From contig JAHYIS010000019.1 in assembly GCA_019429385.1 (NCBI GenBank), positions 1-45,093 of the forward strand: 45,093 nucleotides of DNA, in the 5' to 3' direction. Source of the DNA: ANME-2 cluster archaeon. Its GTDB lineage: Archaea; Halobacteriota; Methanosarcinia; Methanosarcinales; Methanocomedenaceae. Shown here piece by piece: positions 1 through 45,093 of this stretch. A program made the translations under genes and the position numbers. Below the pieces are notes generated by a model. The model worked only from the letters and a program-made list of their open reading frames with translations, ran no database searches and was not told the DNA's origin. Each line of letters opens with the position of its first letter. The stretch's first letter is position 1.

Positions 1-3000
1 GGTTCGTATCGTGCAAGGAATCACCAATACCGTGACAGTTGTCACAGAAACCAACGGATTTATTAACAGGATGCCGAATCTGGGTGGCATTGGCCCATAA
101 GGGGGCATTGGTGGTGTTCTTGTGACATAATGTACAGTCAGTTGTGGGCTGGACGGCACTGATATTTGTACTTGTCAGGCTGCCGTAGTGAGAGACGTTC
201 GAGGCATCTGATTCATTTGCACTGCCGTTTACCGGATCATTGTTATACATAAGTGAATTCTTATGACAGAGAGTACAATCCACAGCTATAGATGTGTAAA
301 TATCTGTACTGTCGTTGATGATCGCCTGTGGCACGTGCTCGATAGTAGCATTGGGCTGGCTGCCATTTATGAATACACCAGACGGTGTACCATTAACGTG
401 GCACTGTCCCTCACTACAGTTGAGCGGCCTTGTGGTATTGGCAGGAACGCCTACACCAAGTGAATCATTAACGTGGCCGCTGGGTTCGGAACCATTGCCA
501 TGACAGGCCCAGCAAGCCTTGCTCAGGGAATTGTTAAGTGCCGTAACATTGACCGCATCCTTGTTCAGGTCTTTGTGGATACTCAGACCGAATGCGGTTT
601 CGTTAACATCTGCCTGGGGTTTGCCCAGACCGTGGCAATCGATACAATCAGATGTACCGCCTGATGCGGTGATGACACCGATGTCATGGAGATACGTGGT
701 ACCGTTGATGTGACAGCCGTAACAGTCATCACCATACGTTGAATGGTTGGTCCATGCAGAGATGTTCGAAGCACCAAAGACCGCGCTCTGGGTCTTGTGA
801 CAGAACACACACCCCTGGCTTCCATTGATACTGTTCTCAACCCAGCCTACGGTATCTATTACATAGTGGTTGTCACCATCGGCAACGTTCTTTACATAGT
901 GACCTGTGGGGCCTGTGCCGTCATCCAGCACCATGCTGGTATTACTGCCGTTGCCGGGTATGGATTGGTTGAATATGGGCACCTGGGTTTTGCCGTGACA
1001 GAATTCGCAGTTCTGGGTAGTGCGGATGAAACTTGCCTCAAGTCTGCTGTACTGTGTGGCATTATCGAAGTGGGAACCTACAGAGATTGGAGAGGAGGCA
1101 TTACCGTGACATGCGCTGTCGGCACATGACAGATTTGAAGCATTGTACCGTATCGTTTTGGAGGTATGCTCTGCCTGGCCGGTAGCTTCTGATGGAGCTG
1201 TACCGTCCCTATGGCATGTGTAACATTGTTTGTTGTTTGTGGCATTGCCGTTACTGATGTTCATGTGTGGCGACTGGGTGAACAGCGTCATGTTGATATT
1301 ATTTGCACCAGCAGCATCGTGACAGGCCACACAATCAGGGCCGCCGGCTGAACCACCGGTTATGCCTGAATTATGAAGTTTATATGATGCATCCAATCCA
1401 CCGTGACAGCCGTAACACTCAGTGTTGACCTTACCGTTGTGGAGACTTCCGAAACCCACACGCGGGTCAACAGGTGTACCCCATGAGGCGTTGGCTGTAT
1501 TATCGAAATGGCAGAATGTACAGTTGCTACTGGTGATGGTTGGGGTCATCAGGTTAAGGGTAGCATTCTTCAGATAATGTGAAGTGGATGCATTTGTTGC
1601 ATTCCCGCCTGTTGTCAGACCGAATCCGTCAGCTTCAGTGATTGAAGTGAGGCTGTTGTTATGGCATACTGCACATTCAGTGGTGTTTGTAGCCACTGTG
1701 GGTCCGCCCTTTCTATGCTCTGTGACCTGCGGTGCACTTAAGTTAGTGGCGGCAACGGTGTTTACGTGACATTCAGGGCATGTCCTGGGGGTATTGTAAT
1801 TGGTAGGATGGCTGGTCGAGGGCTGGTCACTCTGGTTGGCAATACCGCTTGCATTCAGGTCGCCGTGGCAGCCCCAGCACTTCTTGTTCTTAGCCGAAGC
1901 TGTGGTATTGGTAGCCACACTGTTCAGGTCAGCGTGCGCTCCGACAGCGATGTTCGTGAAGTCCACATTGTTCTGTGAACCACTTACGTCATGGCATGAG
2001 ATACAATCAGGATTGGCACCTACACCGGTGAGGGTGGTATGCATGAGTTCGGTAATATTTGATGCTGAACTGTTGTGGCAGGCTGCACAATCATTGTCAT
2101 TGAAGCCGGAAATGCCAGTGTGGTCGTAGTAGGGGGTGCTGTCCTGTGCACCTGCAGGATAATTGCCATAAGTAGCATTCCCTGTTATCTCCGGGGGCAC
2201 CAGGTTCAGGGTGCTGAGCATGTTGTTATAGTTTGGACTACCCTGCTTATGGCAGGCTGCACACCAGTCACCGGTCAGGTCGCCGCCAATAACATTGGAG
2301 CCTTTGAATGAATTGATATAACCTGCAGCGACAGCGCTGTGTTTGGTCTCGCCGTGACAGTACAGGCACTTGGATTCATCATCGGCTGCAGTCCAGAAAT
2401 CAGTACCTCTATCCCACAGCGTACCATTGAGGATGTTATTGCTGTGGGTTATTTGTGTTATTTTGGGTGCAGTGGCGAATGATGCCAGCCCGCTGCCCAC
2501 GTGGCAATCGGGACATGAGGCTGCATTGGTCCTTGTGGTGGCAAAGTTATTGTCGTTCTGGATGAACTTGATCACGTGTACATCCTGGGTATGACACTCA
2601 GTACAAGCTACTGTAGTATTATGCTGGGTCAATCCCTGATGGCAGGTAGTACAATGGGAGTCCTCTGTGGGTCCTAAAGTTCCTGCTGAAGGGTCAGGTT
2701 TGGTGATGTTGTGCATGGGACCGTGGCAGATGATACAGGGAATGCTGGCATCTGCGTCGTGGTATGTGGAGGTTGTGGAATAATTGGCGACCACACCATT
2801 AAGCGTGGTCTTCATGGTAGTGTTTGAACTACTATGGCAATTCGTACAGCTACCAATGACCATATTTGTTTCATGAGACACTATAGTACCGTGACAGTTG
2901 GCATTGTCGCAACGCAGGCTGCTGTGTGAACCTTCAGTATTCATACTTGGTGTATAACCCTGGCCATTGTAGGATAGATGGCAATAGGTACATTGGGCAC

Positions 3001-4012
3001 CATTATGTTCTCCATCAATCAAAAAAGATTCTTCCTTAAGTTTTCTCTCCCCTAAATATGGTGAGTTAATAATATTACTATTACTATCAACTAAATCTCC
3101 TTTATCATTACCATGACCCTCGCAACTTGCTCCTCCAACACAACCCCACCAGTTATAGATAAACTTGTAACTTCCTGTTACATCTGATGCGTTGACGTCT
3201 ACCTGCCATTTTCCATAATAATTTTTAGCATTGAGGTTCCGTGATACATTAATAAGTCCTTTACTGTCTGTTGAATATATACTTGTGTAATCTGTGGCCC
3301 CACCTGGATTCTTAAGAGTTAATGTCACATTTGTATTAGACATAGGCAACCCATCATTATCAAGTACAAGGGCATAAATATTAACTGTTGTCTTGATACC
3401 TGAAAAATCATTACTACCCCAATTACTGGATGGAACTATAAAACCAGTTCCTGAAGCTGTACCCCCAGTAGTGGCGTCATCCAGCACTACATATCTGTTT
3501 GTGGCAACCAATATTTTAGAAGGACCAGTGTAAACACTTAATAAAATATCTGCATTTGATACCGGTCCAGCATTCACTACTTCAGTTGTGGAATTGTCAG
3601 CATAACCCGATTTGCTGGCAGTTATCAAATATGTGCCATTGGCCAGGCTGAATGAATAATATCCAGAGCCATCAGTTGAAGTGGAATTGCTGGTATTGGT
3701 TGAAACAGTTGCCCCGCTTATGGGATTACCTGTTGAAGCGTCCTTTACATAGCCTGATACCGAATAATTGGTAACCGTAGCAGCACTCCCCGCCCCCGCC
3801 AGCGCCAGCAATATCAGCATGGCCACTGCAAGCAACATCCCGGTCCTGAGCATAAAGCGGCAGGCATCGCCCTGCGAATTTCGAGACCGTCCGGTATCCG
3901 GTGCGGTTGAGATTGGTTTACTGACTGAGCCTGATGTTGAAAATCGAGTAGATGTACATCTACTTTGCCCGGAAACTATACCTTTTCCCATGTCAGTAAT
4001 TCTTTTTTTCAT
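1..4012 (-). CDS. Giant multiheme c-type cytochrome, C-terminus outside window
   Basis: The reading frame is open from an ATG at 4012 to the left edge (at least 1,337 residues). A GGGTGG ribosome-binding site lies 7 bases before this ATG. Residues ~54-78 form a hydrophobic export signal ending GAGSAA; an in-frame ATG at 3853 is an alternative start just before it. Residues ~83-145 resemble a carboxypeptidase-regulatory-like beta-sandwich (GYVKDASTGNPISGA). From residue 341 on I count 25 CxxCH heme motifs and three CxxxxCH motifs (2891-2911, 1106-1126, 398-418). The linkers are rich in Asn, Thr and Ser, as in exported archaeal proteins. Very large cytochromes of this kind are known from ANME-2 and Methanoperedens, where they are thought to carry electrons across the cell envelope; that role here is inference. 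The gene appears monocistronic or is preceded by a tiny ORF. Confidence 0.93.
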   Translation of the reverse strand, partial: MKKRITDMGKGIVSGQSRCTSTRFSTSGSVSKPISTAPDTGRSRNSQGDACRFMLRTGMLLAVAMLILLALAGAGSAATVTNYSVSGYVKDASTGNPISGATVSTNTSNSTSTDGSGYYSFSLANGTYLITASKSGYADNSTTEVVNAGPVSNADILLSVYTGPSKILVATNRYVVLDDATTGGTASGTGFIVPSSNWGSNDFSGIKTTVNIYALVLDNDGLPMSNTNVTLTLKNPGGATDYTSIYSTDSKGLINVSRNLNAKNYYGKWQVDVNASDVTGSYKFIYNWWGCVGGASCEGHGNDKGDLVDSNSNIINSPYLGERKLKEESFLIDGEHNGAQCTYCHLSYNGQGYTPSMNTEGSHSSLRCDNANCHGTIVSHETNMVIGSCTNCHSSSNTTMKTTLNGVVANYSTTSTYHDADASIPCIICHGPMHNITKPDPSAGTLGPTEDSHCTTCHQGLTQHNTTVACTECHTQDVHVIKFIQNDNNFATTRTNAASCPDCHVGSGLASFATAPKITQITHSNNILNGTLWDRGTDFWTAADDESKCLYCHGETKHSAVAAGYINSFKGSNVIGGDLTGDWCAACHKQGSPNYNNMLSTLNLVPPEITGNATYGNYPAGAQDSTPYYDHTGISGFNDNDCAACHNSSASNITELMHTTLTGVGANPDCISCHDVSGSQNNVDFTNIAVGAHADLNSVATNTTASAKNKKCWGCHGDLNASGIANQSDQPSTSHPTNYNTPRTCPECHVNTVAATNLSAPQVTEHRKGGPTVATNTTECAVCHNNSLTSITEADGFGLTTGGNATNASTSHYLKNATLNLMTPTITSSNCTFCHFDNTANASWGTPVDPRVGFGSLHNGKVNTECYGCHGGLDASYKLHNSGITGGSAGGPDCVACHDAAGANNINMTLFTQSPHMNISNGNATNNKQCYTCHRDGTAPSEATGQAEHTSKTIRYNASNLSCADSACHGNASSPISVGSHFDNATQYSRLEASFIRTTQNCEFCHGKTQVPIFNQSIPGNGSNTSMVLDDGTGPTGHYVKNVADGDNHYVIDTVGWVENSINGSQGCVFCHKTQSAVFGASNISAWTNHSTYGDDCYGCHINGTTYLHDIGVITASGGTSDCIDCHGLGKPQADVNETAFGLSIHKDLNKDAVNVTALNNSLSKACWACHGNGSEPSGHVNDSLGVGVPANTTRPLNCSEGQCHVNGTPSGVFINGSQPNATIEHVPQAIINDSTDIYTSIAVDCTLCHKNSLMYNNDPVNGSANESDASNVSHYGSLTSTNISAVQPTTDCTLCHKNTTNAPLWANATQIRHPVNKSVGFCDNCHGIGDSLHDTN

Positions 4013-4015
4013 ATG

Positions 4016-4225
4016 CTATCCACCCAAATTTATTTTGGATACTGTATTACAATTCAATACCTGCGGAAAACCACCATCGTATGATATACCTGATTCGACC
4101 ATATACTGTGCCGGTGAAACAAAACGCTGCATCAGAAGAGACAATAGAGCAGCAAGCATCACTACCAGTAAACATGGCGCAGGTACATCTTTTATTCTGC
4201 ATTCACAGGTGTTTTTTCCCAGCAT
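4016..4225 (-). CDS. Possible small membrane protein just upstream of the cytochrome
   Basis: A 69-codon frame ends with TAG three bases before the cytochrome ATG, so the two could be translationally coupled. It has one hydrophobic stretch (APCLLVVMLAALLSLLM, residues ~16-32) and four cysteines. A weak GGATG lies about 10 bases before the ATG. I do not recognise a family. The stretch could equally be 5' leader of the cytochrome mRNA, because base use is not clearly coding. The tight spacing is the main argument for it. Confidence 0.3.
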   Translation of the reverse strand: MLGKNTCECRIKDVPAPCLLVVMLAALLSLLMQRFVSPAQYMVESGISYDGGFPQVLNCNTVSKINLGG

Positions 4226-4299
4226 ACCGTTTCATCCGGCTTACGTTCATGCTATGAATTATCCAGCATCGAACGTAGAGAGATTTTGTATAATAGCAA

Positions 4300-4834
4300 T
4301 TTATTAGAGTTAATTATATATAAATCTTCGTGTGATTACAATCATGATAATGATGGCTGGGGTAGATTTTTGCTAATTATTTATACTGTATACCTTCAAG
4401 TAAAAACCTGTGCTGAAGTGCTGCATTCGCCTAATAGACCAGCGTTGAATGATTGCGCTCAGTCGACATAGTTGGAAAAGAACGTCGGAACTTCCCCTGG
4501 CATTTGGCCACCCTTCACCTGCCCGGACAGGTCAGGATCATTCATCAGCAGTTCAGTCACATCGAACATATGCCGTATTTAACAATCGCTCATCTTCTCT
4601 ACCTTAGAAAACATATCCCCGGGAGCCCACCAGAACCATCCGACAGGTGCCTGTTCAACTCATCCCGGCTCATAGCAACAGGTTGCACCACAGGCTCGAC
4701 AAGATTATACCTAAACTTTAACCTCAACATACAGCTCAAGGTCAGCATAAATACCAGAATAGTGCCACAGCGCAATTAAAAGGAAAAAAGTCATGTCAGA
4801 AATATCAGATATAGCGGGAGCTTCCCAACATTGA
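4300..4834. other. Intergenic stretch without a convincing gene
   Basis: Short plus-strand frames exist here, but they lack ribosome-binding sites, family resemblance and a coding pattern. The region is a mix of AT-rich and CT-rich sequence and probably holds the promoter side of the cytochrome and decayed sequence. I see no RNA gene in it. Confidence 0.4.
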
Positions 4835-4847
4835 ATGAGTACATATT

Positions 4848-4925
4848 ATACGGGATATGAGGATTTACCTGATGGTGCGAGCTCATTTTATATCCTCTTT
4901 AACCCGTTAATCCTGTCCATTCAAT
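4848..4925. repeat. ~75-bp imperfect direct repeat, left copy
   Basis: This copy shares the block TTTTATATCCT-n-CCCGTTAATCCTGTCCATT with a copy at 5855-5932, plus a matching 5' part (TATACxGGATxT). The two copies lie in the same orientation about 1,007 bp apart and flank the acylphosphatase-like gene. Blocks containing TTAATCCTGTCCAT are a common dispersed repeat type in archaeal and bacterial genomes. Confidence 0.6.
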
Positions 4926-5134
4926 CAGGCATTGCGAATTCACACATGCCATTTTTCTGGAATAGTGATGTAAAGCACATAATGTTGATGAGAAAGGTAA
5001 TAAATAAGCATCCCCTTTTTGAAAACGATACCGATTAAACCGATTACCTTTCACGAAAACTGACAGAGAATAGTTGCATAGTTGCAAAATCCATAAATAC
5101 CGTACCTGTGATAAAGGATAATAAAGGTGAACTC

Positions 5135-5785
5135 ATGCAAAGGGCAGTAATCACAGCAAGGGTTCGTATCCAGAAAGTAGGGTATCGAGATATAGTGGCC
5201 GAAATTGCTAACAATATGGATATCACAGGAATAGTAGAGAACCTATCCGATGGAAAAAGTGTAAGAATCATAGCAGAGGCCAATCAGTATGTTCTTGAAG
5301 AATTCATCCAATTGCTCTGGCTAAAGGATGAGCCACTTATCAAGGTCATTAATGTCGACACAACATTTCAACCCCCTACTGGTGAGTATGAGTTTTTTGA
5401 TATTATTTATGAAGATTTTCAGAAAGAAGCGTTTGAACGAATCGGTGAAGCGGCATTCTACCTGAAAAGTCTTGACACTGGACAAACAAAAATGCTGGAT
5501 AAACAGGACCAGATGCTGGGGAAACAGGACCAGATGCTGGATAAACAGGACCAGATGCTGGGGAAACAGGACCAGATGCTGGGGAAACAGGACCAGATGC
5601 TGGGGAAACAGGACCAGATGCTGGGGAAACAGGACACAACCATAGAAAAAATTGATGAAACAAAGAATGGAATTACCGGTGAAATAAAAGGATTGAGGAA
5701 CGACCTGAAATCCTACATGGACCAAAAGTTCATGAAAATCGAATATGACATCTCACAAATAAAAGAAATGATCGGACTCAACTAA
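5135..5785 (+). CDS. Acylphosphatase-like domain with heptad-repeat coiled coil
   Basis: The 216-residue product starts at the ATG preceded by GGTGA five bases away; a GTG at 5108 is possible but lacks such a site. Residues ~1-100 resemble acylphosphatase: the RIQKVGYR loop with Arg18 and GIVENLSDG with Asn36 match the catalytic Arg and Asn of the family. Residues ~120-168 are seven MLxKQDQ heptads and should form a coiled coil; the C-terminus (to ~215) is also helical and charged. Hydrolysis of acyl phosphates is the family activity, but coupling to a coiled coil suggests a regulatory or structural use. The gene stands alone between two direct repeats. Confidence 0.8.
   Translation: MQRAVITARVRIQKVGYRDIVAEIANNMDITGIVENLSDGKSVRIIAEANQYVLEEFIQLLWLKDEPLIKVINVDTTFQPPTGEYEFFDIIYEDFQKEAFERIGEAAFYLKSLDTGQTKMLDKQDQMLGKQDQMLDKQDQMLGKQDQMLGKQDQMLGKQDQMLGKQDTTIEKIDETKNGITGEIKGLRNDLKSYMDQKFMKIEYDISQIKEMIGLN
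5492..5638 (+). repeat. 21-bp minisatellite inside the acylphosphatase-like gene
   Basis: Seven consecutive 21-bp units encode MLDKQDQ or MLGKQDQ (last unit ends QDT). Units differ mainly at the GAT/GGG codon, and four adjacent units near the 3' end are nearly identical, which indicates recent unit duplication. Gain or loss of units keeps the frame and changes coiled-coil length by one heptad each. Confidence 0.95.
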
Positions 5786-5854
5786 TCTAAAAATCCCTTC
5801 ATTCGATATATGTATCAAACAACCTTTTATCTCCCCTACTTTGATGGGAGTAAC

Positions 5855-5932
5855 TCGTATACAGGATTTACCGGGTTTATCAGAGCCAATTTTATATCCT
5901 GTCGATCCCGTTAATCCTGTCCATTTAATAAG
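5855..5932. repeat. ~75-bp imperfect direct repeat, right copy
   Basis: Right-hand partner of the repeat at 4848-4925, in the same orientation, sharing ATTTTATATCCT and CCCGTTAATCCTGTCCATT. The remaining sequence between the acylphosphatase-like gene and the polyferredoxin shows no gene. Confidence 0.6.
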
Positions 5933-6093
5933 ACCGTGTGATTACCTGTGTGACTTGCAGTAAATTAGTCAAAATTGAACAATTTTTCACTATGATCGAA
6001 CACGAAGGATACATATCTAAGATGTGGCTGCGCACATCCATGTTACCCGTCCGGTCTGAGTTCCACCCCAAATATTACCTGACAGGCTGCTAA

Positions 6094-6103
6094 ATTTATA
6101 TAG
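6094..6103 (+). promoter_or_regulatory. TATA box for the polyferredoxin gene
   Basis: The string ATTTATATAG lies about 30 bases before the polyferredoxin ATG. There is no Shine-Dalgarno sequence between them, so the transcript probably has a very short leader or none. This fits archaeal promoter geometry. Confidence 0.6.
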
Positions 6104-6130
6104 TTTTTACCTTATTCAATACACAGTACA

Positions 6131-7462
6131 ATGGCAGACAATTCCAAACCAGAACCCCCGGACGGCGGTCTTGAAGTAACCGTAGACATGGACATCCAGG
6201 ATACCCATTTCCTCTATACCCAGACCACTGATGGTTCAAAGAAGATACTGGACTATGACTACAAGCGGTGCAACGGCTGCGGGATATGTATCGAGATATG
6301 CCCGGTAAAAGCCATAGAGGCCGGCCCCCTCATAGAAATAGCCACAGGTATGGATGCCCCCCCGGTCATCATCGACCAGACAAAGTGCACCTTTTGCGGC
6401 ATGTGTGCCTCCTTTTGTCCGGTAAAGGCCATACGGATGGACATCGACGGTAAGGACATCCTTGAGATCGAGGATTATCCGAGGCTTGACTCAAAGGTAA
6501 TTATCAACGAGAAGTGCCTGCCATGTCTCTTATGCGAGAAAGCCTGTCCCGAAGATGCCATGAAACTTGAGCTCACGTTCCCCACCAAAGAAGACGTGGC
6601 ACCTTTCAGGCAAGGACAGCAAGGTGAGATCTCCGTGGATATGGACAGGTGCAACTTCTGCGGGTTGTGCGCTCCGTTATGTCCTGCATTCGTGCTGGTT
6701 GAACGCGAGCCTACACCTGACAACCCTGTTCCGTTCCAGGACCTTCTCGTTGACCTGGACAAATGCGATTACTGCAAGATATGTGAAGATTTCTGTCCCG
6801 AGCATGCCATTAAGGTCAAGGGAAAACTGGAAGCAGAGGTACCCCAAATCTCGGGCACCCTGACAATAGATGACGACAAGTGCACCCGATGCGGCTGGTG
6901 CAGGGAAGTGTGCCCTTACGAAGCTGTTGATATCGTGAAGCCCTTTGAAGGCGATATCGAACTGATAGAAAAGAACCTGGTCGAGTGCGACCCCCTCGGC
7001 TGCCATGGCTGTTTCAACGTGTGCCCGGCCCATGCCTGGTACGTGCCTCCCGGCAGGAAGATAGACGTGGTAAAGGACTTATGCATCTATTGCGGGGCCT
7101 GCGAAAAAGCCTGTCATGTCCGGGCCATTGGAGTTGACCGGACCGCGGTGAAACATACTCCTGTGAAGGACCTGCCCTGGTCTGCCCAGTGGAATGATGC
7201 AATTGATACCATCCATACCGGACAGCGAACCAGGCCCGATACCGCGCGCAGGATAGTGATGGAAGCGGGCGGTATCCCACATCGGGAGGTGCACGAGATA
7301 GCCACCCGTGAGAGGCACGAACATCTTGACGAGATACGGGCCAGGCTGGACGACCTGCTGCCCATGCTGGAGGATGCAAAAGTGAGATTCGAATGGGAAA
7401 AGAACCATGGCGGTTCGGTGAGGAAACGGGTCAAAAGACTCGCCCCAGAGTCAGAGCCATAA
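6131..7462 (+). CDS. fwdF: Polyferredoxin with eight [4Fe-4S] motifs, FwdF-like
   Basis: The 443-residue protein has seven full CxxCxxCxxxC motifs (from CNGCGICIEIC near residue 39 to CIYCGACEKAC near residue 319) plus one variant, CDPLGCHGCFNVC, giving eight predicted clusters. Eight-cluster polyferredoxins of this layout are the FwdF/FmdF subunit of formylmethanofuran dehydrogenase, which passes electrons to the CO2-reducing (or formyl-oxidising) site. It is soluble and cytoplasmic by sequence. The N-terminal ~35 residues and the C-terminal ~110 residues (helical, with many Arg and Glu) lie outside the clusters. No other fwd subunit is nearby, so it may serve as a general electron wire; the name is family-level inference. 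Confidence 0.7.
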   Translation: MADNSKPEPPDGGLEVTVDMDIQDTHFLYTQTTDGSKKILDYDYKRCNGCGICIEICPVKAIEAGPLIEIATGMDAPPVIIDQTKCTFCGMCASFCPVKAIRMDIDGKDILEIEDYPRLDSKVIINEKCLPCLLCEKACPEDAMKLELTFPTKEDVAPFRQGQQGEISVDMDRCNFCGLCAPLCPAFVLVEREPTPDNPVPFQDLLVDLDKCDYCKICEDFCPEHAIKVKGKLEAEVPQISGTLTIDDDKCTRCGWCREVCPYEAVDIVKPFEGDIELIEKNLVECDPLGCHGCFNVCPAHAWYVPPGRKIDVVKDLCIYCGACEKACHVRAIGVDRTAVKHTPVKDLPWSAQWNDAIDTIHTGQRTRPDTARRIVMEAGGIPHREVHEIATRERHEHLDEIRARLDDLLPMLEDAKVRFEWEKNHGGSVRKRVKRLAPESEP

Positions 7463-7525
7463 GTTGCACCGTCAGGAAAGTATTCCAAAATAGTTAAGCA
7501 TTCTTCATCCAGTCATAGTGGCCGT

Positions 7526-8827
7526 ATGAATGAAGTGGAAGGTTTTGACCTTGCCCGCAGCGGGGTGACTGATAAACAATATATCCTGGGCAGGCGTGAT
7601 AAGGGCTCGCAGCAGGGTGTGCTCAGGGTGGGCAGGTATCTTGCCATTGACGGTTCGACCGGTTCAGATGTGTATATGGACTGCCTGGGACCCCATGCCG
7701 TGCTGATATGTGGTAAACGGGGGTACGGCAAGTCATACACCATGGGCACGCTTGTTGAGGAACTGGCACGGCAGCAGCCTCCTGTTTCAAACAATATCGC
7801 ATCGGTAATTATCGATAGCATGGGCATCTTCTGGACGCTGGGTTTTGCCAATACGAAAGAAGAGCAGATGCTATCCGGCTGGAACCTCAAGCCAGAAGCA
7901 CAGGATGTACAGGTGTTCGTTCCGGGAAATAACCTTGAGGCTTACCGCACCGTTGGAATCAATGCTACTCCCCTTTCCATCCCCACCAGTGACCTGTCCG
8001 GTTTTGACTGGTGCACATTGTTTGGCGTAAATCCGGTCCATCCCCCTGGCATTCTGATAAACAGGACGGTGCAGCAGTTGAAAAAAGATACGGTAACATT
8101 CTCGTTAGAGGACATACTGGACCATACCCAGAATGATATCCACACCAGCACTGATACAAAACAGGCTGTACATAACTACTTTATCACGGCCATAGGGTGG
8201 GGGATATTCGAAAAAGAAGGCTCAGGGCTCGATGATATCATCAGGCCGGGCAGGACAGCAGTGATCGACATCAGCAGTTTGCCTGATACGGCAATCCGGT
8301 CAATGGTAGTGGGAATACTTGCCAGGCGCATCTACCAGGAGCGACTGCCAGCCCGCTGGCAGTACGAGATCAACAGCATCACCGGACAACAGGTGACCAC
8401 CATGCCTATGGTCTGGATGTTCATAGACGAGGCGCACCTGTTCATGCCGCGTGACGGGAGCAGCCTGGCAGGGGATGTGCTGGTCAACGAATGGCTCAGG
8501 CAGGGCAGGCAACCGGGCTTGTCCCTGGTACTGGCCACACAGCAGCCATCAGCGCTTGACCCGATAGTGCTGAGCCAGAGCGATATTATTGTATGCCACC
8601 GCCTCACGTCGCAGGAGGATATCAGTGCGCTGGAAAAAGTACGGCCTACGTATATGAGGCAGGGAATTGCCGCTTCCATTCGCAAGATGGGGAAAGGGAA
8701 AGGTGTAGCGTTCATTGTGGACGATACGTCTGAAGCGTCGCATGTAGTGCAGATGCGACCCCGGTTGAGCTGGCACGGCGGCGATGAACCGAGTTCACTG
8801 GGAACGAATGGGAGAGAGAAGAAATAA
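7526..8827 (+). CDS. HerA/FtsK-type ATPase (DUF87-like)
   Basis: The 433-residue protein has a Walker A motif GKRGYGKS (residues 63-70), a Walker B motif MFIDEAH, and the downstream LVLATQQPSALDP segment typical of HerA-like DNA translocases. Full HerA partners with the NurA nuclease in end resection, but no NurA gene lies next to this one. Many archaea carry stand-alone HerA-like ATPases of unknown substrate. It follows the polyferredoxin by 63 bp and could be read from the same transcript. Confidence 0.85.
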   Translation: MNEVEGFDLARSGVTDKQYILGRRDKGSQQGVLRVGRYLAIDGSTGSDVYMDCLGPHAVLICGKRGYGKSYTMGTLVEELARQQPPVSNNIASVIIDSMGIFWTLGFANTKEEQMLSGWNLKPEAQDVQVFVPGNNLEAYRTVGINATPLSIPTSDLSGFDWCTLFGVNPVHPPGILINRTVQQLKKDTVTFSLEDILDHTQNDIHTSTDTKQAVHNYFITAIGWGIFEKEGSGLDDIIRPGRTAVIDISSLPDTAIRSMVVGILARRIYQERLPARWQYEINSITGQQVTTMPMVWMFIDEAHLFMPRDGSSLAGDVLVNEWLRQGRQPGLSLVLATQQPSALDPIVLSQSDIIVCHRLTSQEDISALEKVRPTYMRQGIAASIRKMGKGKGVAFIVDDTSEASHVVQMRPRLSWHGGDEPSSLGTNGREKK

Positions 8828-8857
8828 GATTCTCAGTAGGTCCGGGAATTCATCAAC

Positions 8858-9064
8858 TTATGCCGTTACTGTTCGCCCTTTGATCTCATATAATAATGAT
8901 TGTGGCTCTGTTATATTATCGGATGCATCAAGCATCTCGATCGACACAATCTTATTATCTTTGCCACAACCGATAATGAGCCCTTCACTGATCTCATCAC
9001 TTTCTTCGATGGGCATTTCCTTAAGTATCAGAATATCAGCATCAGGGCTGTAGATCACTTTCAT
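8858..9064 (-). CDS. DUF2283 family small protein
   Basis: The 68-residue protein begins MKVIYSPDADILIL and contains the ESDEISEGLIIG and IVSIEMLDAS segments that define the DUF2283 family. The function of the family is unknown; it is often found near toxin-antitoxin genes. A GAGGG site precedes the ATG by about 5 bases. It starts 11 bases after the lysS stop and is probably co-transcribed with it. The HerA-like gene converges on it from the other side. Confidence 0.85.
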   Translation of the reverse strand: MKVIYSPDADILILKEMPIEESDEISEGLIIGCGKDNKIVSIEMLDASDNITEPQSLLYEIKGRTVTA

Positions 9065-9075
9065 TTGCCCTCACG

Positions 9076-10581
9076 TTATTCTGACGCAGCCCTGAATCTC
9101 TCCACCACAAAATCCCTGTCAAGGGATAACAAAAAGTACCCCAGCCGTGGTCCGCTTTTGGTGCCGAGTATAGCCTGGTAGATGGTCTGGAACAGATTTT
9201 TCGGGTTCATTCCAAGTTCCTCAGCCGTGGCATATATCCCGTCATGGATGGCCTGTCCATCCTCGCAGGCAGGCATCCTCACGGCCAGCAGGCGCATTGC
9301 ATGCCGCTGCACCTCATTGAAATTACGTACTTCAGGAGGTAACTGCTCATTGACCTTGAACTTCATCATAGGAGGTGCAAAGGATTCCAGCCATTTCTCG
9401 ACATTGTCAGCCCTTTGTTTAATAATTTCAGGTTCCGATACATCATACCCGCCCCGTTCCAGTACCGTGAGCAGGTAATCCAAACTGTTGTCTGCGATCT
9501 GGACCGCCGTGACCATATGCTTAAAAGGTATCTTTGTGGATGTTCCGCCGGCCTGGGACAACTGGTATGCCCTCATATCCAGGGTTTCGTCCAGATTGTC
9601 GTATTCATCAATAAGATTCAACAGTGGTAGTCCGGGGTCGAACTCAATATGCTTTTCCGGTTTTGTCCTGATAATAAGGTATCGCAGCACTTCAGGTGGC
9701 ACCACGTCAAGCATGTCGCTGATGGATACTGTCACGCCTTTGGATGAAGACATGGCGCCCTGGCCCTTGAGCATGATCCATTCATAGATAATAGGGTGTG
9801 GTGCAGGATAATTAAATATCTCAGTGGATATGCGCTTGCCCGTGTCATAGGAGCCGCCTGCCGAAGCATGGTCCTTGCCAAAAGGTTCGACAGTAATGCC
9901 AAGTATCGGCCACCGTGCAGGCCAGTCCACCCGCCAGGTCAGTTTACCGCCTCCCTGCATCGAAACAGTCCCTGTCGAGCCGCATGAACATGAGTAGTCC
10001 ACGGTTCCCTTATCAATATCAAATCCTGTGACCTTTGTTGTTGTGAGCCTGCCGCATTCGTTGCAGATAGGATTGAACGGGTTCCAGTCAGCCTCCAGGG
10101 TGCGGCCAGCAACTTCTTCGATGATGCGCGCAATAGCGTCTCTTTTCACCAGCGCGGTCTTGATGGCATCCACATAGACCCCCTGCTTGTAGAGTTCATC
10201 AGCCTTACGGATCTCAGGATGGATGGCCAGTTTTTCCATTGAACGGAAGAACGGCTCCAGGAAATGTTCGGCATAGTTGGAATGGTTGCCGCAGGGGCAT
10301 GGTATCTCTGACAGGGGTCTGCCTACATGCTCTTCATAGCTCTCATCAAGGAACGGATAGACCTTGCGCAGCGGATCATAGGTATCTGCAATATATATGA
10401 GCCTGGCATCGGCTCCCGCATCCTTCAAGGCACGGTAGACCGCATCTGCGGTCAATACTTCGCGCATGTTGCCAATATGGATATTGCCCGAGGGGGTTAT
10501 GCCTGAGGCTATGGTATGCTTACTGCCTTTCTTTAGTGCCGCGGTGGCCACCACGTCTGCCCAGTGTATCGTCTCTGCCAT
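9076..10581 (-). CDS. lysS: Class I lysyl-tRNA synthetase
   Basis: The 501-residue enzyme charges tRNA-Lys with lysine. The class I signatures are present: [11 protein letters not shown] near residue 30 (HIGH) and [11 protein letters not shown] near residue 276 (KMSKS). A zinc-type Cys cluster (CNEC...CSC) lies near residue 173-200, as in archaeal LysRS-I. Class I LysRS is typical of Euryarchaeota, including methanogens. The gene opens a minus-strand transcript followed by the DUF2283 gene. The 86 bp to the divergent YkgJ-like gene should contain both promoters. Confidence 0.97.
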
Positions 10582-10667
10582 GCTGTCTCACTTCGGAAAT
10601 GGTAGATGTATTGAGCAATATTAAATGTTTAGTATGATGAGCTCCAAATTGAATTGTGGGTGCAGTC

Positions 10668-11357
10668 ATGCTACGGGAAAACCTGAAGTCCCAACTTGTC
10701 AGTGCAAGGAGTATGAACGTCAACGATATCTCACACAGCATCAGGGACGTGGGATTCAAATGTATGAAGTGCGGTTGGTGCTGCTGTCCTGACCCTGAAT
10801 TTGAGATTGAGATATTGGACATCCACAGACCTTCCAATGCTATCTCTGTCCTGCCCCGGGATATCAGGGCCATACAGGATGCCACCGGTTTGTGTCTGTT
10901 AGATGTGGTGGAGTCTGACATCTATTCGTGTATCAGGGGCGAGAAGATGCTGTCCACAGGTTGGATATTGAAGCGCAAACACGATGGTACATGCATGTTC
11001 TTTGATGACGACAGGAACATGTGCACTATCTACGAATACAGGCCCTTGATATGCATGGTTTTCCCGTTCTTTCTTGACAGTAGCGGGATGCTGGTGGTCA
11101 GGCACTGTTACGGGACGCACCAGCAGATGGAAGGGGTGGATGCCTTTGAGTCCGGGCAAAGGCTGGTACGCTACCTGACCAGTACGATTGAACATTACAT
11201 TGCGATCTGTGAAGGGCTGGGAGCTGAACTTGATGTGGATAAGCTGAGTCAGGTCAGGTTAGAGCATGGACTCGTGCTCCAGGTGTTTGACGGCGAGACT
11301 AAATCTACAGTAAAATATTCTGATGGCGCAGGCTTCCATCTGGTTCAGGATCATTGA
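10668..11357 (+). CDS. YkgJ/UPF0153-type cysteine-cluster protein
   Basis: The 229-residue product starts at the ATG with GGGTG 5 bases upstream; a GTG four codons earlier is less likely. CMKCGWCCC (Cys32, 35, 38, 39, 40) and the later CMFFDDDRNMCTIYEYRPLIC block are the signature of the YkgJ family, predicted to bind an Fe-S cluster or zinc. The PLICMVFPF segment is the family C-terminal cysteine motif. The biochemical role is not established. The C-terminal ~70 residues are not recognisable to me. Confidence 0.85.
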   Translation: MLRENLKSQLVSARSMNVNDISHSIRDVGFKCMKCGWCCCPDPEFEIEILDIHRPSNAISVLPRDIRAIQDATGLCLLDVVESDIYSCIRGEKMLSTGWILKRKHDGTCMFFDDDRNMCTIYEYRPLICMVFPFFLDSSGMLVVRHCYGTHQQMEGVDAFESGQRLVRYLTSTIEHYIAICEGLGAELDVDKLSQVRLEHGLVLQVFDGETKSTVKYSDGAGFHLVQDH

Positions 11358-11412
11358 ATATACTGAACCTTTATATGATAAAATAGAATATCATTGAATA
11401 AGTGAATAAATA

Positions 11413-11841
11413 ATGGCCGGCTATTCCCAAGTATTAGATCATAGATTTGAAAGAACTCTAAATATCAATGAAGAAATTAGAGGGTTTAACAAGACCATCA
11501 AATCAATGTCAGAGTTTAACAGAATTGAGTTCATAATACTTTACGGTTCGGCAGCACGGGGAGATGCAATATCAGGTTCGGATATAGACCTGTGCATATA
11601 TTATAATGCAGATGAAAAAGAAGACCTATCCCGATTCAGGCTGGATATTTTAAGCAGACTAAAAGGGAGTGTTTTTGACATCCAGATGTTCCAGCAACTG
11701 CCCCTGTATGTCAGGGTAGAGGTATTGAAGGGCAGGATCATATATACCAGAGAGCAGAGTTTCCTGTACGGTATTGCACTTGATACGATTAGAGAATTTG
11801 AATCCTTTAAACCAAGATTCCATGATTACATTTACCGGTGA
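11413..11841 (+). CDS. mntA: MNT-type nucleotidyltransferase antitoxin
   Basis: The 142-residue protein has the minimal nucleotidyltransferase motif GSAARGDAISGSDIDL (Gly45-Ser46, Asp57, Asp59). In MntA-HepT pairs this enzyme AMPylates and so neutralises the HEPN RNase toxin. The downstream HepT frame starts 3 bases after the MNT stop, the classical order, but it is broken. The antitoxin itself looks intact. There is no clear ribosome-binding site, so the transcript may be leaderless. Confidence 0.85.
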   Translation: MAGYSQVLDHRFERTLNINEEIRGFNKTIKSMSEFNRIEFIILYGSAARGDAISGSDIDLCIYYNADEKEDLSRFRLDILSRLKGSVFDIQMFQQLPLYVRVEVLKGRIIYTREQSFLYGIALDTIREFESFKPRFHDYIYR

Positions 11842-11844
11842 ATT

Positions 11845-12273
11845 ATGAGAAAAGATATAATCCGTACAAAGATAAAGTAAATTGAAGAAAGTGTTCATCT
11901 TATTGAAAAACATCTCCCTGAAGAATTCGAAGAGTTCAACAAACTGGATATAATCAAGGACGGAATATATAAAAGGACTGAATTTGCCATAGAGAACATC
12001 ATTGACATTTGTGCTATCATCAATTCAGACCTTGAACTGGGAATTCCGGGAAGTGAGGAAGATATTATTGACAATCTGCAGGAAAACAAGATTCTGACAA
12101 CTGAAAATGCAAAACGGATTCGAAAAATGAAAGGATTCAGGAATTTTATTGTTCACAGATATGGTTCATTGGATGATAAGGTTGCGTTTGAGAATATCCA
12201 TGATGGAATGCATGATTATTTTAAAATAACTGTATCTATCTGGGACTTTGTGGCTGCCAGCCAAGATGATTGA
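11845..12273 (+). pseudogene. hepT: HepT-like HEPN toxin interrupted by TAA at codon 12
   Basis: From ATG 11845 the frame reads 11 codons, then TAA at 11878-11880, and then remains open for 130 further codons to TGA at 12273. The continued frame has the HEPN active-site motif RNFIVHRY (R-x4-H) near its C-terminal third and the helical pattern of HepT proteins (DUF86). No ATG, GTG or TTG lies just after the stop, so restart is unlikely. Without the toxin the MNT gene would be an orphan antitoxin. A sequencing error at this codon is the alternative. Confidence 0.8.
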
Positions 12274-12278
12274 ATCTG

Positions 12279-12866
12279 TCATTTTATCTCACCACTTCTT
12301 TCTTCCAGCACCTTCGCAGTCCACATATCCGCCCAGTGCAACAGCAACAGCAGTGCCTCTTCCCTGTGCGACACTGACCTTCCTTCCGGCACATACATCC
12401 CATCATGGTACGCTATGGCCTGCGCTTCCTCATCACTCAGCGGTACATATTGTGACACGAGATACAGGCTCCTCAGCGCCAGTCCCATCGAAACAAGCTC
12501 CTGGTTTGTGGAATATTTCCCTGTGGTCACACCGTCCCTGGCCTCAGGGATATAGTACGGTTTGCCGGGCATCCCCACTTTTCCCACATCATGGAACAGC
12601 CCGACGATGACGCAGGTCTCGTCACTGATGTCGGGTGCCAGGGTGTCCTTAATGCGAAGCAGTGTTTCTGCTACGCCTACACTGTGCTGAAGCAGGCCCC
12701 CCTCACAGTTCAGGTGGAACCTGGTACTTGCCGGACTGGTCAGCCAGGTAGTCTGGTTGTGAAGCATGTCTATGAATGTTTGCACCTGGGATTTTCTTTC
12801 AGTTACTTTACTGAGCAGTGATTCATATCGCTGGTGTATAGACCTGGAATGGTTTTTTGATGTCAT
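12279..12866 (-). CDS. HD-domain phosphohydrolase
   Basis: The 195-residue protein has the metal-binding HD signature: HSVGVAE (first His), FHDVGKVG (His-Asp), and a later AIAYHDG and WADMW (Asp). HD proteins cleave phosphomonoesters or phosphodiesters of nucleotides; the substrate here cannot be told. It converges with the HepT remnant, 5 bp between stops. The family is common in archaea near nucleic-acid genes. Confidence 0.85.
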   Translation of the reverse strand: MTSKNHSRSIHQRYESLLSKVTERKSQVQTFIDMLHNQTTWLTSPASTRFHLNCEGGLLQHSVGVAETLLRIKDTLAPDISDETCVIVGLFHDVGKVGMPGKPYYIPEARDGVTTGKYSTNQELVSMGLALRSLYLVSQYVPLSDEEAQAIAYHDGMYVPEGRSVSHREEALLLLLHWADMWTAKVLEERSGEIK

Positions 12867-12962
12867 GTAAATACCACTTTTGTGTCAGTCGTCATATACA
12901 ATTTTTGTAAACTTCCCATCAGTATAGTATTTGCACAACAAAGTATTTGTATCTTGCCATTG

Positions 12963-12993
12963 TACCATAGTATGATGGTGCCATGGTGCCATG
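12963..12993 (+). promoter_or_regulatory. Palindromic and repeated motif over a start codon
   Basis: GGTGCC occurs twice in direct repeat and CATGG-TG-CCATG forms an imperfect palindrome ending at the ATG of the next gene. It could be an operator for autoregulation or a hairpin hiding the start. No protein partner can be named. Confidence 0.3.
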
Positions 12994-13308
12994 TCACAAA
13001 ATAAACGAGGGAAACAATTGGCTGAGAAGGAACTTGTACCGGTCGAGCTGGAGGACGGCAGTATTGTGGAATGCAAGAAGGTGAAGAAATTCGGCTACAG
13101 GATACCGAAGTACAAACCCGGCTACCTTGAAGCCCTGGAAGGGGGCGAGGATATTGAGATGCCGGTGTCGTGTGCGTCTACGCCTACCCGGTTCCATAAC
13201 AGGGAGAATGCGATACGGTATGCCAGGAAGACGAAGGATGGGAATGTGGTGTTCGTGAGCCCCACCGAGGTCGATAAGAAGAAGACCGAGGACTGGCTGG
13301 CGGATTGA
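12991..13308 (+). CDS. Small hypothetical protein
   Basis: The 105-residue product is charged, with LVPVELEDGSIVECKK near the N-terminus and a Lys-rich C-terminus ending in TEDWLAD. I do not recognise the family. A single conserved-looking stretch TPTRFHNRENAIRYARKTKDGN could be a small fold. No Shine-Dalgarno sequence precedes the ATG; the palindrome above takes that place. It is 34 bp upstream of the next gene and probably forms an operon with it. Confidence 0.6.
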   Translation: MSQNKRGKQLAEKELVPVELEDGSIVECKKVKKFGYRIPKYKPGYLEALEGGEDIEMPVSCASTPTRFHNRENAIRYARKTKDGNVVFVSPTEVDKKKTEDWLAD

Positions 13309-13342
13309 ATATTATTAAATTGAAATTAGAGGAGTGTAGATA

Positions 13343-14074
13343 ATGGTAACAATGGAACTGAATGAGAAGATGTACTATGCCTGTGGACTGTGCAGCACAG
13401 ATTCAAAGGTGCAGTGGCACAAACCTGGCACAAAGAAGTGGCATGATCATAAGGAACATATCGACCTGGATGAGACCAATTCTGACAGGCCGAAGTATTT
13501 CTGGTGCACTCAACACAGGCGCCCACATGATTTTAAGCGGGAGTGCCTGAAGTATAAGGCCCAGATAACCTATAATGGTAAAGGCGGGAGCCATAATAAT
13601 CCCACCATCCAGATGTCCCATGATGATGTGCTGCCGCAGATAAGGAAGTATGTGAGTGAGCATTCTGATGCTGTGAACTGGAAGCGGGTGGTGAGGACGA
13701 ATAGCCTGCCGTGGCCGTGTAATCGGAAGACCAGGTTGCTGGTTCCTGATATTATTTTCTGCAGGCCTGATGAAGCGGTGAAGTTCGGGCATTCTATTAC
13801 GAATGTGATCGAGTTTGAGAGTGAGACACCTGCTCTGACAATCGTCAGTAAAGTGGAGAGGTTCAATAAATCTTCGAGGCGGATGATTGAGGACGGGGCA
13901 CAGAGTGGGAGTGTGCTGCCGAGGGTTATTTTTTTGTATGACAGGGAAACGAGGGTTTTGCTGGAGGAGGTAAAGAGGGCTGTACAGGGTGTTGGGACGG
14001 AGTATCTTGACGGGGTTGTTGTGGAGTATTATGACGAGGGTGGGGAGTGGTTTGGGCGGTGGTTTAAAATTTAA
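13343..14074 (+). CDS. Hypothetical protein with N-terminal Cys/His cluster, nuclease-like core
   Basis: The 243-residue protein has a possible zinc site near its start (CGLC at residues 14-17, then CTQH near 55). The centre reads LLVPDIIFCRPD followed ~20 residues later by NVIEFESETP. This PD...ExE spacing recalls PD-(D/E)xK nucleases, but the final Lys is not evident, so nuclease activity is only a suggestion. GGAG lies 8 bases before the ATG. It sits at the left end of the accessory stretch with a small gene upstream and a broken helicase downstream. Confidence 0.65.
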   Translation: MVTMELNEKMYYACGLCSTDSKVQWHKPGTKKWHDHKEHIDLDETNSDRPKYFWCTQHRRPHDFKRECLKYKAQITYNGKGGSHNNPTIQMSHDDVLPQIRKYVSEHSDAVNWKRVVRTNSLPWPCNRKTRLLVPDIIFCRPDEAVKFGHSITNVIEFESETPALTIVSKVERFNKSSRRMIEDGAQSGSVLPRVIFLYDRETRVLLEEVKRAVQGVGTEYLDGVVVEYYDEGGEWFGRWFKI

Positions 14075-14250
14075 TCGTTTCAATAAAAATAGTATTCTAA
14101 ACATAACTAATTTGAAATTGAATATTTTTCAGCAGGTTTGCCAAAAATCACAATTAGTTATATTCATCATATTTTAATAAAGTTTAATAAGCTTGAAATG
14201 TTTATATGATTCAATAATAATAAAAAAATAATTAAACAATCGAGTTTTTC

Positions 14251-15171
14251 ATGAATAATATCGAAAAACAATTAGAATTCGCAAGGCAAAGTTTGTTAGA
14301 TTTTACAATGCGAAATAAGCTTTTGAACTTTCGCACATCAAAAGCTCGAACAATAAAAGTTATAGATGAAATTCCTTCAGAAATTTACAATTTTTTAGTA
14401 TTGCAACAAAAAAAGATGGAATTTCTTCCCACAAAGAAGAAAAAAACAAGTATCGAAGAAGAAGTAGTTAATACCGAAATATTAGATCAAAAAGAAAAAG
14501 AAATTTCAAAAATATGGGAATTACCGCCGCCAGATTTTGAAGCATCAAAAAATCACATTGACCGATTTCTTTAGACATCTTTAGAAAGTGAAGTTCTTCA
14601 GAAACGTTTGTTCCAAATTAATCAACAGTCAAGATCAGTACTTGAGGAACAAGGATATACAATACTTTACCTAGCTCTGGGTTTTTTAGAATGGACTGAA
14701 AGTCCTAACTCCGATCAATCTAGATTATCACCCCTTGTATTGATACCTGTAGAATTAGAAAGAACTAATGTGGGGAAATCTTTTAAGTTATGTTGGACTG
14801 AAGAGGACATTTTTACAAATATTTCATTACAAGCAAAGCTTTCTGAACAAGGGATTTTAATCCCTGATTTTGAGATGCCGGAAGACAAAACTGGAATAGA
14901 TCAATATTTTAAATTGATAGCAAAAGCAATCTCAAAGCAATCAAATTGGAGAATATTAAGTGACATCTATTTGGATTTTTTTAGTTTTACTAAATTCGTT
15001 ATGTATAAAGATATTGACATAAACGAATGGCCAGAAGATAAATCACCTGCAAAACACCCTTTGATTAAAACTATATTTTCGCATTCAGAAAATCCGGCAA
15101 AATCAGGTTTTTCGGAAGAAGAAGTGGATATCAAACTAGATTTTCGAGACCGTTTCAATTCGTGTTGGTGA
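14251..15171 (+). pseudogene. Remnant of a DUF4011 helicase-nuclease protein
   Basis: The frame begins EKQLEFARQSLLDFTMRN-KLLNFR, the typical start of DUF4011 proteins. It reads 107 codons to TAG at 14572-14574, then continues in the same frame to TGA at 15171. The full family has a DUF4011 part, an SF1 helicase, a Vsr-type nuclease and DUF3320, usually well over 1,000 residues, and is linked to phage defence. Only ~300 residues remain. The right end abuts the non-coding repeat array, which probably truncated it. The stretch is markedly AT-rich compared with the neighbours, suggesting transfer. A TATA-like GTTTATATGA lies near 14200. Confidence 0.75.
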
Positions 15172-15185
15172 CTATATTACAATCC

Positions 15186-15940
15186 CGGATGAACGCGGAT
15201 ATTGCGACTAAATGCAGATTCTTTTGCATTTCTGTCCATGAAATTAGATTTAAATTCCGAAATAACATTTATCTGCGTGTATCTGCGTCCATCTGCGGTT
15301 AACATTGAAATGATTCCTGCCCCCCCCTTTGAAGCACTCACCCACTGCCCGGACATGCTTCTCTGGCCTGGTGTGGGTGTAACTATTCAACTGACACTGC
15401 CACCACCGACCAAAAGGGCGGCATGGTGGCAGCCAGCCTTCTGGATTTACGTTGCCCGGGTCTGGAAAATAAGGAATGAGAAACAGGTAAAAGACTATGG
15501 ATGTGATTTCTGCCGCCCCTTTTGGTTCACTCATTAGAGTGCCCCTCCCTCTCTGCTCCCCCCGCCCTTGTGGTGTGGGGGGCTGGCAGGCACTTTTCGA
15601 TTCTTCCTGCGGGCTTTGGGTGCGAAGTGGGGATGGATGCTTGGGTGGAGTTATATCCAGTTGTTGTGTCGGTGGAGTACCGCCATGGCTGTTGAAATAT
15701 ATTAATATCTAATTTAAAACCACAGCGGACACAGGGGATTTCCCCCCATCTCTGCGCCCTCTGCTCCTCTGCGGTAAGTTCCCCCTCTCCCCGTATAACA
15801 CCTTACATGCACTTCGCCTGCCCCCATCCCTACTCCGGCTTTCCTGCCGCCCCTTCGTCTTCACTTTATAGGGTGCCCGTCCTGATATGCTCCGCCTGCC
15901 TTTGTGGTGTGAAGGTTGGCAGGCGCTTTTCGATTCTTCC
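15186..15940. repeat. Long non-coding repeat, unit A
   Basis: About 750 bp that recur at 16130-16888 with roughly 90 % identity by eye. Modules in order: a palindromic border made of ATCTGCG units (…TGCGTCCATCTGCGGTTAA), a hairpin at 15397-15432 (CTGCCACC…GGTGGCAG), a GGCTGGCAGGC…GGATGCTTGGGTGG module, an ATCTCTGCGCCCTCTGC module, and a C-rich segment ending with GGTGTGAAGGTTGGCAGGCGC. Frames inside are conserved only because the DNA is; I see no coding pattern. Confidence 0.85.
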
Positions 15941-16110
15941 TGCGGGCTTTGAGTGCGAAGTGGGGATGGATGCTTGGGTGGGTGGTTGCAGGTGGGGGGC
16001 TCGAAACTAAATTTCGAATTTCTATTTCGGAACTGATTTTTAATTGTGGGTTGGGGGAGTTGTATTTGGTTGTTGTGTGTGGAGTGCCGCCATGGCTGTT
16101 AAAATATATA
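15899..16110. repeat. Internal copy of the GGCAGGC module between units A and B
   Basis: The module GGTTGGCAGGCGCTTTTCGA…GGGATGGATGCTTGGGTGG, followed by a segment ending GTGGAGTGCCGCCATGGCTG, matches 15566-15705 and 16520-16655. So the array is built from nested as well as tandem duplication. This copy also carries a unique G-rich stretch at 15985-16060. Confidence 0.7.
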
Positions 16111-16129
16111 TTTTACGTGTTTTTTTAAC

Positions 16130-16888
16130 CGCAGATAAACGCTGATGAACGCAGATATTGCGACTAAATGCAGATTATTTTGTATTTCGGCTTATGAAAT
16201 TAGATTTAAATTCCGAAATAACATTTATCTGCGTGTATCTGCGTCCATCTGCGGTTAATATTGAAATGATTCCTGCCCCCCCTTTGAAGCACTCACTCAC
16301 TGCCCGGACATGCTTCTCTGGCCTGGTGCGGGTGCTGCTATTCAACTGACACTGCCACCGCCGACCAAAAGGGCGGCATGGTGGCAGCCAGCCGTGTGGA
16401 TTTATGTTGCCCGGGTCTGGAGAGTTAGGATGGGAAACAGGGTAACGACTATGGATGTGATTCCTGCCACTCCTTTTCGGTTCACTCATCAGGGTGCCCG
16501 CCCCGATATGCTCCGCCCGCCCTTGTGGTGTGGGGGGCTGGCAGGCGCTTTTCGATTCTTTCTGCAGGCTTTGGGTGCGAAGTGGGGATGGATGCTTGGG
16601 TGGAGTTATATCCAGTTGTTGTGTCGGTGGAGTACCGCCATGGCTGTTGAAATATATTAATATCTAATTTAAAAACACAGCGGACACAAAGGATTTTCCC
16701 CCATCTCTGCGCCCTCTGCTCCTCTGCGGTGAGTTCCCCCTCTCCCCGTATAACACCTTACATGCACTTCGCCTGCCCCCATCCCTACTCCGGCTTTCCT
16801 GCCGCCCCTTCGTCTTCACTTTATAGGGTGCCCGTCCTGATATGCTCCGCCTGCCCTTGTGGTGTGAAGGTTGGCAGGCGCTTTTCGA
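16130..16888. repeat. Long non-coding repeat, unit B
   Basis: Second copy of unit A at a distance of about 955 bp in the same orientation. Its left border shows the ATCTGCG-type inverted repeat well: AACCGCAGATAAACGCTGAT at 16129-16148 faces ATCTGCGTCCATCTGCGGTT at 16237-16256. The hairpin is at 16352-16387 with a better inner stem than in unit A. The unit stops abruptly at 16888 inside GCGCTTTTCGAT, where the toxin-antitoxin promoter begins. Confidence 0.85.
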
Positions 16889-16962
16889 TAAAATTAAATA
16901 TATTTTATCATCCAATGGTTATTTATAAACTTATTGCATATTTACACTAAGGAGAGAATAAT

Positions 16963-17253
16963 ATGGCTTTGAATGTTAATGTAAGTAATGACTTCACAAT
17001 ACAGGAAGTAAGCGATGTAATTCGCTCTGCTTTAGCTCTGGATGAGCGCCTTGCAAAACATAAAAAAGTCAGGTATTCTTACTTATGTGGAAAATTCGAA
17101 GCTAAATATAAGATGAGTTCAGATATTTTCATGCAAAAATTTGAATCCGGACAACTGGAAGACCTGGACGAATATTTTGATTGGTACGCAGCAAAAAAAG
17201 GATTAGATCACTGGAATAAAAAGTTGAACATATTGTCTGGTATCAGCCTATGA
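16963..17253 (+). CDS. TumA-like antitoxin, partner of TumE
   Basis: The 96-residue protein precedes a DUF6516 toxin gene and overlaps it by 4 bases (ATGA), the normal order for TumA/TumE-type pairs. AAGGAG lies 8 bases before the ATG. The product is helical (QEVSDVIRSALALDERLAKH; KFESGQLEDLDEYFDWYAAK). Name and role come from the neighbour. AT-rich DNA upstream (AAATTAAATATATTTTA) likely gives the promoter. Confidence 0.7.
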   Translation: MALNVNVSNDFTIQEVSDVIRSALALDERLAKHKKVRYSYLCGKFEAKYKMSSDIFMQKFESGQLEDLDEYFDWYAAKKGLDHWNKKLNILSGISL

Positions 17254-17624
17254 ATGCAAGGGAGTATTTCTCTCAGATCGAAGCAACTATTAATGAATGC
17301 CCGGTAGTTTCCCATTTAACTACTGAGTTTGACGAAATTGACCAATTTATGGGATACATAAAGGGAAAGCTGGAACTATTGGATGGTTCTGCTCTGCATT
17401 TTATAGAATTTATTGAAATTGAAAATAAGATTGCTAACCGTCTCAAATACAAGTATCACTGGCAGACAGAAAATGGAGAGTTGATAGAGCGCTGGGATAA
17501 TGTGCCCCATCACAGGGAAGTTGATACATTTCCCCATCACAAACATGATGGAAACGGAGTATACCCTTCTTCCAATATCGATTTAAAAACAATCATTGAC
17601 CTGCTTATAGATAAAATATTGTAG
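17250..17624 (+). CDS. TumE-like toxin (DUF6516)
   Basis: The 124-residue protein has the family core: IENKIANRLKYKYHWQ, ERWDNVPHHREVDTFPHHKH, and a short helical end. This HWQ…RWDNxPHH…FPHHKH pattern is diagnostic of DUF6516, described as the toxin of the TumE/TumA system; its target is not established here. The ATG overlaps the antitoxin stop, so translation is coupled. The pair sits between repeat unit B and a partial third repeat copy, as an insert into the array. Confidence 0.8.
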   Translation: MNAREYFSQIEATINECPVVSHLTTEFDEIDQFMGYIKGKLELLDGSALHFIEFIEIENKIANRLKYKYHWQTENGELIERWDNVPHHREVDTFPHHKHDGNGVYPSSNIDLKTIIDLLIDKIL

Positions 17625-17662
17625 TAAATAAAATGATACTCCTTGGCCTCTGTTACCCTATG

Positions 17663-17805
17663 TAGTTAATATTAAAATGATTCCTCCCCCCCTTGAATCA
17701 CTCACCCACTGCCCGGACATGCTTCTCTGGCTGGGTGTGGGTGTAACTATTCAACTGACACTGCCACCGCCGACCAAAAGGGCGGCATGGTGGCAACCAG
17801 CCTTG
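17663..17805. repeat. Partial third copy of the non-coding repeat
   Basis: This ~140-bp piece matches the hairpin-bearing part of units A and B (CACTGCCCGGACATGCTTCT through GGGCGGCATGGTGGCA). Its hairpin is at 17761-17795. It ends 3 bp before the stop codon of the radical SAM gene on the other strand and might act as the 3' end of that transcript. Confidence 0.8.
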
Positions 17806-17807
17806 TT

Positions 17808-18923
17808 TCATCTTCGAACTCCTGGCTCCCACACACCGGTGACCTTCCTGCCAAGCGCGAGTTTCCCCATTGCCCTGTTCACATCCTTGCTCACCGGAGA
17901 CGGCACCCTGTCCTGCAATGGCGTCCCCGGTAGCGGAGTAAAGTAATGAGAATGTATGTTCCCACCCTGTGCAATTATCCATTCAACCAGTTGCAGTGTC
18001 TCCAGCTGGTCGGCAGGCATTTCTCCGGGCAGCCCGAAAATAACATCCACCACCGGCGTCAGGTCATAGTCCCTGCACAGTTCCACGGCGCATTTCACAT
18101 CTTCAACTGTATGTCCCCGTCCGATATCATCAAGCACTCTCTGGCTGCCGCTCTGCGCGCCCAGGCTCAGCGATGTATTGTAGCAGTACTGTTTTACCAG
18201 TTCAAGGGTTTCATCGGTGACGAATTCTGGCCTGACCTCTGAAGGAAACGTTCCAAAGAACATCCTGCATTTCTTTGAAACTGCTTCAAGCAATACCTGG
18301 ATCTTGTCCGGTTCAGGGCGAACTCCCTTTGAACCGTAGGCAAAGGCATTGGGCGAGACGAACCTCACATCCCGCATCATCCCTGCATACTTGGCCACCA
18401 CCTCAGGACTGCGATGGCGCATCCGGTGCCCGAACAGGCGGGGTGTCTGGCAGTAACCGCAGTTGTGGGAACAGCCCCTGGTTATCTCGATATACCCTTT
18501 GAGGAGTCCAGGTGAGAACGGAGGGTAATGGTCCAGGTCAACAGGCGGTCTTGCACCTGTATATACACACCTGCTCCCGTCCCTGTATGCAATGCCTTTC
18601 ACACCTGCTATGTCATCGCTGCGGATACTGTTGACCAGTTCCGGCAGGGTCTCTTCACCTTCCCCTACCACTACATAGTCGAAATATTCCAGGCACTCAA
18701 GCGGTCGGGCTGAGGGGTGGGGCCCTCCCGCAATATAGGTGGAATCTGTTGATGAACCCCTGACTTCATTGAAGACCTCACCGGCCTGGACCGTGGCAAA
18801 ACTATACACCATTATGCCGTCCTTCGCTTTTCGCACGATATGTGCCCCCGGTACCAATGGCATCAGGGCAGCCAGGCTGTTACTGTTCTTCTGGTTCCAG
18901 CGAAAATGTACCCTGTCCAGTCC
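17808..18923 (-). CDS. B12-binding/radical SAM protein, MJ1487 type, 5' end doubtful
   Basis: The frame holds a B12-binding-like N-part (AGGPHPSARPLE, VVGEGEETLPEL) and a radical SAM core with CSHNCGYC near residue 135 counting from ATG 18863. The layout matches the TIGR04013 (MJ_1487) family; its reaction is unknown. The frame extends upstream through plausible coding residues (RVHFRWNQKNSNSLAAL) to TAA at 18924-18926 with no ATG, GTG or TTG. A perfect stop/start coupling TAATG with the M50 gene (ATG 18935) lies three codons before this TAA. Either CTG 18920 starts it, or the TAA is a lesion. ATG 18863 would remove about 17 residues. Confidence 0.8.
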   Translation of the reverse strand, partial: GLDRVHFRWNQKNSNSLAALMPLVPGAHIVRKAKDGIMVYSFATVQAGEVFNEVRGSSTDSTYIAGGPHPSARPLECLEYFDYVVVGEGEETLPELVNSIRSDDIAGVKGIAYRDGSRCVYTGARPPVDLDHYPPFSPGLLKGYIEITRGCSHNCGYCQTPRLFGHRMRHRSPEVVAKYAGMMRDVRFVSPNAFAYGSKGVRPEPDKIQVLLEAVSKKCRMFFGTFPSEVRPEFVTDETLELVKQYCYNTSLSLGAQSGSQRVLDDIGRGHTVEDVKCAVELCRDYDLTPVVDVIFGLPGEMPADQLETLQLVEWIIAQGGNIHSHYFTPLPGTPLQDRVPSPVSKDVNRAMGKLALGRKVTGVWEPGVRR

Positions 18924-18934
18924 TTATCCCCCCA

Positions 18935-20068
18935 TTAAACCTGGATGGGGATGAGAGTAATGCATAACAGGCCGGCAAGGAATACCAGGGTCCCCAGCAC
19001 CATCCTGCTTCGGCCTAAATAGTCCGAATCTTCCAGGGGCTCGGGGTGTCCGGCAACTGCAAATAACGAAATGAACAATCCCCAGAACAACCACATAGAA
19101 CCGTTTTGCTGCATCACAAAATAGATGAACAGTGATAGAGAGAGCAGTACGAACGGCACTACTGCAGATATATACGCTGCCCTGGGGCCCAGCATGGCCC
19201 GCATGATATGCCCGCCGTCGAGCTGGCCGGCAGGTATCAGGTTCAGTGCGGTTACCAGCATGCCGACCCAGCCTGCAAAAGCTACCGGGTGAATGTTCAT
19301 TTCATTGCTCATTCCACCTACAAAACTGGCAATAAAGGAAAATAACAAAGGCAGTGAGAGTTTATAATAAAGAAAACCATCCTGCATCACAATGTCTACG
19401 GGTGGCAGGGACAGACCGATAGCTGTTACAATTATCGAGGCGACAAGGCCCACGATCGGCCCGGCGATTCCCACATCGAACAGGGCAGTCCTGCTGGGAA
19501 TAGGACCCCTGTGTTTAATGATGGCACCCATGGTACCTATCCCGATAAAAGGGATGAAATAAGGCAGGGACGTTTTCATACCATGCAACTTCGCAACAAT
19601 ATAATGCCCCATCTCATGGGAACCCAGCACGAACATGATAGCCAGGGTGAACGGCGCCCCCCTGATGATCTGTTCAGGATGTGAGAAGGGGTCAACCCCA
19701 AAGAACATGGAACCGAAGAACATGGTAGTGAAAACAGTAATTACCGCCAGCACCACATTCAACCCTATCCGCTCCGGCTTTTCTTCAATGGGGGCTACGA
19801 TAAGAATATGTTCGCCCAGTTCGTACACCATCTGGACACTGTATCCCATGATAGATAAGGGGGTCCACAGGTGCCTGATTACGTCTTTTGGGTCGTTTTT
19901 CGGAGTGCCTGAAATAAAGTATGCTCCGTTTTCGTATGAATACTCATAAATTTTAAAATCCGGTACTTCTGACCTGATAAACTCAAGCATGTCAATTTCG
20001 CTGGTAGTATTCTCAGCACTGTCAGTAATGTCAGCATTGTCAGGATGACTGCGGTCAGGTTTGTTCAT
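18935..20068 (-). CDS. Site-2-type membrane metalloprotease (M50)
   Basis: The 377-residue protein has an N-terminal soluble part, then multiple membrane segments. The zinc motif HEMGH is at residues 151-155 and the third ligand motif NLIPAGQLDGGH near residue 260. M50 proteases cut within the membrane, often to release regulators. Its ATG overlaps the TGA of the aconitase X small subunit (ATGA), and its TAA overlaps the ATG of the next frame, so it is embedded in the operon. Substrate unknown. Confidence 0.92.
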   Translation of the reverse strand: MNKPDRSHPDNADITDSAENTTSEIDMLEFIRSEVPDFKIYEYSYENGAYFISGTPKNDPKDVIRHLWTPLSIMGYSVQMVYELGEHILIVAPIEEKPERIGLNVVLAVITVFTTMFFGSMFFGVDPFSHPEQIIRGAPFTLAIMFVLGSHEMGHYIVAKLHGMKTSLPYFIPFIGIGTMGAIIKHRGPIPSRTALFDVGIAGPIVGLVASIIVTAIGLSLPPVDIVMQDGFLYYKLSLPLLFSFIASFVGGMSNEMNIHPVAFAGWVGMLVTALNLIPAGQLDGGHIMRAMLGPRAAYISAVVPFVLLSLSLFIYFVMQQNGSMWLFWGLFISLFAVAGHPEPLEDSDYLGRSRMVLGTLVFLAGLLCITLIPIQV

Positions 20069-20466
20069 AATATATCTACAACTCCTTTTGTGCCATCAAC
20101 CCGCACTATGTCACCTGTTTTGATAGTGTTGATAGCATCAGGTTCGGTACTATCCACCATGGGGATATCTGAAATGATAGCACCCACAGCCACGATGGGC
20201 TCGGCAGACCGGTTGATAACTGCCACAGGAGCAGTACCGTTCTTCTTTAACTGGTACATTACATAAGAACCTACTGTCGAGCCTTTGCCTGCAGGGAATA
20301 CCAGCACTTTACCGCTTATGCTCTGCCCTTTCAATTCGTGTTTTTCCTCAACGACTATACCGGTCGCCGGGTCCACGCTGCCCAGGAATGAGATCGACTC
20401 ATTGGTAACCAGTGCCTCGCCCTGTCCACATCCACGGGATATCGGTCTTCCTTTCAGGGTCCTAAT
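20065..20466 (-). CDS. Aconitase X small subunit (phosphomevalonate dehydratase), ATT start
   Basis: From codon ATT at 20466 the frame codes for 133 residues, the usual DUF126 length, starting RTLKGRPISRGCGQGEALV and continuing FLGSVDPATG. A perfect GGAGGT lies 6 bases before this ATT, and the ATT overlaps the large-subunit TGA by one base (TGATT, where TGATG would be normal). An ATG at 20376 would lose 30 residues of the conserved N-terminus. With the large subunit it forms aconitase X, which in archaea dehydrates 5-phosphomevalonate. Alternatives: a CTG at 20469, or a point error in ATG. Confidence 0.85.
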   Translation of the reverse strand: MRTLKGRPISRGCGQGEALVTNESISFLGSVDPATGIVVEEKHELKGQSISGKVLVFPAGKGSTVGSYVMYQLKKNGTAPVAVINRSAEPIVAVGAIISDIPMVDSTEPDAINTIKTGDIVRVDGTKGVVDIL

Positions 20467-21671
20467 CAGGAGACCTCCCCTTCATCTCTGCGTTCCTCTG
20501 CGCTCCCGGCGATTATTCTTCCTTTCAGGCAGTCACGAATGCTGGCCAGACCTGACCCAACTCCGCACATTCCCGGGATATACTTCAATGCCTTGCCGGA
20601 ATCGGTGAGCACGCATCCGAACCGGTCAGTGGCGGGGGACACTACCATGCAGGTATCCACGAACACTTTTGCACCACTGGCCTCTATCCTTCGTACCGTA
20701 TCAGGAGATGCATCCCTGACCTGGCGTGATGTGAATATCCATACCTCTTTTCCTACCTGCATCCCGTCAAGCAGTTCGGCAGCCGATTCCAGTTCTTCCT
20801 GTGAATAATGAGGGCAGCCAAGGGCCGTAAGGTCAATGTCACGGCCGCAGTTCTTTTCGAACACTTCATCGAGCTGGGCACGTTCAATGGCAATGGTCTC
20901 TGCCGGGACAGGGTATGAACCCGATTGCGGAGTAACCCCTTCCACATGATACAGTGCTACAGCACCCGAAGCAGCCATGGCAGCACCCAGTGCTTTAAGC
21001 TCTATGTTCAAAGGCTTTGACGATAATTTGAACAGAGGAACGTCCGACCCCACCTGTGCCCCCACCAGATAACCCAGTGCCCCATAATCTGCACCAGATA
21101 ACGGGCAATCGACCTGCACGGTGATAACCGGCACCCGGTTCTCGTCCAAATGGTAACCGTAGTTTGCAGTCTTGCCTATGAGAGCGGCAGCCAGCGCCGA
21201 TGGTCCACCTTCCCGATTTGTCCTGGCACCGATAACGGAATTCGCATAGGAGACGGCTGAACTTTCGCTCCAGGCCAGGTGGTCGCCAAAAGAGGCCAGC
21301 GAGGCATCGACATGATAGGGTGTACACGTGCATTCGCATCGTATGCCCAGGCGCTGGTATGCTTCAATGATCTGTATCTGCTTGGTTGCAAATTCCTCAT
21401 CCACACCCATCTCACGCCAGCGTTCAAGGTCCATGCCTGCAGGGTTCAGTATGGAGGGGACCACAACCTTTCCTTCAAGGTCAGATATCCATTCCAGGCC
21501 CGCATCACCGATGGTCCTGTAACTGACTCCGGCTATCTGGGCGCTTTTTATGGGTACCAGTGAATCTGCACCGTAGATATCACCCAGTGCAGTCAGGAGT
21601 TCCATGGCCTTTTGGAGCGTTGGCCCCATCTCCCCTTCCAGCAGTGCTTCCTCTTCCCTGGTAAGATGCAA
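20466..21671 (-). CDS. Aconitase X large subunit (phosphomevalonate dehydratase)
   Basis: The 401-residue protein is a DUF521/aconitase X catalytic subunit: GIRCECTCTPY, SESSAVSYANSVIGARTNRE and GGPSALAAALIGKTANYG carry the iron-sulfur cysteines and substrate residues of the family. The archaeal enzyme makes trans-anhydromevalonate 5-phosphate. It begins with TTG; GGAGG lies 7 bases upstream and the UbiD stop is 2 bases before. The last ~12 residues (AEERRDEGEVS) are coded by a CGCAGAGGAACGCAGAGA-type repeat that resembles the genome repeats at 15.7 kb, so the tail looks recently acquired. Confidence 0.93.
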   Translation of the reverse strand: MHLTREEEALLEGEMGPTLQKAMELLTALGDIYGADSLVPIKSAQIAGVSYRTIGDAGLEWISDLEGKVVVPSILNPAGMDLERWREMGVDEEFATKQIQIIEAYQRLGIRCECTCTPYHVDASLASFGDHLAWSESSAVSYANSVIGARTNREGGPSALAAALIGKTANYGYHLDENRVPVITVQVDCPLSGADYGALGYLVGAQVGSDVPLFKLSSKPLNIELKALGAAMAASGAVALYHVEGVTPQSGSYPVPAETIAIERAQLDEVFEKNCGRDIDLTALGCPHYSQEELESAAELLDGMQVGKEVWIFTSRQVRDASPDTVRRIEASGAKVFVDTCMVVSPATDRFGCVLTDSGKALKYIPGMCGVGSGLASIRDCLKGRIIAGSAEERRDEGEVS

Positions 21672-21673
21672 TC

Positions 21674-22942
21674 CTAATCCTCCAGCATGGACGGACGCAT
21701 GAACTTATATTCCTCGCCCAGTATCATAGTGGCATCCAGCCCCATTTTTGTGGTATTTCCATTGGGCATGCACATGGGGTCAAGACTGCTGCCCCTGACA
21801 TCGGGATACACGACGAGGTCGCGGTCTGCCCTGAACCGGGTGGCAATGGCATACTCGACATCAGATGGATTAAAAATGTCAATGTCATCATCTATGACAA
21901 CTACATGTTTCAGGCTTCGGTGAGCAGCAAAAGTAGCATCTATCGCTTTTTTCCCATCGTCTTTATGGGTCTGGTGTATCTGCACAATAGCATGAAGATA
22001 TGAACATCCTCCCTGGGTCAGTACTGCATTGCGCACGTGACAGACCTTGCCCACTTCTTTCAGGATGAGCGGTTCATAGGGTACCCCCATAAGCATCTTG
22101 TGTTCGCCTCCGGCAGGCATGATCGCATGGAAAATGGGGTCATTTCTGTGCATGACCCTGATAATATGGATGAGGGGTTCCTGCCTGATGATGTCCAGGG
22201 TACCGGTAATATCCACAAAGGGACCTTCATCCACTCTGACCTGCGGGTCGATATATCCTTCCAGCACCCATTCAGCATGGGGTACTTTGATACCGTTCCC
22301 AAGCTGGAACAGTTCTACTGGACGGTCCAGGAGCGCGCTTGCATACTGGAATTCCTTCCCTTCAGGCACCCTGGTGGTGGTTGCCAGCAGCACTACCGGG
22401 TCTATACCGATGATCACTGCTATGGGCAGGGGTTCACCTGCCTGGGATGCGGCTTTGTGGAGGTTATACGTATGCCTGTTCTCGACCAGCCGGCCCACCA
22501 TGGTATCCTTGCCTGTTACCATGAGCCTGTGGATGGAGGCATTATATACACCGTTGTATTCTGATACTACCACTCCTGCAGTAATATAAGGTCCGCCATC
22601 CTGGGGAAAATAGGTGAGTACAGGTACCTTGCTCAGGTCCACCTCGTCCTCGATCACTTCCTGTGAAGGTGTATCCCCGACCATCACTACTGTGCCATCG
22701 GGTTCTATGTCTGCAAGGTAATGTACCATATCCTGTGGTGTGGTTCCCAGTGCTTTTGCCATCAGCTGCCGGTCGGCAATAATGTTCATTACCACTTTGC
22801 GACCTGCCACATTCGTGAAAAGGACCGGGCTTTGGCTATCCATAACCTTCCTGGATACCTCAAGACGGGGTGATAATAGGTCATCAATTTCCAGAATAGT
22901 ACGGTCTGTTCGTAATTGCCGGATTAAATTTCTGAAACTCAT
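21674..22942 (-). CDS. UbiD-family decarboxylase (anhydromevalonate phosphate decarboxylase)
   Basis: The chosen start (MSFRNLIRQLR) gives 422 residues, the length of archaeal UbiD proteins; the frame stays open upstream to 23107, but that part is AT-rich promoter-like DNA. UbiD enzymes use prenylated FMN. In archaea one member decarboxylates anhydromevalonate 5-phosphate to isopentenyl phosphate. Gene order with aconitase X directly supports this role over ubiquinone synthesis. UbiD motifs seen: VMVGDTPSQEV, DPVVLLATTTRVPEGKEF, and HAIMPAGGEHKMLMG. It leads the operon. Confidence 0.9.
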   Translation of the reverse strand: MSFRNLIRQLRTDRTILEIDDLLSPRLEVSRKVMDSQSPVLFTNVAGRKVVMNIIADRQLMAKALGTTPQDMVHYLADIEPDGTVVMVGDTPSQEVIEDEVDLSKVPVLTYFPQDGGPYITAGVVVSEYNGVYNASIHRLMVTGKDTMVGRLVENRHTYNLHKAASQAGEPLPIAVIIGIDPVVLLATTTRVPEGKEFQYASALLDRPVELFQLGNGIKVPHAEWVLEGYIDPQVRVDEGPFVDITGTLDIIRQEPLIHIIRVMHRNDPIFHAIMPAGGEHKMLMGVPYEPLILKEVGKVCHVRNAVLTQGGCSYLHAIVQIHQTHKDDGKKAIDATFAAHRSLKHVVVIDDDIDIFNPSDVEYAIATRFRADRDLVVYPDVRGSSLDPMCMPNGNTTKMGLDATMILGEEYKFMRPSMLED

Positions 22943-23186
22943 CTCGGTACTCTCTGGTTTCAATGATTGCTGTATCTTATAAATCTTTTCTATTTGGGAA
23001 ACATTAATAATGCAGCATTTATAAAAATATACTCCGCCACGTTTCCAAATATCATGATAATACGTAATATTTATATAAGTTTGATACTTAGGATATTCAG
23101 ATTCCAATAGGTGACCTGATTATTGTGGTCTGTTGACCTATAACGGAAAAATGGTAGATTGTCTTATCTGTAGGAGGAAATAGATA
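22943..23186. promoter_or_regulatory. Divergent promoter region of the ubiD operon and hdrED
   Basis: This AT-rich stretch holds TATA-like elements on both strands: ATTTATATAAG near 23070 for hdrED, and TTTTTATAAATG near 23018 (minus strand) for the ubiD operon. The hdrE ATG is preceded by GTAGGAGG (spacing ~9). No conserved operator is evident. Confidence 0.5.
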
Positions 23187-23918
23187 ATGAGTGAAGCATT
23201 TAGTTATTATTCTGGGGTTCCAACCTTTGTAGGGATGCTTAGTATCGCAATGGTTGCAATCCTTATATTTTTAATCGGAATGATATTGAACATGAAAAAA
23301 TGGGGCGGAGGAAGCATAAAAGTATTTCTCAGCGCATTTATTAAATCAGCAACAAAGGACAAACATCAATCAATACTTACAACACTGGTAATGGATATAT
23401 TTCTGCAGCGCAGGATCCTGCGTCGAAGTCCATTCAGATGGGTTATGCATATGCTGATATTTATTGGCTGGGGAGGCATGCTTCTCCTGTCACTTGTATT
23501 CGCTGCCTTTGAAATGCTCTCTGAGTTAGGAATTGGCAGTTTTGATCTCAATGCCATACGCAACAGCTTTGATGTACCCAACGAGGTACTCGGGTACCTG
23601 CTTTTAATAGGATTGATTATTGCTATCATCCGACGCCTGGCACTGTCGGAAGTCAGCAAAAGGACACAGGTCTTTGATTGGGTACTGGTTCTGGGTATAC
23701 TCTTCATAACGGTGACAGGATTTATGGCTGAGGGATACCGACCTGATTCTATCACAGCCTGGTCGTTCTTAGGCGCTGATGAGGCATTTGCCCAGTCACT
23801 CTCGCTGTTCCATGTGGCAATATCCCTGCTCTTCTGTATCGCGTATATTCCCTTTAGCAAATATATGCATATGATCGCAGCGCCATTGACCCTTATAGCA
23901 AACGGCGGAGGTGAATAA
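23187..23918 (+). CDS. hdrE: Heterodisulfide reductase membrane cytochrome b subunit HdrE
   Basis: The 243-residue protein has five predicted membrane helices and lies directly before hdrD. HdrE is the b-type cytochrome that passes electrons between methanophenazine and HdrD in Methanosarcinales. Histidines that could bind heme occur at [21 protein letters not shown] and [14 protein letters not shown] site precedes the ATG. In a methane oxidiser the same complex would run in the heterodisulfide-forming direction; the window alone cannot tell which. Confidence 0.95.
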
Positions 23919-23919
23919 C

Positions 23920-25257
23920 ATGGCTGATGAGAAAAAAGCGGTTGAAAAAAAGATACCTGAGATCCCGAAAGGACAACCTTCAATAAAAACTGACGTCATA
24001 GACCCCATATCACGTATGCAGTATGATGCATGTACGAGATGCGGTGAATGTGATAACTGGTGTCCGACCCTCGACGCCATGAAACGTGATATGAACATCT
24101 CTCCCAGGGATAAGATAAGCCGGTGGAGGAATTTCATGGGCAAGAATTACGGTCTTATCGCCAGGTTGTTCGGACCAAGAAAGATACCGGAAGAAGATAT
24201 CCAGAATTTCAATGACCATCTCTTCCACTGTACCACCTGCGGTGTGTGCGGTACGGTCTGTCCTGCCGGTCTTAATACCATTGAGATGTGGGAAGCTACA
24301 CGGCAGCAACTGGTGTTACGTGGCAACGGACCCTATGGAAAACAGAGTCTCTTCCCCAAACTCATTGGTGACATGCACAACCCCTATATGAAAGACCAGA
24401 AAGACCGCCTGTTATGGGTACCTGACGATGTCGAGATCGCAGATAATGCAGACGTAGCTTATTTCACAGGATGTACAGCAGGATTTAATATGCAGGTCCT
24501 GGCAGTCTCCACTGCACGGGTATTGAACAAGCTTGGTGTTCCCTTTACCATGCTGGGCGAGGATGAATGGTGCTGTGGTTCTGCACTGATCAGAACCGGA
24601 CAGCCCCATATCGGTGATACCCCAAAAGGTGCTGCGATCCATAACGTTGAAGCGCTGGAAGCAAAGGGTGTAAAGAAAGTGCTCTTTGCCTGTGCCGGGT
24701 GTTTCAGAGCTGCAACCATTGACTGGCCTCACCTCATGGGACGCAAGCCCAACTTTGAGGTGGTCCATCTTGCTGACTTCCTTGCAGAACAGGTCGAACA
24801 GGGTAAGATAACGTGGGAGAAATCCCTCGACGGAAAGACCATTACATATCATGACCCCTGCCACCTTGGACGGCATGTTGGTGTGTTCGAGGGACCGCGT
24901 AAGGTAATCTCCAGCATGCCTGGTGCGAATTTCGTGGAAATGGAACGAAACCGTGACCTACAGCGCTGCTGCGGTGCCGGCGGCGGTGTCAAGGCCGGAA
25001 TACCTGACCTGGCATTGGGTGTTGCAGCTGCGCGTATCAAGGACGCACTGGATGTAAAGGCCGATATCCTTTCGTCTGCATGTCCCTTCTGCCGCCGTAA
25101 TCTCGGTGATGGCAGGAACAATGTATTGAGCTTGGAGACTGGTGATTTCAATAAGCGGGATAAAGAAGGGAATGACATGCAGGTCGAAGACCTGATAGTG
25201 CTTACCGCAGAACTGATGGGTCTGTCCACAAAGATAAAATCCGAAACACAGGGATAG
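23920..25257 (+). CDS. hdrD: Heterodisulfide reductase catalytic subunit HdrD
   Basis: The start at 23920 (MADEKK) has GGAGGTGA 7 bases upstream, inside the hdrE end; the genes are 1 base apart. The 445-residue product has two [4Fe-4S] motifs, [11 protein letters not shown] (from Cys38) and [11 protein letters not shown] (from Cys104), then two CCG domains: [10 protein letters not shown]…CAGC and [11 protein letters not shown]…CPFC, which bind the non-cubane clusters at the CoM-S-S-CoB site. It is peripheral to the membrane via HdrE. The first ~30 residues are a charged extension relative to typical HdrD (~410 residues). Confidence 0.97.
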
Positions 25258-25271
25258 CAAATCAATACAGC

Positions 25272-25310
25272 GTGTTTGGCGCTTGTGCGCCAACACCATT
25301 TCTTTTTTTC
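25272..25310 (+). terminator. Hairpin plus T-run after hdrD
   Basis: TTGGCGC-TTGT-GCGCCAA forms a seven-pair stem with a 4-base loop, extended by GTG/CAC, and is followed by TTTCTTTTTTTC. It starts 15 bases after the hdrD stop. This is an unusually clear stem-plus-T-tract signal for an archaeal operon end. Confidence 0.75.
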
Positions 25311-25358
25311 TGATTTTTCTGAATAATAGTAAAATACTATTAGTCATTATCTTATTCT

Positions 25359-25499
25359 GTGGCAAACGATAATGTGACTGATGAAGAACTGGAAGAAATT
25401 CTGGTGCTCCAGGCAGAACGGCAACCAGCAAAGTGCAGGATGAAACGTGTAAAAAAGTTAATTACTAATAAAATTGTGCCACCGGATGAGGGATTATAA
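25359..25499 (+). CDS. Small hypothetical protein, GTG start
   Basis: The 46-residue frame begins ANDNVTDEELEEILVLQ and has a basic middle (KCRMKRVKKLITNK). There is no ribosome-binding site; an AT-rich box AGTAAAATACTATT lies ~30 bases upstream, so a leaderless transcript is possible. No family recognised. It lies between the hdrD terminator and thrC. Confidence 0.35.
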   Translation: MANDNVTDEELEEILVLQAERQPAKCRMKRVKKLITNKIVPPDEGL

Positions 25500-25537
25500 A
25501 ATCGGACTCTCACATGCACGAAGGATGGAGATGAAAA

Positions 25538-26698
25538 ATGGTATATGTAACAGGTTTTCGGTGTTTTAAGTGCGGGAAGCATCATTTGCCCGAAGAGATA
25601 GAGAACAGGCCAATACCGCGGTGTTCCTTTTGTAACTCCGGGCTGGATGCGGAATATGATTACGATTCAATAAGGAAGTCCCTTCTTAGGGACCCGTTCA
25701 TGCGCGAGAGTCCTGCCCACTGGAAATACTGGGCGTTCTTGCCTGTGCGCGATCTGTCCCATATTATTACCATGGGCGAGGGAGGCACCCCTCTGCTTGA
25801 GAACAATGCACTGACCCTGGATATCGGTTGTGGGAGGATGCTGGTAAAATATGAGGCCATGAATCCCACAGGGTCGTTCAAGGACCGGGGCTCTTCCCTT
25901 GAGATTACCAAGGCAATGGAGTACGGAAAGAAAATGGTGGTGCTGGCATCTACGGGAAATATGGGTGCTTCTGTGGCAGCGTACGCTGCATTTGCCGGGC
26001 TTGATTGTATTGTGTTCGTGCCCAATATTGTAGCTTCGGCCAAGATCAAGCAGATCAAGGCGTACGGGGCTGATATACGGTTTGTGGATGGTGATTATTC
26101 ACATGCGATGAAGGAAGCGGAAAACTATGTGATTTCACACCCGGATTCGTTCCTTACCGGTGATTATCCCTGGAGAGGGGAGGGTACCAAGACGGTGGGT
26201 ATGGAGATAGCTGACCAGTTGTACTGGACCGTACCTGATGTGGTTATTGCACCCGTGGGCAACGGCACCCTGATATGGGGCATCTTCGAGGCTTTCAGGG
26301 ATATGCACGCTGTGGGGGTCATTGAGCGCAAGCCTGCGATTTTCGGAGTGCAGGTGGATGCCTGCCGACCTGTAGTGGATGCATGGGGGAAGGGGGTGAC
26401 TGAGATCATTGCTGTTGAGGACCCCCAGACTCTTGCTACTGCTATTGCATGTGGGGACCCGATTGACGGGTTGGGGGCTTTGCGTGCGATAAGGGAGACG
26501 GGGGGGCAAGGAGTGAGTGTTTCGGATGCTCAGGTGATAGAGGCGCGGGATTTTTTGGCAAAGAATGGTATCTTTGTGGAGCCAAGTGGTGCGGTGGCGT
26601 ATGCGGGGGCACGAATGGTGAAAGGGGAGTTGAAGAGTAAAACTGTGGTGTGCATGGCTACAGGGCACGGATTGAAGGATATGTATGGGATTGAGTGA
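25538..26698 (+). CDS. thrC: Threonine synthase
   Basis: The 386-residue PLP enzyme converts O-phosphohomoserine to threonine. It starts with a CxxC…CxxC zinc-ribbon-like segment (Cys9, 12, 29, 32), typical of archaeal ThrC. The PLP lysine is Lys115 in NPTGSFKDRGSS; STGNMGAS binds the phosphate, and GNGTLIWG lies in the second part. GGAG precedes the ATG by ~8 bases. It may link to the aspartate kinase gene of this window functionally (aspartate to threonine), though they are 16 kb apart. Related PLP enzymes are the alternative but less likely. Confidence 0.9.
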   Translation: MVYVTGFRCFKCGKHHLPEEIENRPIPRCSFCNSGLDAEYDYDSIRKSLLRDPFMRESPAHWKYWAFLPVRDLSHIITMGEGGTPLLENNALTLDIGCGRMLVKYEAMNPTGSFKDRGSSLEITKAMEYGKKMVVLASTGNMGASVAAYAAFAGLDCIVFVPNIVASAKIKQIKAYGADIRFVDGDYSHAMKEAENYVISHPDSFLTGDYPWRGEGTKTVGMEIADQLYWTVPDVVIAPVGNGTLIWGIFEAFRDMHAVGVIERKPAIFGVQVDACRPVVDAWGKGVTEIIAVEDPQTLATAIACGDPIDGLGALRAIRETGGQGVSVSDAQVIEARDFLAKNGIFVEPSGAVAYAGARMVKGELKSKTVVCMATGHGLKDMYGIE

Positions 26699-26699
26699 A

Positions 26700-26829
26700 G
26701 GAAGATGTGGCTACCCGTTACGGCATAGACATAGCGCCGAACATGGTCATACTGGATAGCGATGGTATAGTTGTGAAGACGGGATATACGGGCAGTGATG
26801 AGTTGAAGGCACTGGTTGAAGAGCAATAA
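26700..26829 (+). pseudogene. C-terminal fragment of a thioredoxin-fold (redoxin/TlpA) protein
   Basis: The frame reads ATRYGIDIAPNMVILDSDGI then VVKTGYTGSDELKALVEEQ to TAA at 26829. The Y-x-I-x-x-P-x-x-V-I-L-D-x-D-G-x-V pattern is the C-terminal half of redoxin/TlpA-like domains (cis-Pro strand and following hairpin). The N-terminal half with the Cys motif is absent; thrC ends where it would begin. A 40-residue translation from GTG 26707 is conceivable but unlikely. Confidence 0.6.
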
Positions 26830-26839
26830 AGAACGAGAA

Positions 26840-27667
26840 TCATAATCCCCCATACACACCTTGCAGCAGCAGTGCGTCCCCCTCCAGGTTAGGACTTTCG
26901 CATATCACAGTACCCTTGATACCGTACTCCTTCCACGCTCTGATGAGTCCGTGATAATCCAGATCTGATTCCTCAAGTATCAGGTGGTTCTTCTCCCCCT
27001 TTGGACCGTATTCGATACCTGATACATGGATATGCATATTGTCAAGCCCTTCTTTGCCCAGATAGTCCTCAACCGTCTCAAGTATCCCGCAAAACTCCTC
27101 ATACGAGTTCAGCGTCCCTTCACGCGCGTGCATGTGCGAGAAATCATAACATGGAACCACGCCTTCCAGTTCCGCGCCCATCTCCAGCAGTTCAATGAGA
27201 GTGCCGAACTGGGAACCCTTACCAGTGGTCTCGGGGCGCAGCAGTATATCAGTGCCCTCATCCTCAAGGTGCGCTGCCATTTCCATCAGGTGGGTCTTCA
27301 CAATGCCATATACCGTTTCCGAAGGGTCATCATGGTAATAAGCCGGATGGAATACCACACTCCTGGCACCGAATAGTGCACCTATCCTGGCAGAATCAAG
27401 AATACGAGTGCGGCTGGCATCTACTTTATCCAATTCCCTTGAATTGAGATTGATGTAATAGGGTGCATGCACGCTGAGTGCAATATCGTTCATGATGGCA
27501 GCCTGGCCCACTTTTTCGGCAGTCTCGGTCCCCATCTTCACCCCTCTTACAAACTCGACCTCCATACAACGTAGTCCCAGCTCATGTATGCGTTTTACTC
27601 CGGAAATGCTGTCCCTGGATGGTGAACTTATTGGTGTGCCTGCCGTTCCGAACCTTAAAGTTTTCAT
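26840..27667 (-). CDS. TIM-barrel AP-endonuclease/sugar-isomerase superfamily protein
   Basis: The 275-residue protein starts MKTLRFGTAGTP; an upstream in-frame ATG is less likely because it lies in AT-rich leader. Metal-site motifs of the endonuclease IV / xylose isomerase-like fold are present: VHAPYYINLNS, VVFHPAYY, LLRPETTGK, CYDFSHMHAR, HIHVSGIEY, and VICESPN. These fit endonuclease IV-related archaeal proteins with three metal ions; whether it repairs DNA or acts on a sugar is not settled. It converges on thrC. Confidence 0.8.
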   Translation of the reverse strand: MKTLRFGTAGTPISSPSRDSISGVKRIHELGLRCMEVEFVRGVKMGTETAEKVGQAAIMNDIALSVHAPYYINLNSRELDKVDASRTRILDSARIGALFGARSVVFHPAYYHDDPSETVYGIVKTHLMEMAAHLEDEGTDILLRPETTGKGSQFGTLIELLEMGAELEGVVPCYDFSHMHAREGTLNSYEEFCGILETVEDYLGKEGLDNMHIHVSGIEYGPKGEKNHLILEESDLDYHGLIRAWKEYGIKGTVICESPNLEGDALLLQGVYGGL

Positions 27668-27753
27668 GCCAGCATTTTTGTGTAAAAAGTATTTATGATT
27701 ATTTATTTTCAATAAAGTATTTTTTACGATCATATTACGGGAATACTGGTAGA

Positions 27754-27800
27754 AAAAATATCATTATCAACATAATGATAATGAGGAATGTATATATACC
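27754..27800 (+). promoter_or_regulatory. Operator palindrome and TATA box of small-RNA-like locus 1
   Basis: The inverted repeat ATTATC-aacataat-GATAAT (27763-27782) is followed by GAGGAAT and the TATA box TATATATACC (27791-27800). The box lies ~28 bases before a GGGCAG stem, correct for archaeal initiation. The half-site GATAAT/ATTATC resembles Fur-family operators; that is resemblance only. The same block recurs ~200 bp downstream. Confidence 0.55.
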
Positions 27801-27821
27801 ATTAAATCATTATCCTTATTT

Positions 27822-27890
27822 GCAGGGCAGCCATCGAACCCACTCCAATCCAATCCACCAATCTATTTTTGATTGACTGCCCACCTTTTC
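27822..27890 (+). ncRNA. Putative small RNA 1 with C-rich loop
   Basis: Predicted transcript starts near GCAGGGCAG. GGGCAG (27825-27830) pairs with CTGCCC (27877-27882); the ~46-base interior is C/A-rich (CCCACTCCAATCCAATCCACC) and has a small inner hairpin CAATC/GATTG. A CCTTTTC tract follows the stem. No open frame of useful length is present. A paralogue lies at 28021-28095 with the same ends (GGGCAG…TTTTGATTGAYTGCCC). Confidence 0.6.
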
Positions 27891-27956
27891 TTATCAGGCA
27901 TTCCACATATTTTTTTTAGTACGGCGCCTGGTAAAAAAAGTGTTGTCTGAATATTA

Positions 27957-27999
27957 CCTCATTATGATTAGCATAATTATGAGGAAAATTTATATACCA
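27957..27999 (+). promoter_or_regulatory. Operator palindrome and TATA box of small-RNA-like locus 2
   Basis: ATTATG-attag-CATAAT is a perfect inverted repeat (27961-27977), nested in CCTCAT…ATGAGG. GAGGAAAATT then TTATATACC (TATA) follow. The block aligns with the promoter of locus 1 over ~45 bases: shared ATTAT, ATAAT, ATGAGGAA, TATATACCAT. Confidence 0.55.
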
Positions 28000-28020
28000 T
28001 AAAGTACATTGTATTGATTA

Positions 28021-28095
28021 GTAGGGCAGTCGTCATTCTCCTATTCCCACCCACTTGCATACTTTTGATTGATTGCCCTTCCATTTCTTTTTACA
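28021..28095 (+). ncRNA. Putative small RNA 2 with C-rich loop
   Basis: GGGCAGTC (28024-28031) pairs with GATTGCCC (28071-28078) using one G-U pair. The interior holds CTCCT and CCCACCCA, both complementary to Shine-Dalgarno-like sequences. A TTTCTTTTT tract lies a few bases after the stem. Relative to locus 1 the loop has changed while the promoter, stem and TTTTGATTGA are kept, the pattern of a duplicated RNA gene. Confidence 0.6.
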
Positions 28096-28202
28096 GCACA
28101 ACTTCAATCCTAGTATCTGCATGTTGAAAATTATGCCAGATATCGACACCTGTTACAAAAACCTTAAAGTCAAAGCAACAAGAAACAGAGGTTTCTCGAT
28201 AC

Positions 28203-31025
28203 ATGCCAGATATTTTCAAAAAACTGCACCCCGACATACAGGTGATACTTTCAAAAATGGGGTTTACCAGACCTACCGAGCCACAGGTACGTACCATCCC
28301 CAAACTGCTCAAGAAGCAGAACCTGCTGCTCATTGCACCTACAGGAAGCGGTAAGACCGAAAGTGCAATGCTGCCCGTGTTCCACCACATCCTGAACCGA
28401 CCGGTTGAAGAGCGCACCGGGATATCTGCGCTCTATATTACTCCGCTCAGGGCACTCAACCGTGACATGCTCTTACGGCTGGAACGCATGGGTAAGGAAA
28501 TGAACATCGATGTCCAGGTCCGCCACGGAGATACCTCCAAATACCAGCGCCAGAAGCAAAGCACTCACCCGCCAGATGTGCTCATCACCACTCCCGAGAC
28601 ACTCCAGATAATGCTAACGGGCAGCCGGCTGCGCAAAAACCTGAGCTCGGTACGGCATGTCGTGGTAGACGAAGTGCATGAGCTGGCGGGCAGCAAACGT
28701 GGTGCCCAGTTGTCAATCGGCCTTGAAAGGCTGGTGGAAGTGGCAGGCGAGTTCCAGAGAATAGGCCTGTCGGCCACTGTGGGCAATCCGGTCACTGTAG
28801 CTCGATTCCTGGCAGGCTCGCACCGGGAAGTGGACGTGGTGGAGGTCGCTATTTACAAGGACCTGGAATTCAATGTGATAACGCCACAGGTCACTCCCGA
28901 CGACCGCTCCAGCGCCCGCAACCTGATGTGCACACCTGAGATGGCTTCGCACCTGAGGGTCATTGGCGCAATCGTGGATTCACATACGTCCACGCTGATA
29001 TTCGTAAATACCAGGGAGGCTGCCGAAGCCCTGGGTTCCAGGTTCAGGATGCTGGAAAAATCCATTGGTGTCCACCACGGTTCCCTGTCAAAAGAAGCCA
29101 GGATCGAGATGGAGGATATGTTCAAGGCAGGTGACCTGAAGGGACTGATATGCACGAGTTCCATGGAACTTGGCATCGATATTGGGGACGTGGACCATGT
29201 GGTGCAGTATATGTCCCCGCGGGAAGTGTCCAGGCTTATCCAGAGAGTGGGCCGGGCAGGACACCGTATACATGAAACCTCAAGAGGAACTATCATTGCT
29301 ACCAATCCCGATGATGTGCTGGAAGCGTGGGCCATTATCCAGAGGGCGCATGAAGGGTTGATTGAGGAGACGCTTATCCATGAAGGGTCGGCTGACACAC
29401 TGGCGAACCAGATTGCCGGCATGGTGCTGGATTTCGGTGAAATGGACAGCGTCCGTATCCATGATATTGTAACAAGGGCCTACCCGTTCCGTAATACAAG
29501 CCAGGAAGAGATTGACCGGATAGTGCAGCAGATCGGTGAGACCAGGCTGGTCTGGTATGAAAAAAATGATAACAAGCTGGGGAGACGTCGTAAAAGCTGG
29601 CAGTACTATTATGCCAACCTGTCCATGATACCTGATGAAAAAAAATATGACGTTCTGGACATTGTGAGCGGCAGGCCTGTGGGCATGCTGGATGAAATAT
29701 TCATTGTAAATTTCATACGACCGGGAGCAGTCTTCATTGCCAGGGGCGAGATGTGGAGGGTGATGGAGGTACAGCACGAGCGCATGCGTATCAAGGTAGA
29801 ACCGGTACGAGACCCGGGAGGAGAAATACCATCCTGGGTTGGTGAGGAAATACCGGTGCCATACGGCGTTGCACATGAGGTTTCCCGTATCAGGGCCTAC
29901 ATTGGGAAGAACGTAAGGGACAAACTCCCCGATGATGAGATACTCAGGCAGAGTATGGAGAGCTTTCCTACTGACAGGGATACAGCTTTTAGTGTGCTGG
30001 AACTGGTCCGTAAACAGGTGGATGAAGGGTTCGCAGTACCGGATAGGAACTGCATTGTAGTGGAGAATGCAGCAGGGTCTGTTCTCATCAATGTGTGCGG
30101 AGGGCATAAGGTGAACAATACCCTGGGCGGGATACTTACGGCCCTGCTGTCGGCAAGACTGGGTACCAGTGTTGCTATGGAGATTGACCCGTACAGGATA
30201 AAACTGGACCTGCCCTCTCGAATCGGTGCAGCAGACGTGGTTAAGCTTATACAGGACCTGGACCCTGCCCACGTGGAACCTATTATCGAGATGTCCCTGA
30301 AACACACCACGTTCTTCAAATGGAAGATGATACAGGTAGCCAAAAAGTTCGGTGCGCTGGGCGCAAATACGGATTATTCGCGCATAAGTATGCAGCGGCT
30401 GCTGGACGTGTACGAAGGGAGCCCCATGTATGATGAAGCCATCAGGGAGATATTCCAGGATAAACTGGACATTGGCAGGACTATGGACCTGATGGCCCGT
30501 ATTGCATCAGGGCAAGTGGTGCTGGTGGTGGGAAAGGCAAGTCCTATAGGCACGTCAGGTTTTTTGGGAGGGAGGGACCTGGTCTCCCCGGCAAAGGCAG
30601 ATGCTTCCATTATCGAAGCTTTGAAGGACAGGATAATGAACGACCATGTAATACTGTTCTGTGTGACCTGCAAGAAATGGGTGTCCCGGACAAAGGTATC
30701 GAGGGTACCGGAAATACCTGAATGTCCTTTGTGCAACAGCAGGATGATAGCTGCCCTGAAACCGTGGGAGGAAGAGGAAATAAAGCTGGTGCGTAAAATA
30801 GAAAAAACTACTGACGAAATAAAACGGGTTCGAAGAGTACATCGTAATGCCAGCCTGGTGCTATCTCACGGCAGGAGTGCTGTCATTGCCCTGGCAAGCA
30901 GGGGATTGGGGCCGGAAACAGCATCCAGGGTAATACGGAAGATGCGCGTGGATGAGGATGGATTCTACCGGGATATCCTTGAAGCTGAGCGGAATTATGT
31001 ACGAACAAAGAGGTTCTGGGATTAG
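28203..31025 (+). CDS. Lhr-type large DEAD/DEAH helicase
   Basis: The 940-residue ATP-dependent helicase has motif I APTGSGKTE (~44-52), motif II DEVHEL, motif III SAT, and motif VI QRVGRAGHR. The long C-terminal half beyond the RecA domains is typical of Lhr proteins, and a Cys-rich finger CVTCKKW…CPLC lies near residues 822-847. Lhr unwinds DNA or DNA/RNA hybrids in repair. The ATG has GAGGT ~10-14 bases upstream. It is preceded by the two RNA-like loci and followed by a structured non-coding stretch. Confidence 0.92.
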   Translation: MPDIFKKLHPDIQVILSKMGFTRPTEPQVRTIPKLLKKQNLLLIAPTGSGKTESAMLPVFHHILNRPVEERTGISALYITPLRALNRDMLLRLERMGKEMNIDVQVRHGDTSKYQRQKQSTHPPDVLITTPETLQIMLTGSRLRKNLSSVRHVVVDEVHELAGSKRGAQLSIGLERLVEVAGEFQRIGLSATVGNPVTVARFLAGSHREVDVVEVAIYKDLEFNVITPQVTPDDRSSARNLMCTPEMASHLRVIGAIVDSHTSTLIFVNTREAAEALGSRFRMLEKSIGVHHGSLSKEARIEMEDMFKAGDLKGLICTSSMELGIDIGDVDHVVQYMSPREVSRLIQRVGRAGHRIHETSRGTIIATNPDDVLEAWAIIQRAHEGLIEETLIHEGSADTLANQIAGMVLDFGEMDSVRIHDIVTRAYPFRNTSQEEIDRIVQQIGETRLVWYEKNDNKLGRRRKSWQYYYANLSMIPDEKKYDVLDIVSGRPVGMLDEIFIVNFIRPGAVFIARGEMWRVMEVQHERMRIKVEPVRDPGGEIPSWVGEEIPVPYGVAHEVSRIRAYIGKNVRDKLPDDEILRQSMESFPTDRDTAFSVLELVRKQVDEGFAVPDRNCIVVENAAGSVLINVCGGHKVNNTLGGILTALLSARLGTSVAMEIDPYRIKLDLPSRIGAADVVKLIQDLDPAHVEPIIEMSLKHTTFFKWKMIQVAKKFGALGANTDYSRISMQRLLDVYEGSPMYDEAIREIFQDKLDIGRTMDLMARIASGQVVLVVGKASPIGTSGFLGGRDLVSPAKADASIIEALKDRIMNDHVILFCVTCKKWVSRTKVSRVPEIPECPLCNSRMIAALKPWEEEEIKLVRKIEKTTDEIKRVRRVHRNASLVLSHGRSAVIALASRGLGPETASRVIRKMRVDEDGFYRDILEAERNYVRTKRFWD

Positions 31026-31064
31026 TTTGTTCGTATAACCACAAACTATATTACTATGACTGAC

Positions 31065-31175
31065 AATATATATTTTATAAAAGCCGTGTCTATTACCAAA
31101 TGCAACTCAAAACACGTTTTACCACCCCCTATACGTTAAATGTGTATTAGCCATACCGATACGGCTTTTTCCTTT
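31065..31175 (+). other. Structured non-coding stretch, possible RNA or terminator
   Basis: AAAAGCCGTGTC (31079-31090) faces GATACGGCTTTT (31158-31169), 11 of 12 bases complementary, then CC and TTTATTG. The ~67-base interior has the C-rich ACCACCCCCTA. A TATATATTTTATA box lies just before the left arm. It may be a small RNA, or the right part (GCC…GGCTTTTT) may simply end the Lhr transcript. The rest of 31026-31325 holds the tRNA promoter (CTATATATC near 31269). Confidence 0.4.
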
Positions 31176-31325
31176 ATTGTTCCTGCAGATGTATTTGTTG
31201 TGCAGTATCTAGGATCAATTACGTTTGCCTTTACCATGTCCTGCATGACCGAATAACTAAAAAACTCTATATATCACTTATTACAAGTAAGGTAGCATCT
31301 GCATACCATTGTTGCAGGACATAAT

Positions 31326-31399
31326 GGGCCTGTGGTCTAGTCGGTTATGACATCGCCTTTACACGGCGGGGATCCGGAGTTCGAATCTCCGCGGGCCCA
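31326..31399 (+). tRNA. tRNA-Val (anticodon TAC)
   Basis: The 74-base cloverleaf has acceptor arm GGGCCTG/CGGGCCC with discriminator A, D-arm with TAGTCGGTTATGA, anticodon stem CGCC/GGCG around TTTACAC (anticodon TAC, reads GUA), and T-arm with GTTCGAATC. CCA is not encoded, as usual in archaea. The sequence after it is ordinary. Confidence 0.95.
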
Positions 31400-31597
31400 C
31401 TCCTTACTCATAAGCCTACTCATAAGCCTACTCTGGCCAGTAGCGGGCCGCACACGTATGCAGCCCAGCGGGGCTGCATACGTGGACTGGATTTTTCTGC
31501 ACACTTACGTTATTTTGGTCAGATTATCATTTTTCTCTGGTCTTGAATGGGTCACATAATTTCACTTGGTTGCTTATACTTGAATCAGACTGGAATT

Positions 31598-31822
31598 ATG
31601 GCAAATGAAAACATGAACAAAATATTAATACCAGCACATAACATAGAAATATTCAGGCAAATAAGGGGGAGATTCAGGTTGACTGAAATTGGAGAGATAT
31701 ACCTGTGCGTAATATGCGGTAACGAGCTGGAAGTATTGTTCCCGGGTAATAATCCGCTGATATGCTGCGAACACGAAATGATCCCGAGAGAAGATTACTA
31801 CAAAGAGAGAATGAGCCGCTAA
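31598..31822 (+). CDS. Desulforedoxin-like iron protein
   Basis: The 74-residue protein ends with a desulforedoxin-type domain: GEIYLCVICGNELEVLF then NNPLICCEHEM, giving the CxxC…CC iron site. The N-terminal ~35 residues are an added part. The family handles superoxide or electrons when joined to other domains. TTATACTT lies ~25 bases before the ATG with no ribosome-binding site, so the mRNA is probably leaderless. It converges with the HAD gene. Confidence 0.8.
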   Translation: MANENMNKILIPAHNIEIFRQIRGRFRLTEIGEIYLCVICGNELEVLFPGNNPLICCEHEMIPREDYYKERMSR

Positions 31823-31827
31823 GCCTG

Positions 31828-32589
31828 CTATACTATATCCGCGATACTGTTAAGTATAGTATCAGGTCTTATCCCTGAAACCTTAATATCTTCTCTCCGT
31901 GAAGCACCGGTCAGTACCAGTACTGTGCGCATCCCTGCATTTTTTCCTCCCAGGATATCGGTCTCAAGCCTGTCCCCTACCATTATGCATTCCCCCGCCT
32001 CCAGCCCGTACTCCTGGAGCAGCACATCCATTATGGGCCGGTTGGGCTTGCCCACCACTTCAGGTTCCATCCCGGACGCTGCGGCCAGGGCAGCTACCAT
32101 GCTTCCGGCACCGGGCAGGAAATCATCTTCAGTCGGGAGCATGGCATCGGTATTCGTGGCGATGAAACCTGCCCCGTTCCTGAGATTGGCCAGGCCCGAT
32201 GCCAGTTTATCATAAGTGAACTGCCTGTCCAGTCCCACCACCACAAAATCCACATCATGCATGGCAACGGAGTGTCCTTCACGTTCCAGTTCAGTTATAA
32301 GACCCCGTTCACCGATGGGGAAAATCGTGCTGGGCCCGTATTTATGCCTTATATGAAGCGACGTGGCATATGCTGAGGATATCACATCCCCTGCATGGCA
32401 CCTGATACCCATACCTTCCAGTTTGCCTGCTATGGCTTCCCTGGTGCGGGTGGCATTGTTGGTAAGGAAGATCACACGGCTGCCTGCCGCCTTCAGTCTT
32501 TCGATGGTTCTGGCGGCACCGGGGATAACAGACTTTCCGTGATAAACCACGCCGTCCAGGTCAAGAATGTACGCGGCAGGTCCGGGCAT
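31828..32589 (-). CDS. HAD-IIA family sugar/aryl phosphatase (NagD-like)
   Basis: The 253-residue protein has HAD motif I LDLDGVVYHG at the start, motif II FLTNNATRT, and motif IV GDRLETDILGG. This layout is HAD-IIA (NagD/4-nitrophenylphosphatase type), which removes phosphate from small molecules. Length is normal for the family. It starts 8 bases after the LeuA-type synthase stop and is likely co-transcribed. Substrate unknown. Confidence 0.92.
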   Translation of the reverse strand: MPGPAAYILDLDGVVYHGKSVIPGAARTIERLKAAGSRVIFLTNNATRTREAIAGKLEGMGIRCHAGDVISSAYATSLHIRHKYGPSTIFPIGERGLITELEREGHSVAMHDVDFVVVGLDRQFTYDKLASGLANLRNGAGFIATNTDAMLPTEDDFLPGAGSMVAALAAASGMEPEVVGKPNRPIMDVLLQEYGLEAGECIMVGDRLETDILGGKNAGMRTVLVLTGASRREDIKVSGIRPDTILNSIADIV

Positions 32590-32597
32590 AGATTCCC

Positions 32598-34130
32598 CTA
32601 TGCCTGGTCCAGCAGGAGAATATGGTTCATGGCCGACACAAGGGCCTCCACCGAAGCCATGACGATATCTTCATTAGCGGCACGGGCGGTCATGATGCGG
32701 CCTTTCTCATCCTCCACACCAATGATAACCTCGGCCAGGGCATCCGAACCGCCTGATATGGCCTCTATCCTGAAATCCCTTAATTTCATCCTGGTCTGGC
32801 CGTTAATGATGCTCTGGACAGCATTCAGGGCTGCATCCACCGGTCCCACGCCTGTGCAGGCAGCGACCTTCTCTACACCTCGTATCCTGGCCTTGACTGA
32901 AGCTGTGGGAGTAATAATGTTCCCGGTCATGACAGAAACTTCTATCAGGTCTATCGGACGTTCTGATCTTTTCAGCTTGCCCATGATGGCTTCTGCAATG
33001 GCGAAGAGGTCTGCGTCAGTGATCCTCTTGCCTTTGTTGCTCAGTTCCTTCATCCTGGACATGATCTCGTTCAACTGGTCCTGGTCAGGTTCAAGTCCGG
33101 CTGCCTGTAAGGATTGACCGACTGCGTGCTTGCCGGCATGCTTTCCAAGGACAATCCGGCGCTTATGGCCAACCATTTCAGGGGTCATTATCCCGGGCTC
33201 GAACGTATCGGTCTTTGTCAGTACTCCGTGAGTATGTATCCCGCTCTCGTGGGCAAATGCGTTTTCGCCTACCACCGGCATTGTGGGTGGTATCCTGATG
33301 CCCGTGTACCTTTCAACCATATGTGCGGTTTCCACAAGGTAATCGGTCTTGATATTGGTCCTGGCCCCGTAGATACTGTGAAGGCTCATGACAGTCTCGG
33401 CAAGGTCAGCATTACCTGCCCTTTCGCCCAGGCCGTTTATAGTGACCTGAACCTGCCTGCCGCCCCCTTCAACAGCAGCCAGGCTGTTGGCTACTGCCAG
33501 TCCGAAGTCGTTATGGCAGTGAACATCAATGGGAATGGTGATGTCTTTCTTGATATCTGCTATAAGTGCCTTCATGGCCGAAGGTACGAACACCCCGACC
33601 GTGTCAGGGACGTTGATGATATCGCAGCCTGCTTCCTGGACTGCCATGTTTATCTGCCGCAGGTAGTCAAAGTCAGTACGGGTGGCATCCATGGCACTGA
33701 ACATACATTTTGCGCCGTGGTCTTTGATATGCTCAACCGCCCGAACAGCCATCTCAAGCACTTCTTCCCTGCTCTTCTTGATGGTATGTATACGCTGGAT
33801 ATCTGAGGTAGGCACGAAAGTGTGTACCAAATCCACATTGCAATCCAGGCATGCATCAATATCTGAGAGTACCACCCTTGACAGTCCGCACACATCCAGT
33901 CCAAGACCCATAGCAGCTATCTCAGCCACGTTCTGCTTTTCCCCGTCAGATGACATAGGGAACCCGGCTTCGATTATGTCCACCCCGAGCTTGTCAAGCT
34001 GGACTGCAATGTCTTTTTTCTGTTCAAAGGTCAGAGATACGCCAGGGGTCTGTTCACCATCACGCAATGTGGTATCAAAAATAGTTATATGTGTTCCACG
34101 TACCGATTCAGGAATATAGAAAACGATCCC
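32598..34130 (-). CDS. 2-isopropylmalate/citramalate/homocitrate synthase-type enzyme, 5' end disturbed
   Basis: The protein is a LeuA/CimA/AksA-family Claisen-condensing synthase: DTTLRDGEQTPGV at the start, HCHNDFGLAVANS (metal His), NGLGERAGNADL, and a C-terminal allosteric-type domain. Which of the three reactions it does cannot be decided. The conserved frame continues upstream of TTG 34067 (residues PESVRGTHITIFDTT) to TGA at 34131-34133 without ATG, GTG or TTG. ATGs at 34149 and 34134 lie in another frame; two missing bases near 34116 would join MRDRFLY to IPESVR. A non-standard start is the alternative. Confidence 0.88.
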   Translation of the reverse strand, partial: GIVFYIPESVRGTHITIFDTTLRDGEQTPGVSLTFEQKKDIAVQLDKLGVDIIEAGFPMSSDGEKQNVAEIAAMGLGLDVCGLSRVVLSDIDACLDCNVDLVHTFVPTSDIQRIHTIKKSREEVLEMAVRAVEHIKDHGAKCMFSAMDATRTDFDYLRQINMAVQEAGCDIINVPDTVGVFVPSAMKALIADIKKDITIPIDVHCHNDFGLAVANSLAAVEGGGRQVQVTINGLGERAGNADLAETVMSLHSIYGARTNIKTDYLVETAHMVERYTGIRIPPTMPVVGENAFAHESGIHTHGVLTKTDTFEPGIMTPEMVGHKRRIVLGKHAGKHAVGQSLQAAGLEPDQDQLNEIMSRMKELSNKGKRITDADLFAIAEAIMGKLKRSERPIDLIEVSVMTGNIITPTASVKARIRGVEKVAACTGVGPVDAALNAVQSIINGQTRMKLRDFRIEAISGGSDALAEVIIGVEDEKGRIMTARAANEDIVMASVEALVSAMNHILLLDQA

Positions 34131-34302
34131 TCATTTTAGATTCTTTCATGGTTAAAAAACCTCACATATAACATCGTGTTATTGTATAAAAGGATTGTGA
34201 AGGTTGACGGGGCAGGTTATATATGCCAATATTACTTTCGGTCTGCTCTTGGCCCGGGCTTAATAGTATCCCTGTCAAACTACATGCCGGAGGTGAAAGC
34301 CA

Positions 34303-34422
34303 ATGGAAGATGAATTCTGGAGTGGTATCGTAGAACGTGCTGCCAAATACCAGTCTGTCAAACGCCGCTGCCAGTTCAGCCGGCATTTCAACAGGATAAC
34401 GACAGTACAGGATAATCAGTAG
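34303..34422 (+). CDS. 39-residue basic protein with strong Shine-Dalgarno
   Basis: GGAGGTGA lies 7 bases before the ATG and a TATA box (GTTATATATG) near 34216, so expression is likely. The product begins MEDEFWSGIVERAAK and is rich in Arg, Lys and aromatic residues. I know no family. It ends 26 bases before the winged-helix gene and may serve as its leader peptide or partner. Confidence 0.6.
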   Translation: MEDEFWSGIVERAAKYQSVKRRCQFSRHFNRITTVQDNQ

Positions 34423-34448
34423 GTGCAATCCGGTTTGCAGTTATCGGT

Positions 34449-35399
34449 ATGTATTTCAATATAAGACGCCTACGTTCATTCATGGAACAGGCCGACAGGG
34501 ACGTTGCTGAAAAGAATGACGCCATTGATAAGAATGGCACCATTGACGATAGTGAGTATGTCAATAACAGTGAAAAACTCATAGTGCTTCCCCTGGGCAA
34601 AGAATCCAAGAAAATAACCCAGGTTATTACGAATGACACGGCAAGACAGATTATAGAACTGCTTGCCGACCAATCCATGAGTGTCTCTGACATGGCCCAG
34701 AAGCTGGATGTTCCGCTGACCACTATCAAGTATAACATTGAGAATCTGGTGGATGTCGGCCTGGCAAAGATCGAGCGCATCAGGTACAGCGAAAAAGGGC
34801 GGCAGGTTAAGATATATGGTCCGGTGCGCAAGCTCATTGTCGTCGTGCCTGAAAAGACTGACAGCGCATCCATAACTGATATATTGAAAAAATACCTGGG
34901 TGTCGTGCTCGCAGCAGTACTTGCATCCGGCATTGTGGAAATCCTGACAGGAAGGTCTGGCAAATCCTTGAACGTGACAGATGAATACGGCTTTTCATCA
35001 GATATGGTTCCCGAAATGGCAACTGCACCCAATGTTTCTGAACGGGCGATGGATTCTGTTGTCGGTGTAGTAAATGATACGGTACTAAAGTCAATGTCGA
35101 ATGAGACCGTGCCTGCAGCTACTTACATTGAGCAAATTATTGAACAGGGTACAGGATTACCGGCTCATTTTCCAACTCCCTTACCCAGTCCCTTAGCAAC
35201 ATCTTTTCAAAATGCAATGCCAACTTCATTACCAACATCAGTGCCAACTCCCTTGATTGAACAGACCGTGGGGGTAAAGTCAGGTCTGGATGCTGCGGAC
35301 CTTGGGCTCACATCACATCTGGGTGTGTGGTTCCTGCTTGGTTGCATGTTCATTCTCATAGTGGTAATCATCCTGGATTACCGCCGGCAAAACAGGTAA
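34449..35399 (+). CDS. Membrane-anchored winged-helix regulator
   Basis: Residues ~60-120 form an ArsR-like winged helix (NDTARQIIELLADQSMSVSD, KLDVPLTTIKYNIENLV). A hydrophobic segment KYLGVVLAAVLASGIVEIL follows, then a Ser/Thr/Pro linker (PTPLPSPL repeats) that is probably outside, and a C-terminal helix GVWFLLGCMFILIVVIILDY. Methanosarcinales encode many such tethered HTH proteins of unknown signal. The start is uncertain (ATG 34449 or 34482), as neither has a clear ribosome site. Confidence 0.8.
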   Translation: MYFNIRRLRSFMEQADRDVAEKNDAIDKNGTIDDSEYVNNSEKLIVLPLGKESKKITQVITNDTARQIIELLADQSMSVSDMAQKLDVPLTTIKYNIENLVDVGLAKIERIRYSEKGRQVKIYGPVRKLIVVVPEKTDSASITDILKKYLGVVLAAVLASGIVEILTGRSGKSLNVTDEYGFSSDMVPEMATAPNVSERAMDSVVGVVNDTVLKSMSNETVPAATYIEQIIEQGTGLPAHFPTPLPSPLATSFQNAMPTSLPTSVPTPLIEQTVGVKSGLDAADLGLTSHLGVWFLLGCMFILIVVIILDYRRQNR

Positions 35400-35462
35400 T
35401 ACTTTTTCCTGATTGGGTTACTTTTATCATTGAAACGACCCTATTTTACAAAGATCAAATCC

Positions 35463-36296
35463 ATGAGAATCGCTTTGAAAGTAGCATATATCGGTACAGA
35501 ATTTCACGGATACCAGGTACAGCCCCGAGTACCGACCGTTGAAGGAGAACTATTCAGGGCACTGAAGGAACTGGACATCATTAAAACCCCTAAGAGCGCC
35601 CGTTACATAGGTTCAGGCCGAACTGATACCGGTGTGCATGCCCTGGAACAGGTGATCGCCTTTGATACCGATAATCCAAAACTTGCCATACCCAGGGTAA
35701 TAAACAGTGTGTTGCCCCCATCCATCTGGATATGGTCCCGGGCCGAAGTTCCTGATGATTTTGACCCCAGGCGCCAGGCCATTAGCCGGGAATACCGGTA
35801 TTTCATGTGCGGTGAATGCTTCAATATCCCTCTGATGCGAAAGGCATCACGGGTGTTAAAAGGCACCCATGATTTCTCAAACTTTGCAGCTATAGAAGGT
35901 GAAAAAAATCCAGTCAGGACCGTCGAATTGATAGATATCAGGCTTGATGGAAGGTTTATTGCTCTTGATATCAAGGCGAATAGTTTTCTATGGCACATGG
36001 TACGCAAGATAGTAACAGCTTTAAGAATGGTTGGTAATGAAGCAAGGGATGTGGAATGGCTGGACCGCATGTTGCATCCCGAAGAGTTCGAAGAAGGACT
36101 GGAACCAGCACCAGCCTACGGGTTATTCTTAAAGAAAGTGGGGTATGATATCGACGTGAACTGGGTCGATGATGCCTATTCTAAAAGGTTGCCTGCAGAG
36201 AGACTTTTCGAGCAGTTCATGTGGCATGGTGTTATGGCCGAAGTATTTAAAACACTCAAAGACAGTATGCAGCCCCAGGAAAAAACAACCGACTGA
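35463..36296 (+). CDS. truA: tRNA pseudouridine synthase TruA
   Basis: The 277-residue enzyme makes pseudouridine at 38-40 of the tRNA anticodon arm. GSGRTDTGVHALEQV carries the catalytic Asp; the start AYIGTEFHGYQVQP and the later SFLWHMVRKIVTAL are family signatures. The chosen ATG begins MRIALKVAY; a TTG 11 codons earlier is possible. The Trm-G10 gene follows after 5 bases, so the two form a tRNA-modification operon. Confidence 0.95.
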   Translation: MRIALKVAYIGTEFHGYQVQPRVPTVEGELFRALKELDIIKTPKSARYIGSGRTDTGVHALEQVIAFDTDNPKLAIPRVINSVLPPSIWIWSRAEVPDDFDPRRQAISREYRYFMCGECFNIPLMRKASRVLKGTHDFSNFAAIEGEKNPVRTVELIDIRLDGRFIALDIKANSFLWHMVRKIVTALRMVGNEARDVEWLDRMLHPEEFEEGLEPAPAYGLFLKKVGYDIDVNWVDDAYSKRLPAERLFEQFMWHGVMAEVFKTLKDSMQPQEKTTD

Positions 36297-36301
36297 AAAT
36301 T

Positions 36302-37333
36302 ATGACACTTTTTGCTTTTGAACTCTCTGGTGAAACTCCGGAGATACCGACAGCCGAGATCGTTGGGGTCCTGGAATCTGAAAATATTGCCTTTTCTATC
36401 AGGTCTCAACCGGAACAGGTACTTGTTATTGAAACATCCGGTATTAATGGAGCAATAGCAGGTAAACTTGCCAGCCGGCTGGCACTGACCTGGCATATAA
36501 TCGAAGTATGGGGTATTTCACACGCAAACCTGCCTGATATTATTTCAATGGTAAAAGAGATGGATTTTTCAAACCAGAATTCTCTTGCCTATATTGTCAG
36601 GGCTAAGAAGATCAAACGTAAAAGCCCCATATCCTCAGAAGATATTGAACGCGGTATCGGTAAAGTACTGTATGACAGGGGATACCGTGCAGACCTGGTC
36701 AAGCCAGATATCCAGTACCGGGCTTTAATAACTGGCAATACATGCATTTTCGGACCTGTAATTGCTTCTATTGACGGAAGTGCATTTGAAAAGCGCAAAC
36801 CTCATAAAAAACCCTTTTTCTATCCGGGTGTACTTATGCCAAAACTGGCACTGGCACTGGTGAATATTGCCCGGGCAAAAGAGGGAAGTGTTCTGCTTGA
36901 CCCTTATTGCGGTACTGGTGGGATACTGGTGGAAGCCGGACTCATCGGTACGAGCACTCTGGGGTGTGATGTACAACGAAAGATACTCATGGGTGCAAAG
37001 ATGAACCTGGATTTTTATTCCGTGGACTATTCACTTATGTATCAGGATGCCGGGAATATGGCATTGAGAAATGACTGTGTCGATTGCATTGTGACGGACC
37101 CTCCGTATGGAAGGTCGGCACTTATACAGGCACAGTCTCTGGATACCTTGATGAAGAACTCTCTATGTGAGATGTACCGGGTATTGCGAATTGGAGGGCG
37201 CCTGGTGCTGGTATCTGAACGTCCGGTTGAGACCTGGGCCGAGAACGCAGGTTTCAGGCTGGAACATGTGTTCACTCAAAGGGTCCATCGCAGTCTTACC
37301 AGAAGGATAACACTGCTGGATAAAATAGGATAA
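36302..37333 (+). CDS. trmG10: tRNA (guanine-10-N2) methyltransferase, THUMP type
   Basis: The 343-residue protein has an N-terminal THUMP-like RNA-binding part and a C-terminal Rossmann methyltransferase with DPYCGTGGILVEAG (SAM motif I) and TDPPYGRS (catalytic N6/N2 motif). It matches the archaeal Trm-G10 family (TIGR01177), which methylates G10 of tRNA. It follows truA closely. The last residues (LTRRITLLDKIG) are the family end. Confidence 0.92.
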   Translation: MTLFAFELSGETPEIPTAEIVGVLESENIAFSIRSQPEQVLVIETSGINGAIAGKLASRLALTWHIIEVWGISHANLPDIISMVKEMDFSNQNSLAYIVRAKKIKRKSPISSEDIERGIGKVLYDRGYRADLVKPDIQYRALITGNTCIFGPVIASIDGSAFEKRKPHKKPFFYPGVLMPKLALALVNIARAKEGSVLLDPYCGTGGILVEAGLIGTSTLGCDVQRKILMGAKMNLDFYSVDYSLMYQDAGNMALRNDCVDCIVTDPPYGRSALIQAQSLDTLMKNSLCEMYRVLRIGGRLVLVSERPVETWAENAGFRLEHVFTQRVHRSLTRRITLLDKIG

Positions 37334-37495
37334 TAAGTGGTGAATCGCTCACTATACTTCGTTTTCTATGCCTGTACTTTACCTTTCATGGTACGTTAAA
37401 TAATCCAATACGTCAACAACCATACTGTTGAAACACATAGTTTAAATAAAATCAGATGCAACATTTTTTTAACAAAATCAACGGGGGTTTGAATT

Positions 37496-37887
37496 TTGAT
37501 AGTAGAGCAATTGTTAAAATCAATTACTGAAGAGATTGCTGATATGATCTCGACAAGACCGTTATTGGAGAACATATAACCATTGAAGGCAAGACCAGTA
37601 TACCTGTTACCAAGGTCTGTTTTGGATTCGGAAGTGGTGGGGGCGAAGGTAAAATGAAAGAAGGTGAAGGAGGAACCGGCGGTGGAGGGGGAGGGGGTGC
37701 TTCAATCCAACCTATCGCGTTCCTTGTGGTGACTCCTGAAGATGTTCAGCTATTAACCATTAAGGGGAAAGGTGCGATATCTCAACTTACCGAGGTACTG
37801 CCTGAGATAATGGAAAAATGCAATTGCATGTCTGAAGGGGAAAAGAAAAAAGAATCATCCGGAACGAGCGAAACTGGTGGTTCTTAG
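37496..37887 (+). pseudogene. GerW/YtfJ-family protein with a one-base frameshift
   Basis: From TTG 37496 (GGGGGT 7 bases upstream) the frame reads IVEQLLKSITEEIADMISTR and then meets TAA at 37577-37579. In the next frame the family continues: VIGEHITIEGKTSIPVTKV, FGFGSGGGE, a Gly-rich linker and ASIQPIAFLVV. One base added near 37559 would give STRTVIGEH, as expected. So the gene is either broken or misread. GerW (YtfJ) is a spore protein in Bacillus; the archaeal role is unknown. The DUF2953 gene follows, as ytfI accompanies ytfJ in Bacillus. Confidence 0.8.
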
Positions 37888-37939
37888 ATCATTAATAAAA
37901 GTCCATCAGTTTATATTGCAATATGGATATTAACCTGAA

Positions 37940-38593
37940 ATGTTCTGGTTGACGATTGGTGGGATTTTAATTATAGCAGCAATAGCCTTTGCTATGCTAC
38001 TTTTTTCCGTTACTATCAGTGCCATTTCAAATAAAGAAGGTAAAAGAATAGAAGGGAATTTTTGTATCAGCTGGTTGATATTCAGGATACGACATTCGCT
38101 GAAAGACAAACGAACGGATTTCTTTTTATTATGGTATAAAGTCGGTACTCAAAAACACAGGGAAGAACAAACAAAAGAATCCGAAGAAACTGAACAAACA
38201 AACAAAATAAAAGAAATGAAAAGGTCTCTAAAAAAAGAGAAAAACCGAAAAATACCACCAATTGAAGTTATCGTTAACTTTATCGGACCGCTGTTCGGCC
38301 TTATTCATAGACTTGTCACCATTCCAAGATTCAAATATCTTGATATCGATTGTACGTATGGTCTGGATGACACGGCAATTTGCGGTATTCTGACCGGACT
38401 TCTTCACTCGATCAAAGGTGCTTCTCAGATAGGAAATAATGTCCGATTCACGCCTGATTTTACGGGTACTTTATTGAACTGGGACCTGAAAATCTTAACA
38501 AGCATTACCCTTGTTCGGATTTTCTTGCCTTTGGCTAAGTTTATATCTAATATCAATGTTCTGAAATTCGGATGGGTAATGATCAGAAGTTAA
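37940..38593 (+). CDS. DUF2953 membrane-associated protein
   Basis: The 217-residue protein has an N-terminal membrane helix (TIGGILIIAAIAFAMLLF), a Lys/Glu-rich linker at ~75-110, and a C-terminal part with DIDCTYGLDDTAICGILTGL and the DFTG segment characteristic of DUF2953. The family lies next to GerW/YtfJ in bacteria, and that pairing is kept here. Function unknown. It converges with the ThiS-like gene, overlapping by 4 bases at the stops. Confidence 0.8.
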   Translation: MFWLTIGGILIIAAIAFAMLLFSVTISAISNKEGKRIEGNFCISWLIFRIRHSLKDKRTDFFLLWYKVGTQKHREEQTKESEETEQTNKIKEMKRSLKKEKNRKIPPIEVIVNFIGPLFGLIHRLVTIPRFKYLDIDCTYGLDDTAICGILTGLLHSIKGASQIGNNVRFTPDFTGTLLNWDLKILTSITLVRIFLPLAKFISNINVLKFGWVMIRS

Positions 38594-38823
38594 TTCTTTA
38601 TCTTAGTATGAACTTCCAATCTTCCACCTGAAACAATCCTTAAAACCTCCAGATACCCGGAAGAAACCATCTCATCCACCGGTACGGGTGTACCGTCTAC
38701 CATGACAATGACGGTCTCAGGGTTCAATTCCAGTTTTCCCAGCACATCACCGTACGTGCTGCCATTATCAAGTTCTAATGATTGTTCGGAAACGCTACCT
38801 GTAAGGACTTTCACCCGGACCAT
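38590..38823 (-). CDS. ThiS/MoaD-like beta-grasp protein with tail after GG
   Basis: The 77-residue protein has the ubiquitin-like fold pattern of sulfur carriers: VKVLTGSVSEQSLEL, IVMVDGTPVPVDE, EVLRIVSGG. In active carriers the Gly-Gly is the C-terminus; here it is followed by ten residues (RLEVHTKIKN). So it would need trimming to be activated, or it does not act as a carrier. It follows a 46-residue gene and lies downstream of hpt and dph2. Confidence 0.75.
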   Translation of the reverse strand: MVRVKVLTGSVSEQSLELDNGSTYGDVLGKLELNPETVIVMVDGTPVPVDEMVSSGYLEVLRIVSGGRLEVHTKIKN

Positions 38824-38832
38824 CAAATTGAG

Positions 38833-38973
38833 TTAATCCTCCTCGGTCAACTCGGCAATCTCCCCTTTAGAGCTGGTCAACGATTCCAGATTGTTCTTGA
38901 TCAATTTTTTCTCAAGTATTTCCTGCTTCTTATCGCCTTTACGTTGCTGGTCTCTTTTTTTAAATTTTGACAT
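38833..38973 (-). CDS. Small charged protein (46 residues)
   Basis: The frame starts MSKFKKRDQQRKGDKKQEI and ends in an acidic tail (ELTEED). GAGGTGAGC lies about 5 bases before the ATG, which makes translation likely. Its 3' end GAGGAGG may be the ribosome site of the ThiS-like gene, starting 9 bases downstream. No function known to me. Confidence 0.7.
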   Translation of the reverse strand: MSKFKKRDQQRKGDKKQEILEKKLIKNNLESLTSSKGEIAELTEED

Positions 38974-39025
38974 ACAGCTCACCTCAAAACTCATTAAATA
39001 CTCACTATTTACTATCTCTACTATT

Positions 39026-40048
39026 CTATTTAGCCCCTTCCCTTATCTCATCGAACACCAGTTCTTTCCAATCCCTCTCCCCCAGCACGATCTCAAATTC
39101 CACCGGGGTGAGGACCGGTGCATTGAACCTTGATGCGTCATCAATAGCAATGCGTGGACATGCCGTGTTCACAAATGCATCAACCTTGAACTGCAGCATT
39201 GCCTCGGGAGTGATAGTATCCAGCATGATTGTGACATGCTCCTTACCGTGCTTGCCGGCAAGTCCGGCCATCCTTCCTGCAAGTTCCATCCTGTACTGTC
39301 CCACCTTGGTAGATACCACAATACCAAACGTGCCGGCATCCAGGCATCTGGCAATAATCCCGCTCCTGATACGTAGAATCCTCTCAGGGTCCACCCATTC
39401 CACAGTGTTCATCAAGGGGTCAGCTACCAGTACCCTGCGCCTGAAAGCCACCGCCACACCCAGTGGATGGAACTTTCCGCTTCCGATATACAGATAATTG
39501 TCACACACCACATCACCTGCTGAAAAATTACAGCCAAGCACCTGCCCTGGATAACGTATCCGGGAATCTCCCTCACCTGTAATACAGGATATACCCCTTG
39601 ATGCAAGGAAAGCCCTTACCTCATCCAGAGTATGGACATGCTGTACCGTGGTCAACAGTCCCACTGTGGTACCACTTCCCAGTTCATACGCTGCCGCTTC
39701 GAGCACGGGGACCACATCCACATTGGCCGGTGTCTCCATGAATATCACATTATCCATACCATCAAGCAGTTCAGAATGCCCGAAATGGAACAGGATATCC
39801 ACCTTACCTGCCAACGCCATGTCAACATCACACGCCCCGAAACAGGGATTACCGGAAATGACCACTTTGGCCGGTGTACGTCTTTCCAGCTCACAGGCTA
39901 TGGAAAATGCGCGGCGTTTGAACCCTTCTGGGAACTGGAGGCCAACAGATACGGCCCCAGTCTGTAAAATCAGGTCCACGATTCCCCCGGTGTTAAAATC
40001 AAACATTTCTGAATTTGGCAAAATATTTGATTTTGGTATCGTATTCAT
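39026..40048 (-). CDS. dph2: Diphthamide biosynthesis enzyme Dph2
   Basis: The 340-residue protein has the three spread cysteines of the archaeal Dph2 [4Fe-4S] site: GNPCFGACDVD, a central VLGCNFSAG, and NTACPRIAIDD. The non-classical radical SAM reaction attaches the aminocarboxypropyl group to the modified His of elongation factor 2. It lies 9 bases after hpt and is probably co-transcribed. The start may be 14 codons later at MFDFNTGG. Confidence 0.92.
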   Translation of the reverse strand: MNTIPKSNILPNSEMFDFNTGGIVDLILQTGAVSVGLQFPEGFKRRAFSIACELERRTPAKVVISGNPCFGACDVDMALAGKVDILFHFGHSELLDGMDNVIFMETPANVDVVPVLEAAAYELGSGTTVGLLTTVQHVHTLDEVRAFLASRGISCITGEGDSRIRYPGQVLGCNFSAGDVVCDNYLYIGSGKFHPLGVAVAFRRRVLVADPLMNTVEWVDPERILRIRSGIIARCLDAGTFGIVVSTKVGQYRMELAGRMAGLAGKHGKEHVTIMLDTITPEAMLQFKVDAFVNTACPRIAIDDASRFNAPVLTPVEFEIVLGERDWKELVFDEIREGAK

Positions 40049-40057
40049 GGACTTCGT

Positions 40058-40612
40058 TTACTCAATAATCTTGACGCCATCAGCATCCACAACGATCTTC
40101 ACCAGGGTCTTAACAGGGAGTCCTTCGACTTGAAGTAACTGTGCACCCTCCCCCCGTTCTATGACCACTACCGTATCCACAATGGCTGCACCCACACTCT
40201 TGACAGCTGTCCATACAGCCTTCAGTGTCCCACCAGTACTGATGACATCATCAATAATGACCAGTCTGTCTCCTTTGGATATCCCGTTGAGGAACAGTTC
40301 CCCCTTGGAATATCCCGTAGACTGGTCTACCTTTACTTCACCAGGAAGCTTGTATGCCCGTTTCCTGATAATGGACAGGGGCTTACCAGTCCGAAGAGCC
40401 AGCGCCGTACCAATATGGATACCCATAGCTTCTATGGTCAGAATTTTATCAAAATCCGGTTCCAATACTTCAATGATCCTATCTGTAACCTCATTCAGCA
40501 GTTCCGGTTCCAGGTACGGCACCCCGTCTGTGATAGGATGTATGAAATAATTATACTCCCCCCGTTTCACAATAGGGGCTGCCCTCAACGATTCTTCCAG
40601 TAGACCGTGCAT
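40058..40612 (-). CDS. hpt: Hypoxanthine/guanine phosphoribosyltransferase
   Basis: The 184-residue enzyme salvages purines using PRPP. The PRPP motif is [13 protein letters not shown] (residues ~112-124), and the [16 protein letters not shown] block is typical of the archaeal HGPRTase group, which is close to adenine-type enzymes. Base specificity is inferred from the group. It heads the dph2 transcript. The 65 bp to the flavodoxin gene shows no strong element. Confidence 0.9.
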
Positions 40613-40679
40613 GTTTTTGGCTATATGACCGACACCCTCTTGTACCTATCGCATTCTTTTGATGGCACGCAGAAAGAAC

Positions 40680-41114
40680 CTATTTCTTCTTGATTACCTC
40701 TGCCAGATCCTTACCCAGTCGGTTACACTCCTTGATATCCTTTTCATCAGGTTTGTACTGCACCCTGAGCACAGGGTCAAGGACATTTATTCCACCTTTT
40801 CGCATTTTGTCGGCGATCAGGTGAGGTGCTTCACCACTCCAGCCATACGACCCAAATGCTGCGCCTACTTTACCTGTTACTCCAGCCTTCACCATATTAT
40901 CTACGAATTTTTCAAGTGGAGGCAATATGGTATAATGAAACGTGGATGAACCTATTGCAATGGCATCGGCTGCTGCTGCATCTTCTGGTTTCCAGTCATA
41001 GAAACTCTTAATCTCCACATCCACATTCCTGGACCTTGCACCATCTGCTAGGGCATCAGCCATTATCTTGGTATTTCCCTGGGTACTTAGATAAACTACT
41101 GCAAGTTTTGGCAT
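40680..41114 (-). CDS. Flavodoxin-like FMN protein
   Basis: The 144-residue protein has the FMN phosphate loop STQGNTKIMADAL and the isoalloxazine loops SSTFHYT and SYGWSGEAP. It resembles the flavodoxin half of archaeal FprA proteins but stands alone. It probably carries electrons in the cytoplasm. The divergent DUF2111 gene is 260 bp away, and that gap has only AT-rich sequence with no clear gene. Confidence 0.85.
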   Translation of the reverse strand: MPKLAVVYLSTQGNTKIMADALADGARSRNVDVEIKSFYDWKPEDAAAADAIAIGSSTFHYTILPPLEKFVDNMVKAGVTGKVGAAFGSYGWSGEAPHLIADKMRKGGINVLDPVLRVQYKPDEKDIKECNRLGKDLAEVIKKK

Positions 41115-41373
41115 TTAATCACACAACCTTTCTTTTGTTCGAAGGGGACCGATATTACATTACCATCACACGATAACTTTGCACCGACAAGAAAATCCAA
41201 TCTATCGGATTTACTTGAGCACTCAAAGGTTTAGTTTGTGTACTAATAAAAACCCCATTGATTACTCTCATTTCTCCTTAATATATTTGTCGTATCAATG
41301 TATCGGAAAACTATTTCAATACAGATGCATATACCGTTAGTAGTGGTTCATTTCAATTCAGGAGTGGAATAAG

Positions 41374-41781
41374 ATGAAATATCTGGGCATAACAATAACA
41401 GCGGATTCAACAGGAAAAGATATCGTATCAATAGCAAAAGCCATTCATGAAATTGTAGGTCTACCCATAACAATGCGAACGCTGAACTCTCCCGGAGTAA
41501 GGATAGAAAAGGGAAAAGTACTGGATTATAACTATTCCGGTCCGGTACTTGAAAAAGCACTTAAGACAAATTCAACTATAAGAACCATTCCCAAGACTGG
41601 TGATTATTCCGGCATCCCGGTTGTCGTATCCACGATCAAGAACGAGGATGGATATGGGATAGCCGCCATCGGTATCGTGGACGTGGTAGGCACCATCGAT
41701 TTAGGGGCAGCATTTGGAGACTATCCCCAGATCGTTAATCAGGTGAGCGAGATCCTGAGAAGCAGGGTTAGCACGCCGTAG
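41374..41781 (+). CDS. DUF2111 family protein
   Basis: The 135-residue protein reads MKYLGITITADSTGKDIVSI and later GYGIAAIGIVDVVGTIDLG. This is the DUF2111 family, found in methanogens and relatives and without a known function. GGAGTGG lies 7 bases before the ATG. It converges with the chorismate lyase gene. Confidence 0.75.
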   Translation: MKYLGITITADSTGKDIVSIAKAIHEIVGLPITMRTLNSPGVRIEKGKVLDYNYSGPVLEKALKTNSTIRTIPKTGDYSGIPVVVSTIKNEDGYGIAAIGIVDVVGTIDLGAAFGDYPQIVNQVSEILRSRVSTP

Positions 41782-41812
41782 CATCACGAACTCCTGTAAT
41801 CAATTCCTTCAA

Positions 41813-42334
41813 TTACAGTTCCCATCTTGAATCCACAGGGAACAGTTCATTTATCCACATAAGTATCCTGCCATCGTGGATTATGAAGTATTCTCTTGAC
41901 AGTACCGGGATGTCCTTGAAAATTCCCTCTCCGCCTTTCAAATCTATAGTAAGGATATCCCTTCTGGTCTCAAGCTTGTACTTCCTCAAAATTCGCCCGA
42001 TGGGAATGTCGGCACGCATCAGGTCATCCCTCATACCCTGCGGCATTGAATGTATGGGTGACAGGGACCGGGCCAGCACATAAGGTATGTCCCCGACCGA
42101 GAGCACAACTTCCCGATGGTTCACCGGCTCGCCAGGCTCTATCATAAGTAATTTTCCCTCAGCATCAGTGGCATTTATTTCTTCCTGGTAACGGGTTTGC
42201 ACTTCAACCGTTCGCTTTGTCATCACCTCAAGCAGATATGTTACCGAACCGTCCGTACCGGCACATATCCTGAGGGTGGTGGGAATATCCAGATGTTTAA
42301 GCTTGTCAAATGACTCCTGCCCCATCTGGTCCAC
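41813..42334 (-). CDS. DUF98 chorismate pyruvate-lyase
   Basis: The 173-residue protein has the family features: LLEVMTKRTVEVQT near residue 33, PGEPVNHREVVLS, RDDLMRADIPIGRIL and a C-terminal EYFIIHDGRILMWINELFP. Archaeal DUF98 enzymes cut chorismate to 4-hydroxybenzoate, the precursor of tetrahydromethanopterin-type cofactors. The neighbouring DUF5611 gene begins 12 bases upstream and may be in the same transcript. Assignment by family, not shown directly. Confidence 0.85.
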   Translation of the reverse strand: MDQMGQESFDKLKHLDIPTTLRICAGTDGSVTYLLEVMTKRTVEVQTRYQEEINATDAEGKLLMIEPGEPVNHREVVLSVGDIPYVLARSLSPIHSMPQGMRDDLMRADIPIGRILRKYKLETRRDILTIDLKGGEGIFKDIPVLSREYFIIHDGRILMWINELFPVDSRWEL

Positions 42335-42345
42335 CTTATCTTAAA

Positions 42346-42663
42346 TTATCCCTGCACTTCTTTCTTTGCCATCTTTGCACGATGTTTAGCATCATAACCC
42401 GTAGCATCATTCAGGAATTGCCTGAATACTTTATTTGATTTAAGTATCTCCTCATCAGAAGATTCGGGATTTGATACGGTTTCTACACAAAGCTTCTTAT
42501 CTGCTATCCAGGCTTCCACTGATTTGAGGGCACCATAGCTGACAAATAGTTTTCCATCCTGTTCTGTAACATCGGCAGGAAAGCTATTAACCATTATCTC
42601 CTTTATTCGTTCCGTTTCGGGTTTGAATCCTCGTTTTAACTTATATTCAGTAATAAATATCAC
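42346..42663 (-). CDS. DUF5611 family protein
   Basis: The 105-residue protein begins EYKLKRGFKPETERIKEIM and has AKKEVQG at the end. I believe it belongs to DUF5611, a family of small proteins of methanogens; no function known. It ends 11 bases before the chorismate lyase start. The aspartate kinase gene ends 42 bp upstream of its start. Confidence 0.65.
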   Translation of the reverse strand: MIFITEYKLKRGFKPETERIKEIMVNSFPADVTEQDGKLFVSYGALKSVEAWIADKKLCVETVSNPESSDEEILKSNKVFRQFLNDATGYDAKHRAKMAKKEVQG

Positions 42664-42704
42664 CTGCAGTACCTGTTCATTGGATGAGATAAAATACTTT
42701 GCCT

Positions 42705-44099
42705 TTAGAGTTTTTCCAACTCGAATTCCTTGTGAAGTACCCGTACTGCTTTTGCAGCCGTATCTTTCCTGACAACAAAGGAAATGTTGTGCTGGGACGA
42801 ACCCTGGCTGATCATTATCACGTTAACACCATTATCACCCAGTGCGCCGAATACCCTGCCGGCGACGCCGGGTGTGCCTGCCATGCCCACGCCGACCACT
42901 GCAACTACAGAAATATTGACATCGGATTCGATCTCTCCCACAACACCATTCCTGAACTCCTGCTTCAATGCTTTAATCGCTTTTTTCGTGTGCGATTCAT
43001 CGACCACGGTAGACATATTAGCTTCAGATGAGGCCTGGCTGATCATTTTGATGTTCACGCCTGCATTGGCAAGGGCACCGAATGCCCTGGCTGCCACTCC
43101 GATAGTGCCCACCATACCCGCACCACTGATGTTTATCAGGGCCACCTTATCCACAACAGTAACTGCCTTAACAATATTTTGCGAGGTTTCTTCATTCTTT
43201 ACCACCAGCGTGCCAGGATAGTCCGGCTCAAAGGTGTTCTTGACCCGCACGGGAATGCCCTTGCGAATGGCGGGTTCGATAGCCTTGGGATGAAGCACTT
43301 TGGCACCGAAGAAAGACATCTCCATAGCCTCGATATACGAAATGACCGGCAAAGGTCTGGCCTCAGGTACGATTTTAGGGTCCGTGGTCATGATACCAGG
43401 TACTTCTTTCCAGAGCCAGATTTCATCGGCATTGACAGCCGCACCTACAATGGACGCGGTAAAATCAGACCCGCCCCGGCCTAGCGTGGTAATAATACCA
43501 TGCTCGCTCTCTCCGATAAAACCCGTTATAACCGGTATAGTGTTTTCAAGTAATGGCGCAATGTGCTCCCCTACTGCTGCGTATGTGGGATCAAAAGGGT
43601 GGGCGGCCCCGTAATTATCATCGGTGATAATGCCAATTCCACCACCTGTGAATGATTGGGATTCCACGCCAAGGGTCCTGATGGATGCCGATAATATAGG
43701 TGCTGCCAGACGTTCACCGTATGAAGAAAGATAATCAATTGACCGTGGTGTGAGCTCACCAAGGTAGCAGATACCTGTCAGGGCTTTCTCGATCTCTTCA
43801 ATCCTGGCATCCAGTTCTGCTATGACTTCTTCGGCAAGATCTTCGCTAACAGCATCATGAACCGCCCTGTGGTGTTTTTGAGTAATATCTGATATGAATT
43901 CCTTTACCTGGGATACTTTTCCCTCACGAACAGCGTTATTTGCAGCATCCAGAATAGTATCTGTGATCCCTCCCAGCGCTGATGTAACTACCGCGACCTG
44001 GTCACCCCGGTCCCGGTAACGTTTCACCAGCTCTGCTACATGCTTCATTTTATTGCCATCAGCCACTGATGTTCCGCCAAACTTCATTATCAACTTCAA
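42705..44099 (-). CDS. lysC: Aspartate kinase
   Basis: The 464-residue enzyme phosphorylates aspartate, the first step to threonine, methionine and lysine. KFGGTSVADG is at the start, the TTLGRGGSDFTA block near residue 205, and DEIWLWKEVPGIMTTDP near 230. Two ACT domains follow (IGVAARAFGALANAGVNIK and TPGVAGRVFGALGDNGVNVI), usual for feedback control by amino acids. The starting ATG opens MKLIMKFGG. Confidence 0.95.
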   Translation of the reverse strand: MKLIMKFGGTSVADGNKMKHVAELVKRYRDRGDQVAVVTSALGGITDTILDAANNAVREGKVSQVKEFISDITQKHHRAVHDAVSEDLAEEVIAELDARIEEIEKALTGICYLGELTPRSIDYLSSYGERLAAPILSASIRTLGVESQSFTGGGIGIITDDNYGAAHPFDPTYAAVGEHIAPLLENTIPVITGFIGESEHGIITTLGRGGSDFTASIVGAAVNADEIWLWKEVPGIMTTDPKIVPEARPLPVISYIEAMEMSFFGAKVLHPKAIEPAIRKGIPVRVKNTFEPDYPGTLVVKNEETSQNIVKAVTVVDKVALINISGAGMVGTIGVAARAFGALANAGVNIKMISQASSEANMSTVVDESHTKKAIKALKQEFRNGVVGEIESDVNISVVAVVGVGMAGTPGVAGRVFGALGDNGVNVIMISQGSSQHNISFVVRKDTAAKAVRVLHKEFELEKL

Positions 44100-44235
44100 A
44101 GGAAAACCACTACCTATTTATTCCAGGTACTTTACTGGTCAGATTGATAGATAAGATTTTTGTCTTGCATGCAATGTATGTAGTCCAAAAAGTATTTCGC
44201 CTATATTTTTACATGGAACTCAACCTAAAGTACCA

Positions 44236-44421
44236 ATGGTAAAAATGACAAAACGAAAAATTCGTCCATCTATTAATTTGGTCCTGATAACTGGCGAATC
44301 TGCAGTTGATGTGTCCATAGATCAGAAAATACTATCAAAAAAAAAAGAAATAATTGAGAAAGCAGAATCGGTTTTCCAGAATTATCTTGAATCAAGTGGT
44401 ATAAAGCTTATCCCATCATGA
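44236..44421 (+). CDS. Possible small hypothetical protein
   Basis: The 61-residue frame starts MVKMTKRKIRPSINLVLITG and is Lys-rich with a helical end (KEIIEKAESVFQNYLES). No strong ribosome-binding site is seen; TATATTTTTAC lies ~25-30 bases before the ATG. It is alone in the 525-bp stretch between lysC and the transposase. The rest of that stretch (44430-44620) holds only AT-rich DNA. Confidence 0.4.
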   Translation: MVKMTKRKIRPSINLVLITGESAVDVSIDQKILSKKKEIIEKAESVFQNYLESSGIKLIPS

Positions 44422-44624
44422 AGAAATTATCCTCAGACGAATGGGGAGATGGAACGAGTCATTCATATATATAATATGCTTAGAAACCAATTTAATTCAG
44501 CAAATGAATATAAAATGTAATACAATAACAGAATACATGGTGCATTGATACTTTAAATTGAAAAAAACATAAATTTATACATTTTTTATAAAATTATATC
44601 CATAATTATCGTTCAAAACGTTTT

Positions 44625-45093
44625 TTAACACGTTTGGAGGGTGATGAGAGAGATAGCACAAAGTAGATTTCGAACATTGGAACATGGACGATATTCTATT
44701 AGGATACTGGATATGAACAAACTAACCGTAAAGAATAAGGTATTTGTATAGTCATCATGTCCATCAGAAAATATTTCAATTTTCTTATCTGGAAAAGGCA
44801 ATTGTATTCTATCAAAAACTTTCTCAAATAATTTTTCACATGTTTTTTTTGTTCGTTTCCCAATCTCATAAGCAACGATGAGATAAGACCCTCTCGTCAT
44901 GAAAGTGAATATCCAGGCATCACCTTCGATATCTGAATTAGGGCTTCCTGGCTCAACGTTTTTTTGTTTTTTTTTACGAATGTCCACATTTCATCAACCT
45001 CAAATTGTCCAAGTTTTACATCATGAAGAAGAATAGAATTTACTAACTCAGCATGCAAGGCAAGATCTTCAATTAGATTTCCTATTGTATCCC
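44625..45093 (-). mobile_element. IS1-like transposase, 5' part outside window, 3' part decayed
   Basis: From the right edge the frame reads LVNSILLHDVKLGQFEVDEM then WTFVKK into an A9C stretch near 44969-44978. The next frame continues KQKNVEPGSPNSDIEGDAW, GKRTKKTCEKLFEKVFDRI and FSDGHDDYTNT. This VDE(M)W…GDAW…SDGHxDYT series is the DDE domain of IS1-type transposases, which use -1 frameshifting at an A-run. After DDYTNT the usual C-terminus (YGQL…ERxNLTLR) is lost; the frame ends at 44625 in unrelated residues. So this copy is likely inactive. Confidence 0.75.

Follow-up and report, generated by a model that had tools for sequence, protein, structure and literature searches.

The route by which ANME archaea pass electrons out of the cell is still an open question, and one that bears on methane removal. 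A gene at the end of one contig of an ANME-2 cluster archaeon poses this question on the scale of a single protein: are all motifs of a very large cytochrome, irregular ones included, heme sites, and where would such a protein act?

A truncated cytochrome gene at the contig end

The window, i.e. the whole stretch of DNA that we analyzed, is the complete contig C19 (45,093 bases) of a 2.4 Mb genome that also encodes an McrA close to Methanosarcinales-type chains. Positions 2-4012 of the minus strand, a strand that the preliminary description does not give and on which all features of this gene and of its upstream region named below lie, form one reading frame that starts with ATG and stays open for 1,337 codons, up to the contig end; the gene runs off the contig, therefore the cytochrome is truncated and its N-terminal portion alone is visible. 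The preliminary description had given the product at least 1,337 residues with 25 CxxCH and three CxxxxCH motifs, and our ORF scan and motif count reproduced these figures exactly. Following its suggestion to extend the gene to the stop codon, we found no other contig identical to window positions 1-150. Contigs C41 and C51 were considered as the continuation; their cytochrome tails are near-identical (98.9% across 457 bases, the similarity ending at the stop codon; L091:2-454 and L092:5696-6148), yet neither could be assigned. Elsewhere in the window, positions 11413-11841 encode an MntA-like antitoxin (nucleotidyltransferase) with a score below the curated cut-off.

Judged by its sequence, the gene probably encodes a secreted giant multiheme cytochrome c with a chain of at least 28 hemes, which would work extracellularly, either as an electron wire or as a docking cytochrome. 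The frame starts with a signal-type hydrophobic segment (residues about 54-78; 3779-3853; hydrophobicity) preceded by an unusually long N-region, and M1, M54 and M59 are all candidates for the true start. Across the 57-residue N-terminal extension, substitutions showed no codon-position bias and indels in the closest relatives preserved the frame. The signal-type helix (about residues 59-77) is the sole hydrophobic segment, in agreement with the earlier remark that the visible part lacks a clear membrane anchor. It is followed by a carboxypeptidase regulatory-like domain (residues 84-158; 3539-3763; PF13620, CarboxypepD_reg, Pfam E 5e-16), which confirms a domain that the preliminary description had placed at the N-terminus, and by an MG2/Ig-like domain just under the curated cut-off (residues about 209-277; 3182-3388; PF01835).

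The Ig-like region ends in a site found by sequence comparison that we call the WWGC site (WWGCVGGASCEGH; CVGGASCEGH, residues 291-300; 3113-3142), where C291 and C297 are the only cysteines of the mature protein outside any recognized motif. The site reads C-X5-7-C-X2-4-H in the window protein, in its paralog on contig C16, in genome G006 and in the Methanoperedens types; its equivalents are CxxCH in the C22 paralog and in the second unit of the G059 protein, and CX4CH in G018. Either a heme has been replaced here by a disulfide, or a heme sits on a motif whose His is distant from the second Cys.

Heme motifs and their histidines

The heme region (2-3007) holds the 28 motifs at about 36 residues per heme. 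The features by which a multiheme cytochrome c is recognized, at least three motifs, distal ligands and an export signal, were found as 28 motifs, 32 His outside motifs in the mature protein and the signal-type helix. Exactly one non-motif His stands ahead of 25 of the 28 motifs, all three CxxxxCH included, and two stand ahead of each of the remaining three; under random placement the number of motifs with exactly one preceding His had a mean of 10 and a maximum of 21 in 100,000 trials. Chance likewise yields few CxxxxCH motifs: composition-preserving shuffles gave a mean of 0.0012, and three were never reached in 20,000.

Pfam matches of the heme region were of generic MtrC/MtrF-, c7- and c3-types. 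The Pfam model GSu_C4xC__C2xCH (PF09698) did not match the window protein up to E 1; it matched five stretches of one Methanoperedens-type relative. Comparison of a family profile of the heme region with the PDB retrieved the multiheme 'cytochrome c family protein' 3ov0 (E 6e-7), which we take to be the c7-type chain GSU1996 of Geobacter. AlphaFold models of residues 332-720 and 880-1337, built with one homolog in the alignment, were unusable (pLDDT 28.8 and 27.1).

The CxxxxCH motifs as probable heme sites

The preliminary description left open whether the three wider motifs, CDNANCH (residues 368-374; 2891-2911), CADSACH (963-969; 1106-1126) and CSEGQCH (1199-1205; 398-418), bind heme or are structural. 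A motif scan and site-by-site alignment of the window protein with 23 homologous segments, which share ancestry and thus are not 23 independent observations, revealed that sites 368 and 1199 are occupied by CX4CH or CxxCH and site 963 by CX4CH, CX5CH or CxxCH. The exchange also runs in the other direction: at site 389 the window protein has CxxCH, the Methanoperedens-type proteins have CX4CH, and members of the C22 group have CX13CH or CX18CH. In this way the relatives offer a natural series: depending on the site, the two cysteines of one heme position are separated by 2, 4, 5, 13 or 18 residues.

Cysteine accounting was possible in the complete paralog on C22 (2,245 aa), where 100 of 100 cysteines fall into 50 motifs (45 CxxCH, three CX4CH, one CX11CH and one CX18CH); the account closes only when CX4CH, CX11CH and CX18CH are counted. 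CX18CH is the weakest of these sites, with no His in the stretch just ahead. Two relatives in genome G004, of 50 and 63 motifs, also have zero leftover cysteines. Since C22 carries 50 motifs against 45 by CxxCH alone, surveys limited to CxxCH undercount hemes in these proteins. Heme attachment at such motifs is not new in kind: in Methanosarcina acetivorans MmcA, heme on CX3CH and CX4CH was proven by mass spectrometry (PMC11024163), motifs with extra residues between the cysteines were reported in ANME cytochromes (Chadwick 2022, PMC9012536), and OmcZ has a CX14CH motif with a solvent loop (PMC11208441).

His pairing, cysteine accounting, exchange with CxxCH in relatives and the MmcA precedent make heme sites with wider spacing the best reading of the three motifs, and of the two halves of the earlier alternative the evidence clearly favors the first. 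That the CxxxxCH cysteines are disulfide-bonded or coordinate some other metal, which would leave 25 hemes in the visible part, draws on their departure from canonical spacing and on the non-motif pair C291/C297, maybe a disulfide; with a distal His retained at every one of the three sites, CxxCH substituting for them in relatives and CX4CH attachment proven in MmcA, we consider it very improbable. As heme sites, the three motifs would be ordinary links of the chain, set apart by a short loop inserted between the two cysteines.

Two further motif types were seen among these proteins. A conserved CX11CH unit (CFNYNNNTGNGACHG type) occurs in many giant cytochromes of the window's genus and in one Methanoperedens-type protein (L043, L044, L046, L048, L092 and L109), and CAKCKSPxNYD, which has a CxxCK motif like that of the NrfA nitrite reductase active site, lies inside giant cytochromes of C16 (once, L042) and C35 (twice, L046).

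The missing C-terminus and the place of action

To complete the picture of the protein we turned to C22 and C5 (6,598 aa), the complete paralogs nearest to it. The two share the ending ...MGTYWACSTCH and lack a C-terminal helix. This CSTCH tail is present in four copies in the window genome, and a search of 60 genomes found it at high similarity in no other genus; being shared by C22 and C5 and restricted to the genus, it is likely the end of the window gene as well. By comparison with these two, the missing part would comprise about 900 further residues with some 20 further hemes and the terminal CSTCH, and no membrane anchor. The visible part would consist of small beta-sandwich domains, forming a stalk at the N-terminus, and of at least 28 bis-histidine hemes in a chain, and the protein would act outside the cytoplasmic membrane. 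The exported, surface-related electron carrier envisaged by the preliminary description gains support from the signal-type N-terminus, the surface-type domains and the giant relatives in ANME and Methanoperedens-type genomes. The C5 protein itself (L044:614 to L045:407) has about 3,900 heme-free residues with MG2 and FG-GAP repeats, followed by 73 heme-type motifs and the tail.

Alternatively, the missing part could hold an S-layer domain and a membrane helix, making the protein an S-layer conduit of ANME MHC type A or B. Such an architecture exists nearby: C18, and with it the related family C18/C24/C38 of the window genome, combines an S-layer domain with a hydrophobic helix close to the C-terminus, a relative in G004 has an S-layer domain and a C-terminal helix, and a specialized heme-attachment gene was reported to adjoin MHC-B (Chadwick 2022). 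However, C22, the closest complete paralog, and C5 end at CSTCH, and a C-terminal transmembrane helix was absent from both as well as from the visible part. No S-layer domain (PF07752) was found in the 1,337 visible residues, the remainder of the gene lying beyond the contig, nor in C22 or the first 4,000 residues of C5. The M6 peptidase-like region of type B was absent by Pfam from the N-terminus, which is made of CarboxypepD_reg and MG2-like domains instead. An S-layer conduit is on this evidence improbable.

We give a similarly low probability to head-to-tail polymerization into a filament whose subunits would meet at the terminal CSTCH heme. Cytochrome filaments are known from archaea and bacteria, and a tail that is conserved in the genus, stops exactly at a heme motif in four genes of the window genome and comes with no anchor would suit such an assembly. 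Nevertheless, known filament subunits are far smaller, and the terminal motif of C22 and C5 has its own nearby upstream His (GDLH/GNLH ... CSTCH), so that a neighbor's ligand is not needed; since His precedes the terminal motif, the CSTCH end is no proof of filament formation. The preferred reading remains a secreted wire or docking cytochrome.

Exchange of heme modules among paralogs

Paralogs of the window gene lie on contigs C16, C22, C5, C35, C18, C24 and C38, many of them cut by contig ends. Comparison with the C16 paralog revealed a tract of 97-99% DNA identity (residues 443-562; 2327-2686) in which third positions are 93-100% identical, while third-position identity of the flanks is 65% just before and 41-43% just after (downstream). 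Heme modules are exchanged among the paralogs by gene conversion; module exchange is also seen in the near-identical tails of C41 and C51. The repeated modules are probably also the cause of the broken contigs. That C24 and C38 are recent duplicates was considered and rejected: they are 100% identical over 7.9 kb and overlap C18 by 127 bases, which suggests that the assembly is responsible. In ANME-2 cluster archaeon B4-08, a fragment (L072) has 84-90% DNA identity to both ends of the window gene and is far more divergent between them, a pattern consistent with module shuffling or with assembly breaks at shared modules.

A ResB-CcsA-radical SAM cluster next to the giant cytochromes

Downstream of the giant cytochrome on C22, and in the same orientation, lie genes for ResB (PF05140, E 3e-46), CcsA (TIGR03144, 194 bits against a cut-off of 187.6) and a B12-binding radical SAM protein that most resembles BchE (TIGR02026, 411 bits, below the cut-off of 481); the ResB and CcsA/ResC pair that marks System II is thus present on the window genome's own contig. 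In G006, contig C378 carries a cytochrome tail, ResB, CcsA, radical SAM and the start of a window-like gene. The order in the Methanoperedens-type genomes G037, G033 and G053 is radical SAM, a small opposite-strand thioredoxin-type gene, ResB, CcsA and giant cytochrome; G059 has the same gene set, the thioredoxin assignment having been checked in this genome only, and G029 has the cluster minus the radical SAM gene.

The window itself has no ResB and no CcsA. It does contain a decayed remnant (4462-4800; E 4e-18) of a BchE-like B12 radical SAM gene, namely its 3' end, which corresponds to residues 382-496 of the C22 protein in two frames with several stops. The remnant lies 450 bases upstream of the cytochrome start, behind a leader conserved with G006 contig C378 (4013-4258; sequence comparison), on which an intact radical SAM gene precedes the same gene start at similar spacing.

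Strong ResB matches were confined to three of the 136 genera sampled (394 genomes of the phylum): the window's genus, the Methanoperedens-type genomes and one further genus. Some ResB-CcsA clusters have no adjacent cytochrome, and ResB is missing from some genomes that do carry related cytochromes; therefore, the link between these cytochromes and System II is not strict. The window genome encodes nine cytochrome c assembly proteins (PF01578), several of CcmF/CcmC-type. In G004:C255 (L125) and G029:C76 (L133), ResB-CcsA lies near a CcmF-like gene of 650-670 aa, i.e. parts of System I and System II adjoin, and a separate archaeal genus outside the order (family f7, L160-L166) has shorter ResB-like proteins of 322-338 aa.

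Gene adjacency suggests that a dedicated System II synthase serves the window cytochrome family. A more specific proposal, an archaeal System II (ResB/CcsA) of the family's own that would be tuned to CX2CH through CX18CH, with a BchE-like radical SAM protein modifying the heme before or after attachment, seems rather unlikely to us, and the modification step is speculation. Systems II-V were reported absent from archaea (Kletzin 2015), and a 2023 review makes the general statement that archaea have systems I and II. Our literature search, with most subscription journals outside its coverage, found no published account of a ResB-CcsA-radical SAM-cytochrome cluster. Its recurrence suggests a testable explanation of how dozens of hemes, irregular ones included, are loaded on one chain in archaea.

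Comparison with known systems

Wolinella has separate synthases, CcsA1 for CX15CH and NrfI for CXXCK (PMC12285233). The archaeal case would resemble it in combining non-standard motifs with a dedicated CcsBA-type synthase, as gene adjacency suggests; unlike the fused bacterial CcsBA, ResB and CcsA are separate and archaeal. MmcA, an archaeal cytochrome from the order to which the window organism belongs, likewise has wide motifs, CX4CH and CX3CH; it differs in its seven hemes, its OTR-like predicted fold and its place in the Rnf operon.

Relatives on viral contigs were not found. Pfam showed no pectin lyase domain in the visible part of the protein, which, on its visible sequence, belongs with the giant ANME cytochromes yet fits none of types A, B and C (Chadwick 2022, PMC9012536). 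It is like these types in size class, dozens of hemes, wide motifs, archaeal host and presumed role in extracellular electron transfer, and unlike them in its N-terminal carboxypeptidase-regulatory and MG2-like domains and in the CSTCH tail of its complete relatives. The Methanoperedenaceae giants (Leu 2020, 113 hemes; PMC7327174) are homologous over most of the visible part at about 32-44% identity, sharing the WWGC site and the CX4CH positions, and have the same neighboring gene cluster as relatives of the window gene. The 5,615-aa Methanoperedens-type protein of G029 (C49; L105:2745-19589) has 113 CxxCH, seven CX4CH and one CX6CH, 121 in total; its 113 CxxCH equal the published number, which supports the name Methanoperedenaceae for the family of G029, and the published figure appears to omit the wide motifs. 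The window genome would belong to a different family within this order, probably of ANME-2 type; its order and ANME-like character are judged from McrA, from the hit to ANME-2 cluster archaeon B4-08 and from the neighbors. Compared with the window family, the Methanoperedenaceae giants are longer, a membrane helix stands at the C-terminus of at least one of them, and the CSTCH tail, not found in them, sets the window family apart.
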